Of a DNA stretch of 64,000 nucleotides, positions 1 through 64,000 are shown in pieces. Source of the DNA: Actinostola sp. cb2023 (lineage: Eukaryota; Cnidaria; Anthozoa; Actiniaria; Actinostolidae); NCBI GenBank assembly GCA_033675265.1, contig JAUJYZ010000691.1, positions 72,501 to 136,500 on the forward strand. The letters are read 5' to 3'. The notes beneath the pieces are model-generated. The model ran no database searches, had not been told where the DNA came from, and saw only the letters and a list, made by a program, of their open reading frames with translations. The number at the start of each line of letters is the position of its first letter. Position 1 is the first letter of the stretch. The translations under genes and the position numbers were made by a program.

Positions 1-100
1 TAGTCATGACAGACCATCACCTCACTGCCTACACCAACTTCATGTAGATAGGTAGTTAGCTATGATGGTCTTTCATAGGTTAGTCATGATAGACCATCAC
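1..100. repeat. short direct repeat at the left edge
   Basis: A 20-bp motif (tagtcatgacagaccatcac) at 1-20 recurs with one change at 81-100, an 80-bp spacing. It may be the end of a tandem array that continues outside the window. No gene is seen before 290. Confidence 0.45.
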
Positions 101-289
101 GTTACTGTAATGACAAACCCTGACTGACAATGTTCCCAGAAATACTCTTATACTCATTAATCATGGGGGAATTCAAATTGACCCGGAATGAATCTAAATC
201 AGCTCCCGTCGAAAATACCTATTACCTCATAAACTGGAGTGTCCCCGATTCCGGTTGCCTGGATCGCTTAAAATTTAGCTCTGATTATG

Positions 290-1993
290 TTAAGTGTGGA
301 AAAGAATCTGGACACTATGAGGGAACTCTGCGCTTCCATCACATATTGCAAACAATCTTCTGTCTTTGCTGAGAACCATATCAATAATACCCGATATAGT
401 ACCATAATATGACACTAGACTCCCATCGGGTTTGTAGCAACGAATAACCTTAAAAAGCCCACTGTATGCGAGAATCAAATTGCAGTGTGGATCCTCTAAG
501 ATGATCAGGGGATAGAAAGGGTTGTCTTCAATGTCACTCTTCAGCATACACTCTCCAAATGATCTTAGATAGCGACCTTTGTCATCAAACACCTTGATCA
601 TACAGCGGTTGGTTGATTTGTCACAGTCAGAGACAAAGTACTCGTCATTTAAATGGATGGTTTTTATCGGAGAAGTAAGTTTACCTTCCCCTGTCGCGCC
701 AAATGCCAGGAAGATGGTACCATCGGTGTTGAGAACCTGGACGTAGGACTCGTAGTACAGCGCGATATTGCTGCAAGTGATGATGATTTGTTGGCTATTC
801 AGAGCTGAGATATGCGTAAACCAATGCGTATTATTTGATAACTTGGTAAGGCAGCGAACAAACCGTCCCGAACTATCAAATGCTTGCAGACGCGAAGGAT
901 TGCCAAAAAGACAGCCATCAGCTACTGCAACGATGTGAGGACTTAAAAAAGTTACTCCAGTGGGACATTGAAACTGCCCATTATCAGGGCCTCGATAGCC
1001 TATCCTTTGAGAGAATTCACCATTCTCTTTATACAGAAGGATAGAGTGAGATCCTTGATCTGTGACAGCAACCTTCCCTTGACAACTTCCAGAGATTGCA
1101 AAAGGGTGGAACTTGTGTTCTAGAGAGGACGGGATGGTAAGACTTCGAAAACGAGTTCCTGGTTTTAAAATTTCCAAACCAGACGTCAGTCCTTTGTTCA
1201 TAATCGTTTGCGACGCTGAAACCTTTCTTGCTTCGTTTCGATAGTTAACATTCCCAAATAAGGAGCTACTCAAGCATTGCATCACTTGTCGGTTTCGTTC
1301 AAACTCCATTGTAGATGTTTTCAAACGGATCTCTGCGTACATATGATGTAACTTTGATCCGGCCAATTTGGCTTCTCCCAAATGATGAATAAAAGTATCT
1401 TTATCTTGGAGTAAGCTCCTTGCTTCGTTTTGTTTTAGTATTTCTTCAACATCGTTGATGAGACCTTCAGTCCTTTTGCTCAAAACGGCTACTGGATGGA
1501 CCTCTTGTTGGTTACTTATCAAGATATCAACATCCTTGAAGAGCTGTTTTTCTTGCAGTCGTATCATATCGACGATGTTTTCACAACTTTCATGAATTCG
1601 ATGTTTTATTTTATTTCCTTCGTGATTCAACGCTCGGTCGATTCGCTTTGAGAGGTCTTTAATGATCTTACATCCTTCTTTACAATCGTTTACTGCTTCT
1701 TTGATCTCCTGTTTGGCTCTAGTTGCAGGAGCCTCTCTCACCAATTTCTCCAATTCTCTATTCGGTGGTAAGTTTTTCGCTCCTCCGTTTGGAATTCTAC
1801 ATTTGGAACGACAAAGCGGACAGCGAATAAACAGGTTCTCTGTAGTTGAGTTGGCAAGGTCGTCTATGCACTTTCGGCAAAGATTATGAAAACACTGTAA
1901 TATTTTTGGCTCTGTAAACTCATCCAAACAGATTGGACACAGATACTCATCATGCGATATTTCTTTTTCTTCTGATGTTGAAGCGAAGGCCAT
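290..1993 (-). CDS. RING-finger/NHL-repeat protein (TRIM-like, no B-box), single exon
   Basis: A 567-aa intronless gene. The ATG at 1993 starts MAFAST and the TAA is at 290-292. Residues 19-61 are a C3HC4 RING finger: C19, C22, C34, H36, C39, C42, C58 and C61 are all present, so zinc binding and E2 recruitment look possible. No B-box cysteine/histidine pattern follows; residues about 85-250 are charged and helical, like a coiled coil. From about residue 290 to the end, repeated hydrophobic blades with G-x-F, D-G and V-x-D patterns fit an NHL-type beta-propeller. The order RING, coiled coil, NHL is that of TRIM2/3/32-like ubiquitin ligases, which use the propeller to bind RNA or protein; that role is family knowledge, not shown here. 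Single-exon TRIM-like genes are often amplified in invertebrates. No lesion is seen. No clear promoter motif was found in the 300 bp upstream. Confidence 0.85.
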   Translation of the reverse strand: MAFASTSEEKEISHDEYLCPICLDEFTEPKILQCFHNLCRKCIDDLANSTTENLFIRCPLCRSKCRIPNGGAKNLPPNRELEKLVREAPATRAKQEIKEAVNDCKEGCKIIKDLSKRIDRALNHEGNKIKHRIHESCENIVDMIRLQEKQLFKDVDILISNQQEVHPVAVLSKRTEGLINDVEEILKQNEARSLLQDKDTFIHHLGEAKLAGSKLHHMYAEIRLKTSTMEFERNRQVMQCLSSSLFGNVNYRNEARKVSASQTIMNKGLTSGLEILKPGTRFRSLTIPSSLEHKFHPFAISGSCQGKVAVTDQGSHSILLYKENGEFSQRIGYRGPDNGQFQCPTGVTFLSPHIVAVADGCLFGNPSRLQAFDSSGRFVRCLTKLSNNTHWFTHISALNSQQIIITCSNIALYYESYVQVLNTDGTIFLAFGATGEGKLTSPIKTIHLNDEYFVSDCDKSTNRCMIKVFDDKGRYLRSFGECMLKSDIEDNPFYPLIILEDPHCNLILAYSGLFKVIRCYKPDGSLVSYYGTISGIIDMVLSKDRRLFAICDGSAEFPHSVQILFHT

Positions 1994-2798
1994 GTTTTCT
2001 AATATTTTGGTTGGTTATGAATAATGAATAATAAATAAACAAAGACATTATCATATGAAAAGAAAATTACAAAGTCAAATCTATTGTTTGCTTTATTGGC
2101 ATCCTGAAAAAGACACGCATGTCAATTATATACACATACAATTGGAGGGAAAGTTAAAGTTCTATAAAAAAATACCCATAAAGTTCTTCTGAGCGTAAGC
2201 CATAGATCAGCTCGTGTACCAAACCACATGAATATTATAGCTTCGATATGAGGATTAAGTTCCTCCTTGTTGTAACCCTATTCGGAATAACAGGAGGGAA
2301 GTTTGCATAATAATAATAATAATAATAATAATGTTATATTTTATTATTTACGGCTATTTTGATCATCAGAGTTCGAAAAAATGCTTAATATAGGCAAATG
2401 TTAATATAATTCTTGCTTTTCACTGCACACTGGGTATTCACAAAATTCGTTTTTTGTTTGATATTGAACTATTTTGAGGATTATATTTTAAAATTATTTT
2501 TTCTGTGAATACTGTAATAACAGTCTTGAAACTGTCCTAGTGTCTTGTGATATTTATTTACTATACCTCTACAATGTTTCGTCGAATTTGAAAACAATTT
2601 AGATGTCTTTCCAGACCTTTACCTGAAAATATTTTTGTTCTTATCATAGAAAAAAACTGTAATTTTATCTGTTCTGGCGATTTCTTCCAGCAATCTCAAT
2701 AGACCTAATGCATAATGACGTAATATGACTAGAACTACCAGAATGCTTTGCGCATCTTCTTTTGTGAGATAATTAGTACCCTTTGTCTTAGTGAATTG
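1994..2798. other. intergenic DNA, no gene seen
   Basis: AT-rich DNA with a short (TAA)n run at about 2307-2332. A 20-bp stretch near 2282-2301 (ttcggaataacaggagggaa) recurs inverted near 15366-15385, so part of this is dispersed repeat. Confidence 0.6.
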
Positions 2799-3167
2799 TA
2801 TTATATTGTTTGTTCTTCATTGTTATGATAATTAGATATGGGGACAAACACTCTGGTTCGTAAGTTACTACGACGCGAAGTGTCGTTTGGCGTCAGGTGT
2901 TTTTGTCGCTGCTGCATATAGTATTATATTCTTTGTTCTTCATTGTTATGATAATTAGATATGGGGACAAACACTCCGGTTCGTAAGTTACTACGACGCG
3001 AAGTGTCGTTTGGCGTCAGGTGCTTTTGTCGCTGCTGCATATAGTATTATATTGTTTGTTCTTCATTGTTATGATAATTAGATATGGGGACAAACACTCT
3101 GGTTCGTAAGTTACTACGACGCGAAGTGTCGTTTGGCGTCAGGTGTTTTTGTCGCTGCTGCATATAG
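2799..3167. repeat. tandem repeat, 3 copies of 123 bp
   Basis: Three head-to-tail copies at 2799-2921, 2922-3044 and 3045-3167. Each starts tattatatt and ends gctgcatatag. The copies differ at only a few positions (for example attg/attc and ggtgt/ggtgc), so the array is young. No open frame of interest crosses it. Confidence 0.95.
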
Positions 3168-4177
3168 GTTCATAACTTTTTCCCGCGCAAAAGAACCTGA
3201 CGCTCAAGGATGAAGTAAATAAAGCCATCGATCACCGAACACAGATTAAGAGGGTGGGTCGGGAGGGTTGCGAAGCCCAACTTGTCGTCTTGCAAGATTT
3301 CTTGCGAAGTGCAGTAGATAATTTATTCAGGGTGTATTTAAATTAGTTGTGGGCCAATCAGGAGACAGGAATTATCATAACAATAGGATGCATGCATAAT
3401 ATAATATATGCAAATGATTTTGAATAGTAAACTGTTTATTAAACACTACTTGGCAGCTAAAACTGAATTACGTAATTTACAATTGAATGAATTACCTCAC
3501 GAGCGAATAATCTAGAAAAAAAAAGAAAATTCGCAAAGCATTCTGGTAATTGTAGTCACATTACGTCATTATGCATAACGTCTATAATATATACTGAAAA
3601 CATATGGTGCATAGTTCTATTCAATGGTATTTTTTTTGGAGATTTGGGCTGGATTTCAAGCAATATGCAAAAAAATGTCTCTTTTTGAAACTTCAATAAA
3701 ATTGTTCGACTTTGACCGATCTCAGCATAATATCTAAAAATATGACCTCGGATGGGAACATTACAAGAACATTGAAACACTGACAGAAGAGGCCCTACCA
3801 TAAAACGAATACCAGAATTGATGTTTTGACGATTAAATCACGTTCTACTTACTGGTGCTGACGACGAAATTGTAGAAAATCGGCCGACCACATGCAAACC
3901 ACAGTGATAAATGACATTTTCTCTAAAAAATACCGAATAAAACGTGTTTTAATAAATTTGTAGCCCGATTAAATGCGCCATTGTTCCCCACCCTCCCCCA
4001 CTGAGTCGGAATCAGTCAACCAGATAACGTATATTATTATTATAAGGTAGGCAACTTTCAGGATTCCTGAGGTGAATCTAGAAACAAATCTGCTAAAATA
4101 TATACCAAATCTTGTGAAAACTCATCCATAAATCCGTCCAGTTCCTAAAAATACCTTCAATCGATCATGTCAGCTAA

Positions 4178-4979
4178 TACCCTGCTAGCAGAGTTTTCTC
4201 TTTGGTCAATGGTTTTGTATTTATCTTTTGCTGTATAGGCTTTTGCTTCTGTTTCTTGATCGTCCGAGAGAAAACTCTGCCAGGATTCGCCACATTTCTC
4301 GTTGAGCATGCGCGACGGTTTCTTCCAAATTCTTGGATGATAGAAACTGGTTTAAACCGGTTTACAGGCGCACGCATAAAATAAACATGTTTCATCTGGC
4401 TATAAATGAGCCCACGGTATGCGTACGCAGAGTCTAATGAATTTGCCGCTAGTTAGAATTTTGAGCCTTCGTTACCAAACAAATATGGCGTACGTCCTGA
4501 CTGATTCGAAATGTTATTTTCGATGGAGCTGTTGTTTCACGTAGAGGAATATTAGAGAGGCTGTCAATACATCAAGAACTGGCAATCAAGGTGGGAATGT
4601 GTTTGGATGTTTACCAGTTTATACGGCGGTTCGAATACAACTGATCGCAGTCAGTGGACACTGAATCGTTTCCCAACTGGCAAATCCTCTAGCTATCGTT
4701 ATATAAATCCTCTGAACTTATTATTGCTGACCAAATAGAAGAATGTACAAATCTAGGAATAAAGTATTGCATAAAAAGACTTTGCTGATTACCGTTAGTC
4801 AACTGTGCATTGTCGTCGCTACGCAACCTATGACGTAACCGTCGCGCATGCTCAACGAGAAATGTGGCGAATCTTGACAGAGTTTTCTCTCGGACGATCA
4901 AGAAACAGAAACAAAAGCCTATACAGCAAAAGATAAATACAAAACCATTGACCAAAGAGAAAACTCTGCTAGCAGGGTA
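4178..4979. mobile_element. 802-bp non-autonomous element, ends TACCCTGCTAGC, 9-bp target duplication
   Basis: The ends are TACCCTGCTAGCAGAG and its reverse complement, with about 140-bp arms (4178-4320 and 4835-4979). Each arm holds an inner palindrome, GCAGAGTTTTCTC...GAGAAAACTCTGC. The flanks are GTCAGCTAA at 4169-4177 and again at 4980-4988, a perfect 9-bp duplication. There is no coding frame. The ends resemble the helicase transposon at 17274 (TAGCCTGCGTAGC), which has the same duplication length. Confidence 0.8.
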
Positions 4980-5073
4980 GTCAGCTAAAGGTTCATTAGA
5001 AGAATTTCTCTGGGAGCGAGTAACGAGCGACAGAATTTATACCTGGGTTCCCGAGGATGCTAAAGGTTGTACT

Positions 5074-6018
5074 TTGAAGAAAATGCTGGTTTTGGGTCTA
5101 AGGACTCAAAAAATAGCTTTCGTACTATGTGCAGACAGTTAGGTTTCGACAAGCGCAGTCCTGGGGACGAAAATGTGGAGCAAAAATCACCCGCGTACGT
5201 ACCCCTTCCCTTGTATACGTTTACTCACCTGATCAAATGGACAAACGCCACCCTTTCATAACATTTAAATATTCATCGCGTGTGAATTCTTTGACGTATG
5301 TTATTCATGACATTCTTTCATTTTATTTATTATTATTGTTCTTATTGTTATTTTATGATAATTATTTGTATTATTTGTATTATTTTATATCTGTACCGAT
5401 CAACCTTTGCAGATTAAATATTTAGATTTAGCTTAGAAGCATGCAAGTTTTGCAAAACGGAATAATATATACAATACACTGTACAATAATTACAAGAAAG
5501 CATGGGTTTGTTTGTTATACTGAAATTATGAAGTAAGTCATAAGCCAAATAAGCCCGCAAATAAGAGTTATTCATTTCGAATAATTAGGAAGGCGAACGA
5601 AGTATTTGTATTGAATTATACAAATTACAAAACACCTTGTACTTTCTTCATAATTTCAGTATAACAAACGAAACCCAAGCTTTCTTGTAATTATTGTACA
5701 GTATATTGTATTATTCCGTCTTGCAAAACCTACATGCGTCATGATAATATGCGTCAAAGAATTCACACGAGATGAATATTTAAATGTATGAAAGCGGAAG
5801 TCGACTTTTTGCCTACATGTATGTAGGTAGGTGGCGTTTAATTTGTCCATTTGATCAGGTGCGTAAAAGTATACAAGGGAAGGGGTACGCGGGTGATTTT
5901 TGCTCCATATTTTCGTCCCCAGGACCGCGCTGGTCGAAGCCTAACTCTCGGCACATAGTACGAAACCTGTTGTTTTGCGTCCTTGGACCCAAAACCAGCA
6001 TTTCCTTCAAAGTCACCT
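5074..6018. mobile_element. foldback element, long arms around a ~100-bp loop
   Basis: 5074-5536 is matched in reverse complement by 5644-6018, for example ccaaaaccagcatt against aatgctggttttgg, and cttcataatttcag against ctgaaattatgaag. Short open frames in the arms are mirror images of each other and are not genes. Confidence 0.75.
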
Positions 6019-7181
6019 GTAGCCTATCTTCTACGAGATTATAAGAGGTGCATCAGGCCTCAACATCATTCTTCCATTTAGTCTTGTTCCTGGCTGCGCA
6101 CCGTACTTCATCCCAGGACTTCCAACCAGCTTTTGCTCTCTCTTTCTCAACACAAAGTTCTCACATTCCAATTGCTGATCTTCATTTGGGTTTTTGGATT
6201 TACTAATGGTCGCTTCAACTCCTGAGCTTCCAACTGGCTTTCAATCAGGGTTGTCATACTAGATGCCACAGCACTTCCAAGGTTTCCTGTGTCTCTATTC
6301 TTGTTTAAGGTTTCGGTAATCATATCTTTTATTACGGTGCCAGGTGATTGGCCTGACGTCCAACCCCCAACATGGAGGACCAGGGCTGTCTTTAGTCAGG
6401 TTTCTAGCTGTTCTTTGACCAATCCGGCATGGTTGGACCCACCAGAGACCGCAGTCCCGGCCGGCATAGCTCTCCGAATCATTGAGGCGCGCGAGCTTCA
6501 CCACCACGACAAGGTGACAGACCAGGCTGAAGTTTTTTTTCAAAGTACAACCAAACAATTGAGCTGACATGATCGATTGAAGGTATTTTAGTAACTGGAC
6601 GGATTTAGGGATGAGTTTTCACAAGATTTGGTATCATATTTTAGCAGATTTGTTTCGAGATTCACCACAGGAATCCTGAAAGTTGCCTACCTTATAATAA
6701 TACACGTCCTCCAGTTGACGAGGGTATGGATGGGGGTATGCGATTGTCAGTTAACTACTAAATTTTTGTTAGACAAATTAGTAGTTAATAACTACTAATT
6801 TGTCTAAATTTAATTAATTATCAAACAATAAGTAATAAAACCATTAAATATCACTCATTAAATGTAAAACCATTAAATATCGCCTTTTTCTCTTTGTTCC
6901 AGTCACATTTGTCCCACTTGGACCACTTTCGTTCGTATTTTCTCTTTGTTTTTTTTTGTTGGACAATTATTGGCACTTTATTGGTCCAATTAATATTGTT
7001 TTCTGGATTGGATGACATGTACTTAAAAATAATAATAATACAATCAAGTTGGCTGTAACGATCTAGATAGCATCCAGTCGGTCTAGCAACCTTGATTTGG
7101 CGCGCTTTTATTATTTTAGATGACGTCAACTAAATTTATCTTACTATTCAACAGTGCGACTAAAACGACTTTATAATAATT

Positions 7182-7461
7182 GTGTACCTCCCAAGAACGC
7201 GCGATTTGATTGGTTGCTGAGCGTGCATATTATTTTTGTATAAATGCACGGAGCAGCGAAAACAAAGCAGAAAGCCTGTTTAAAACTAGTTTTATATTAT
7301 AAAGCGAATAGAAGATGACTCTCCGTGCTTCTATACAAAAATAATGTACTTCTGAGGTCTTGAAACGGCTGCTTCCGCTCGTGCATCCACTAGCAGCTTT
7401 CAAGACCTCAGCGTGCATTATTTTTGTATAGAAGCACGGAGAGTCATCTTCTACTAGTTAA
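7182..7461. repeat. ~280-bp dispersed palindromic repeat, copy 1
   Basis: Internal inverted repeat: gactctccgtgcttctatac near 7320 against gtatagaagcacggagagtc near 7420, around the palindrome gaggtcttgaaa. A second copy lies at 9642-9930. Confidence 0.75.
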
Positions 7462-7474
7462 CTATTGACCAAAA

Positions 7475-8516
7475 AGCAGGAGCCCATAAGTAGGAGCATC
7501 CATGTAGCATTAAAATCTGTCACGGCGTTTGAACAAATTTGACTATTTTAGAACACGAAATTGACTAATCACTGTTGCTGCAAATTTGTTGGGCCCAACG
7601 CTTGCTGTTGTTGATCAACAATGTTTGAAGCAATATATATAATAATCCAAATGGGGCATAACACTACTGGAAATTACCTGAAAAAAATCATGTTTGAAGC
7701 GTTTATGTTTGCACAGGCCTCGCTTAAACGGGCGCAACTTCACTCCCAACATTGTTTCGTGTTTGTTGATGCATGCATGGTACAACAGGAAACTAGAAAT
7801 GTTGCGTGAACCGTTTAATCCTCCCCTCTCCTGTCTATACCAAATATTTATATTTACTTTATTTTTATATTTTTTATTTCCTTTCTTCATTCATTAATCT
7901 TTATCTTTTATTCCAATTTCCTGTACCCCTTATTTCTATTTTCTTTCTCTCCACCCACATTTCATTTCATTTTATTTATTTTTTACTTTCTATTTTTCAT
8001 CCTTTTTTATCCTTCACATACAGCCACTGTTCTCTCTTTCTTTCCATATGTTTGGGTTAAATTGTATTTGCCTTATAAAAAGATAAGGGACCCGACACTT
8101 ATTCCTGTTGCCGTTGTTGTCCGTATTAACGGGGTTTTGACTGTATCTGGAACTAAGAAATCTCGAAACATTGCTACATGGGTGTTGTTTTGAGAGTCCG
8201 ATGAGATAGAGGTATTAAATTGAATTTCATTTTGAATCAGTCATGTGACAAGTATTTATTTTTTATATTTTGTTCTATTTTTATATATTTTTTCATTCCG
8301 CGTTTTAGCATTTTCCGTCATTCCGCGTTTTAGGATTTGGGTGATTTTCCGTCATTTCGCGTTTTAGGATTTTCTGTCATTCCGCGTTTTAGGATTTGGG
8401 GTGATTTTCCGTCATTCCGCGTTTTAGGATTTTCCGTCATTCCGTCTTTCCGCGATTCCTCGTTTTAGGGTTGCCCCTATATGTAGCATGGATGCTCCTA
8501 CTTATGGGCTCCTGCC
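7475..8516. mobile_element. 1.0-kb element with ~35-bp terminal inverted repeats
   Basis: The left end gcaggagcccataagtagga (7475 on) is mirrored at 8480-8516. The interior is pyrimidine-rich (7810-8060) and holds a minisatellite at 8290-8462. A module at 7960-8080 recurs inverted near 11260-11330 and 11890-11970. Confidence 0.75.
8290..8462. repeat. minisatellite of cattccgcgttttaggatt units
   Basis: About six imperfect copies of a unit containing attccgcgttttagga, alternating with ttttccgtc spacers, form short- and long-period tandem copies inside the 7475-8516 element. Confidence 0.8.
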
Positions 8517-9288
8517 AAAAATCTAGTATTAAATACTCAGTAAACGTACCAAGAATATGAAGTCTTTTGTGTAAGTTATTGCTCACCTATCAAACTAGAA
8601 CTGGAAGAACGTGGCTTTATTTTATTTATTTCGCTTGTATTGCTTTCCAATAGATTGACAATCGGATGGGTCAACTCCAGCTCCCTTGCATTCTCATTCA
8701 CTCTTGTCAGGCCTGCATGAACAGTTTTAACTCGAATGAACCGAGTCCATATTTATTGACTTGTTCTTTGATGCCCATGAACTCGATTAGTGTTTGTGCG
8801 CGTTCTCCATCGAGTTTTGCTTCGCAAATTCGATGGGGACGCGACCTCTGTGACGCTCGAACGTGGACCCTTCATCACTAATTCTATAAAAGCTCAAAAT
8901 AACTTTGACAATACATTTAATAATCGATTCAAAAATGTGTCAATATTCCACCAGGTCTTACAAGATTACAAGCTTAGATGACCTTAGATAACGTGCATGA
9001 CATTGAATACAAAGTCTAAAGAAGCCTTTAGATCCTGTTTAGTAAATGATGATCAATTTTAAGAACGATGGCAACAACAGTTTTAAACTAAAATAATAAA
9101 CTGTCCGGCAGTTAACTGTTATATTTTTCAATTGTCAGTAAACTACTAATTTCTGGGTCATTTGTCAATTAACTACTAAATTTTAGGCCAATTGTCAGTT
9201 AACCCCCATCCATATACCCTCGTTGACTGATGTTGTATTTTATAAGCTTAAACTCTTGTAGACTTGCAATTACTAGTAAACGAACTTC

Positions 9289-10690
9289 TTAGGGGCGGAC
9301 CATTTGATTTTTGATGGGGGATGGGGGCGATTTAAAGTATGGTCGATATTTTTTTTTCACCTTTTCATGTTGCACGATATTTTTTCACTGCCTTAGGCCA
9401 TTGCACGATATTTTTTTTAACCAAATTTATTTTTGTTTGCCAATATCTATTCAGTTGCCAAATTGAAAATATTGAAAATTGTATAATAAATTACCTTTGT
9501 TGTTTAATTTAATTATTTGTACAGTCTGTTGTTCTACTTACATCATGATTTATTAAATTTACATGACATCAATCAATGAATGGTGAAATTTCCACTGAAA
9601 CAGAAAAATCCTAGGGAGTATAAGCTATTATAATATAAACTATGTGTACTTCCCAAGAACGCGCGATTTGATTGGTTGTTGAGCGTGCATTGTTATGTTA
9701 TAGAAGTACGGAGCAGCGAAAACAAAGCAGAAAACCTGTTTAAAACTAGTTTTATATTATAAAGCGAATAGAAGATGACTCTCCTTGCTTCTATACAAAA
9801 ATAATGCACTTCACCTGAGGTCTTGAAAGCTGCTGAATGCACTCGCGTTCCGCTCGTGCATCCACTACCAGCAGTTTCAAGACCTCAGCGTGCATTAATT
9901 TTGTATAGAAGCACGGAGAGTCATTTTCTTTTAGTTAAATATATAATTATCAAGTATTCAATGCTCGCGTTGCAATACTTTTCAGAGGCGGAGCATGCTT
10001 TTTTTCTAATATACGCACAGAGAAACCAGTGCCGAAGCCGCGCGCTTCTAGGGGTGTAAGGGGGCATACTCCCCCTGGAAATTTTGAAATCTAGAGCCTT
10101 GGAAATACCATTTTCTTCGTTTTGCAGCGGACTCTCGCTACATAAATACATAGTATTTATCACTCATTTTTTTGGGGGGATTTATGTAAAGGTTATAGTA
10201 AAATGCTGATCACTCAGTTTATTTTGTAGTTTATTTTGTTTGAGAGACTGTTCAGGGGCTGCTTCTAACTACAATAATATTATACACTGATATACACACT
10301 CCCTGAAGTGCCATTTCCCGGATTTCATAATTTCAAAGCTAGTCAGCTCTTACGATTTTGTCTTAGATTTCATTTTTTTAAATATATATATTTTAATTAT
10401 TTTAAATTGTACGCACGTGTGTATACGTGCATAATGCACGCTACGCCCCTTGGGCTACAATGCTAGGTTTTGAATTTGAAATTCAAGACCTGTCCCGTGC
10501 AGAGTACACAGGTATTACACTCAAATTAGGTCTACCAAAATTAAAAAAAGCTGAAGTTGGTGTCACAATAATGCACGATATTTTTTTTGATGCATTTGTT
10601 CTTGCACGATATTTTTTTAAAGGTGGAAGTGCTTGCTCGATATTTATTTTGGGATTTAACCCCATCAACGATCAAATGGTCCGCCCTTAG
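9289..10690. mobile_element. 1.4-kb element, ends AGGGGCGGACCATTTGAT
   Basis: Left aggggcggaccatttgat (9291 on) and right atcaaatggtccgccct (to 10688) are mirror images, followed inward by repeats of ttgcacgatattttttt at both ends. The 9642-9930 repeat is inserted within it. Confidence 0.7.
9642..9930. repeat. ~285-bp dispersed palindromic repeat, copy 2
   Basis: Same family as 7182-7461. It shares cccaagaacgcgcgatttga, gcggagcagcgaaaac-like and tattataaagcgaatagaag blocks. Confidence 0.75.
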
Positions 10691-10978
10691 TTCCGTGAAT
10701 ATGATTCTTGTTTCCGTTTGATGAACAACTGTACTTAATACTCCACTCCACACTCTCTCACGCTCCCTCCGTTCTGCACAACTCTGCTTCACGTGCAATT
10801 ATGTGAACCACTGTTTGTGACGACGTCACAATATCGGACAACTGATTCCGACTCAGTTGGGGAGGGTGGGGAGCGATGGTGCATTTACTCGGGCTAAAAC
10901 ACGTTTTATTCGGGATTTTTTTAGAGAAAATGTCACTTTATCACTGTGGTTTGCTTGTTGGCCGACCGAGCGAATTTT

Positions 10979-11448
10979 TCAAGATAAAGTACTGGCATTT
11001 TTGAAAACAGGAAACATTACTTTAATGAATTATGTAGTTGAAATTGTCGAGACTTCGTCTCAATTTCGAGATAACTAACTTTGAAGATTGGGATAATTCA
11101 GTATTCCAGACATCATACATAAGTTTACCTTCGTTTATTATTAAGTTGATGAAGTGTTTGTTGATGGAAGCTAAAATGTATTTACTTTCCCTTGAATCTT
11201 CTTCGCGACTGAGCTTGCAACGTAGACAAACTGTTTACTCCATGTCAGTTTTTTTAGAGTAGGCAAATGCAATTTAACCCATACATATGGAAAGGAAGAG
11301 AGAGCAGTGGCTGTATGTGAGGATTAAAAAGGATGATTTTAATGAGCGGCAAATGCAATGCAATCCATACAATCCATTGAAAGAAGGAGAAGAGGGAAGA
11401 AGAAAGTAAAAATTAAAATTTAATTAAATTAAAAGGTAAAACAAATTA
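10979..11448. other. no gene seen; AT-rich dispersed modules
   Basis: Holds the module aggcaaatgcaat...catacatatgg...gtatgtgagga (11262-11335), which recurs at about 11896-11968 and inverted at 7960-8080. Open frames are short and unsupported. Confidence 0.5.
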
Positions 11449-11662
11449 CAGTGTGGATACTCGAACCGTGAACACTTAGGTTTTTTTCTAACACATAAAG
11501 ATAAATTATCCATTGAGCAAATTGATCAGAAAAATGATTTATTTTGATCACTAAGTGTATTTCAACTCAATGCTCCATTTGAGAGGCTATGAGGCAATAG
11601 AAAGTTCGAAAAAAAAAGCTCGAAAAAAACTCGAAGTGTTCACGGTTCGAGTATCCACACTG
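11449..11662. mobile_element. 214-bp Tc1/mariner-type MITE, TA target duplication
   Basis: Perfect ~30-bp terminal inverted repeats starting CAGTGTGGATACTCGAACC, each flanked by TA (11447-11448 and 11663-11664). The size, TA duplication and CAGTGTG-like end fit a Tc1/mariner-derived MITE. There is no coding frame. Confidence 0.85.
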
Positions 11663-12313
11663 TAAATTAAATTAAATAAAAAATAAATTATTATTAAAAA
11701 ATATATATTAATAAAAAATATTTATATAAGAAAAAAAAAAAAAAAAAAATTATCAAAAAAAAAAAAAAAATTTGAAAAATTAAAAAATTAAAAAATTAAA
11801 ATAGAAATTGAAATTAATAAATGAATGAATAAATGAATGAATAAATAAATAGATAAATAAATAGATAAAGGGTAAAGAATTTTAGTTTTTAAAATAGGCA
11901 AATGCAATTCAACCCATACATATGGAAAAATGGAGACAGCAGTGGTTGTATGTGAGGATAAAAAAGATGACAGTTTTTATGGGCGGTTTTTATGGGTGGC
12001 AAATGCAATTCAATACATACATATTGTAAGAAGGAGAAGAGGGAAAAAGAAAGTAAACATAAAAAATTAAATAAAAATTAAATAAACAGAAAAATATAAA
12101 GAAAGAAAAAAATAAAAATAAAAATTATGATTTAATTTAAAAAAATAATAAAAAATAATAATAAATAATAAAAAATAAAGATAAAAAATAAAGATAAATA
12201 AATAAATAGATAAATAAAGGGTACATAAATTAAAAGAAAAAGATATAAAAAAAAGGTGAATGAAGAAAGGAAATGAAAATATGAAAATACAGTGAAAATA
12301 TAAATATTTGGTA

Positions 12314-13288
12314 CAGTGTGTTGCCCTAAATACCGGCCGTACCCTATTCCGGCCATTTTAACTTTAAAGCGCTGTGATTTCTCGTATATTTCAAAAAATG
12401 ACAAACAAGGCAATCGTATGAATTATTGATGAGTTTAGGTTTATTAACTGCTGTTGTGGGATTCCTGACCGCTTTTTAGGCAGGAATTCAAATGTGTTTT
12501 GAAAGTAGGTAAAGCAATCGCTTCAGTAATTTTCATGTTTTCGTGCATCTTAAGTCATGCGGGCAAAGTCTTTAAACATTTCCTCGTAAGTTATGGAGCG
12601 TAAACAGATTATATTTGGCAGAAATACGACGCTAATCAGTAGCTTTGGACACAAAGAAAAATAAACATGAACGGCTTAAATAAACGGAAGTTCAGGTCAG
12701 GTGAAATTACGTGCATATTTTGGTAGGTATGCCTAAATCCGGCCACAAATCACATACAAAACAGAGCGGGAAAAGTGGCCCGAGTTTTCCGGAATTCTAA
12801 CTTTCCGATCGTAAATACACATACAATTTGATTTTCAAAGCGGAATTTCCAGTTTGTCCGGGTAAATGGTAAGCACCCCAGATGTCATTGCGGGTGCGGT
12901 TCCCAATGAAGTAGAGGAGGGTCTTTTTTCGGTCTTTTTAAAATTTATCTTTACAATCTTTTCATGTAGAATGACTTAAAAAGTCCTTTATTATAGCAAT
13001 TCGGAAAACAATTAGTTAAAACGATGGAAGATAATGTAAAACTTACCGAGCAATTCCTGCTTATTTATGGCCGGAATTTAGGGCAACCTGGCCGAACTTA
13101 GGGCATCTACCTGGATCAATATTTTTGAATATAACAAGCTCAATGTTGAAGTGAAACAAATGTCAATTTGTGACAAGGTAGGTGAAAGAGAAATCTAGCC
13201 TTTGACTGATTTTTAGACCGCTACTATTTTCCTAAAGAAAGATACAGCGATTAATGCAAAAAGCGGCCGGATTTAGGGCAACACACTG
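12314..13288. mobile_element. 975-bp Tc1/mariner-type non-autonomous element, TA target duplication
   Basis: The ends are CAGTGTGTTGCCCTAAAT and its complement, flanked by TA at 12312-12313 and 13289-13290. The flanks (tttggTA and TAtaca) rejoin into tttggtataca, matching the undisturbed copy of the host repeat near 7839-7850 (tttggtataga on the minus strand). This confirms a clean insertion. No transposase frame is seen. Confidence 0.85.
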
Positions 13289-13679
13289 TATACAAAATTA
13301 AATGGTGAATAAATAAAGGAAGGTATACAAATAGGTTGAGGGGAGGGGACGGCGGCGAAGTAGGGAGGAGAGGGTGGGGAGGTGGTGGTGGACAGCGTAT
13401 ACAGAATGACCATGGACAAGGAATAGAACGTATAGAGTGAGGGAAGATAACAAGAAAATAAAAAATAAATAACAGACAAAACCGAACGCAATTGATGACG
13501 CTAGCAACGTTGCGAGCACGCGCGAAAGCACAAACAACGGCTACCGAGGGAAGGAACGGGAAGATCGTAGCAGAAAATATAACATCGTGGAGGGAGATGG
13601 GACTCAGAGTACCACGTTCCACCAAGAGTTAATCAACGGGAGAGAGAAGTAAGAAGAAGACGGCCGAAGTCGTGTACGT

Positions 13680-14157
13680 TCTTATTTGAGCATGCGTGAC
13701 GGTTGCTTAGAGACAAATGCATTTCCACGCCCACTCGGATTCAAATATTGTTTCCGGTTCCGGACTTCTAACGGTTTAGCGAGTTGATAAACATGTCAGT
13801 GGGCAAAGAAACAAAGGTATCCCTACCAGTAATAAATTATAGTATGTGCTTGCTCGATGTTGATGTGTCGTGAACGATTTGGAAGGGAAAAGCTTGTCAA
13901 AAACGTTTGTAATAACATAACGAACTTTAGCCGCCATTATACTATGATTGTGGGCGCAGATTTGGCCATCGGTTTAACACGTTAATTCAACCGTGCGCAT
14001 TAAAAAACAGTTTAAACCGGAATCAAACCTGAAATTATGAATCTCATTATCCAGATTCTTGGATAGTGGAATACAAAGGATCTACACGACTTCGGCAGAG
14101 TCTTCTTCCTTCTCTCTCTCGGAGAGGAGGATAAAAGAAGACTCTGCTCGCAGGGTA
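13680..14157. mobile_element. partial copy of the GCAGGGTA-ended element family
   Basis: Ends at 14157 with agactctgctcgcagggta, preceded by the inner palindrome GCAGAGTCTTCTT...AGAAGACTCTGC. Shares gagcatgcgtgacggtt (13688 on) with the 4178-4979 element. The left terminus is not found. Another isolated end (tgctagcagggta) lies near 34730-34742. Confidence 0.55.
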
Positions 14158-14262
14158 CTGGCCGCCATGTTGTCCAAAATAGAGTATTTAGCACAGCAAA
14201 AGAACAGGAATTTGATACCAAATAAAGGCATAATACTCTAACATTTCGATAAATAAAACAAC

Positions 14263-15205
14263 TTTAAACACGAGGACGCACTATAAAAGGAGAGGTACCT
14301 AAGGTAAGTTCGTTGGATCTCTCAATCAAATCTACCAAGACGTCATAGGGAGAGGATGTCAAGAACTTCAAGTTTTATAAATCAATCAAATGAACAAGAA
14401 AACTGTGGAAATAAGTGCTAAAAACGCACATGGATACTTTTTGTTGTACAATTCACTATCACTTTTCACTTTGGTCAAAATTATGATACCGTTTGAACTT
14501 GAACCGTTAGCCGTTTTGAAGTCGCACGGCTCTAGTATTATTATGCTTATCGTTTCTTTCGTAGGTTATCCTAAAATTTACCCGCCAAGACATGTAAATG
14601 TCATTTGCGAATTAAATATACTCAAGGCATAGGTTTCGAAACCTTACCGGCCTTTACCATAAAAGTACAGAGATGTACAGATGCTCGACACTTTTACCTC
14701 ATTACAAGACACCTTCGCGAACGACGACACCATAACAAGACGAACGACGACAAAGGCGAACGTAACTTGTGTAATGAAAACAATACTCTTGTCGCTTTAT
14801 GTAGAAATGACCGAACATAGTTTTATGCTTGGAAATGCTTATTACAGGCAAAGAGGATTTCGGCTCATGAATTTGTAGGCCTGGATAAGAAGTACGGATG
14901 TTGATTGTTGTGATACATGGCGCGCGAAATTCAAAACATTCTTCGTACGCGTGCAGGTGCCAATGAAAATCGTATAGATAACTACCGAATACGAAACATA
15001 TCGACACGTTCTTCTATTATAACTGTTTTAGACGTAAAATTACAATTTCTTCATTGACTTTGCTGTTGAAATGTGATTTTATTAAGATAATCATTTTACC
15101 CCGTTGTTCAGCCATGTACAACCATTGTCCGCCATATTCAAACTCATTATTATTCAAAAATTGAGGGCGTAGCATGCCCTTTTATAGTGCGTCAACGTGT
15201 TTTAA
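14263..15205. mobile_element. 0.94-kb element with TATA-like motif in its inverted ends, copy 1
   Basis: Ends tttaaacacgagg...cgcactataaaagg and the reverse complement at 15205. The second copy is at 35410-36366 and is about 90% similar by eye. Both ends carry TATAAAAGG pointing inward. Open frames inside differ between the copies and are not supported as genes. Confidence 0.8.
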
Positions 15206-16600
15206 AAGGCCCAAATATATCATTAAGAATTCATTTTTTTGTGTTCAGTGGATAAAATTCTCGTAATACGTCAGCAAAAACTGTAAACATTAGAACCAAA
15301 CAACTTGTCTTGTCTACTTCTTGTATCCATCTGACTATGTGGCGACGCATGCGCACACAAAATTCCCTCCTGTTATTCGGAATATTATTACTATGTAATG
15401 TATTATTTATAAAATAATATATATATAACGCGCGCTCTGATTGGCTAAAAAGCTATGTGATATAAGAGCACAGTTCAAGTTCTATTTAGATGTGATTTTG
15501 CTGATTGTAAACCGAAAATTTGCCGAATAATTGAGCTTCAAACACACCAAGAAACTCGACGAATCGTACAATTATTTTTGTCCACAATAACGAAGAAAAC
15601 TAATCTAACTGCTCAGTTTTCTCAATCACATACTAACCGTTCTGTGAGTTCTATAGCTACAAATATTTTCTCAAGTTAACGAAAAGATAGCCGTGTTTAT
15701 ACTCACAAAACAGAGCGATTCTTGTAGCCAAAAATTGACAAGAAAACATGTTACATGAATATTCATATATCTAGTAAAATATGTCAAAGAGAAAAAAATA
15801 TTTTCAAATATCTCAAAAACGGCCATCGTTTATACATTCTTGTCGAGAAAAGTGACAAAAAGATTCAAAAATACGACAAAAACTGTGGATATTTGGCTAC
15901 CTGACTTCGTGCTCCATTCATCTAGTTGTCAAATATTTCAGAAAGCTAAGTTTGAGTCGCTTGCCATTCTGATTTCTTTCGTGAGATTTGATTGGATGGG
16001 CGATTCCTGACGCTTTTCGGGAGAATTGCAAATTTGATCAATAAAAATTCGCGTAAATAAAGGATGTTTTAAGAAAGAAATCCTTGTAGTTATTTTATAA
16101 AAGCATTAATACACGCTTGTCGTGTCTACGGCTCGTGATTTCCAACATTTTCTTTGTTCTCCCAACATATCCCGCGTGTTTTTAACAGAGAACGTTAACA
16201 AAGACACGGCAAGCGTGTATTAATGCTTAAATAAAAAAGGCATCTATATGGCCGATAAAAAGGAAAACATGGACTCGAGTTTTATAAATGACAACTCATC
16301 CCACATTGGAGAGAGGTTTTGTATTCGTAAGTAGGAAGCCGTAAGGATAATCGTATTTTGCTGTTGGTGCTATGCAAAGGTCAATGATACGAGTAAATAT
16401 ATGAGACCTTTGTATGACCTGTGTTAAAGGCAATCAGTCTTTATAAGTTATTTCTAAAACTCATTTTAATGAATAATTAAAATAATTCATGAGCCATTAG
16501 GCCAATAGTTCTGTCCATTTGGTCAGGTGCATGGACCTTTATGTAATAGATACAATATTCGCGTCCGATCTGTATGGGATTTACAAACTCTCGCCGGAAG
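15206..16600. repeat. AT-rich DNA with a 27-bp-arm inverted repeat; no gene
   Basis: At 16101-16228 a 27-bp inverted repeat (arms aagcattaatacacgcttg...) encloses 75 bp. The rest shows no gene; 15400-15480 contains MITE-like gcgcgctctgattggct. Confidence 0.5.
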
Positions 16601-16604
16601 TATC

Positions 16605-17273
16605 TGACTTATCGAATCCAACGACGTATAAGTGGATGTTTAAGTACTATATACAATATGAACGGCCGATCTGTATGGGATTTACAAACTCGAGCCGTAG
16701 GCGATCGGACGCGAATCCAACGATGTATAAGTGGATGTTTTACTATAATTTGGATGATAGGAAACAGTTTGGCCGAGAAAATCCAAGTTAAAGTTGAATG
16801 CCAATGAGAACGAATCTCTTGCCGATTTACAGATGTCTGCTACGCTTATGATTTCTATTGTATTTCCCTCATTAATTATTCATGAATTCGATAACTGTAA
16901 TTTGGATGATAGGAAACAGTTTGGCCAAGAAAATCCAAGTTAGACCAAGTTAAAGTTGAATGCAAATGAGGACGATTCTGTATCCGATTTACAAATGTCT
17001 GCTACCCTTATGATTTCTATTGTATTTCCCTCATTAATTATTCATGAATTTGATAAGTACTATATACAATATTCGCGTCCGATCTGTAGGCTCGAGTTTG
17101 TAAATCCCATACAGATCGGCCGCTCATATTGTATATTACTTATCGAATCCAACGATGTATAAGTGGATGTTTTACTATAATTTTGATGATAGGAAACAGT
17201 TTGGCCAAGAAAATCCAAGTTAAAGTTGAATGCAAATGAGGACGAATCTCTTGCCGATTTTCAGATGTCTGCT
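16605..17273. repeat. irregular tandem repeat that is the transposon's target
   Basis: Blocks containing tggatgataggaaacagttt recur near 16752, 16902 and 17185. Blocks with atgtctgctac and tttctattgtatttccctc recur near 16833 and 16995. The repeat resumes at 26165-26226 on the far side of the 8.9-kb element, so the array was split by the insertion. Confidence 0.85.
17265..17273. other. target-site duplication, left copy (ATGTCTGCT)
   Basis: Nine bases repeated at 26165-26173. The unoccupied sequence is present at 16833-16841 and, with a diverged neighbour, at 16995-17003. If the element is instead taken to start TTAGCC, the duplication shrinks to 7 bp. Confidence 0.85.
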
Positions 17274-17435
17274 TAGCCTGCGTAGCTCGGCGGTCTGGAA
17301 GGGGAAGGGGAAGGGGGGAGGGGGAGGGGGAAAAAGAAGGAGGAGAGGGGGTTGGGGAGGAGAAGGGGAAGGGAGAGGGGATTGGGGAGGAGGAGGAGGA
17401 AACACCGCCTGCCCGAAGACTATGGGTTTTTGAAT
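17274..17435 (+). repeat. left terminal inverted repeat of the 8.9-kb transposon
   Basis: Begins TAGCCTGCGTAGC, continues through a ~110-bp almost pure purine tract rich in GGGG runs, and ends gactatgggtttttgaat. The right copy at 26004-26164 differs at about two positions. The purine tract makes spurious Pro/Ser-rich frames on the opposite strand. Confidence 0.95.
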
Positions 17436-17554
17436 TGCCCGTCCGCTGGAGAACGGGAAATACTGATTGGCTAAAAAGTGACGTGTCTGTCAACGTGTAC
17501 GGGTGTCAAACAACACTTATAATATTATTCGAGTTTTCACGATTACGAGAAAAG

Positions 17555-19592
17555 ATAGCGGCGGACGCGTGTATTGAAAAAGCCTTAGAATTTTTAAAGA
17601 ATTCTAACAGAGATTTCACTTTAAAACAAGAGCAAAGGCAGGCTGTCGAAGATTTGCTACGAGGAGAAGATGTTTTGGCAATTTTGCCCACGGGCTTTGG
17701 TAAAAGCATCATATTTATAGTCTTTCTACTGGCAAGAAAGTACTTGGAACAGCAACAGGACGATACATACACATTCATGCACAGTCGTTGTGATTTCTCC
17801 CTTGCAGAGTATAATAATTGACCAGATTGCAGAGATACAATCTATGAACTGTTCTGCAGTTGAACTCTGCAGCGAAAATATCGATGGGATAATCAGTTCT
17901 CCTCCAGAGTTCATATACTCGATAGCTGAGAAAGCAATCGAGCAGCGTTTTCTCGACTCCCTAAAAAACGACCACAGTGCTCTACATCGAAGCGTTTCTG
18001 CGGTTGTCGTAGATGAGTGCCATACGATGGAAACTTGGACTGGGAAAAGGTAAAAAAAGTTAGCTCTAAACTTTACATGAACACTTTGTCTCTTCAATAG
18101 AAAGAGAGCGACTGCCTTTCGATTCGCAATCGCAGGGTAAACATTCCTTCGACCTTGTGTAACTGATATTAGTTTAAATTTTCAGGAAAACACAAGGAAA
18201 CAAGCACACTCAAGCTTTTAGGAGTGCCTATGGGAAGCTTTCCATCTTACGTTCTATGTGTAAGCCAGGTAAGGAATTCTACTCTCTTAAGTATATTGAA
18301 CTAAATGATTTTCTTACATGTAAGCTTAAGCTTAATTTTGGATTTTTATACACTCAGCTAGCTAATAATAATATTGTTATTTCATCCAACCAGGTACACC
18401 ATTTCTAGCACTCACTGGCACAGCAGATGGAGACACTGAAAGAGTAGTTGCAAGTGACCTCAACATGAGAAATTACACCCGATTGTTTGTAAGTCCTAAC
18501 AGACAAAATCTAAAGTTTGTAGTTGAAAAAGTTTCCAAGGAAACAATGTTGGAGGAGCTTGATTGGATAATAGAACTTGTGAAAGAAAAGGGACTAGAAA
18601 TTCCCAAGATCATCATAATTTTCTGTAGTACCCTATATGCCATAGGGAGTGTGGTGAACTACATGATGTTGAAATTGAACAAACTAGCATTCTATCCAAC
18701 ATCATCTAAAGAAATGGAACACTGTATTGTTGGGATTTATCATTCATCAACTCTACCAAAGTACAAAGAAAGAGTTTTAAATTCTTTCAAATCAAATGGC
18801 ACAAAAAGAATTGCTGTCGCAACCACTGCCTTAAGTATGGGTGTCAATTTCCCTGACGTCAGATATGTTGTTATGTATGGGCCACCACGAAGCATTTTGG
18901 ACTTCCATCAAGAAGCTGGACGGGCAGGAAGGGATGGAACAAATTCTTATGTCATTCTCAGCTACTATGGTCAGCAAATCACACATTGTGACGATGACAT
19001 GAGAATGTTTTTGAAAAGTACTGGTTGTCGTCGTGTGGCAGCATATTCAAGTTTAGACCAAGAAATAAGTCCAAAGCTACCTGGTCATGAATGCTGTGAC
19101 TACTGTTCATCAACATGTGAGTGTGACCATGACATATGTAACCAGCCAAAGCCCTATGAAAGAAAACAAGTTGTAGAAACCAAAGAAGTACCATCCAGGA
19201 CTGTCTCAGAAACAGAGAAAAAAGCACTGGAGGAATCACTGAAAGAACTGCAGACAAGTTTATCCTCAAACACAGGAATAAGTGCCTTTGGAAGTACATC
19301 GTCTCATGGCTTCTCATCAGAACTGATATCAGATGTGGTTAATAACTGCCACAAGATATTTACACTTAAAGATATCCTGACCTATGTTCCAGTTTTTTCA
19401 AAGAACCACGCCATAAAGATCCTAGAAGTTCTTTCTGAATTCTTCGATGATTTTGAAGAATCTGTTCTTACTGATCTCTCGATAAACAATCAAGATGAAG
19501 ATCAACAATGCAAGCTTTTAGTACTTGAGGATATCATGGCCAGTGAGTACACTGATGTGTTTGAAGATTCACTAGACATTGATTTTATTTAG
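17555..19592 (+). pseudogene. RecQ-like DNA helicase of the 8.9-kb transposon (start lost, one frameshift)
   Basis: Three exons: 17555-18049, 18186-18268 and 18394-19592, with GT-AG introns that keep phase. Order of motifs: Q-motif-like FTLKQEQ; Walker A LPTGFGKS (~17690); Ia VVISPLQS; II VVVDECH (~18010); III LALTGTA (exon 3 start); V ATTALSMGVNFPD; VI HQEAGRAGRDG; then a RecQ-type zinc region with CRR and HECCDYC. A ~180-aa tail of unknown function ends at TAG 19590-19592. Family role: ATP-driven 3'-5' DNA unwinding. Two lesions: the expected start is ATA (17555-17557) in an ATG-like context before GCGGCGGAC, and the frame shifts by one base near 17780, between FMHS and VVISPL. The rest is open. 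The gene is probably inactive in this copy unless these are assembly errors or an unseen upstream exon supplies the start. Confidence 0.85.
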
Positions 19593-19640
19593 TAACATAA
19601 TATTTATTATAGACATACATATGTACATATAGGTACAATT

Positions 19641-19845
19641 TAGGGTGCGTTCGATTGACCTTATCCCAGAATAGGATTAATAACATCCCTAAATCACTGT
19701 CAGCTACTGTCCACTGTAAAATGAAACGATTCCTTGTTGTAGTACATGTATACAGTTTGGAAATTTAAATGTGCTGAAATAAAACCATCCACATGTTTAT
19801 TTCGTGTATTCCTATTCTGGAATACGGTCAATCGAACGCACCCTA
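19641..19845. mobile_element. ~205-bp MITE between the two transposon genes
   Basis: Terminal inverted repeats GGGTGCGTTCGATTGACC / GGTCAATCGAACGCACCC with TA on both sides. Non-coding. Confidence 0.8.
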
Positions 19846-20204
19846 AGTTAGTAATACTTTTGAAAACTATGTACATTTAGTTGACATCAATCAGTAATAT
19901 TTACATTATTATCCATTAAGTTAATTACATGTAGTTGATGTCAATTCCAGTTCTTTGATATGTATTTTGTACAATGTATATATTTTGCAGCTAGACTGCG
20001 AGTCTAAATCAAGTACATGTACTGTACTACATCATGAATTCCAGTATGTACGAACAGTACGAAGTTAGATAAATGTAAAATATGTAGTCATGGTTTACAA
20101 ATACATATACATATTACATGTGTATGTGCATGTGCCAAAAGATGATTGTAAAAACATATCCTGTGATTACAGGTACAAGCTGACACTTAATTCTTATCAA
20201 GTTC

Positions 20205-20210
20205 TTTATT
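20205..20210 (-). promoter_or_regulatory. poly(A) signal AATAAA of the transposase gene
   Basis: Minus-strand AATAAA, 44 bp past the stop codon at 20254-20256; a normal distance for a cleavage/polyadenylation signal. Confidence 0.6.
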
Positions 20211-20253
20211 GTAACAAAACTAACTAAATGAAAAAACGATCTAGACAGGAATC

Positions 20254-23200
20254 TCAATAATTGAAACACGAATCCCAATTTTCCATGAGCCTAACCATCC
20301 AGGAACGAAGGTCCCTATAGTCAAGTTTTTTAAGGAGATTTGATTGAAATACTGGAAAAGATGGGTGTCCATCTCTTCCTTCTTGTAACCTAAATGCTTC
20401 TATCTGCATTAAGTCATTTGTAATCTGCTGCACTGCTGTCTCTGGCTTTCCTGGGGATCTGTACCCTTTTGTATTTTGCAAGCTACAATCCTTGTCAATG
20501 GCATCTAGAATAAGTTCAAGAGGCTCTACTGTGTTGGCAATTCTCTCTGCAGACTGTTCATTCAAATTAGCACCAAGTGCTCTCCACATTGTCTTGACAA
20601 TTTTATTCAATTGTTCCATTCGTAAGTCTAAAGGAATATTCCCACCTTTCGTACCATACTTATTATAAAACCTATTCCATTTAAGGCAATGAGCATCTCT
20701 CTCTGACAATATGTTTGCAATTTTAACCAAGTAAAGAAAAACTACATAAGAATATTTTGTTTTGCCATTGGCTTTGTACAATAGAAGGACAAATTTGTAC
20801 AAGTCATGTAGTCTGTCTCCATCTCCTTCCTTGATTGCATCATTGAATTCAAATATAACAAGACCAAACACAAGTTTTAATCTGTGGTAATTAAAGACAC
20901 TATCTTCCGACTTCTTTATGCTCTCTTCTGGGCTTTGTTCAGCTATTTGTACTCCTTGATGCACAATTGTTTCATGACTGAAATTTAAGATACATGTACT
21001 TATTATTTTGATAAAAAAGGTTTCACCTGGTGGGCTAAAAATTGTTGTGCTGAGAGACATTGAATTAAGGTGTGGACACACGCTGCAACAATACGTGTTG
21101 CGTGCAATGTTGCACCGTGGCGTGTGTCCGGCCCTTTAATCTTTTGGCAGCATACATATGTACCTGTTTCTTGAACCCTTGGTTGAGTAGACTAGACCAC
21201 ATGAGGACCGGCAATGATAGTGTCCAAATGCATCTCTTTCATTTCCATTTAAATATATTTCAAACACTAGTATAGGTGATGTTTTGTTACTTCATGCCTT
21301 CAAAATGCAAGGTATATTATTATCAAAATGTATTACTCCTATACTCTAATATTCTTATATACTGTACATTATTTATTACAGTTCAACTAATAAAACTGTG
21401 AATTCATGTCTAAATTATGTAGAAATGCAAAAAACAAGAAGGTTGAACATGTTGTTGTTTAGTTGTCTGGATCGAAATTATGGCTACAATCTAAATTATG
21501 TCATGTGACCATACAATCACATGCGAGAGTGAAACCACTGAAAATGTAATAAACATTCCAGACATGCATAATTTAGGCATTCACAATGCTTTTATTAGTT
21601 AAACTGTAATACAAACTTGTGATCAATAATTATTAAATCTTACTTGACCCTTGCAGAATGATGTATATAACTTTTGTCACACCCATCCAAACGACAAATA
21701 AATCCCAGTTTTAATGAATCATGAAGTTCTTGTACTTGCTGGGCCAGCGGTTGAATGTCCCTACTTTCCAGAAAATACGTTTGTGTGTATTTCACACACA
21801 AATCCATGAGCCATCTCCGACGTTCATCTTTAGGTACACTATTGTCTGGGATATCATAGTTTGGGAGATCTGCAACATAATAACCAAACAGTTTTGAGAC
21901 ACTAGTCACTTTAAAATGGTCAAAAAGTTATCTCAATTTATTGTCTTTTAAAGGGCAAGTTGCATGAGTGTTGTCAAAAAGCTGGAAATTATATTAAATG
22001 ATAGTAATTGGTCTCACTAATAAATAGTTAAAATAATAACTTGAATACTCTTTTGGAAATAATCGAAAAAGCATCGTAAAAACGGAAATTGAGAAAACCA
22101 GCAAGAAGCGGAAGTGACGTCATGGGGGTCAATCCAACGCACTGAACGCAGCCGGCTTGAAGTTAACATGGCGGATGAGTCTTCAAGTCCGAGTTCACTC
22201 GAAAGTCTTTATTTGGGAAACGATTTAGAAATCATAGAGGCTTAACGTGAGTCTGAAAAGAGCAATAAGGGTGATACTGGACCCCCATGACGTCACACAA
22301 GCGGGAAATTCGAATTCTGATTAGTGAAACTTCAGAAAATAAATTCGTTCTTTAAAATAGATTTTCTTGCAAATAAGTTTAGTTATAGTATATGACCTTT
22401 ATTATATAATACCAAACAAATTTTTTTTAGAATTTTTTTTTTTTCCCCATGCAACTTGCCCTTTAAGGGAAGTAATACAAACCTTGTCGGTAATCAATAT
22501 TTGATTTTATATATACACTCGATTGCAGAAAGGTTGTAGTATTGTACAAATATCGAATGAGATGCAATAAATGGATGCGATACTAATCTAAAATTGATGA
22601 TTCTGGTATATTAGAAGAAAATAAGTGATGTTTCGCACTTTGCATCTCATTAGATATCTTGTATCTCATCAGATATTTGTATAAATGTATACTACAACGT
22701 TTCTGCAAACAAGTGTATATATAGAACGTTATTTCTTCCAACCTTCCATTTTCGACATTCCAGACATTTCCATGAATGATGCACATATATGGCCTTCTAC
22801 CTCACATTGGTGAAACTCCTTGTACTCATTATAATGGCTTTTTACTCCCTTAGATGCATTGATTTTGCCAGTACGGTTCATGCTTGCACGTGATGTTCCT
22901 ATCTCTCCTGACGATGAACTTTTGACAAAAGTATCATGTTCCACCTAAAATAAATCAATGTTTTGGATTGGAAGACATAAGTTGCTTCAAATCATACTGC
23001 ATCATGCAAAGGATAACATCTCATCACATTGCTGTTAGTTGCATATAATATACATGCATTGTTACAATGTAATTGAAATACCAAGTACCATAAGTAAATT
23101 AAATTTTGCATGCCAATCAGCAAACTCTGTGTCCAATCCTTCCAGTCTGTCATTAGGAGAGTCCCCATCTTTAAATGTCCATTTTGTACATCTGGCCCTC

Positions 23201-25865
23201 TCTTCAAAGAGTTGATCTCCATGAAGTGGAACTGTATGTATCACTTGAACATCACCATCAGCATTAGTAAATTTGGGGACATATTTTTCATTATTGGATA
23301 AGAGAAGTTGTGCCATCTCACCCGCAACATTTGGGTTTAAGAACTCAATACCAAGACAACACTAATAAATTGAAAGGAGTTAAATGCATTAAAATATTTA
23401 AAAATAATTATTATGGGAGAGTACACCCCAGGGATTATCAATCAAATACAGTCAAACCCCTATTCTTGGGTTGCAACCACATGACTCAAAATCCAAATAA
23501 CAATGAAACAGCCACCACGTTGGATGATCTAACAAGAGAAGCTAATGAGGAATGCTTTGTTATTGTTATCCAACATGGCGGCTATGACGTAACGTGCAAC
23601 CTAATAATTGAGTGGACATTTACTCAGTTAAATTAATAGGACTTTAAAACTTACAGTTTCTGATTTAGATGCCATTTCTTCAGAGTAGGGATGCTCAATA
23701 TGGAAGACCACAACATCCTTTAGATGTTGAAATTTATCTAAATATTTACAAATCACCCTGCTGACCAACACTGCCCAGCAAAATGTCAGGTTTTCATGAA
23801 CTGTTAAATCTGGCAGTAGGTCTGTCAACTGTACATCAGCCATTGGTTTCTGGGGACTTTGGGTAGGTAAGCTAGTACCTAAAACCTTGTCACGGATAGC
23901 ATACTCTTGTGTCCAATGTATTGACCTATTGTGATCAGTTGTACTTTGGATTCTTGCATGGATTTCTAAGTCAATGTTATCACCTACTAACCTAATATCA
24001 AATCCAGAATAATTGGGAAAAGAAAGGGAGAAAGTGTTATTAGCTGATGACTTACTGACTGACTGGGGACTTTGATATCAAAAGGGCAGGGCATTTTTTT
24101 CAATTCCTTTATTCCATATGTCAAGCTTAGCCTCACAGTTCTCTCCCATTTAAAGTTTATGTATGTATGTAGGGATGCTCGTCGTGTGGTCCTGCTTAGG
24201 TGTCAGAAAAGAACCACCAATAGGGGTCCGCTAAATAAAGTTATGACACAAAAGTAGAAACCATTCAAAACTATTGTCTGTATTAGTTGCCTTTTTCAAC
24301 ATTTCCGACGAGCATGCCCCCCCCCCCTTCGGAGTACTCCCCCCGTCCCCACCCCCCCCCCCCCCCACCTTCGGAATACTCCCCCCCCCATTGGTAGTCC
24401 AATATATTACCATAAATAAACACTAAATATTGTGTAAATATACATACTTGTAACTGGGAAATTTAGAGAGTTTACAAAGAACCACTTCTAATTCTTCGTC
24501 GGTGATGTTCAGGCCAGAACTCGCGTCTTTTAGAAGGTCGTTGCAATATATGTAAATTCCTTCTTCGTAGTGCTTATAACTTTGGATGTGATCTTTTGAA
24601 AAATCGATAACCACATCTAATATCATATCGTCATTGTTATACGACCCAATTTGCTTTTCCTTGACTTCATTGAGCAGCAGCAATGAAGGGGCATTTTTTT
24701 CAATTCCTTTCTTCCATATGTCAAGCTTAGCCTCACAGTTCTCTCCCATTTTTTTTTCCATTCCAACTATGCTATCTGGCGACATACAAATTCCCAGCTT
24801 TTGTAAACGTTCAATGTCATTGAATTTTACGCCACTATGGAATAGTATAGTAGAAATACGATAAGCTACAGCAGACATTTTATGACTTCTACATCTAGCA
24901 GCAATCGAGGTACTCATTGCCATAGCATTGATCGCTTTGAAGTTGTCGTCATTGGATGAAAAATCACATGCACCGCGAAGGCATGACATCCAGAATGGAC
25001 ACATCACCTCTGCCTCGTGACTGACTAGGAGCTTGTTTGAGAAGGCTGCTAATTCAACAGGATCGCTTTTTTTTAGAATTGAATCTGTGGCATCAGAACA
25101 GTACTCTTTAAACTCTCCAGTTACAACCTTCGTCAGGGATTCTTGCAATTCATTACGTAGACTTGGGTGTTTAAAGACTGCGTTTGCTACAGTCTTCCAG
25201 TTCCCATGAGTGAGATTAATGATAAGTGATTTAGTAACTTCATGGAAGCTACTATTTGTTTCGACACGACCACTTGGATGAACAACCAACACCTTTAACT
25301 GAGTTGTGGATTTGTCGATCAATTCTTCAATATTCAACTCATTTAAAACAATGTCCTCGAGTTTTCCTTTGAATCCCAACGATTTCTTTGCCCTGCTCTG
25401 AGACAATGCTCTAATAGCTGGCTTTATTGATTTCTTTACCTGAGGACTTCTCTCGGGAGAAGAAATAGATGTCGGCAGTGTTCGTTTGAAGCGTTCGGGA
25501 CTTGTTGGAGTTGGATTATTCAGTTTGCCGCCGTTTTCATTATGTAGTACAGTTTTTATGAAATGGAAGTATTCACATCCTGTTTTTATCTTCCTTGCAC
25601 ATGGCTTGCAAACTCGACTGGAAAAGTCAGGAGAACTCTGTAGGTTAAGCCCCAACGAAGCACATAATTCTGCTAAAGTTGCCTTTGCCTGGCATCCATT
25701 TCGCTCCGACAACTTGAAAATATTTTCAGAAGAAATGTAAGACGTTTTGTCTATGTTGCCGAATTTCACTTTAAATGAGCACGAACAAAATCTACAAAAA
25801 TCGTTACAAGTTTCGGTTTGACATTTTCTCCCTTTTTTAACGGGTTTCTTTGGCGTAGTCTCCAT
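20254..25865 (-). CDS. zinc-finger/DUF6589-like transposase, six exons
   Basis: Exons on the minus strand: 24448-25865, 23655-23991, 23089-23361, 22743-22944, 21644-21869 and 20254-20977. All introns are GT-AG, phases match at every junction, and the total of 3180 nt gives 1059 aa plus stop. No lesion is seen. The start is the ATG at 25865 (METTPKK); the frame is open further upstream but has no ATG. Residues 24-89 form a ZAD-like zinc finger (C24-x2-C27, C86-x2-C89). A charged linker follows, then a conserved-looking block with AARCRSHKM and GVKFNDIERLQKLGI (exon 1). The later half (GDNIDLEI, then HGDQLFEERAR, then PLDLRMEQLNK) resembles DUF6589-type transposon proteins; D477, D634 and E940 are candidate catalytic acids, my inference. 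Likely a DNA-binding recombinase acting in the nucleus on the flanking repeats. It converges on the helicase gene. Introns carry MITEs. Confidence 0.88.
21379..21606. mobile_element. 228-bp MITE in transposase intron 5, TA target duplication
   Basis: Ends CAGTTCAACTAATAAAA and TTTTATTAGTTAAACTG with TA at 21377-21378 and 21607-21608. Confidence 0.75.
21952..22462. mobile_element. 511-bp TTAA-flanked element in transposase intron 4
   Basis: Ends AGGGCAAGTTGCATG / CATGCAACTTGCCCT, each next to TTAA (21948-21951 and 22463-22466), as for piggyBac or Kolobok families. An inner inverted repeat (tgacgtcatgggggtc / gacccccatgacgtca) encloses a 25-codon frame at 22168-22245 beginning MADESSS in a good start context (aacATGGCG). 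That frame could be the clipped first exon of the parental element. Confidence 0.75.
22509..22725. mobile_element. ~215-bp palindromic MITE in transposase intron 4
   Basis: tatatacactcgattgcaga (left) is matched by tctgcaaacaagtgtatata (right), continuing through ttgtagtat and gagatgcaa blocks. Non-coding. Confidence 0.65.
24084..24154 (-). repeat. 70-bp duplicate of transposase exon 1 inside intron 1
   Basis: 24084-24154 matches exon 1 sequence at about 24682-24752 almost base for base (words catttttttcaattccttt, atatgtcaagcttagcctc). It is a non-functional exon fragment on the same strand. Confidence 0.9.
24312..24390. repeat. poly-C tract in transposase intron 1
   Basis: Several C8-C16 runs separated by ttcggagtactc and ttcggaatactc. 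Prone to slippage and assembly error. Confidence 0.9.
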
Positions 25866-26003
25866 GTGAGTTTCGTACGGTACCGTACTGCCGAATGTTT
25901 TGACAGCTACAAACACGCGGCGCGAGGTGTTTTAAAAACACGCTGTAAGCCAAAGGTCAAATCGTATGATTGGTTATTTTAATTGGATTAGCAAAAAGGC
26001 GGT

Positions 26004-26164
26004 ATTCAAAAACCCATAGTCTTCGGGCAGGCGTTGTTTCCTCCTCCTCCTCCCCAATCCCCTCTCCCTTCCCCTTCTCCTCCCCAACCCCCTCTCCTCC
26101 TTCTTTTTCCCCCTCCCCCTCCCCCTTCCCCTTCCCCTTCCAGACCGCCGAGCTACGCAGGCTA
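26004..26164 (-). repeat. right terminal inverted repeat of the 8.9-kb transposon
   Basis: Mirror of 17274-17435, ending gagctacgcaggcta. The duplication ATGTCTGCT follows at 26165-26173, and the target repeat continues to about 26226. Confidence 0.95.
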
Positions 26165-27190
26165 ATGTCTGCTACGCTTATGATTTCTATTGTATTTCCC
26201 TCATTAATTATTCATGAATTCGATAAGTGAAGTTTATAGAACGAGAGACCGTGTTTTATCGGGTTTAAAACTACAAGGTGAAGCCGAGTGGTTTTAGACC
26301 CGATAAAATACGATCTGCGAGTTTATTGAACAGCTTCGAAAACGATCTTCCAAAATATTACATTTTCGCCGGATGATTTCAGTAAAAAAAAGCAAGGTAA
26401 ACACAAACACAGCAGTATCGTGTTGCTTCTAACGCCTCATACATGCGCACCGATACTACTAATACTCTCAAAAAGATCCCACATTCGAACAACGGTCCGA
26501 AAGTGTGACCAAGGAGCAATCTTTCAGGACACTGACATATATGTCAGTTCTAGAACTGACTACCCGAAACACAGGCCTGTATGCAAAGGTCTCAGATTTA
26601 GTATCGCATCACTGACCTTCACATAGGCATTTTTGGAATCATATTACTAGGTTCCTACTGACACCTACAATATGTCCTTCAAATGTGGGACGAGTTGTGG
26701 TGTTCAGTGTAACAGTCGTCTCTTACCTACAAATTTGTGATTTTCTTTAACGTTTTCCATCGAAAATTATTAATTATCACTTTAAATGAATGTTGGATTT
26801 TAAAAGTCATTTATAAAACTCGATGCCATGTTGTATCGGGTATATAGATACTCGCCTTCGGCTCGTACTGGTCTATTTCCACCGATACAACACGGCCTCT
26901 CAGCTCGTTTGATAAATATCACATAGACACTGATGTTTTATTAATCAGCGATTTATCGGGCTATAAAGACCCATGCATGTGACCGATTGGACAACCCTGA
27001 TTGGACCAATTGCTCATAAATTATTAATGAGTTTTAGAAGTCTAATACCCACATTTAGATGACCGAGGAATCTATATAGGACGAGGTATTTCATCATGTA
27101 CGAATAAGCCACTTCACGCTGTCGTCCGCCATTTTAAATAGGGACATACGCGGCAAAATTTATAGAAATCTGGATCACTTTGACTTGCTG

Positions 27191-27355
27191 TAACTCCTCT
27201 CAATTTTGTTGGATTTTCAAAATTTAAACTTAGATAATTAGTATATAACTCCGCTCGATTTTGTTGGATTTTCAAAATTTAAACTTAGATAATTAGTATA
27301 TAACTCCGCTCGATTTTGTTGGATTTTCAAAATTTAAACTTAGATAATTAGCAGG
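27191..27355. repeat. tandem repeat, 3 copies of 55 bp
   Basis: Copies start at 27191, 27246 and 27301, each taactcc...ttttgttggattttcaaaat...gataatta. They lie within the arms of a larger inverted repeat. Confidence 0.9.
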
Positions 27356-27401
27356 CATCCATGCCAGTTGTCGGACTGAAAATAAAACCAATGTAGGTGT
27401 T

Positions 27402-27448
27402 TTAACTACTTTTTACGAGTCAATCATTGACTCGTAAAAAGTAGTTAA
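27402..27448. repeat. perfect 22-bp palindrome with 3-nt loop
   Basis: The arms at 27402-27423 and 27427-27448 are exact reverse complements (ttaactactttttacgagtc...). No T-run typical of a terminator follows. Confidence 0.9.
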
Positions 27449-28140
27449 GACAATCTTCTTTTCACGAATAGATCTTAAAATTTTGAGCTAATTTGCATAT
27501 TCACGTGCCGAACGTTTTATTTTGAAAACAAAACAAAAAATTCTCGATTTGTAGCCTTCCAATACCCATCATATTTTAGGTAATAAATAAAATGAAAGAA
27601 ATCGAGCGGAGTTACGGAAAATCAAAGTGATCCAGTTTTCTATAAATTTTGCTGCGTTTGTCCCAATTCAAAATGGCGGACGACAGCGTGAAGTGGTTTA
27701 TTCAAAACCCGGGACTAGTCTTGAATTCTGAGTTCAAAACCTGTGCCAGGTCCTGAATTTCAGCCCTACTATTCCTTGAAGATGCCAGTGCCAGCTCCAG
27801 CTTCTAAAATGCAGGTTTTCCCGCGGACTGTTTAAAACACTACGTAAAACAATGAAAATAGGGCGTGGTTGGTTATTAATGGACGGTTGACGGTTAAATC
27901 AACAGATAGTCAACCAAGCCAACCATCCGCTAAGTGATCTAAAAATAACATCGCTTGCAACAGCACGTGTGCCAAAACAACGATAACATTGAAAAGCAAG
28001 TTGTTTCTTTCTATCAACATATTTAACGAGCCCTTTTTGTTCGTCATTTACTCATAAGTACCCACCAGATCGGATACGTTTCACGCTGCCGGACAACTGT
28101 TGAAGACGCTCTGTTTACTGTATGCATTTATATACTAGCG

Positions 28141-30274
28141 CTGGTCGACAGAATTCCGTTCATTATATATTTCGCAAAAAGACGTCATTAGTTTAGAGTT
28201 TTTCGCTTCTAGAAACAACGTCATTTTGATGCTTCTACGTGACAACACATTATACCCGTAGTGACGTGTAACGCTTCTCCAGTTCCTATCGGAGTCACGA
28301 TAACACGTCAAATTAGCTGTCTGATATTGACCAGATATGGTTTCTGTCCTCAGACAGCGGCCGACAAAAGTATCGCGAACACCCCCTCCCCCCATCTCCA
28401 ATGTTAAAGACTTAGCAAATGATCAGAGCGCAGCAGTTTGAAAAACAACTTTGTATTGGAGGAAAGGGGGTCACTGTAGAGCTAACTGTTCGTGGACTTT
28501 TCAGTGTCGAACGCTGAAGGTGGATAATGAATAGTTCCCTGTATTACTTCACCAGTATTGTGATGAACAATTTATTTCAGTATAATTTTGTGAAATGGAA
28601 GGAAATTTGCAGACTTTTTTTAATGTTTTGTACAAAGACCTTTCACAGTATTTTAAAACTATTAAACATATTGAACGAAATAATAGCTGGAATGTCAGAA
28701 AATCTGTTACAGTATCATAACAATAGGCAAAAAAGGATGCAATAGGTATTTTAAAGATTTCTCTGAAAAAACTGTGTGATTTGAAAACACACGAACTTGT
28801 GATGCAAAGCCAACAGGAATGGTGGTGTGTTGTCGCAAACCCCTGGATGATTCTATGCTGGATTCTAATCTTGAGAAACCCTTGCCTTGTGGATGATCTT
28901 CAACGTCCATGTAATGCAAAGTCTGGTACACTCCATTCCAGATATTCCAAGAAAATACAAACCCTGTTTGGTGTAACTGAGCACTGGAAAATAAGTTCGG
29001 TAAATTATTATTTCATTATTATGTACACCTGTTTTCAGAAACGTCCTATTTGAAATAGTAAATATTAAAATGTAAAAAAGGAATGATTGTTACCATTTAT
29101 TTATGATAGCAGAAACTTGGCATATGCACTTCTCTTTCCGAAGTCCTACGAATATTTATTCCTTTTTTTTTTCATTTTACTATTTCACATATGTCAACCT
29201 TCTGAAAACAAGTGTATGTAACGGCATTGAGATATATAAATTGTTATGCACTAGCACTTTATGATTATTATCGTTATTGTTGTGGCTGCTATTGTTGTTA
29301 TTATTATTGTTGTTATTTTTATTATTGTTAATATTATTATTGTTGTTAATATTATAATAATATAGATGCAAAAATTACTCGATTTTGATTGGCTGAGAGC
29401 TTTGCTATTTATTCTAAACACTGTGCAAAAAAGTGTAACACAGTGCAAAAGAGTGTAACACAGTGCAAATTACAAACAAAATTTCGCTTTTGATTGGCTA
29501 ATAAACAATAGAAAATAATTTTAGCCAATCACATTGCAGTGGTTTCCATGGCAACACAAAATTCACAGAAATTTAAAAATTTCAAGATGGCGGATCTTTG
29601 CCGAAAAAGGGTTGAAAAACGCTACCAAAATCACTGAAAAATCAATTTTATGCAGTACAAAAGACAGAAAGAATGGAAAGAAGGACTCGCTGCCTGTTAT
29701 TCTGGAGTTAACAAGCACCAAAAACAACATTTTCACCATTTTTTAGACTCGATATGAAAGTTGACGGGGGAGCCTTCTCTAGAAAGGAAAACTGAAAACT
29801 ACATGTACGTGATAAATGAAGAACTTTGTTGGCTCTTGTACGTAAAAGGTACTACAAACTTCTACAAATTATTGAGTATTCAACTTTGGTTTGAGTGGTC
29901 AGGCAAGTAATCAAGGATATCCAGTGATTTACTGTAAGTTTAGTCGAATTTCTCTCTGAGTGCGTGAATGAACTCTCAAGAAAAACTGAGGTCTGAGGAT
30001 CAAACTTTTGAGCTTTCGTGTATAGAAAATCAGAGTTTTGTACTCGTTTCAACTTTCTAAAAACGATGAACAGCCTTTGTACTTATTACTGTTTGTTGCT
30101 ACAATCATTATGTACTATAGTTGTTGTGTTGTAGTGTCGATTAATTTGATGTCAAATAAACGAGTACTTCGCTACGTGCATAATAATAATAATAATAATA
30201 GTTTATTCACAATGCTTGTTTTCATGTGTCCTTTGCTGTCTAATTTTCGCTAAATTTTTGCATATTATTAATAA
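28141..30274. other. no gene seen; scattered MITE sequence
   Basis: An inverted repeat pairs about 29020-29100 with 29150-29225 (cctgttttcaga / tctgaaaacaagtg, tgaaatagtaa / ttactatttca). A 20-bp unit gtgcaaaa(a/g)agtgtaacaca is repeated about three times at 29418-29470. Short TTG/TTA runs begin at about 29265. Open frames are short and unrecognised. Confidence 0.5.
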
Positions 30275-30436
30275 GTAATCATACGATTTCTCGTTCAATT
30301 TGGGATAATTCGCACTCGTGTGTTTTTCAAAGAGCTCAAATTGCACTCGACCTACGGTCTCGTGCAATTTGAACTCTTTGAAAAACACACTCGTGCGAAT
30401 TAATCCCAAATTGAACTCGAAATCGTATGATTACCT
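30275..30436. mobile_element. hairpin MITE with ~73-bp arms
   Basis: gtaatcatacgatttc... at 30275 is matched by ...gaaatcgtatgattac at 30436, continuing through tgtgtttttcaaagag and caaattgcac, around a ~15-nt loop at cgacctacggtct. Confidence 0.85.
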
Positions 30437-30442
30437 ATACTT

Positions 30443-32660
30443 ATTGCTGTTATCATTATTTTTGTTATTATTATTGTTGTTGTTATTATTGTTGTTGTTA
30501 ATTTTGTTATCATTATTGTTGTTGTTATTATTATTGTTATTATTATTATTGTTGTAATTATTTTTGTTATTATTATCGTAATTGTTGCTGCTATTGTTGT
30601 TGTTGTTATACTGTTGTTGTTATTATTATTGTTGTTATTGTTATTATTGTTGTTGTTGTTATTATTGTTGTTATTATTATTGTTGTAATTATTTTTGTTA
30701 TTATTATCGTAATTGTTGCTGCTATTGTTGTTGTTGTTATACTGTTGTTGTTATTATTATTGTTATTATTGTTATTATTGTTGTTGTTGTTATTATTATT
30801 ATTGTTGTTGTTGTTGTTATTATTCTTGTTATTCTTGTTGTTATTATTGTTGTTGTTATAAGATTGTTGTTATTATTATTATTGTTGTTATTGTTGTTAT
30901 TTTTGTTGTTATTGTTATTAATGTTGTTATTATTATTGTTATTATTATCGCTATTGTTGTTATTGTTGTTGTTATTAATATTATTATTATTATTGTTATT
31001 ATTGTTGTTGTTGTTGTTATTGTTGTTATTATTGTTGTCGTTATACTTTTGTTATTATTGTTGTTGTTATTGTTGTTATTATTATTGTTGTTGATATTAT
31101 TGTTGTTGTTATTGTTATTATTATCGCTATTGTTGTTATTGTTGTTGTTATTAATATTATTATTATTATTATTGTTGTTATTGTTGTTGTTATTGTTGTT
31201 GTTGTTATTGTTGTTATTATTGTTGTCGTTATACTTTTGTTATTATTGTTGTTGTTATTGTTGTTATTATTATTATTGTTGTTGATATTATTGTTGTTGT
31301 TATTGTTGTTGTTGTTATTGTTGTTATAATATTGCTATTGTTATTGTTGTTATTATTGTTGTTATAATATTGTTGTCATTGTTATTGTTGTTATTGTTAT
31401 TATCATTGTTGTTGTTATAATATTGTTGTGATTATTATTATTGTTGTTGTTATTGTTGTGATTATTATTATTGTTGTTATCATTATTGTTGTATCATTAT
31501 TGTTGTTGTTATTATTGTTGTTATTATTGTTGTTGTTGTTATTATTGTTGTTATTATTGTTGTTGTTATTATTGTTGTTGTTGTTATTATTGTTGTTGTT
31601 ATTGTTGTTGTTGTTATCATTGTTGTTGTTATACTGTTGTTGTTATACTGTTGTTGTTATACTGTTGTTGTTATACTGTTGTTGTTATTATTATTGTTGT
31701 TATTGTTATTATTGTTGTTATTGTTATTATTATTGTTGTTATTATTATTGTTGTTGTTATAATATTGTTGTTATAATATTGTTGTTGTTAATATTGTTGT
31801 TATTATTGTTGTTGTTATTATTGTTATTGTTTTATTGTTGTTGTTGTTATACTGTTGTTGTTATTATTGTTGTTATTATTGTTGTTATTATTGTTGTTAT
31901 TATTGTTGTTGTTATTATTGTTGTTATTGTTATTATTGTTGTTATTATTGTTGTTGTTATTGTTGTAGTTGTTATCATTGTTGTTGTTATACTGTTGTTG
32001 TTATTATTATTGTTATTATTATTGTTGTTATTATTGTTGTTATTGTTATTATTGTTGTTATTATTGTTGTTGTTGTTATCATTGTTGTTGTTATACTGTT
32101 GTTGTTATTATTATTGTTATTGTTATTATTGTTGTTATTATTATTGTTATTATTGTTGTTATTATTATTATTGTTGTTATCATTATTGTTATTGTTGTTA
32201 TCATTATTGTTGTTGTTGTTATTATTGTTATTATTGTTGTTATAAGATTGTTGTTATTATTATTGTTGTTGTTATTTTTGTTGTTGTTGTTATTAATGTT
32301 GTTATTATTATTGTTATTATTATCGATGTTGTTGTTATTGTTGTCGTTGTTATTATTGTTGTTGTTATACTTTTGTTATTATTGTTGTTGTTATTGTTGT
32401 TATTATTATTGTTGTTGATGTTATTGTTGTTGTTATTGTTGTTGTTGTTATTATTGTTGTTATAACATTGTTGTTATTATCATTGTTGTTGTTATTGTTA
32501 TTATTTTTGTTGTTATTAATGTTGTTATTACTGTTATTATTATCGCTGTTGTTATTGTTGTTGTTATTATTGTTGTTATTATTTGTATTAATAAATAATA
32601 ATAATATTATTGTTATTGTTGTTGTTATTATTATTGTTATTTGTGTTGGTAATATCATGT
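30443..32660. repeat. 2.2-kb compound TTG/TTA microsatellite
   Basis: Almost unbroken TTG, TTA and occasional TTT, CTG or ATC triplets. Since these triplets contain no stop in any plus-strand frame, long Leu, Tyr/Cys and Ile/Val frames appear; they are artefacts. Blocks of about 130 bp (30553 and 30685) and about 175 bp (30949 and 31120) are repeated, so the array grew partly by segment duplication. Confidence 0.95.
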
Positions 32661-34832
32661 TTTTGTACGCCATGATATTTGGGATAAATATCACTCATGC
32701 CGGATATTTCAAAATTGTCACAAATTTCAACATGACCTAAGAAAATACTGCAATTTCGATCAGTTTAATGGAAAATGCTCTCAAGTAAATTATTTTCATA
32801 GAAAAAGGTTCATAAATTAAATAACAAATGAAGGAAACAGAAACAAGAGGTGTCTATCGCTGATTTTTGCAGTCTCAGCCAAAGAAAACTTTCCTGATTT
32901 GTTAATATGTTTATGCATTTTTTCAATTTTTTGTTCTTGAGATTTGTTTCTAGGTATATTTCAGCTTTTTAGCGAGAAAAACTCTGTCGGGTTTGTCCGC
33001 CATCTTGGATTTGAATGTCATCTTTTGGTTCGCTTGGTGCTCAAACAATGGTTGCCTCCTGAGAGCTTGAAATACCACTATTACTCTGAAATACCACTCC
33101 TCTCATCCAATCGAATTGCAATAATTTCTTAGGTCATGTCAGAAATGTTGTTATTATTCTAAGTAAATAGTTTTCTTGCGAGCAACACTAATCTGAGGTT
33201 GGGCTTCCTGTGTTTCAGATGCCAGCTCGATTCTCGACTTGTGTTTATTATCACGTAAATTTTGCCCTGACGTCATATATCGTACGTTCCCGTCGTTCAT
33301 TTGGGCATTTGTGACTCGTGATATATCGTGCTTAGATTGGATTCGAAGCCTTTTCGCTCGTACTTATCCGATTCTTCGCTGGAATTATGTCAAGATCTAC
33401 TTAATTTATTGTTGACGATCGCTTCAGTAAGCGACATATCGAGGGGAAGGCAATGTTATTACTCGGGCCCAGGCCTAAGGCCGGGCCGAGTCTATAATTA
33501 CAGTTGGTATTTTTGTTGTTGTTGTTGTTCATCAGAGTCATGAATCTGCAATCGAGTGGGACTGGGAACGAGACCACGAGACTTATCAACACGCATCTCA
33601 ACACGACGACCTCTTTCTTCGCAAACCCACAAGAAAGATTACAAAGCACAAACCAATCAGGAGAAGCACCTGAGGTCAAGGGGCAAAAATCTAAATATAT
33701 TCTCGTCTATATTTAGATTGAAACAAGACGCTCTAGTAGCGTGAAGTCGGGCTATTAACGTTTTTACTGATATACTGTAAAGTTCCGAAAGTTAGCCTCC
33801 TCCGCAGGCTAGTCTATAGCTCGGAATACTGAATATTGGTCCACAGGCCGGCCATACCAAACGTTATGACAATGACAGTTGCGTGACGAGGGAGACTGTT
33901 TGTCGGTGAGTCATAGATAAACATCTCCAATCAGACGTATTCGGTACGTCTTGAGGTTGCATCGGATCAGATGGTTCTGATAACTTCCATCGTTTGTTTT
34001 TGTTTAAGATATTTAAGCTTACAAAGGCTTCAATAGCACTATACACGTACTGAAGTAATTATATGCTCAAACGGGTCAAATAGTTCGCTCTTGTTTATGT
34101 TGGTGCCCATGCGTCTCTCATTATGAACTTCATTTCAGAACGCAATTGCACCAGGGCACGAGTGAACGCTCAATGAGCGTCTTGTTTTATTAGTCTTTCA
34201 GCTATGTTGTGTGCTAAGTCGCTACCACTGATTGCCACTGTGGACAACAAAAGTAGTCGATCGAATCCTAGTACCGTATAAATGCTCTTGGAAACCAAGT
34301 TATCCCGGATGCAGAGGCATTGTCACTGAATTATCTGCCTAACAGCTCGTTTGTTTATCGTGCCGCCAACCGTATCAAACCAGTTCCTAACAAATTATCT
34401 ACCTTAATTGATCGTAGAGCCTACTGAAGCATTTATTTTTACTAATTCATTGGCAACTGCAACGTATTTTATTCTAAAATCAAGATATAAGTGTTCATAA
34501 CTGTAGCAAAATGAATACTGAAAAATCGATAAACCACATACCATGATAAAGAAAAAAGTGTATGTTGATTTTTGTGTCTACTGTGCATACGCTAGTAGAC
34601 ACTATAGTCATCATACACGTTTTCCGAAAAAGATGTAAGCCGTAACATTTTGAACGAATCACAGCTTAGTAAATCAGAACAATGGAATATCTTCGCCTTC
34701 GGAACCAATTCGAGAAAGAAACGATAACATGCTAGCAGGGTAGGAAAATTTCTACAAACTAAATAATGTCGAAAATAAGTATTATTTCATATCATCCTTA
34801 TTCCGCATAAAATATAAATTTGTTCAAAAATA
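32661..34832. other. no gene seen
   Basis: No coding exon I recognise. A short GC-rich palindrome (gggcccaggcctaaggccgggcc) sits near 33466-33487, a copy of the motif GGGCTTCCTGTG at 33201-33212, and an isolated tgctagcagggta end near 34730. Confidence 0.45.
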
Positions 34833-35039
34833 GAGTCGTTTTCGTATGAGTGGGAAACCTACGGCACGGAGCTACGGTCACGGTACGGAATCGAACACAT
34901 TGTATTCAACCAATCACAGCGCACGAAATCATTTCTCAACCAATCAGAATGATTGGATACCACACGATGATGGCGCGATACGGTCACTGCACGGTACGAA
35001 CCGTACCGTAGCTACTTCCCACTCATACGAAAACGACTC
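34833..35039. mobile_element. 207-bp MITE, TA target duplication
   Basis: Ends GAGTCGTTTTCGTATGAGTG / CACTCATACGAAAACGACTC, flanked by TA at 34831-34832 and 35040-35041. The interior is a looser palindrome around cggtacgg/ccgtacc. Confidence 0.85.
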
Positions 35040-35104
35040 TATTATATTAATGATTGTAAATATGGGCAAATGGTAGAGACAGTACTTGACGAACGTTTTT
35101 TCGG

Positions 35105-35356
35105 TTTCGCATTATTTAGAGATGACCGCTGTCCTTGACAAAAGACGCATTTGTATACAGGCTTAGCCTCGATTCAGAAACCAGTCCGTGCAATTCAAAA
35201 ATGTTTCTATTGTTTTATGTCAACATTTGTTCGTGTACTTGTTGTATTTGTGAATAATTTACACTGACTCGAGGCTAGCCCTGTACAAATGCGTCTGATG
35301 TCAAGAAGTACAGCGGTTTTACAACTGGATCTGGAACTGTATCTGTGAACGCGAAA
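35105..35356. repeat. ~250-bp palindromic MITE, copy 1
   Basis: Ends tttcgc / gcgaaa; inner inverted repeats acgcatttgta...caggctt and gtacaaatgcg. A second copy is at 52140-52377, over 90% similar by eye. Confidence 0.8.
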
Positions 35357-35409
35357 AGGGACTACTACGGTTCAATAGTTTCAAATACAACTTATTTATG
35401 CATAACTTA

Positions 35410-36366
35410 TTTAAACACGAGGGCGCACTATAAAAGGAGAGGTACCTAGGGTAAGTTCGTTGGATCTGTCAATCAAATTTACCGAGCTAGACGTCACAGA
35501 GAGAGGATCTCAAGAACTGCAAGCTCTATAAATCAATCTAATGAACAAGAAACTGTGGAAATAAGTACTAAAACGCACATGGATAATTTTTATTGTACAA
35601 ATCACTATCAGTTTTCACTTTGGTAAAATAAAATTATTGTACTTTGAACTGGAACCATTAGCCGTTTTGAAGTCGCACGGCTCTAGTATTCTGCTTATAT
35701 CGTTTCTTTCGTAGGTAGTCCTAAAATTTACCCGCCAAGACATGGAAATGCCACTTGCGAATTAAATATACTCACAGCATAGGTTTCGAAACTTTACCGG
35801 CCTTTACCATAAAAGTACAGAGATGTACAAATGCTCGACACATTTACCTCGTAACAAGACGCCTTCGCGGCAAACGACGTCGTTCGTCTTGTTATGGTGA
35901 CGACGAAGACGAACGTAACTTGTGTAATGAAAACAATACTCTTGTCGCTTTATGTAGAAATGACTGAACATAGTTTTATGATTGGAAATGCTTATTACAG
36001 GCAAAGAGGATTTCGCTTCATGAATTTGTAGGCCTGGATAAGAAGTACGGATGTTGATTGTTGTGATACATGGTGCGCGAAATTCAAAATATTCTTCGTA
36101 CGCGTGGTGCGACTGAAAATCGTATAGATAACTACCGAATACGAAACATATTGACACGTCCGTCTATTATAACTGTTTTAGACGTAAATTTACAATTTCT
36201 TCATTGACTTTGCTGTTGAAATGTGACTTTATTAAGATAATTATTTCATCCCGTTGTTCAGCCATGTTCAACCATGTTCAACCATTGTCCACCATATTGA
36301 AACTCATTATTATTCAAAAAAATTTGGGCGGAGCGATGCCCTTTTATAGTGCGCCCTCGTGTTTAA
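35410..36366. mobile_element. 0.96-kb element with TATA-like motif in its inverted ends, copy 2
   Basis: Ends ttaaacacgagggcgcacta and the complement at 36366, each with TATAAAAGG facing inward. Near-identical in layout to 14263-15205. The surrounding Penelope-type palindrome (caaatacaactta / taagttgtatttg) closes up when the element is removed. Confidence 0.8.
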
Positions 36367-36395
36367 GTTGTATTTGAAACTATTGAACCGTAGTT

Positions 36396-36435
36396 GTACC
36401 TGAAGATGGTTCGAATAAACCGAAAACGTTCGTCA
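36396..36435 (+). ncRNA. degenerate hammerhead-ribozyme-like motif
   Basis: Core CTGAAGA (36400-36406), stem II TGGTT/AACC around cgaata, then GAA and the palindrome AACGTT followed by C. Stem I is only about two pairs, so cleavage is doubtful. Confidence 0.4.
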
Positions 36436-36475
36436 AATATTGTCTCTACCATTTGCCCATATTTACAATCATATA

Positions 36476-37129
36476 TCATGGAGAATATAAGTCATTATAT
36501 TAATGTATAACTCGCAGCATTCACTTACATATGTAAGTACTAGTATAAACTAGTCGTTTCGTTATTTAATTTTAATTTTAAAGCGCTATTTGATAAATTA
36601 GAAATAGCGCTATATAAATTGATTATGATTATGATTATGCTAATAGAAAGTGAAGTGCTGTGAGTTGAATTATTTGCAGGTTAACTAGGCACACTCATTC
36701 TACATTTCAGGCAAATAAATAATGACACGATATAACATATATACATTGTACATCTAAATGTAATCGATATATTTATTAACTTTGAAATGTAAACATTTCA
36801 ATAGGCGATTGATTTGAGTTATGATTAGATTTGTTCGCATTGAAAAACGGGCGATTGAGTAGTTGCATGCGAGCTCGATCTGGTAGATAGGTCAGCGATG
36901 TCGTCTCTGTATCTTTATTCGACAGTCAAATACATGCTGTCTTCTCTGATCGACTGTACATTTGTATGTATATATAGATTTATAACCAATTTATAGGGGG
37001 TTAACTTTAAAATATGGGGATTCAGTTCCTCCCTGTTGACACCCTTTTTGTAAACATTGTTACCTTACAAATAAAGTTGTTATAAATAGACTATATAAAT
37101 AAAAATAAAAATAAAAAATAAAAAAAATA

Positions 37130-37185
<56 letters not shown>

Positions 37186-37394
37186 ACAAACAAACAAACA
37201 AACAAACAAACAAATAAACATGTATTCCATATCGTCAAACTGGAGGTTTCTTGGTGTTGCAGAACACCATATGACGTTAGACAATGAACACAAAGAACGA
37301 GAAGAATGAACTTGAACCAAAACAATACCCTGCATACAAAGAAACCTAACCAAGAATACAATGCAGACTGTAGCACCAAGAAACACCCGTCAAA
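36476..37394. repeat. no gene; SINE-like tail and tetranucleotide microsatellite
   Basis: 36576-36640 contains gcgctatataaattgattatgattatgat, the kind of tail seen on SINE/LINE 3' ends; a related gcgctatataag(tatt)n tail lies at 41665-41708. An (AAAT)n/(AAAC)n microsatellite runs from about 37098 to 37216. Confidence 0.6.
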
Positions 37395-38724
37395 CCACAG
37401 GTAGCCCAAGCTCAGTATCAGTGGCGTAAATACAGTAAATGTATGGGCTTTCTTGTTCTGGTGTACTTGAATAAATAAATAAAAAATCGTTTGCCTTTAT
37501 TCGCCTCGTACTTGTTCCTTGTGTTGGCCTTTACCTCTGTAGGAATTTCTAGGCCATTCCGCTTGAAATTGAGAGAGTTACGGTGGTTTAAAAAAAAATT
37601 CCCTACCAGTAAGAAAATATAGAAGGTAGGTCACTCATGGCCGCCAGCGAACTCACATGGTCCCACTCAAATGCTCGTAAATCTCTCGAAACTAGACATA
37701 ACGCCAAATTTCTTTCGGTAAACTGTAGTCCAATACAAGTCCGATAAATCACACTACCATTCCTTTCTCTTACTCATCGCTATCTGCATCCATGAGGAAG
37801 GTTTTTGTGACTTTCATCGGCAACATGAACCTCTGTACCTTCAAGTCTGACACGGATTTTGAACGGCCGTACAAAAATGCACACACCGGGGAGGGACAGA
37901 GGTACATTTGACATTTGAATAAAATTTCCGTACCCTCCCGTGAGGATTGCAACCATATCTTGTCAGAGATTATAACAAAATCTTTTCTTCGAACCGTGTT
38001 GATTTTCAATACCACATTTGGAATTTGCTCCAAAGGCCTTTTCCTTGAAATCAGAAGCATTAATTTGACAGAAGAAATACTGTAATCTCTATGATAGAAC
38101 GAAATTTTGTTCAAGTGTCAACTTGATTAGATTATTACTACTGCACGTTCGTATTTTGAACGAGCTTCACGCTCCTGGACGACACGTGTTGAAATAAACT
38201 ATTGTATTGTATTGTACCTCTGTCCCTCCCCGGTGTGTGCATTTTTGTACGGCCGTTCAAAATCCGTGTCAGACTTGAAGGTACAGAGGTTCATGTTGCC
38301 GATGAAAGTCACAAAAACCTTCCTCATGGATGCAGATAGCGATGAGTAAGAGAAAGGAATGGTATTGTGATTTATCGGACTTGTATTGGACTACAGTTTA
38401 CCGAAAGAAATTTGGCGTTATGTCTAGTTTCGAGAGATTTACGAGCATTTGAGTGGGACCATGTGAGTTCGCTGGCGGCCATGAGTGACCTACCTTCTAT
38501 ATTTTCTTACTGGTAGGGAATTTTTTTAAAAACCACCGTAACTCTCTCAATTTCAAGCGGAATGGCCTAGAAATTCCTACAGAGGTAAAGGCCAACACAA
38601 GGAACAAGTACGAGGCGAATAAAGGCAAACGATTTTTTATTTATTTATTCAAGTACACCAGAAAAAAAAGCCCATACATTTACTGTATTTACGCCACTGA
38701 TACTGAGCTTGGGCTACCTGTGGT
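37395..38724. repeat. near-identical inverted repeat, 512-bp arms, 306-bp spacer
   Basis: 37395-37906 and 38213-38724 are reverse complements with only a handful of differences. The outer ends are accacaggtagccc / gggctacctgtggt. Each arm holds the same C-terminal coding segment ending DADSDE plus about 370 bp beyond its stop. The spacer ends with gaaataaactattgtattgta, like a retroelement 3' tail. Confidence 0.9.
37770..38067 (-). CDS. probable terminal exon of an unrecognised protein
   Basis: An open frame of about 98 codons ends with the TAA at 37770-37772. A splice acceptor (gattacag) precedes it near 38068. Reading from the acceptor it begins ISSVKLMLLISRK, includes CPSPVCAFLYGRSK and ends DADSDE. 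No ATG heads it, so it is an exon rather than a gene. The last 45 codons or so lie in the inverted repeat and recur on the plus strand at 38213-38350. The acceptor phase also fits the donor at 39451 of the KDZ-like exon upstream. I do not recognise a family. Confidence 0.4.
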
Positions 38725-38888
38725 CAAACTGGACACGACTGTGCACATCAGCAAGGCTAAACCGTTTGTGACCTTGAGGAATGCTTCCAGCAACTAATAA
38801 AGTTGTGCTTGGCATGATAAATTTGTGAAAAAACGAACATTATTGAAGTAAATAATTATACATAATGAGTAATATTTTTCCAAAACGG

Positions 38889-40437
38889 TTACAACAAAGA
38901 GGAACCTAATCCCCATATCGAAGCTGTACCCCAATCAAGTTCATAAATATAAACATTGTCTTCTCCTTGCGATGCCACTCCAGCAATGAATAAAGTTGAC
39001 TTTGATCTGGTTATTTTGCTTGAATAAACACCGATCAAAAAACAACGTACGCAACGAAGAAGCAACATGCTGTTCGCAGGGACTGCCGCTGATCTTACGT
39101 ACAGTAGGTTCAGAAAATCATCGCCAGCCCGCAAGATCCGGAGATTCGCAAGAGTATATAGTGGCCGGGAAAACGCACCCGCATGTACACAGGGACTCCG
39201 CCAAGATTAGTGTCGCTGCTCGCATACGCTCGCAGCAATAATTCTATATGTACTCATTTCGAGAAAGCTAGTCAGCCTTAGTGACAAAGCTGTTACTATT
39301 TAGTCTTAATTCAGTCAACTCATTTTGAATGTTTGTCTTGTTACACTGCAATATGATGTTGTTCATTCATGAAGAATAGGGGTGTAAACAATTCCCATGA
39401 TTCTTCAGGATCTCAACTAACTTTCTTGAAATGAATATTGTGAAACTCACCTTGGACTAACTTGAAGGCCCTCTGAAAGACAACTTTTGGTTCGTTTGGC
39501 GTAAATGAGAACCTTAACCATTACAATGACATCACCAGAAGCAGGACATACATTTAAAAACTGACAGTCATAGTCACGCAAAGATTTGTATCTGTCACGT
39601 AAGTCTTCATGTGACTCAATCAACTCATTTATGCATTCTTCCATGTCCAGGAAGGCCTGACACACAAGCACTGAAGGTGTGGCCATACCATACACAGTAT
39701 TGTAGGAAGCCATAGATAATGTGTTCTGAAGTTCCAAATGGTCATTATACATCATAGTAACAGGTATTTCACGGTTGATGACGTCGCATTCATCAAATGT
39801 TGTCGTTAGATTAGTGTTGTTACTACTGTAGTATAGCCTGAAGGAAAATTTGGTTTGGCTGCTACCATAGTTGCAATTGATATCTTGTGATGTGCTTAAT
39901 GGTGTTGCAGAAAATTGTGACGGAAACATAGGAACAGACGTTGAAGTATCCTCTTTATGTTGGTTCAAAGGACTTGCACTCAAAGTCGGGTTACTTATAC
40001 CATTGTCAGTGTTTCTCTCATTCAACTTCAGACACTCAACCTCACCTTCCTCAAATTTTTCATGAAATTCCTCATCTGATTCCTCATTTTTGCAGTCAGA
40101 GTTGTCAACAGTTGCCTTTTTGTGACTGTGGCACTTTTTAGGTTGTCTGTAGTCTTGCATTACTTGTTCTAGCTGACTACAGTGAGAACAGGGTGCACAT
40201 TTCATTGCAACAAGAGAATCTCCACAATTGAACAAAATCACACTAGGAATTTGCAGTGAGATGGAAGGCAAAAAGACAGGGTAAGGAGGTAATGTGTCGT
40301 AAGTAAAATGTGCTGCAAAGGAATGTTCAACACACTTTTTGTCTGGGATTTGTTGGCAGGCTGCACAAGGCTTGGATGATATGGTGGCAGATATTGTGAC
40401 ATAACACCGGCAGCTTTGCTCTTCTGGACAAGTAGAA
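38889..40437 (-). CDS. partial KDZ-like transposase gene, two exons
   Basis: Exon 39451-40437 (acceptor tttctttag, donor gtgagt) is followed by 38889-39006 (acceptor aaataaccag, stop TAA 38889-38891); the phases match. The large exon starts with a cysteine-rich segment (CPEEQSCRCY, KPCAACQQIPDKKC), then a block around PPYPVFLPSI and CAPCSHC, an acidic linker, and a segment with ALVCQAF-like helices and FLNVCPASGDVIVM. The order (Cys-rich module, then helix-rich region, then a CP-containing block) recalls CxC/KDZ (Kyakuja-Dileera-Zisupton) transposases; I hold this loosely. Upstream exons were not found. The final 39 residues (SKSTLFIAGVASQ...) are unfamiliar; a diverged copy lies near 38731-38816. 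Alternative: an unrelated host gene. Confidence 0.45.
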
Positions 40438-41461
40438 CTAAAGAAATTAAGAACAATTAATACAGACCACACCAGTGTTAACTATCAATACAGCCATCTC
40501 ATTTATACCAAACCGAAGAGATGCATCGTTAATTCCAAAATTGAAATTGCAACACGATTGCTAACATAACTAGGAATAATATGCTAAATTGGCGACAACG
40601 TATTTGGCATAATTTATCCGCGCTATTTCAAGTAGTGTTTTCTTCTGAAATAGAAACACATTTATAAAATATAGACTATAAAATACTTTGAAAGATTAAA
40701 TTTGTCAATAATCTTCAGGAGGTACAACACAATACTTGTATAGATGGTACATACAATTTTTTGAGTATACACTGTTAAATTTAAAATATTTTGGCAGCCC
40801 AAGCTGGATGTTTTCATCAGTCATTCAGGAAAATGCAAAACTTTCAGTTTGAACTAAATATTGAAATGAAATAAATGCTCGTATCGCGCTTCTCGTCTCA
40901 CTGTTTTATTTTGAGACGTCAATATAACGTGGCATTGAACTCTCAAAATTACCACGTTTGATTGGTTCACATGATATAATTGACAGCAAAAACATTATTT
41001 TGGTAACTGGTTTTCTACTACTATGCGAATCAGTATTCTTCGATTTATCCTATGTTTTCAATGAAAATGTAAGGGTATTTCGCGGCAGACCCTTTCATGC
41101 TCGTAGTAACAGGGACCGCGGAAACTGGGGGGGGGGGGGGGGGGGGGGGGGGGGGGCTATACTAGTATGGTACTAGTATATCCAGCCCCCTCCCCCCCCC
41201 TCCCCACTTTCAAGGGTGCTCGCGGTCCCTGAGTAAGGAATGACGATAATTCCCACCGCGACAAGGGCCGGTGAAATAGCAGATTCCATACCTAAGACAA
41301 GTACGCCAATACTCAAACGGATCCACTCAAACTACACCTGAGCGCCAAAACCCAAACAAAAGAAGTGCCAACACTCAAACAAACACTGTGAAAACGTGAA
41401 AACAATACAACGTACACCTAACTCAATCATATAACTCACGGAACTCGGACAAGTTCGTACT

Positions 41462-41557
<96 letters not shown>

Positions 41558-42042
41558 GCATTTATTTAAACACGATGGAATTACAGCATGGCTGGTGTGG
41601 TCGTGTATCTTATTATATATTATATTATTTTCTTTTCTTTGTCAGCGCTTAGAACAGTCCTGTATAGGCGCTATATAAGTAATTATTATTATTATTATTA
41701 TTATTATCTAAGTATATACTAAACTAAACCCGAAATCTCCGCCCCAAAAACTTTCCCAATTTTTCTAGTGTCAGACATTATGAGCTGAAACTTCGCCCTT
41801 TTACTAATTTCGAGCTGCTCACTTTCACACTGCTGTTCGATTCATGGGAGTTAAGGTCACGTGACCTCTTAGTGCAAGTCGCCTATTGTGAAAGGGGTTA
41901 GGATCGCTTTAAGCCAAAATAAGATGCGCATATTTGTATATTTTTATTTATTACAATTAGCCTCGAATAAATGGTTGGGCTGCCTGTGCTCAAATATCAT
42001 CGCTTACCTTCTTCCCCAGACAATCACTTGTTTTTCATCAAG
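40438..42042. repeat. no exon recognised; poly-G palindrome and (TAA)n
   Basis: 41107-41232 is an inverted repeat (agggaccgcgg / cgcggtccct) with a ~31-bp G run opposite C runs around tatactagtatggtactagt. A (TAA)n run covers about 41462-41560, and gcgctatataagt plus (ATT)n lies at about 41665-41708. Confidence 0.6.
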
Positions 42043-43384
42043 ACTTTGGGATATAATTAGATGTAAGGCATCTGTGATAGCATGGTTGCTGAATAGTGGG
42101 ACACTGTGAACCTTTGGGATATAATTAGATGTATAAGGTATCCGTGATAGCATGGTTGCTGAATAGTGGGACACTGTGAACCTTTGGGATATAATTAGAT
42201 GTATAAGGTATCCGTGATAGCATGGTTGCTGAATAGTGGGACACTGTGAACCTTTGGGGATATAATTAGATGTATAAGGTATCCGTGATAGCATGGTTGC
42301 TGAATAGTGGGACACTGTGAACCTTTGGGATATAATTAGATGTATAAGGTATCCGTGATAGCATGGTTGCTGAATAGTGGGACACTGTGAACCTTTGGGA
42401 TATAATTAGATGTATAAGGTATCCGTGATAGCATGGTTGCTGAATAGTGGGACACTGTGAACCTTTGGGATATAATTAGATGTATAAGGTATCCGTGATA
42501 GCATGGTTGCTGAATAGTGGGACACTGTGATGTACCTTTGGGATATAATTAGATAGTGGGACACTGTGACCTTTGGGATATAATTAGACGTGGGTATAAG
42601 GTATCCGTGATAGCATGGTTGCTGAATAGTGGGACACTGTGAACCTTTGGGATATAATTAGATGTATAAGGTATCCGTGATAGCATGGTTGCTGAATAGT
42701 GGGACACTGTGAACCTTTGGGATATAATTAGATGTATAAGGTATCCGTGATAGCATTGTTGCTGAATAGTGGGACACTGTGAACCTTTGGGATATAATTA
42801 GATGTATAAGGTATCCGTGATAGCATGGTTGCTGAATAGTGGGGGACACTGTGAACCTTTGGGATATAATTAGATGTATAAGGTATCCGTGATAGCATGG
42901 TTGCTGAATAGTGGGACACTGTGAACCTTTGGGATATAATTAGATGTATAAGGTATCCGTGATAGCATGGTTGCTGAATAGTGGGACACTGTGAACCTTT
43001 GGGATATAATTAGATGTTGCTGAATATATATAAGGTATCCGTGATATCCGTGATCATGGTTGCTGAATAGTGGGACACTGTGAACCTTTGGGATATATTA
43101 ATTAGATGTATAATGTATAAGTATATCCGTGATAGCATGGTTGCTGAATAGTGGGACACTGTGAACCTTTGGGATATAATTATATGAATAGTGGGACACT
43201 GTGAACCTATATATAAGGTATCCGTGATAGCATGGTTGCTGAATAGTGGGACACTGTGAACCTTTGGGATATAATTAGATGTATAAGGTATCCGTGATAG
43301 CATGGGTGCTGAATAGTGGGACACTGTGAACCTTTGGGATATAATTAGATGTATAAGGTATCCGTGATAGCATGGTTGCTGAAT
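42043..43384. repeat. 70-bp satellite array, about 19 copies
   Basis: Unit: cctttgggatataattagat, gtataaggtatccgtgatag, catggttgctgaatagtggg, acactgtgaa. Most copies are identical over long stretches; irregular partial units cluster at 42530-42600 and 43010-43210. Since 70 is not a multiple of 3, the repetitive frames seen are artefacts. The sequence just right of the array (43385-43450) recurs at 44808-44872. Confidence 0.97.
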
Positions 43385-43496
43385 AATGAACTACTTCTGT
43401 ATGACCATACAAAGAAGCTTTTTGGTTTCACATTTAAAATCTATCTAAACATCTTTGAAAATCTCCAATTTTCTCTACTTGTGGTATGTTTAGTAA

Positions 43497-43670
43497 ATAA
43501 ACCCCTTCTGGCGACTGGTATATCGGCTGATAATGTCCGCGGCTGAGAGATGGTCCGAAAAATGAACAGTTGGCCGAGAAGCGAAGCTTCGAGGGCAACT
43601 GTGATATTTTGAGAACCATCTCTAAGTCAAGGACATTATCAGCCGATATACTTGTAAGCCAGAAAGGGGC
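43497..43670. mobile_element. ~175-bp palindromic MITE
   Basis: aaaccccttctggc and tatatcggctgataatgtcc on the left are mirrored by ggacattatcagccgatata and gccagaaaggggc on the right, with an inner hairpin cagttg...caactg. Confidence 0.8.
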
Positions 43671-44204
43671 TTATTACTCGGGCTTCCTGTGGAAGGCTCG
43701 AGTCTAAGAATGCAGGCTGTTCTTCTTTTTCGTCGTCATGTTTCTACGCCAAATCTGCAAGTAGTCACCATAGCGCATGCGTGTTTACCGCTAACGGCAC
43801 GGTACTAAATCACGGGGCCAAGCTGATCTTCTCTGTTTCGTTCCAATTTTAGTATACAGAAGTTGTGGTCAGCAGCTTATCAACGAAATTCAAGATGGCG
43901 GACGTACGTACGTATTAAACGATAAATCAAATCACCAGCATTCAAAAAGGATTCTGCCGTGCTCCCTTGCTCGAGCCAGTCGAGTTGTTCATTAATACTG
44001 CTTGAAGTTAAATATGCAAATATCCTAGAGAATATTTTTTGGCCTTGCAATTCTGTCTGAAAGTGTTTTTCTAACAGATGTCTGTGGCTTAGTAAGAACT
44101 CGTAATTTTATTGATGAGTTTGTGAAATCGTTTCTTGCAAGGTAATCGAAATATGCTTCGCCGGCTGTCAGCTACAGCAGTGTCAGTGTTGAAGCTAATT
44201 AGCA

Positions 44205-44620
44205 ATTACCAAATCGAGCAGGGTACTGGGACCAAGTCCGTAAAACTAATTCAATAAGAAACTAGCAAAAATGGGCATCATTTTCTGAGAGAGCAGACCA
44301 AACTTAGCTAATCTGGAAAGTTTGGTGAACTTTGGCTTAATATTGACGATGCTAGAGGATATCAAATATGTATATTTTCCCATACAAACTCTGTAAATTT
44401 TTGATGTTGTCCATCCAAACCATACATTCACTGTAAAATTTTGGCTGGACAACACAATTTCAAAAGTTTATAATTCCGATAGAATTCGCTCAAATCACAT
44501 CAAACTTTGCACAGATGCTAATTTCAACATGCTCTTTCATGTCATGAACTTAGTTTCATAATTATATTAATTCTAATAAACTCGTTCTCAGTCCCCTGCT
44601 CGATTTGATAATGTCTAATT
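44205..44620. mobile_element. ~415-bp inverted-repeat element
   Basis: attaccaaatcgagcaggg (44210) and cccctgctcgatttgataatgtctaat (44593-44619) are mirrored ends. No coding content. Confidence 0.65.
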
Positions 44621-45265
44621 ACGTATGCATGCTCTACTGAGTCACGCAAGGAGTGACCAAACGCTGTTTTCTGCACTATTTTCTGAAATAGTTCCCTAAA
44701 ATCAGCTATTAAAATCTAAGGATGTTTGCGATTGTATTTTTGCTATTCACTGACCCATTCTGAGCGTGGAAATTCTGCTTTAAATTGTGCAAGTAATAGG
44801 CTAAAACTACTTCTGTATGATGATACAAATAAGCTATTAGGTTTCACATTTAAAATCTATCAAAACAGCTTTATTAAGAAGCCCGAGTTCACGCTAGTAG
44901 AGCGTCTAGTTTATTTTATAACCCTTCGATAAATGTTCTACGTCGACTTCAATGTTGAAGAAACTGAAATAAAGTGACGGATGAAGAAAACAAGTTTCAC
45001 CGAGTTCAACTATCCGTTCCGTTTGAGATCTTTTCATGTGTAAACTTCTAAAAAAGTATTCGAAAATAAAAGATTGATAGGTTTTGAAGCTTTTTGAGTG
45101 GTTTTCTTGATATTTTGGGTTTTAATATGAGTGACTCAGTTTTGGGCGCCGATGTTGACGTTTGTTCGTAGTTCAAGGATCCGAAAAAACTATTAAAAAA
45201 AAATACCTCAAATATCTGTCGTATCGACGTTAAAATCCCCCAAAAGAAACAAGTACACCACATGT

Positions 45266-45491
45266 ATGTTGTACAAGCTAATTTACCTACGACGCAAAGA
45301 GAACGAGAACGTGAGTTCGTTATTTGTGCAGATAGTTAATTGTTTTCAGTCAACCGGACCACAAAAAGACGATGTAATTCATGTAAGGGGGCGCAAATTT
45401 AGTGAAAACACGGAATATGAAACAATTATGAAAACAACAGACAACAAAACACAAACACAAGTAGCCAATGAAATGACTTCTAGACTCGAAG
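45266..45491 (+). pseudogene. open frame cut by a transposon, unrecognised
   Basis: A ~75-codon frame reading ...DDVIHVRGRKFSENTEYET...ANEMTSRLE looks compositionally like protein, but has no recognised domain. It runs straight into the target duplication ACTCGAAG (45484-45491) of the 45492-48777 element. Whether it was ever a gene is unclear; the supposed start at 45266 is not ATG and an ATG lies just upstream in another frame. Confidence 0.25.
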
Positions 45492-46174
45492 CGCGTAAAG
45501 GCCCGTCCAAACGAATAAAACATCAGTAAAACATTGCGTTTAACATCATAAAATATTGTTTTATAAAACATGGTGTGATGTTTTACGGGCTGTCCAAACG
45601 AATAAAACATGGTAAAACATGTTTTGTAAAACATTGTTTGCAAAAATCAATGGATGTCCAATCTCGTCCCCAGAGCCGTTATTTCTTACTGCGCATGCTC
45701 GACGAAAGAACTTGGCTCTCCAATATTTCATGCTTTGTGATTGGTTCTTGGAAAACAAAGAAAGAAACCGGAAATGAATTTATATTCCTTCAAAACAAAC
45801 AGATTGCCATGCCCACTGATATCTTCTTCTGACTAAATTGAAAATAAAGAGAATTCATAATGTGACCAGGTGGATCAAGGTCCGTTTGGACCGAGGGATT
45901 TTCAGAAGGACGCGATACGCGGCGAGAGTATCGGATTCTCGATAACACAAAGACAACCACACACTGAGACGAACGCTAGGACAGAACTGGTTTATTCAAA
46001 GCAAAGATTCGCTTACATATTAACAATTACGATGAATACTTTACGGGATGAAATTGACATATTATATAGCCTTATTATATAAACAAGTAAACCATTATTA
46101 AGGGTTTCCTTGTATGCAGGCATCAATTTAAATACATTGTAGTGGCTTCATCTGCATTTGAAATTTGTTTAATG

Positions 46175-46211
46175 AACCAAGCTTTCGGCCATCTCGGCCA
46201 TCTTCAGGGTT
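46175..46211 (-). ncRNA. hammerhead-ribozyme-like motif (left arm)
   Basis: On the minus strand: AACC, CTGAAGA, stem II TGGCC/GGCC, GAA, palindromic stem III AGCT, then T and GGTT. AACC pairs with GGTT as stem I. All catalytic-core bases (CUGANGA, GAA, H17) are present; stem III is too short to act alone, as in Penelope-type hammerheads that may need dimers. Confidence 0.6.
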
Positions 46212-46307
46212 ATGAAAGTACACATTTCCTACGTAGCTAACAGAAAGCGGTATCCATGGAATATTAAACAGCTTTCTGTTAGCTACGTAGGAAATGTGTA
46301 CTTTCGT

Positions 46308-46344
46308 AACCCTGAAGATGGCCGCGATGGCCGAAAGCTTGGTT
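46308..46344 (+). ncRNA. hammerhead-ribozyme-like motif (right arm)
   Basis: Mirror of the left motif: AACC 46308-46311, CTGAAGA 46312-46318, stem II TGGCC...GGCC, GAA 46333-46335, AGCT 46336-46339, T, GGTT 46341-46344. Core complete. Confidence 0.6.
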
Positions 46345-46606
46345 CATTAAACAAATTTCAAATGCAGATGAAGCCACTACAATGTATTTAAAGTAAACCA
46401 TTGCACAAAACACGACTGACATGCCAATACGTAGGAAATCCATCCTGACACACCAAAAACCTAGTGCCTTTCGGTTTAGACTTGAACAAGCTATGTGAGC
46501 TTCAATAACGATTTCAAATGTAACAGTCAATTTATAACTAAAACTTCACTTGGCTACAATAACAACCCGATAACAAACCAGTTCACGTATTAATTTATTA
46601 CCTCAC

Positions 46607-46945
46607 TCAACTTTCCATATGGAGACCGACATCCCTTTCTCTCTTAACTTATTTACTTGATCCACCATCAAGGAATTCAACAGAGAGACGATAAGCACAG
46701 TACTTTTATCAGAGCCAGAGCCAGAGGATTTCATGTAATCATAAAGGAGCGGCAAACATTGATAAATTAACGATTTGTCGTATTAAACCAGTGGGTAAAA
46801 CTGCTAGAGTATCATTGTTGAGTGTTACAATGTTCTTCATGACGTCGTATTGCTTCGTTTTAAGATGAAAGCTTTCATCCAAACCCATTTTCTCGACGCT
46901 CGACGGCAAACCGAACAGCTCCGGTCCATCGAGAGAGTCCGCCAT
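46607..46945 (-). pseudogene. RecQ-like helicase first exon in element X
   Basis: The ATG at 46945 begins MADSLDG. The Q-motif-like LKTKQYDVM and LAVLPTG follow, but the GKS half of Walker A is lost and the frame shifts. In the next frame CLPLLYDYM, LIVSLLNSLMVDQ (motif Ia) and LREKGMSV are readable down to about 46607. Only the N-terminal ~110 residues remain. It lies 70 bp inside the element's terminal repeat, the same position as the helicase gene in the 8.9-kb transposon. Confidence 0.75.
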
Positions 46946-47143
46946 ATTGGTTCCGTTAAGTCTCTTTTATGCGCATGTCACAAAATACCCAGATTCTGGG
47001 TTCCGGTCATTGGAGTTTTCCAGAGCCAAGTTCTTTCGTCGAGCATGCGCAGTAAGAAATAACGGCTCTGGGGACGAGATTGATGGATGTCAAGACTCGT
47101 GCGCATGCGCTGGCTGCTTTGTGCGCATGCGTAAGCACAACAC

Positions 47144-47785
47144 CATTCTCGTTCCCAGAGCTCCTCGGTTTCGGTCCTCTCCCGAGAAGGCTCTGGTCGC
47201 AGCCATTTGAGGCTCGATGCTGATTGGACGAAATATAACGCATGCGCATTTGAAAACATATATCAAGAATAATAAGAACAATGAGCCCACAGGTAACCGC
47301 AAAGCAAACGCTTGCGGATGGCCACGGCAGATTTTTAGCCGATTTGTTGACCTTCAAAAAATTATTTCTTTGGATAGAGTGGACAAAAAAATGTGAGAAT
47401 TTATTTGAGAATGTGTGATTATTTAAGCTATTTGAGTGTTTGGATACTTTTGATGATATAATTTTTTTAGCGACAGTTGTCGTAAACATTTGGTGGCCGG
47501 AGTTGCACACCTTTCCTAATTATACGGTATGTTTGAAATGAGTGAAATTTTCGAATCGCTCAAAACCACTCAAAAATAAAAATTTTTGCTCAGATTTCTA
47601 CACCAAAGTGTTCTTTAATTATCATACTAATGTTGTGAAGACATTTTTTTGAGAATCTCATATCCTGATTCTACGCTTGGGCTACCTTTGGGCTCATTGT
47701 TCTTATTGTTCTTGATATATGTTTTCAAATGCGCATGCGTTATATTTCGTCCAATCAGCATCGAGCCTCAAATGACTGCGACCAA
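47144..47785. mobile_element. element Z: partial inverted-repeat element
   Basis: Left end cattctcgttcccagagc (47144 on). 47190-47290 (gaggctcgatgctgattgga, aacgcatgcgcatttgaaaa) is mirrored at about 47690-47785. The right terminus is missing where element Y begins. Non-coding interior. Confidence 0.65.
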
Positions 47786-47794
47786 AGCCTTCTC

Positions 47795-48620
47795 CAATCT
47801 CGTTCCCAGAGCCCACGTTCCTCTTGGTCAGCACCGAGAAACGAGAGGCTCTGGCTGCAATCGATTTTCAGTCTGAAAATCTCGGTCCGAAGTTTAAACT
47901 GCGCATGTTCTAACAAAATGACGGTTGAGTCAAGAAGAGCGATAGCCAGGTTTCGCGATGCGTTGGAATAGAATACGGCTTGAAAATGATTGGAAAAGCT
48001 GACATCAGTTTAAAATTAAAGGAAGTACGAAGTTCTTAAAGCCGTTGCTATATCTAAGATAGATGTTTTGGCCATACTTCCGACTGGATACGAGAAATTG
48101 CTGGGTTATAGCAAGGTTTGGCTCCAGTGACAGTGTTTGACTTTTTGTCTGCTTTTAATACATCTACAACACCATGCCAGGACTCCATTATCATTGTGAT
48201 ATCACCATTAATCCGAGATCAAATGTCAAAACTTAGAGAATCTGGACTAAACGTTTGTGTCTTCCCTCTGTTTGTGTATTGGGCTTCCTGTGTCTTATTT
48301 CATCGGCCGTTGGGAAATAGAGCCGATATATGGCCGTGAATCCCGTCCTTTTGATATCTTGAATTTCTAAAACTTCTTTCAAAATAAAGATTAATATTTA
48401 CTTCAGTCCTGTGTGTCATTTATTTAGCGATAAGAATGGTTTTTAGAGAGTTTTGGGACAGACACCGGGTATAAAACTCCGCCATTTTCGAAAATTGTTT
48501 ACTTCCGGTCCTTCTATTGTTTTGCCAAACCAATCAGAATGCTACAAAAATCGGTTGCAGCCAGAGCCTTTCGTTTCTCGGTGCTGACCAAGAGGAACGT
48601 GGGCTCTGGGGAAGAGATTG
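47795..48620. mobile_element. element Y: 826-bp relic with helicase fragment
   Basis: Ends CAATCTCGTTCCCAGAGCCC and near-complement (gggctctggggaagagattg), about 75-bp arms. The flanks AGCCTTCTC (47786-47794) and AGCCTTCAG (48621-48629) share 7 of 9 bases. It has the same terminal family as X and Z and holds RecQ-like coding remains. Confidence 0.75.
47918..48275 (+). pseudogene. RecQ-like helicase N-terminal fragment in element Y
   Basis: The ATG at 47918 begins MTVESRRAIARFRDALE, then a stop. Out of frame follow YEVLKAVAI, DVLAILPTGYEK (Walker A with the G-K-S part altered) and, in another frame, FDFLSAFNT...IIVISPLIRDQMSKLRESG (motif Ia). At least two frameshifts, no motif II or later. 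The start again lies just inside the terminal repeat. Confidence 0.75.
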
Positions 48621-49127
48621 AGCCTTCAGAATGTTTGACACAGTTCAAACTTCGTAAAACATCGTAAAACATTGTAAAACATGCTAAAACATAGTGTTCA
48701 AACCAATAAAACTTGTTTTATTAAACAATGTTTTACGATATTTTACGGGAATGTTTTACTCGTTTGGACAGGCCTTAACTCGAAGAATACCCGATCCCTT
48801 CTTGATTCTAGATCGAAAAGTTCCAATGTGAATGCACTTATAAGTGTGGCCGGGTGGACTTTGAGGTTTGCCACAATGACGTGGTTTTGAGGTGAATCCA
48901 CATTTTCTTTTTCTTTTTTTTTTATTGATTGATTGATTTTAATAAACTGATAAAATAACTAATAAATTGATTAAAAGAAAAGAAAAAAGAAAATTACAAT
49001 AAATAAAACGAACGAGTGTCTTCTTTGAGCCAGTACTGCGTGAATAAGAATGTAAGAAATAAAATGACACAGTCAAAAAAAACATTAAGATGCCTATCTT
49101 CTCATCAAAGACGGTAGCTAGCTTTAA

Positions 49128-50996
49128 GAGAGGATATCAGTAAGAATCGAGATTCGCCGGTCAACTAAAAAAAATCGAATTTAATTTTCTTTCGCCATAT
49201 CATTCCTTTCGATGACCTCTTTTAGGGAAAAATACTAAAAAGTTCCAGCGATTTTTATTTTAGAAGAAATTTGCAGTTTTTAAAAACCCGCCTGATGACT
49301 GAAAATTTTCGGCTAAATTATAAGGCAACTTTGAACAGTCGGTGTGTGTTAATCTATATCACTACAACAACGACATTCGGCATACTTAATAAACGTTTCT
49401 TGGTCTTTTCTACTGTAGTATTTATGTTTGTGTAACGTTTGTAGTTATTTTTCAAATATGGTTTTAAAAAGGTGTACTGAGCGCCATGAACGGAACGTTG
49501 AAATATAGGCAATGTTTGAGGTACGAAAACGGATTCTGGTACCTAATTCTTTGAGGAAAACGCCATGCCCCAGGAAAGCTTCACCTTTGCTCTTTCAGTT
49601 TAGAAAGTTTCAACTTTGAGAATTCAATGTAGCATTTTTGAGAAATAAAACTATTATGTTTGGGACTGCCAAAATTAGCATTAATTTCGGCCTTTCGCGG
49701 ACATTTTTGTCGTTCAAACACAAAACTTAATGCCAAAACACGACTATCTTGCACTGTTAGTTGATCGCTGCCAACAGATAACAATCTTGGAGTTAATAGG
49801 AATGATTTTCAACAATATTTGAGCTATTTCAGCCACATTAAGCTCCTAAAATAGTGAAAATTAGCATATTCATTGGTCAAATAAACACTGTAGTATTGGC
49901 CGTTTCCGAAAATTATGGTTCTTCACTTTGAAATGCCAATAATTTGCTCCAAATAAGATTTACAAACAATTAAGCTGATTTATACTTAAAACTGGCCTAT
50001 TCATGAAGAGTTTGGATATTTTGTCTGGATGCTCCACTTTGTTGACAAGCCAATTATGTAACGCAATGTAACTGCTGCAAGTCACGCTACTGCCCTTCGA
50101 ATACTTTTTTTGCGGCATGAAATAATAGTTTTAATCATAAAATATAAAACAAAACAGAATTCATACTTGCTTGAAAGGGTGGAATTTCGTATAAATGTCG
50201 TTTAGACAAAATTCGTAAATTTTTCTGTGAGATGCTATTATCTGATCGACAATCTATGCTAATTTTAACTTTTGGCGAGAGTTATTTACGATTCATTGTT
50301 GAAAGGCATTCCTATTGACTCGAAGATTGTTTTCCATCAGCAGCAATCAACTGAAAGTGAAAGATAGTCGTGTTTTGGCATTACGTTTTGTGTTTGGACG
50401 ACAAAAATGACCGCGATAGGTCGAAATTAATGCTAATTTTGGCAGTCCCAAGCATAATATTTTTATTTCTCAAAAATGCTACATTGAATTCTCAAAGTTG
50501 AAACTTTCTAAACTGAAAGAGCAAAGGTGAAACTTTCCTGGGGCATGGCATTTTCCTCAAAGAATTAGGTACCAGATTCCGTTTTCGTACCTCAAACATT
50601 GCCTATATTTCAACGTTCCGTTCATGGCGCTCAGTACACTTTTTTTAAACCATATTTGAAAAATAACTACAAACGTTACACAAAAATAAATACTACAGTA
50701 GAAAAGACCAAGAAACGTTATTTTATTTTATTTTAAAAGTATGCCGAATGTCGTTGTTGTAGTGCTAGAGGTGAACACACACCGACTGTTCCAAGTTGCC
50801 TTATAATTTAGCCGAAAATTTTCAGTCATCAGGCGGGTTTTTGAAAACTGCAAATTTCTTCTAAAATAAAAATCGCTGGAACTTTTTAGTATTTTTCCCT
50901 AAAAGAGGTCATCGATAAGAATGATATGGCGAAAGAAAATTAAATTCGATTTTTTTTAGTTGACCGGCGAATCTCGATTCTTACTGATATCCTCTC
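49128..50996. mobile_element. 1.87-kb foldback element, TTAA target duplication
   Basis: Arms of about 700 bp (49128-49830 and about 50270-50996) are reverse complements with scattered changes, around a ~440-bp spacer. Ends GAGAGGATATCAGTAAG / CTTACTGATATCCTCTC, each next to TTAA (49124-49127 and 50997-51000). TTAA fits piggyBac or Kolobok mobilisation. No gene is seen in arms or spacer. Confidence 0.85.
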
Positions 50997-51835
50997 TTAA
51001 TGTCATACTTGAATTGTGAAACTAGGGGATCGACCACGAGGCAAATAATTATTTGAAATCTTTTATTTTTTTATCTTATTTTATGAATTATTGTAGAAAT
51101 TTTCAGATGGGCTCGAACTTTGAATTGTGTCACGCAACTCTTACTAATCGCTAGTCACGTCTCTAAAAAGTCGTGGAAAACAACAAATTTGAACCAAGTT
51201 CAATGTTTTTATAAATGTGGATCCATAAATGTTTAGAAGTAATGTTTCAAAGCCGAGAATGAGGACTAGACGGGGTTTCCAAAAAAAATGCAGATCGTCC
51301 CAGTGTGTCCCTCATATAACAATCACTGGGACCTTTGACAGAGTAATCTTTCCGAATTACGTTTAACCTGAAAGCTGGCTCTAATCCAAGTTACTCAAGC
51401 GTCTAACACATGTGGGATGCTATGTCCTCGACTCTGCGCATGAGCAGCGCATATGCAAAGACCGTAATTATTTATTTTCTGGACTAAAATCTTGGAACTC
51501 TTTATTTCTTCCTTTTCCCATTGCTTACTAAACGTTAGCAAACCATGAAGTGTTTTTTTCGTATTTTCGGGCACTTTCCCTTGATTGGTCAACTTCAGCG
51601 TCTTTTACAAAGGCAAAACAACTCTCCGCCATGATTTTTGACCAAATGACGATTAAATATTCCTAAACTGACTAATAAAAATACTCGATCATTGTACATT
51701 AAATGAAACAAAGCATCACAATTTCTAAATTCTCCAGAGTGTGGTGTAATCGACGCTCTTTGAGAAAAATATTGTAGTTCGTATTGCTCTAAATTATGCA
51801 AAGTGAACTATATTTTACTTTATTTCCTCGGTAAT

Positions 51836-51955
51836 CATGGTATTACAAACTGATACCATGACAATTCGGGAAATTAGTGATTAAATTTCCCGCAAGCCGA
51901 GGGAGAGTTTGTGGAAGTCCCTCCGCCGCACTAATTTCCCTCTTGTCATGGTATT
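51836..51955. mobile_element. ~120-bp palindromic MITE
   Basis: gataccatgaca...gggaaattagtg is mirrored by cactaatttccc...tgtcatggtatta. Confidence 0.65.
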
Positions 51956-52139
51956 ACTTATAATAATAACCTAAAGGCAATAATACAGAGTTACGAGATT
52001 TTAGCCCGGAAAATCAATAATTCTAGTCTTTGCATATGCTCTGCTCATGCGCAGAGTCGAGGACATCGTATCCCACATGTGTTGGACACTTGAGTAGCAT
52101 GGAGTAGAGCCTGCTTTCAGATTACAGCGAATACTCCAG

Positions 52140-52377
52140 TTTCGCGTTGTTTAGAGATGACCTATGTCCTTGACAAAAGACGCATTTGTACAGGCTTAGC
52201 CTCGATTCAGAAACCAGTCCGTGCAATTCAAAAATGTTTCTATTGTTTCATGTCAACATTTTTTGTGTTCTTGTTGATATTTGTGAATAATTTACACTGA
52301 CTCGAGGCTAACCCTGTACAAATGCGCCTGTTGTCAATAAGTACAGCGGTTTTACAACGGGATCTGTGAACGCGAAA
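52140..52377. repeat. ~240-bp palindromic MITE, copy 2
   Basis: Same family as 35105-35356; ends tttcgcg / cgcgaaa; aagacgcatttgtacaggct and its near-complement form the inner stem. Confidence 0.8.
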
Positions 52378-52404
52378 AGGGACTATTCGGACAGTTGTAT
52401 TGAC

Positions 52405-52494
52405 CAATCTTAAAAATACTTGAAATTCAGCTTAGCCTCACTTCCAATATACAAAACAAAAGGAAAAATTAGAATAACAAAACAAGCTACTCCT
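52405..52494. repeat. short palindromic element opened by the BEL insertion
   Basis: attgaccaatcttaaaaata (52405 on) and cttagcctc near 52431 are mirrored at 58660-58708 on the other side of the retrotransposon. Confidence 0.6.
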
Positions 52495-52692
52495 TGTGAG
52501 GGTTTTCCTCTTCTAGATTATTAGGCTCGTACTCCGTGTAACTTGTTTAATGGTTCGACTCAAATGATTTTCTACAGATTCAGCTCAATTCAACGTTCTC
52601 TCTCTCTCGCAAGTGTGCTCTCGCTCAAACGTGCTCGCCTTTCACGTGCTTCAGTGATCACGTGACCACACAATGTCTCACAATGTCTCACA
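52495..52692 (-). repeat. 3' LTR of the BEL/Pao element
   Basis: 198 bp, TGTGAG...CTCACA. Matches 58445-58652 except for three substitutions and lack of the 10-bp actctctcgc insert. Confidence 0.95.
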
Positions 52693-52701
52693 CTCCCCCT
52701 T
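52693..52701 (-). promoter_or_regulatory. polypurine tract next to the 3' LTR
   Basis: Minus strand AAGGGGGAG directly abuts the LTR; expected plus-strand primer site. Confidence 0.7.
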
Positions 52702-52725
52702 GACCAATGCAGTTACACTGTTTGG

Positions 52726-54920
52726 TCACTTATCAGTTTCATAAAGAGTGTTTTTGCTTGGTTCGCTGCTGCTCTTTGAGGTCTTCGTTCTTGAACTTCT
52801 TCCTCTAGGGAGGTTTCTTCCTCGAGTGTGATGTGGTTCTTTCTCTTGGGTGATTTCCAGTGGGTAAATCCTTTGTACTGGTCTCCTCAGATAAGTAGTC
52901 GCTCCTTTATTGGTGAGAGTTCTGACCTTTACCCCTTTCACTTCTCCATCTTCTCCTTGTATCAACTCTTCCACTACTCCTGTCTTCCATTTACTCCGAC
53001 TCAAGTTATCATCATGAATTACCACAACATCGCCAACTTCGACAAGTTTGCTTCTTGAGGTCTTTCTTCTGTGGCTGTGAAAGTCTCTGAGGTTGATCAA
53101 GTATTCGGCAATCCATCTTTTCCAAAAATGTTCCAGTAGTAGATTTAAATATCTCTGTCTTCTCTGCAAGGCTGTAGGATCATCGTCCTCTTGCATTTCG
53201 CTTGGGTGTGGCAAAGTTGCCAGTCGTCGTCCGGCAATAAGGTGTGAAGGTGTCAAAGGCTGTTCGCTGATGTCTGGCTCAACGTGGGTAAGCGGTCTTG
53301 AGTTTAGTGTACCTTCCACTTCTGTCAACACTGTCATAAGTTCCTCATAATCCAACCTGGCATTTCCTAGATTCTTTCTCAGGCATCTCTTCACTAACTG
53401 CACCATTCGTTCATAGAATCCACCCCACCATGGGGCCTTTTCAAGGATGAAGTTCCACTTGATTCTTTTCTCAGATGTAAATTGTTGAACTCTCTGGTCG
53501 GCAAATAACTTCTGTAGCTCCTTATCTGCGAGTTAAACGTTTTGGCATTGTCGGAAGTGATAGAACACGGTATTCCTCTTCTAGCGACAAATCTACGTAA
53601 ACATCTGATAAATGACTCTGTTGACAGGTTTGGAGCTAATTCTAAATGTAAAGCTCTTGAAGATGTGCACGTGAAGAGGCATATGTATGACTTTGTGTTT
53701 CCTTCAGGTAACAATTGAGATTGTTTTAAGTACAATGGTCCAGCATAGTCCACTCCTACGTGGGTAAATGCTGCTGTTTCTGTAACTCTAAGTGTGGGTA
53801 AATCTGATTGTTTCGGTGAGGTGTAGGTTGTTCCTTGTAATCTCTTGCATAAGACACAATGAAATAGGATCTTTCTCACAAACTGTCGTCCTCGAGGGAT
53901 CCAATATCTACTTCTAATTTGTGTCAATGTATCCTTAACACCTCCATGCTGAATGTCTTTGTGACACTGTTCAACAATCAATCTTGTAACATGATGCTCT
54001 CGTGGTAGCAAGACTGGATACTTAGCTTCTTCTGGGAGTGAAGTGTTTCGTAGTCGTCCTCTACATCTAATGATACCTTCACTGTCTTTGTATAGACCAA
54101 GTCGTTGTTCTAAGTCTTTCCAATCTCGTTGTTGTTCTTCTTCTCTCTGTATTTCACGAATCCATGCTCTTTCTGCTACTGCTATGTCTTCTACAGAGAT
54201 CTCAACCTTCTTTGGTAACTCTTTGTGACTTTCATGTGACTTAACTCTAATGATTGTTATGAATTTTAACACTGTCGCTGTGACTCTGTATAGTCTCAAG
54301 GGACTGCTATATCGTGTACAATCAATAATCTTGGAAACGTTCATCAGTTTCGGTTTCGTGTTACTCTGGGATGAGCAAGTAAGAATCGCTGTCGTGTTCG
54401 TGGGTTTGCCTTGTTTTGGACTCTTGAATTCCTTTAGACAATCTTCAGAAATGTTCTCTTCTTCGATTACAATATCTAGTTTCGGGTAGTGTTCTGATGA
54501 TCCTCTTAGCCAGCTGGGCCCTTCCCACCACATTTGATTCTGTGAGAGCTGGGAAGGGAAACACGCTCTAGAACCAACGTCTGCAGGGTTCTGAACTCCT
54601 GGACAATGGTTCCACATGTCTACTGTCGTCAGTTCTAAGATAGTGTTCACTCTGTTCTGTACAAACTGCTTGAGTTCCTTTCCATGTGTTATCCAATATA
54701 AAACTGCTTTACTGTCAGTCCAACAGTAGCACCTGTCAATGTTCATAATAGTTTCCAATGCTTTCTTAACTGCAGTAACAAGACGTGACGTGATAACGGC
54801 TGCAATCAGTTCTAACCTTGGTATGGTGAAGTTTGACAATGGTGCAAGTCGTGACTTTGACGCAACAAATGAAGTGTGTATAAATCCACTTGATTGAGTC
54901 TCTATACACAGGTACACAAC
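52726..54920 (-). pseudogene. BEL pol 3' part: RNase H end, integrase, DUF5641-like C terminus
   Basis: Starts just past the MITE with the rest of RNase H (RLELIAAVITSRL; DSKAVLYW). The integrase follows: an HHCC zinc module (HH, then H, CVLCKR), then the catalytic core with the first aspartate in GVDYAGPLY and the second in TSDNAKTF. A frameshift near 53530 moves the reading into the frame ending at 52726, where the third catalytic acid (EVEGTLNSRPL) and the C-terminal chromatin-binding-like DUF5641 region (SHLIAGRR, LVEVGDVVVIHD) are found. Family role: cDNA integration in the nucleus. Not functional as one protein here. Confidence 0.88.
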
Positions 54921-54921
54921 A

Positions 54922-55060
54922 GGGCCCGGTTGTTCGAAAGCAGGTTAACGCTAACCCAGGGTTAAATATGGCTAACCTAGGGTAAAATATTAAGAATTAA
55001 CCCTAGGGTAGCAAATTTATCCCCGGGTTAGCGTTAACCCGCTTTCGAACAACTGGGCCC
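54922..55060. mobile_element. 139-bp GGGCCC MITE inside the BEL RNase H
   Basis: Ends GGGCCCGGTTGTTCGAAAGC and near-complement; inner ggttaacgctaaccc / ggttagcgttaac. It breaks the pol frame, so it is younger than the retrotransposon. Confidence 0.85.
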
Positions 55061-56219
55061 AGAACAATAAGCCTTCTTCGATGCGTCTCCAAAGGCATGC
55101 AGACTAACTGACTTCACTGGCTCGCTTATCTCTGTGGTAAGGTAAAATCTTGGTAAGATAATGTTTTGTACTTTAGCTGCATCTGACAGCCATTTTTTAA
55201 CAATCTTCTGTTTACCCTCTGGTAGTGGCGTGTCCCATTCATACTTTTGGACACAAAGCTCTTGAAATAGTATCTTGATAGGTATCATTACTGGTGATAT
55301 CAGTCCAAGAGGGTCAAACAGTTTAGCAGTCAGACGTAGCACATTTCTCTTTGTTGGTTCTAAATCTCTTGCGTATTCTATTATCTTGTCTAACTTCATA
55401 ACTAAAGTATCTGAGTTCAAGTTCCAGTTAATGCCAAGCACCTTGTGCTCACCTCTAGTTGTGTCAATCTCGTTCAGTCCACCAACTGAAATCTTGGCGA
55501 ATGACTCGTTTTCTCTTTCAATTATTGAAGTTGTGCCTGTGGTTGGCTCATCCTCAATTCTAGTTTCAACAATGTTTTTCATCAGTTCCTTGCTATTCGA
55601 AGCCCACTTCCTTAAGTTGAACCCACCAGCAGCCATACATGACTTGGTGGTATGGTACAATGCCAAGGCTTCTTCTACATCTCTTCCTCCAGATGTCCAA
55701 TCATCAACATAGAATCCTTCTTGTATTCCTTTAGCAAATTCTTTGTCATCAGAATAATAGGAGTCAATGTGATGACTCAGCGTAGCATTCAATAAGAAGG
55801 GGGAACAGTTCATTCCAAAAAATACTCTGTTAAATCGATAGATCTCGACTTCTGGATCTACATCATTAATGTCACCGACCCACAGGAACCTCATCAAATC
55901 TCTTTGACTGTCCACAACACTGACATTCAGGAAGGCCTTTTCGATGTCTGCCACCAGTCCAACTCTATGTGCTCTGAAACGTATCAAAATGTCCAGCAAC
56001 GCACTTGACAAGGGTGGTCCAGTATAAATACAGTCATTTAATGATGGATAACGTGGGTTGACTTTAGCACTAGCATCATATACTACTCGTAACTTCGTAG
56101 AAAGTGCATCCTTCCTTATCACTGCCTGGTGCGGTAAATAATGAACAGCTTCCATCTTGTCTCTATCAGTAGGGTCTACCTTCTCTACAATTCCACTTTG
56201 TATTTGCTCTTCTATGATT
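55061..56219 (-). pseudogene. BEL pol 5' part: reverse transcriptase and RNase H start
   Basis: Reading begins after a frameshift near 56220 and includes LPHQAVIRKD, KLRVVYDASAK, the conserved VADIEKAFLNV (first aspartate), FGMNCSPFLL, the catalytic box FYVDDW, LLGI-like HKVLGINWN and FDPLGLISP. Ends in the RNase H opening motif LHAFGDASKKAYC, where the MITE is inserted. Copies RNA into DNA in cytoplasmic particles by family knowledge. Confidence 0.9.
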
Positions 56220-58353
56220 GGTTGTACTCTTTATAAATGTCCTTGTCTCTCTGAAGCCGTTTCACTAGGGAATTCAATCTTGCTAAGGCTAGCTCATAGT
56301 TATCTGGCAGAGGCTCATGATGCTCTTTCATCGGTAGTTTCACATTGTATCTTCCATCTTGGAAAGAGATGTTCTTTAAAAATGACTCATGAACAGTTTC
56401 AGTGTCTCTGATTCCTAAAGAATCTAAGTCCCATAGTTTATTGACAAGCTCTTGTTCTGACTCGGGTTCTATGACTGGTTGGATGATGGATCCCACCTTC
56501 AATACGTGTGTAGAAACTAAGTTCACACTTGACAATCGATCGTTCCTCGTGGATGGCATGGGTCCAGAAAGCACCCATCCCAACTTTGTTTCACTTGCAA
56601 CAGGTCCTATCTCCCCCTGTTTGATACTCCCAGTAAAGAACTTCCAGATATAATCTGCTCCAATCAACATATCAATCTCAACTTCAGAAACTCCATTATT
56701 GCTGTCAGCAAGTTCAATGTTCCTCAAATATGCAAAGTTTCTCTTAGCTTTATCAATTTCTTGACTTCCCAGTGGGGGGCAAATAGTAGGTACAACAAAT
56801 GCTTGAACAGAGGTTGTAGATTCTCCATCTTCCTTTCTAACAATAAGTTCCACTCTATCATAAATTTTAAGTTCGTCGGTTTCACTTCGTCCAAATGTTT
56901 TTATCATCAATGATTCTCTCTTTTCAGTGTCTAAATTCAATTGATCTCTAACATGTCGTGTGATATAGCTCCGCTGACTTCCGGAATCAAATATGGCTCT
57001 AATTCTCATTCTTGAACTTGAATTCAGTGACTCTACAATGGCTTGTGCTGTTTGAAGTAGGATACTGTCATATGAACTCACATTTAGCATGTTGACGTTT
57101 GTCCCCATATCTCGTGTCTTTGGTTGTGATGCTGTAGAAGTATTATCTATTGTATTTGTAGATGAATTTGCTTGTCTAGACATGCCTTCTTCACAGATAC
57201 TCAAGTGATGTCTGCCTGCCGAACATTTGGCACACACTCTTGCTGACTCACAGTCTCTGGAGAGATGGTTTTTCTTTAAACATCTGAAGCAACGTCCTTC
57301 TTTAAGTAATGTCTGTCTTCTTGCTGCTCTGTCTGTTACAACAGGGAAACTTGCTGAGCTATGTTGTCCTTTACAATAGGTGCATGTGATGGATCTTGGT
57401 GATTCACTTGAAGTAAAAGGTCCACTTGAAAACAAGGTTGCTGCAGTAGTTGGATTACTTCTTTTCTTAGTGTTACTAAAGGTCGTTGATGTGTTCGTCT
57501 CATGTTGTGCAGAAGCCTGGACTCCAGCGCACCGTTCCCGATTTTCCACTTCTTCATTCAATAATTTCAACAATGGGTCTAAGTCCCAAGTTCCTTTTAT
57601 TTGTCGACTTAAACTAAGTTTAACGTCTTCAGGTAGTTTTCTCACAATAACTGGGACTAGCAAGGCTCCATAAGATGAAGTAGGTACATCTAAAGCTTTC
57701 AGACCACGCACGTGCGTTTCTATTTGATCATATGTATGTCTGAGTTTGTTTACGTCGGTAGATGAACCGAGTGCAGGAATTTTCAATAAACTGTCCATAT
57801 GACTACTCACAATAGTTTGTTTGTCTCCATATCTTCTTTGTAGCAGGTTGATAGCGGCTTGATAATTCGCTTCAGTTAATTGGAGGCCAGCTATCGTCGT
57901 TTCGGCACTTCCTTCGACGAGGCTTTTCAAGTAGTTGAATTTATCGATTCCAGACAAGCTGGCGTTGTCGTGTACGGCGCTCTTGAAGCTATCCCAGAAG
58001 GACTGCCATTCAGTAGCTTCTCCTTTAAACCGCTTTATAATCAACTTTGGAAGCTTGGCTGACTTGCCACTGTGGGCTGAAGGTGTACTATTCGTTGGTT
58101 GTTCGGTGTTTTTGACCTCGGTTTCTGAAAGTGCAGTGTCTATCTTGATTGTCATCTCGTGAATCGCTTGTGTGAATTTTCCCGCCTCGTCGATTTCTTC
58201 AAATATTTCACTTTCGTCTTCAAGTTTGTCCAATATTTCTTCGTCTAGTTTGTTGATTGTTAAATGTTTCTCTTCTAGAGACTTCTTGAGTTGTTTCAAC
58301 TTGATCTTTTGATCAGTTTCATCGGCGATGGCCATATCCACGGCGTCTTTCAT
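56212..58353 (-). pseudogene. BEL gag-protease region
   Basis: From ATG 58353 (MKDAVDMA) a ~713-codon frame. An N-terminal coiled coil (KQLKKSLEEKHLTINKLDEEI) is followed by a DUF1759-like capsid segment (LPKLIIKRFKGEATEWQSFW), two zinc-knuckle-like clusters (CTYCKGQH; CFRCLKKNHLSRDC, CAKC), and a DUF1758-like aspartic protease with the DSG motif in RAIFDSGSQRSYI and the flap-side LIGADYIWKFF. It ends in an early TAG (56212-56214) after a frameshift that separates it from reverse transcriptase. Confidence 0.9.
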
Positions 58354-58426
58354 GTTTCTCACACTGAGACGATGACCTTAGCGCTGTTTATCTTTCTTGC
58401 TCGACATGACTTGAATCTCTAAATAT

Positions 58427-58444
58427 ATCCGGCTCGAAGGACCA
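58427..58444 (-). promoter_or_regulatory. primer-binding site of the BEL element
   Basis: TGGTCCTTCGAGCCGGAT starts at the base after the 5' LTR and opens with TGG, complementary to a tRNA CCA end. The tRNA species is not assigned. Confidence 0.8.
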
Positions 58445-58652
58445 TGTGAGGGTTTTCCTCTTCTAGATTATTAGGCTCGTACTCTGTGTAACTTGTTTAA
58501 TGGTTCGACTCAAATGATTTTCTACAGATTCAGCTCAATTCAACGTTCTCTCTCTCTCGCACTCTCTCGCAAGTGTGCTCTCGCTCATACGTGCTCGCCT
58601 TTCACGTGCTTCAGTGATCACGTGATCACACAATGTCTCACAATGTCTCACA
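58445..58652 (-). repeat. 5' LTR of the BEL/Pao element
   Basis: 208 bp, TGTGAG...CTCACA, followed by the target duplication CTCCT. Confidence 0.95.
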
Positions 58653-58760
58653 CTCCTGAATGCGAGGCTAAGTTCAATTTTATGTATTTTTAAGATTGGT
58701 CAATTGCCTCTACTCTGTCAAAGGTCCCGATGATTGTTATATGAGGGACACTGAGAACTC

Positions 58761-59392
58761 ATGTACAGTCATGAGAGACGATAGATAGAGAGTAACTGGA
58801 AATGTTTCCAGTAACTGGAGACAAAGATTTCCAGTTGCTGGACAAATTTCCAGTTACTCTCGCCAGTACTTTCCGGGGTATCCAGGTCCATCATGTGACC
58901 AAATTGAGGGCACCTGGTTGGCTGGTTACCTCATGAATAATTAATGAGTACGAGAAGTTCTATTCATAGTGAAATTAAGTGATGTATAGCAACTATAAGC
59001 TTGGATTTATTGTTTGAGGACATCAGCTGTATCCTCCAACATGGCGCCGCTATACATGTACAAACACACTGGAATATTTGGAAACGTCGTTCCCCCATAG
59101 CTCGGTAAAGAAATGCTCCAGTATACTCCAAAATTTGGCCCAGAGGTGTTATTTTGATAGCTCTACAAGCTCATAAGCGTTTTATTTTATTTGGCAAAGG
59201 AAATAATATTTCGAAATCTAAGAACAGCCAAATACCACCTGCATGGTTGCAAACGAAGAACGTGGGTATTTGAACTACATTTTAGAAATTAGAATGGGAA
59301 TCTGTTGAATCCGTTAACTTAAGCTTATAGGTCACAGTTCTTTCATTATATTTATACATCATGTCACCAACAGGTCTGGTGAGCAGCAAACT
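58761..59392. other. no gene seen
   Basis: A small inverted repeat (agagtaactggaaat / tttccagttactct) at about 58788-58862. The rest has no recognised content. Confidence 0.5.
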
Positions 59393-59429
59393 TAGTATAA
59401 TTTTCAAACACAAGATGATAATTTTCAAA

Positions 59430-59469
59430 GAATACATGTTTCGACAGTGCTTCTGCCATCCTCAGTTGT
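59430..59469 (-). ncRNA. hammerhead-like motif, left arm (degenerate)
   Basis: Minus strand CTGAGGA, stem II TGGCAG...CTGTC with one mismatch, GAA, palindrome ACATGT, then A. Stem I does not pair well, so probably inactive. Confidence 0.45.
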
Positions 59470-59592
59470 GCAGGATTACGATAAGGTCTGGTTACAAGAT
59501 AAACAACACTTGGTTAGGATTTCATGATGATATCAAAAAACGTCAACTAACCAATAAATATTGTCGTAGTTAACATAGACATCAAATCGGCT

Positions 59593-59916
59593 TTTTCCAG
59601 CTTTAAAATCAGCAGAATGTTCAGTGTGAAAGACCCTTTCCCTAAGGAGCTCCGGCCGCATATTATATACAAATTTAGTCAGTTGTGGTAACTGTAATTT
59701 TGTTACTTACATACATGTAGGTGAGACATCGCGTCATCTATGTACATGTACGTGCACCCGTGAACATCTCCTTACCGACAAGGGAATGAATAAGTTAGTA
59801 TAATTGACTCCGCCTCTTCCAAATTCCAACTTAAAATTAAGGCCATGTATATCAAATGGGAAAACCCCATCCTTAATCACCAAATGTATCATGTTAATTT
59901 ATCTTTACCTGTTTAG
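59593..59916 (+). pseudogene. GIY-YIG endonuclease end of a Penelope-like element
   Basis: Readable pieces in order: KISRMFSVKDPFPKELRPHI and IIYKF (to about 59682), a +1 shift, then the endonuclease block from 59684 with CGNC, YIHVGETSRHL and TREHL (GIY-YIG signature and its downstream Arg/His). A last piece, LKIKAMYIKWENPIL then NHVNLSL-like, ends at TAG 59914-59916. These are the typical final segments of GIY-YIG Penelope-like proteins, which nick the target DNA. At least two frameshifts. Confidence 0.75.
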
Positions 59917-59984
59917 CTTACACATTCCACACTTTCTGTTGTTCCAAAACCTATATATATAACCAGACCTTATCATAATCCTGT

Positions 59985-60025
59985 ACAACTGAGGATGGCA
60001 GAAGCTCTGCCGAAACATGTCTTGT
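59985..60025 (+). ncRNA. hammerhead-ribozyme-like motif, right arm
   Basis: ACAA 59985-59988, CTGAGGA 59989-59995, stem II GGCAG/CTGCC around aagct, GAA, palindromic stem III ACATGT 60015-60020, C 60021, TTGT 60022-60025. ACAA pairs with TTGT as stem I. All core bases are in place. It lies 70 bp after the polyprotein stop, where Penelope-like elements carry their hammerhead. Confidence 0.6.
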
Positions 60026-60062
60026 TCTTTGAAAATTGTCATCTTGTATATGATGTACCTTG

Positions 60063-61589
60063 ATTAGGGGTTTATTGTAACTAAATCTCCACCAGTGCAG
60101 AATGTAGGAGTAGAGAGGCTGTGGTAACTCTAGTCTTGTGTCAATAACAAGACTATAGGATATCAGATGAGAACCATCTTTAGTGAAACCCAAAATAACA
60201 TGACTGTAATAACAAAATAATGTACTTTAGTAACAAGCTACAAGACATAAAGTAACACAATTTAAGCCATCATAACACTATTCTAGAGTAACCGTTGGTG
60301 GTATTTAACTCTCACTGAGAATATACATTATGTCGTTAGACAGTACATTATGTGGTGAAATCACCCTGTAAACCTTAAGGATAGAGGTATATACTCACTC
60401 GAAAATGGCACTCGAAGGTACGATTGCAGAAAATGTTTGAAACAAAGTGTCAGAGAATTGTGAGTTGACAAACCAGGGGAAAATTTCAAAAAACACAGAA
60501 GCTAACGGCTTAAGGTGACTGACTACTAAAGCACAAAGTAATTAGAAAACTTCAAATTGAAACTTTTTTTGCATAAAATTTAATGCTGATTCCAAATATG
60601 TAAAGAAAAATGAGGTGTCCCGAGCTTGTTTTCGAGATATTCAAGCCTGGACATTTGCATCTTCACAAGTTTTCGAAAAAAAATGGCGGAAAGCAACTCT
60701 CGTAGAAAATAATTCATAACGTGAAAAATAATAAAGCTATTGAAGTAAGTTTTACAGAAATCCTAACCAGGATACTACTTTCCAGAAATAATCACAAATA
60801 CATGGAGTAATCGTGAAAATTCGGCCAAAATTCAGAGTTTTGTTCTGCCCTTCAACGGGAATTCATTCTCAAAAACGAACACTAAAAACGTACGCAACGC
60901 TTTTTTTATGTGTTCTAGTAATTACGTTTTTCTTAAACTTTGCCAAAAGTTTGATTTTCACCTGTTGATTCTGGAAATCCAAAGAAAAATGTAGGGTCCC
61001 GCGCAAAATTTGGGGTTATTGCCGCTTTTAGCCAGTTCAGTAGCATCATCCACCATTTCATTTCCGGTTTCTTCTGGGGGACTGATGCATCATGGTAATG
61101 AAAATTAAAACCTTATCTTTGATTGGTTTATATTCTGTCCAATGAGAACAGCTGTAATATAAAACATGTTTGCTGCAGGATCAGGACATTTTGGAATGTT
61201 GGAATTATTTAGCTCTACCACACACTGGATTTCCTCAAGATATGATGCATTTCTGTTGCATAGAACTTTCCGATTCTACCGTTTGGTTAATGAATAAACT
61301 CATTTGCGATTATGGGTCCGATCATGTTTTGATTGAGTGCCTTTGGCTTCGCGTAGCTATAGCCTGAAGATGGACTTGATGACCTGCAAGGTAAGCTTTT
61401 AGAATGAAAAATATGACTACAGTTGTGAGATGTAAGCTCATATTGTGGTGTAATTATTTTATTGATCGCCGTGATTATATTCATTCAAGTTATATACATG
61501 CTGGTAATATTATTAATACTGTACACTGTACACTGTGAATTAATTACAGGTAATTACAAATAAGTTTATATTCTATAAGCCATAAGGTT
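60063..61589. other. no gene supported
   Basis: 61170-61367 is a 65-codon open frame behind an acceptor-like tttgctgcag (DQDILECWNYLALPH...). It could be an exon, but matches no family I know. The rest shows nothing recognisable. Confidence 0.4.
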
Positions 61590-61665
61590 TATACACCTAT
61601 TTCAAAAAAGGTTGTCAGAGAGAAAGCCAAAGGCGATAGGAGAATGGTCATTCTAAGACCAGATG
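61590..61665 (+). repeat. inverted copy of a transposase exon fragment
   Basis: cctatttcaaaaaaggttgt...gaatggtcattc on the plus strand mirrors the minus-strand exon at about 61800-61860; it still reads TYFKKGCQRES before a stop. A partial inverted duplicate of the Mutator-like gene's 3' end. Confidence 0.7.
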
Positions 61666-61710
61666 GAACTATAGATGTGTATGTATATGCAAATAACCTG
61701 ACAATTTAGT

Positions 61711-63720
61711 TCATAAAGCTTTCAGCACTTTGTAAGTAATTATTACGAAACCATAATAGAATAATTTAAACTGACCAGCAGTCAACTTTGGTCTTTGAAT
61801 GAGCATTCTCCTATATCTCCTTTCTCTAAGACAACCTTTTTTGAAATAGGTATATTCCAGTGAGGCAAGTTTGTCAGCTTGTGCTTTGTACTTTGAAAAG
61901 ATGTCTTTTAAGCTCTGCTGCAGATTTGGGTCATTAAGTGGCTTACCAAAAGGCAAGGATGAGAATTTACAGGACTTCTCTCTATGTCTACACCATGAAC
62001 TTGAACACATTGAATGGTCATCAAAAGGATGTCTGTACAGAGCTTCCAGATCTTTAACTATGGCTGTTGGATTTCCAGAATTTTGTTTACACATATAGGT
62101 GAATAGCTTCTGTAAGTATTTGATTGTCTTTACTGAAACTTTGTGTTTTTGTTTCAAAGAGAACAATTGATTACCAAGAATTTTCTTTATGTGATTGCTA
62201 TCAGACTTTTTCTTGATATCTTTACTGACTTCTTTGTTTACTCTTGAGATGATTGCTGAATCTTCATCCCCAACTAATGTCTTCAGTGGTACTTTACTGT
62301 CATTGTTGATTTGCTTCACCATAGATACTACCATGTCTGCTTCCATTGCTTTGGCTGAACCACTCCAATTTTTTCTACATGAATGCTCCTTTGCTTGGAT
62401 TCCTTTTTTCCCTGCACTTTCACATACTCTACAAGATTTTATCCTTGTCTCATAACCAATAATCTTTCCAGTTTCAGCTCCAACTACAGTGGCATGACCT
62501 TTCAACAAGAGAGTATTATTAATTGTCGCACCAGCTTACCTGTTTGACTTTACAGGTAGTTTAGCTCATCAAGAGTATGCAGAGGGTATGTGGGATCATC
62601 ATAACTTTGACCAGACACACCTCTCTGCCTTGACTAGCCAATAAAATTATTTAAAAGTTTGTTTTGGAGATTGACTTATTTGTCACATGATTTTTTTTTT
62701 GCTCACCAGACAAACTGCTGTATGAATGTCCACTACCTCTGCTTTGCCATCCAGCATCCACACATCCAGTGATAGAACATGATCCATGTCCATCATCCCT
62801 GATATGTACATTTTGCATAAATGTGCATAATATTAATTGGACATAAATTAATTGATATCTACAATGTATATATATTTAGCAATAGACCTCTTTTGCAAAT
62901 TGCCCATTTCAAACCATGTGATGTAAACATTATATTCTCTGGAGAATTGTTCCTTTATATTTCTGAAATTTATTCGTTCATATTGAAAGGACTAATTCTC
63001 CAGAGAACACCATGTTTACATCACATGGTTTGAAATGGGCAATTTACATACGAAGCTAAAGAGGTCTATTAGACTACTTCATGTATCTATGAGTCAATAG
63101 TCAACGAGGCGTGTACCATCGAGTTGACTATTTGAACTCATGGAAAACGACAACGAGTAGTCTAATTGTTTTAGTATACTTCCTTCGATATTGATATTCA
63201 CTTTGTTTTTGTTCAAAACACTGTTTTTTTCGCTACTCACTATCTATCACTCCATGGATAGTAAGTATGTTAGCCAATCAGATTGCAGGATTCGTGATAG
63301 TATGCTAGTTGGTTTAAATTTCTACTAAATATAAATAGAGTACAAATGCTAAAAGCATGCAACATAAATAGTAATAAATAATGCTATTTTATGCAAATTT
63401 ATGCTATTGTTTTTTATTGTTTAATTAGTGCTGTTTAGTTCTAAATAGTGTAAAGTATTGCATGCTTTTAGTGTTTGTTCTCTAAATATATCTCTCTGAA
63501 TGTATTATTTCAGAATTTAGTTTTCAATGCTCTTACTTAGATATTGTAGCTTGAATTTCCTCTTCCAGTGCTTGTTTCACAGATTTCTGAGTTACTTTTT
63601 CTATTGCCTTTCCTATTTCCCTTTCTCTTGCCTTCAAGGTTGTTTTTGTAATTGAAGGTAAATTCATTGTAGTGAGTAGATTATTGAGCTGGGTTTCACC
63701 AATACCAGTATGTATCATTC
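61711..63720 (-). CDS. Mutator-like transposase gene, three exons, 5' end outside the window
   Basis: Exons 63537-63720, 62707-62798 and 61711-62498, all GT-AG with matching phases. The first visible exon reads GIGETQLNNLLTTMNLPSI and REREIGKAIEKV. The second has GCVDAGWQSRGSGHSYSSL, carrying a candidate catalytic aspartate. The third has ATVVGAETGKIIGYE, CRVCE, the NWSGSAKAMEADM block, LVGDEDSAI (second aspartate) and SNHIKKILGNQLF, then HPFDDHSMC and WC. It ends at TGA 61711-61713. This order is that of the Mutator-like transposase domain found in many invertebrate proteins, which cuts and rejoins element ends. No lesion is visible in the 354 codons seen. Earlier exons must lie right of 64000. 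Introns are filled by MITEs. Confidence 0.8.
62880..63068. mobile_element. ~190-bp MITE in the Mutator-like gene intron
   Basis: aatagacctctttt and gcccatttcaaaccatgtga are mirrored by tcacatggtttgaaatgggc and aaagaggtctatt; inner stem ctctggagaat/attctccagag. Confidence 0.85.
63069..63485. mobile_element. two further small palindromic MITEs
   Basis: About 63070-63170 (attagactact / agtagtctaat; gtcaactcga-type inner palindrome) and 63340-63480 (tgctaaaagcatgcaa / ttgcatgcttttag). Non-coding. Confidence 0.6.
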
Positions 63721-64000
63721 CTATAATTACAATGTACATGTAAATTAGACATATACAATGTAAAATATAATTTACATAAAATTAGTGGTAAGTTAATGTG
63801 TATGTGGTGTATGTATAATTATTATTATTTGCTCAAAATTGCTTCTGCAAGGCTGCATGAGTATTTGAAGTGAAATCAAAATACATGGGTGAAGTTTTCA
63901 TGCCTATTTGGTAGTCTATTTTACTAGATGTATCAACAATCAGATACGTATATCAGTGTAGGTTTTCGTTTTGACATAGTTTTCATGCCACTCCTAGTCA

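Follow-up and report, generated by a model that had tools for sequence, protein, structure and literature searches.

A probable full-length but decayed AcademH-type transposon with convergent DUF6589 and RecQ-like helicase genes

The element at positions 17274-26164 (8,891 bp) of the window, the 64,000-nucleotide stretch of DNA analysed here, is very probably a full-length but decayed transposon of AcademH type, probably cnidarian, and the parent type of a set of deletion derivatives, most of them about 0.9 kb long. The family has inserted with a 9-bp stagger and precise ends, and it has spread as derivatives that encode nothing whole. Between its terminal inverted repeats, the element carries a gene for a DUF6589 protein, presumed to be the transposase, and, on the opposite strand, a gene for a RecQ-like helicase.

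Ends and target site of the element

The terminal inverted repeats are 162 bp long and lie at about 17274-17435, where the G-rich strand is the plus strand, and at about 26003-26164, where it is the minus strand. Left and right repeats are identical in 160 of 163 aligned columns, in agreement with the near-identical repeats of 161-162 bp reported in the first-pass annotation of this DNA. The 9-bp sequence ATGTCTGCT is flush against both ends of the element, at 17265-17273 and 26165-26173, limits that other copies confirm. Two further copies of ATGTCTGCT occur at 16833 and 16995 within a degenerate tandem repeat flanking the element, so that the 9-bp repeat of the window, taken by itself, could be due to chance; the same tandem repeat, with its extra copies of the 9-bp sequence, gives a view of the empty target site. 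This target region, at 16800-17273, consists of degenerate repeat copies ~162 and 270-280 bp apart, and the repeat resumes to the right of the element.

Other copies of the element were found by searching the window's own assembly (424 Mb in 1,594 contigs) with the left-end DNA. Forty of 663 first-look candidates were scored, so that the match counts are lower bounds, and at least 43 matching rows were obtained, made up of the window itself, four second pieces of a locus and ~38 other loci. In 30 of the 43, the match starts at base 24 or 25 of the query, which corresponds to window positions 17273-17274. Nineteen of the ~38 other loci were examined together with their flanks, and every one of these was an internal-deletion derivative, 863 to 1,661 bp long, consisting of roughly element positions 1-677 joined to 8656-8891, with further small losses in some and with extra sequence ahead of the right end in three (L035, L039, and L042). 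The deletion junction, which includes a short filler, is identical in all 19, apart from small variants in single copies, and the pairwise identity between derivatives is 95.2 to 100%, with a median of 97.4%.

An exact, flush 9-bp duplication was present at 13 of the 19 derivatives, with 13 different sequences. This result bears out the earlier claims that a complete transposon occupies exactly 17274-26164 and that a 9-bp direct repeat lies outside its ends. It also rules out two other readings of the window, namely that the 9-bp repeat arises from the tandem repeat around the element, and that the duplication is 7 bp long with termini that extend one base further, as could be read in the window alone. 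L047 has a duplication of 8 bp, while L032 and L038, which are one duplicated insertion, have none. In L035, L039, and L042, mirror-image flanks take the place of a direct duplication, with L039 and L042 being near-identical copies of one region. At L042, the mirror symmetry holds for 198 of 200 flanking bases, which means that the inverted repeat reaches well past the element. The right flank of L047 opens with TCCATAGCCTGCGT, which resembles the beginning of a further terminal repeat from this family.

All 19 derivatives keep sequence from exon 1 of the helicase gene and, therefore, descend from a gene-bearing parent. A probe made from exon 1 of the transposase gene found one further place in the assembly, a fragment matching element positions 6659-8734, and in this assembly and with this probe the window is the only copy of its family seen with both genes.

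The DUF6589 gene and its predicted product

The gene for the DUF6589 protein is on the minus strand and was modeled as six exons with GT/AG borders, at 24448-25865 (exon 1, with the ATG at 25865), 23655-23991 (exon 2), 23089-23361 (exon 3), 22743-22944 (exon 4), 21644-21869 (exon 5), and 20254-20977 (exon 6). The model is open for exactly 1059 amino acids, as had been proposed for an intact transposase gene. The Pfam family DUF6589 (PF20231) matches residues 527-989 with an E value of 3.4e-33 and 115.4 bits against a cut-off of 27, so that the proposed DUF6589 likeness stands well above the curated threshold. The match covers the Pfam model nearly whole (8-407 of 410), and the C-terminal part of the domain is encoded by exon 6.

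Five close protein relatives were compared with the window protein, and the four that are named by organism belong to Paramuricea clavata and Exaiptasia diaphana, which makes a cnidarian host probable. The ZAD-like finger of the first-pass annotation was retained as a pattern but not as a Pfam assignment: the N-terminal CxxC...CxxC arrangement is present in exon 1 (at about 25599-25796), as it is in P0002 and P0004 and partly in P0005, whereas Pfam zf-AD scores 13.4 bits on this protein, under its cut-off of 28. Further along, a C2H2-like finger motif is encoded largely by exon 5 and continues into exon 6. Three of the five relatives span this region (P0001, P0002, and P0005), and all three have a second finger of C2H2-like type that is absent from the window protein. 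This absence need not represent damage, as three other families in the same genome (L002, L004, and L008) also have, judged by eye, only one finger at that place.

Candidate catalytic residues in the window protein are D477/D480 in the motif GDNID (exon 2), D634 in HGDQL (exon 3), and E940 in PLDLRMEQ (exon 6). Acidic conservation was scored on a 68-row alignment, few rows of which cover the first acidic sites, and among the covering rows, in the numbering of P0001, D149 is kept in 8 of 9, D152 in 8 of 8, D303 in 12 of 12, and E638 in 60 of 62. The aspartate four residues before E638, D634 in the same P0001 numbering, is kept in all 62 covering rows. From this pattern, we infer that the conserved acidic residues are a candidate DDE/D triad. 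Fold searches with models of the transposase, in which the catalytic core was not resolved, gave no significant match.

The helicase gene

The helicase gene is on the plus strand, with exon 1 at 17555-18049 (limits by eye), a predicted exon 2 at 18186-18268 (splice sites by eye), and exon 3 at 18394-19592 (start by eye). Motif I and the DECH box are in exon 1, and exon 3 encodes the Helicase_C region, a Cys-rich stretch, and a C-terminal segment that is common to other families. Pfam Helicase_C was matched with an E value of 4.8e-17 and 62.6 bits, over the cut-off of 23.5, DEAD reached 24.2 bits, just under its cut-off of 26, and the NCBIfam model recQ_fam gave an E value of 1.2e-26, below the full-length cut-off of that model. 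In the PDB, the helicase segments matched members of the RecQ family, among them BLM, RECQ1, and WRN. These RecQ-family matches agree with the helicase motifs described earlier, whereas the RecQ zinc region of that description corresponds to the Cys-rich stretch, which was read by eye, with no RecQ zinc-binding model listed by Pfam for the helicase. Judged by its matches, the protein is best described as RecQ-like and not as a certified RecQ.

In the window copy, the helicase frame is broken in exon 1 by a 4-bp insertion, and these four bases are absent from all 19 derivatives. The start of the gene is uncertain: the first open stretch contains no ATG ahead of motif I, and an ATG is found at the aligned place in none of the 19 derivatives, themselves decayed, with L041 having one close by.

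The two genes are paired at other loci

A search of the window's genome with DUF6589, in which 102 of 361 candidates were scored and which, therefore, sets a lower bound, gave at least 105 exon-level matches, the window's included, while no DUF6589 match was found in 14 control genomes. The loci examined (L001-L008) were the best-scoring eight of these matches and not a random draw. Each of the eight has a helicase relative on the other strand, with the two genes convergent just as they are in the window, although at L005 it consists of a 48-residue C-terminal piece only. The earlier view that the two convergent genes belong together was right. L002, L003, and L006, which lie on three contigs, share 99.3 to 99.5% identity over about 3.95 kb, so that the eight loci amount to six families; this near-identity could reflect either recent transposition or assembly duplication. 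The C-terminal helicase segment is common to all six aligned sequences, those of the window and five families. Over the same six sequences, pairwise identity in one gene was not correlated with that in the other (Mantel r -0.19; 538 of 720 permutations were as high), and co-inheritance of the two genes is, for that reason, not shown.

G-quadruplex motifs in the terminal repeats

The terminal repeats are unusually rich in G, and a motif scan placed G-quadruplex motifs at 17301-17330 and 17347-17373 in the left repeat, G-rich on the plus strand, and at 26066-26092 and 26109-26137 in the right repeat, G-rich on the minus strand. At least one such motif is present at both ends of the window element and of all 19 derivatives, a count that amounts to one observation and not nineteen, because all of the copies share an ancestor, and that comes from the window's own family only. 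The background was 17 motifs in 157,143 bases of right-hand flanks. RecQ helicases unwind quadruplexes, and the repeats might have been built to form a G-quadruplex or purine-triplex structure that the element's own RecQ-like helicase opens, with the DUF6589 protein as its partner transposase. We consider this reading, in which end recognition or opening would require a structured repeat and a dedicated helicase suited to each other, unlikely and speculative. The strongest G-quadruplex score of the window belongs to a long G-run tract at 41110-41217.

Assignment to AcademH

As described by Kojima (2023, PMC10045372), AcademH, the lineage of Academ that encodes a helicase, makes target duplications of 9 or 10 bp, while AcademX makes duplications of 3 or 4 bp and encodes a nuclease, and that account relates the contrast in duplication length to the encoded helicase or nuclease. 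AcademH has been reported from animals and fungi (Kojima 2020, going by its title and the papers that cite it), and in fungi it is described as low-copy (PMC10799480). The window element resembles AcademH in encoding a superfamily II helicase, as judged by the Helicase_C match, in its 9-bp duplication (with exactly 9 bp at 13 of the 19 other copies, 8 bp at one, and none at five). A cnidarian host, which is probable, would be consistent with the reported host range. No difference was found in the features compared, AcademH being known here by its description. In copy number, the low-copy state reported from fungi contrasts with the abundance of exon-level DUF6589 matches in the window's genome. 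AcademX, which by name belongs to the same superfamily, differs from the element in duplication length and is described with a nuclease where the element has a helicase gene. No nuclease family scored above cut-off in eight Pfam-scanned segments or in the joined transposase, scans that together span less than every base of the element, and a Cas3 C-terminal match, to the helicase part of that protein, was below cut-off.

We assign the element to the AcademH type with high confidence. The first-pass annotation had found no superfamily to name for it, a statement that is superseded by the published description of AcademH (PMC10045372), and the described superfamily of the same structure, which it had named as evidence against its own interpretation, has largely been found, homology to the Academ transposase excepted. 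Pfam gives no function for DUF6589, which in the window element is part of the presumed transposase, and, with a convergent helicase gene at all eight of the top-scoring DUF6589 loci, DUF6589 looks like the transposase domain of AcademH. This identification, together with the quadruplex motifs of the terminal repeats, may be the new part of the present work, its novelty being modest; none of the papers searched links DUF6589 or PF20231 with transposons. Should DUF6589 prove to be the transposase domain of AcademH, a Pfam family without a function would gain a role, and genes predicted in coral and anemone genomes to encode DUF6589 and RecQ-like proteins would need to be re-checked as transposon genes. 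Naming DUF6589 in this way would, if confirmed, be a useful result.

In the mechanism we propose for an AcademH-type element of this kind, the DUF6589 protein would be a transposase of DDE/D type whose zinc fingers bind the terminal repeats, and it would cut these repeats and join them to the target at a stagger of 9 bp. The helicase may assist in the opening or processing of the ends, or of the product of strand transfer, and the derivatives would have been moved in trans. One full-length copy together with many short derivatives that have clean 9-bp duplications provides ready substrates for probing the role of the helicase in transposition.

The element could instead represent a distinct superfamily without a name, similar to AcademH in its helicase and 9-bp duplications but with a DUF6589 transposase not homologous to that of Academ. 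This would accommodate the uninformative fold searches and the outcome of the literature search, and the fit of helicase and duplication was made to the AcademH description. However, the helicase, the duplication length, and the probable host all match AcademH as published (PMC10045372), and two unrelated lineages sharing one combination would be less economical, which makes a separate superfamily decidedly improbable.

We also weighed whether only the ends are mobile, as those of a foreign MITE, with the helicase and transposase genes trapped between them as cargo or as genes of the host. The internal genes are absent from the 19 copies examined, and the exon 1 probe gave only one further internal fragment, as such an origin would allow, but the convergent pair recurs at all eight other DUF6589 loci, in six families, and every derivative keeps helicase exon 1 sequence, so that we hold a cargo origin to be very improbable.

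The target duplication of Kolobok elements is TTAA. A Kolobok-type identity, suggested by the RecQ helicase that KolobokH and Kolobok-1_CCri are described as encoding, in the latter on the complementary strand, is likewise very improbable and is counted as refuted by the 9-bp length and varied sequence of the duplications, with KolobokH, in addition, being stated to occur only in fungi (PMC9587614).

Insertions inside the element

Between the helicase and transposase genes, at 19637-19849, lies a MITE-like insertion of ~213 bp with inverted ends (TTAGGGTGCGTTCGATTGACC...). Intron 4 of the transposase gene holds two further MITE-like units, also with inverted ends, at ~21948-22467 (by eye) and 22505-22726. 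Exon 1 of this gene contains a stretch of 63 nt, at 24689-24751, that recurs with 98% identity at 24089-24151 in the intron that follows.
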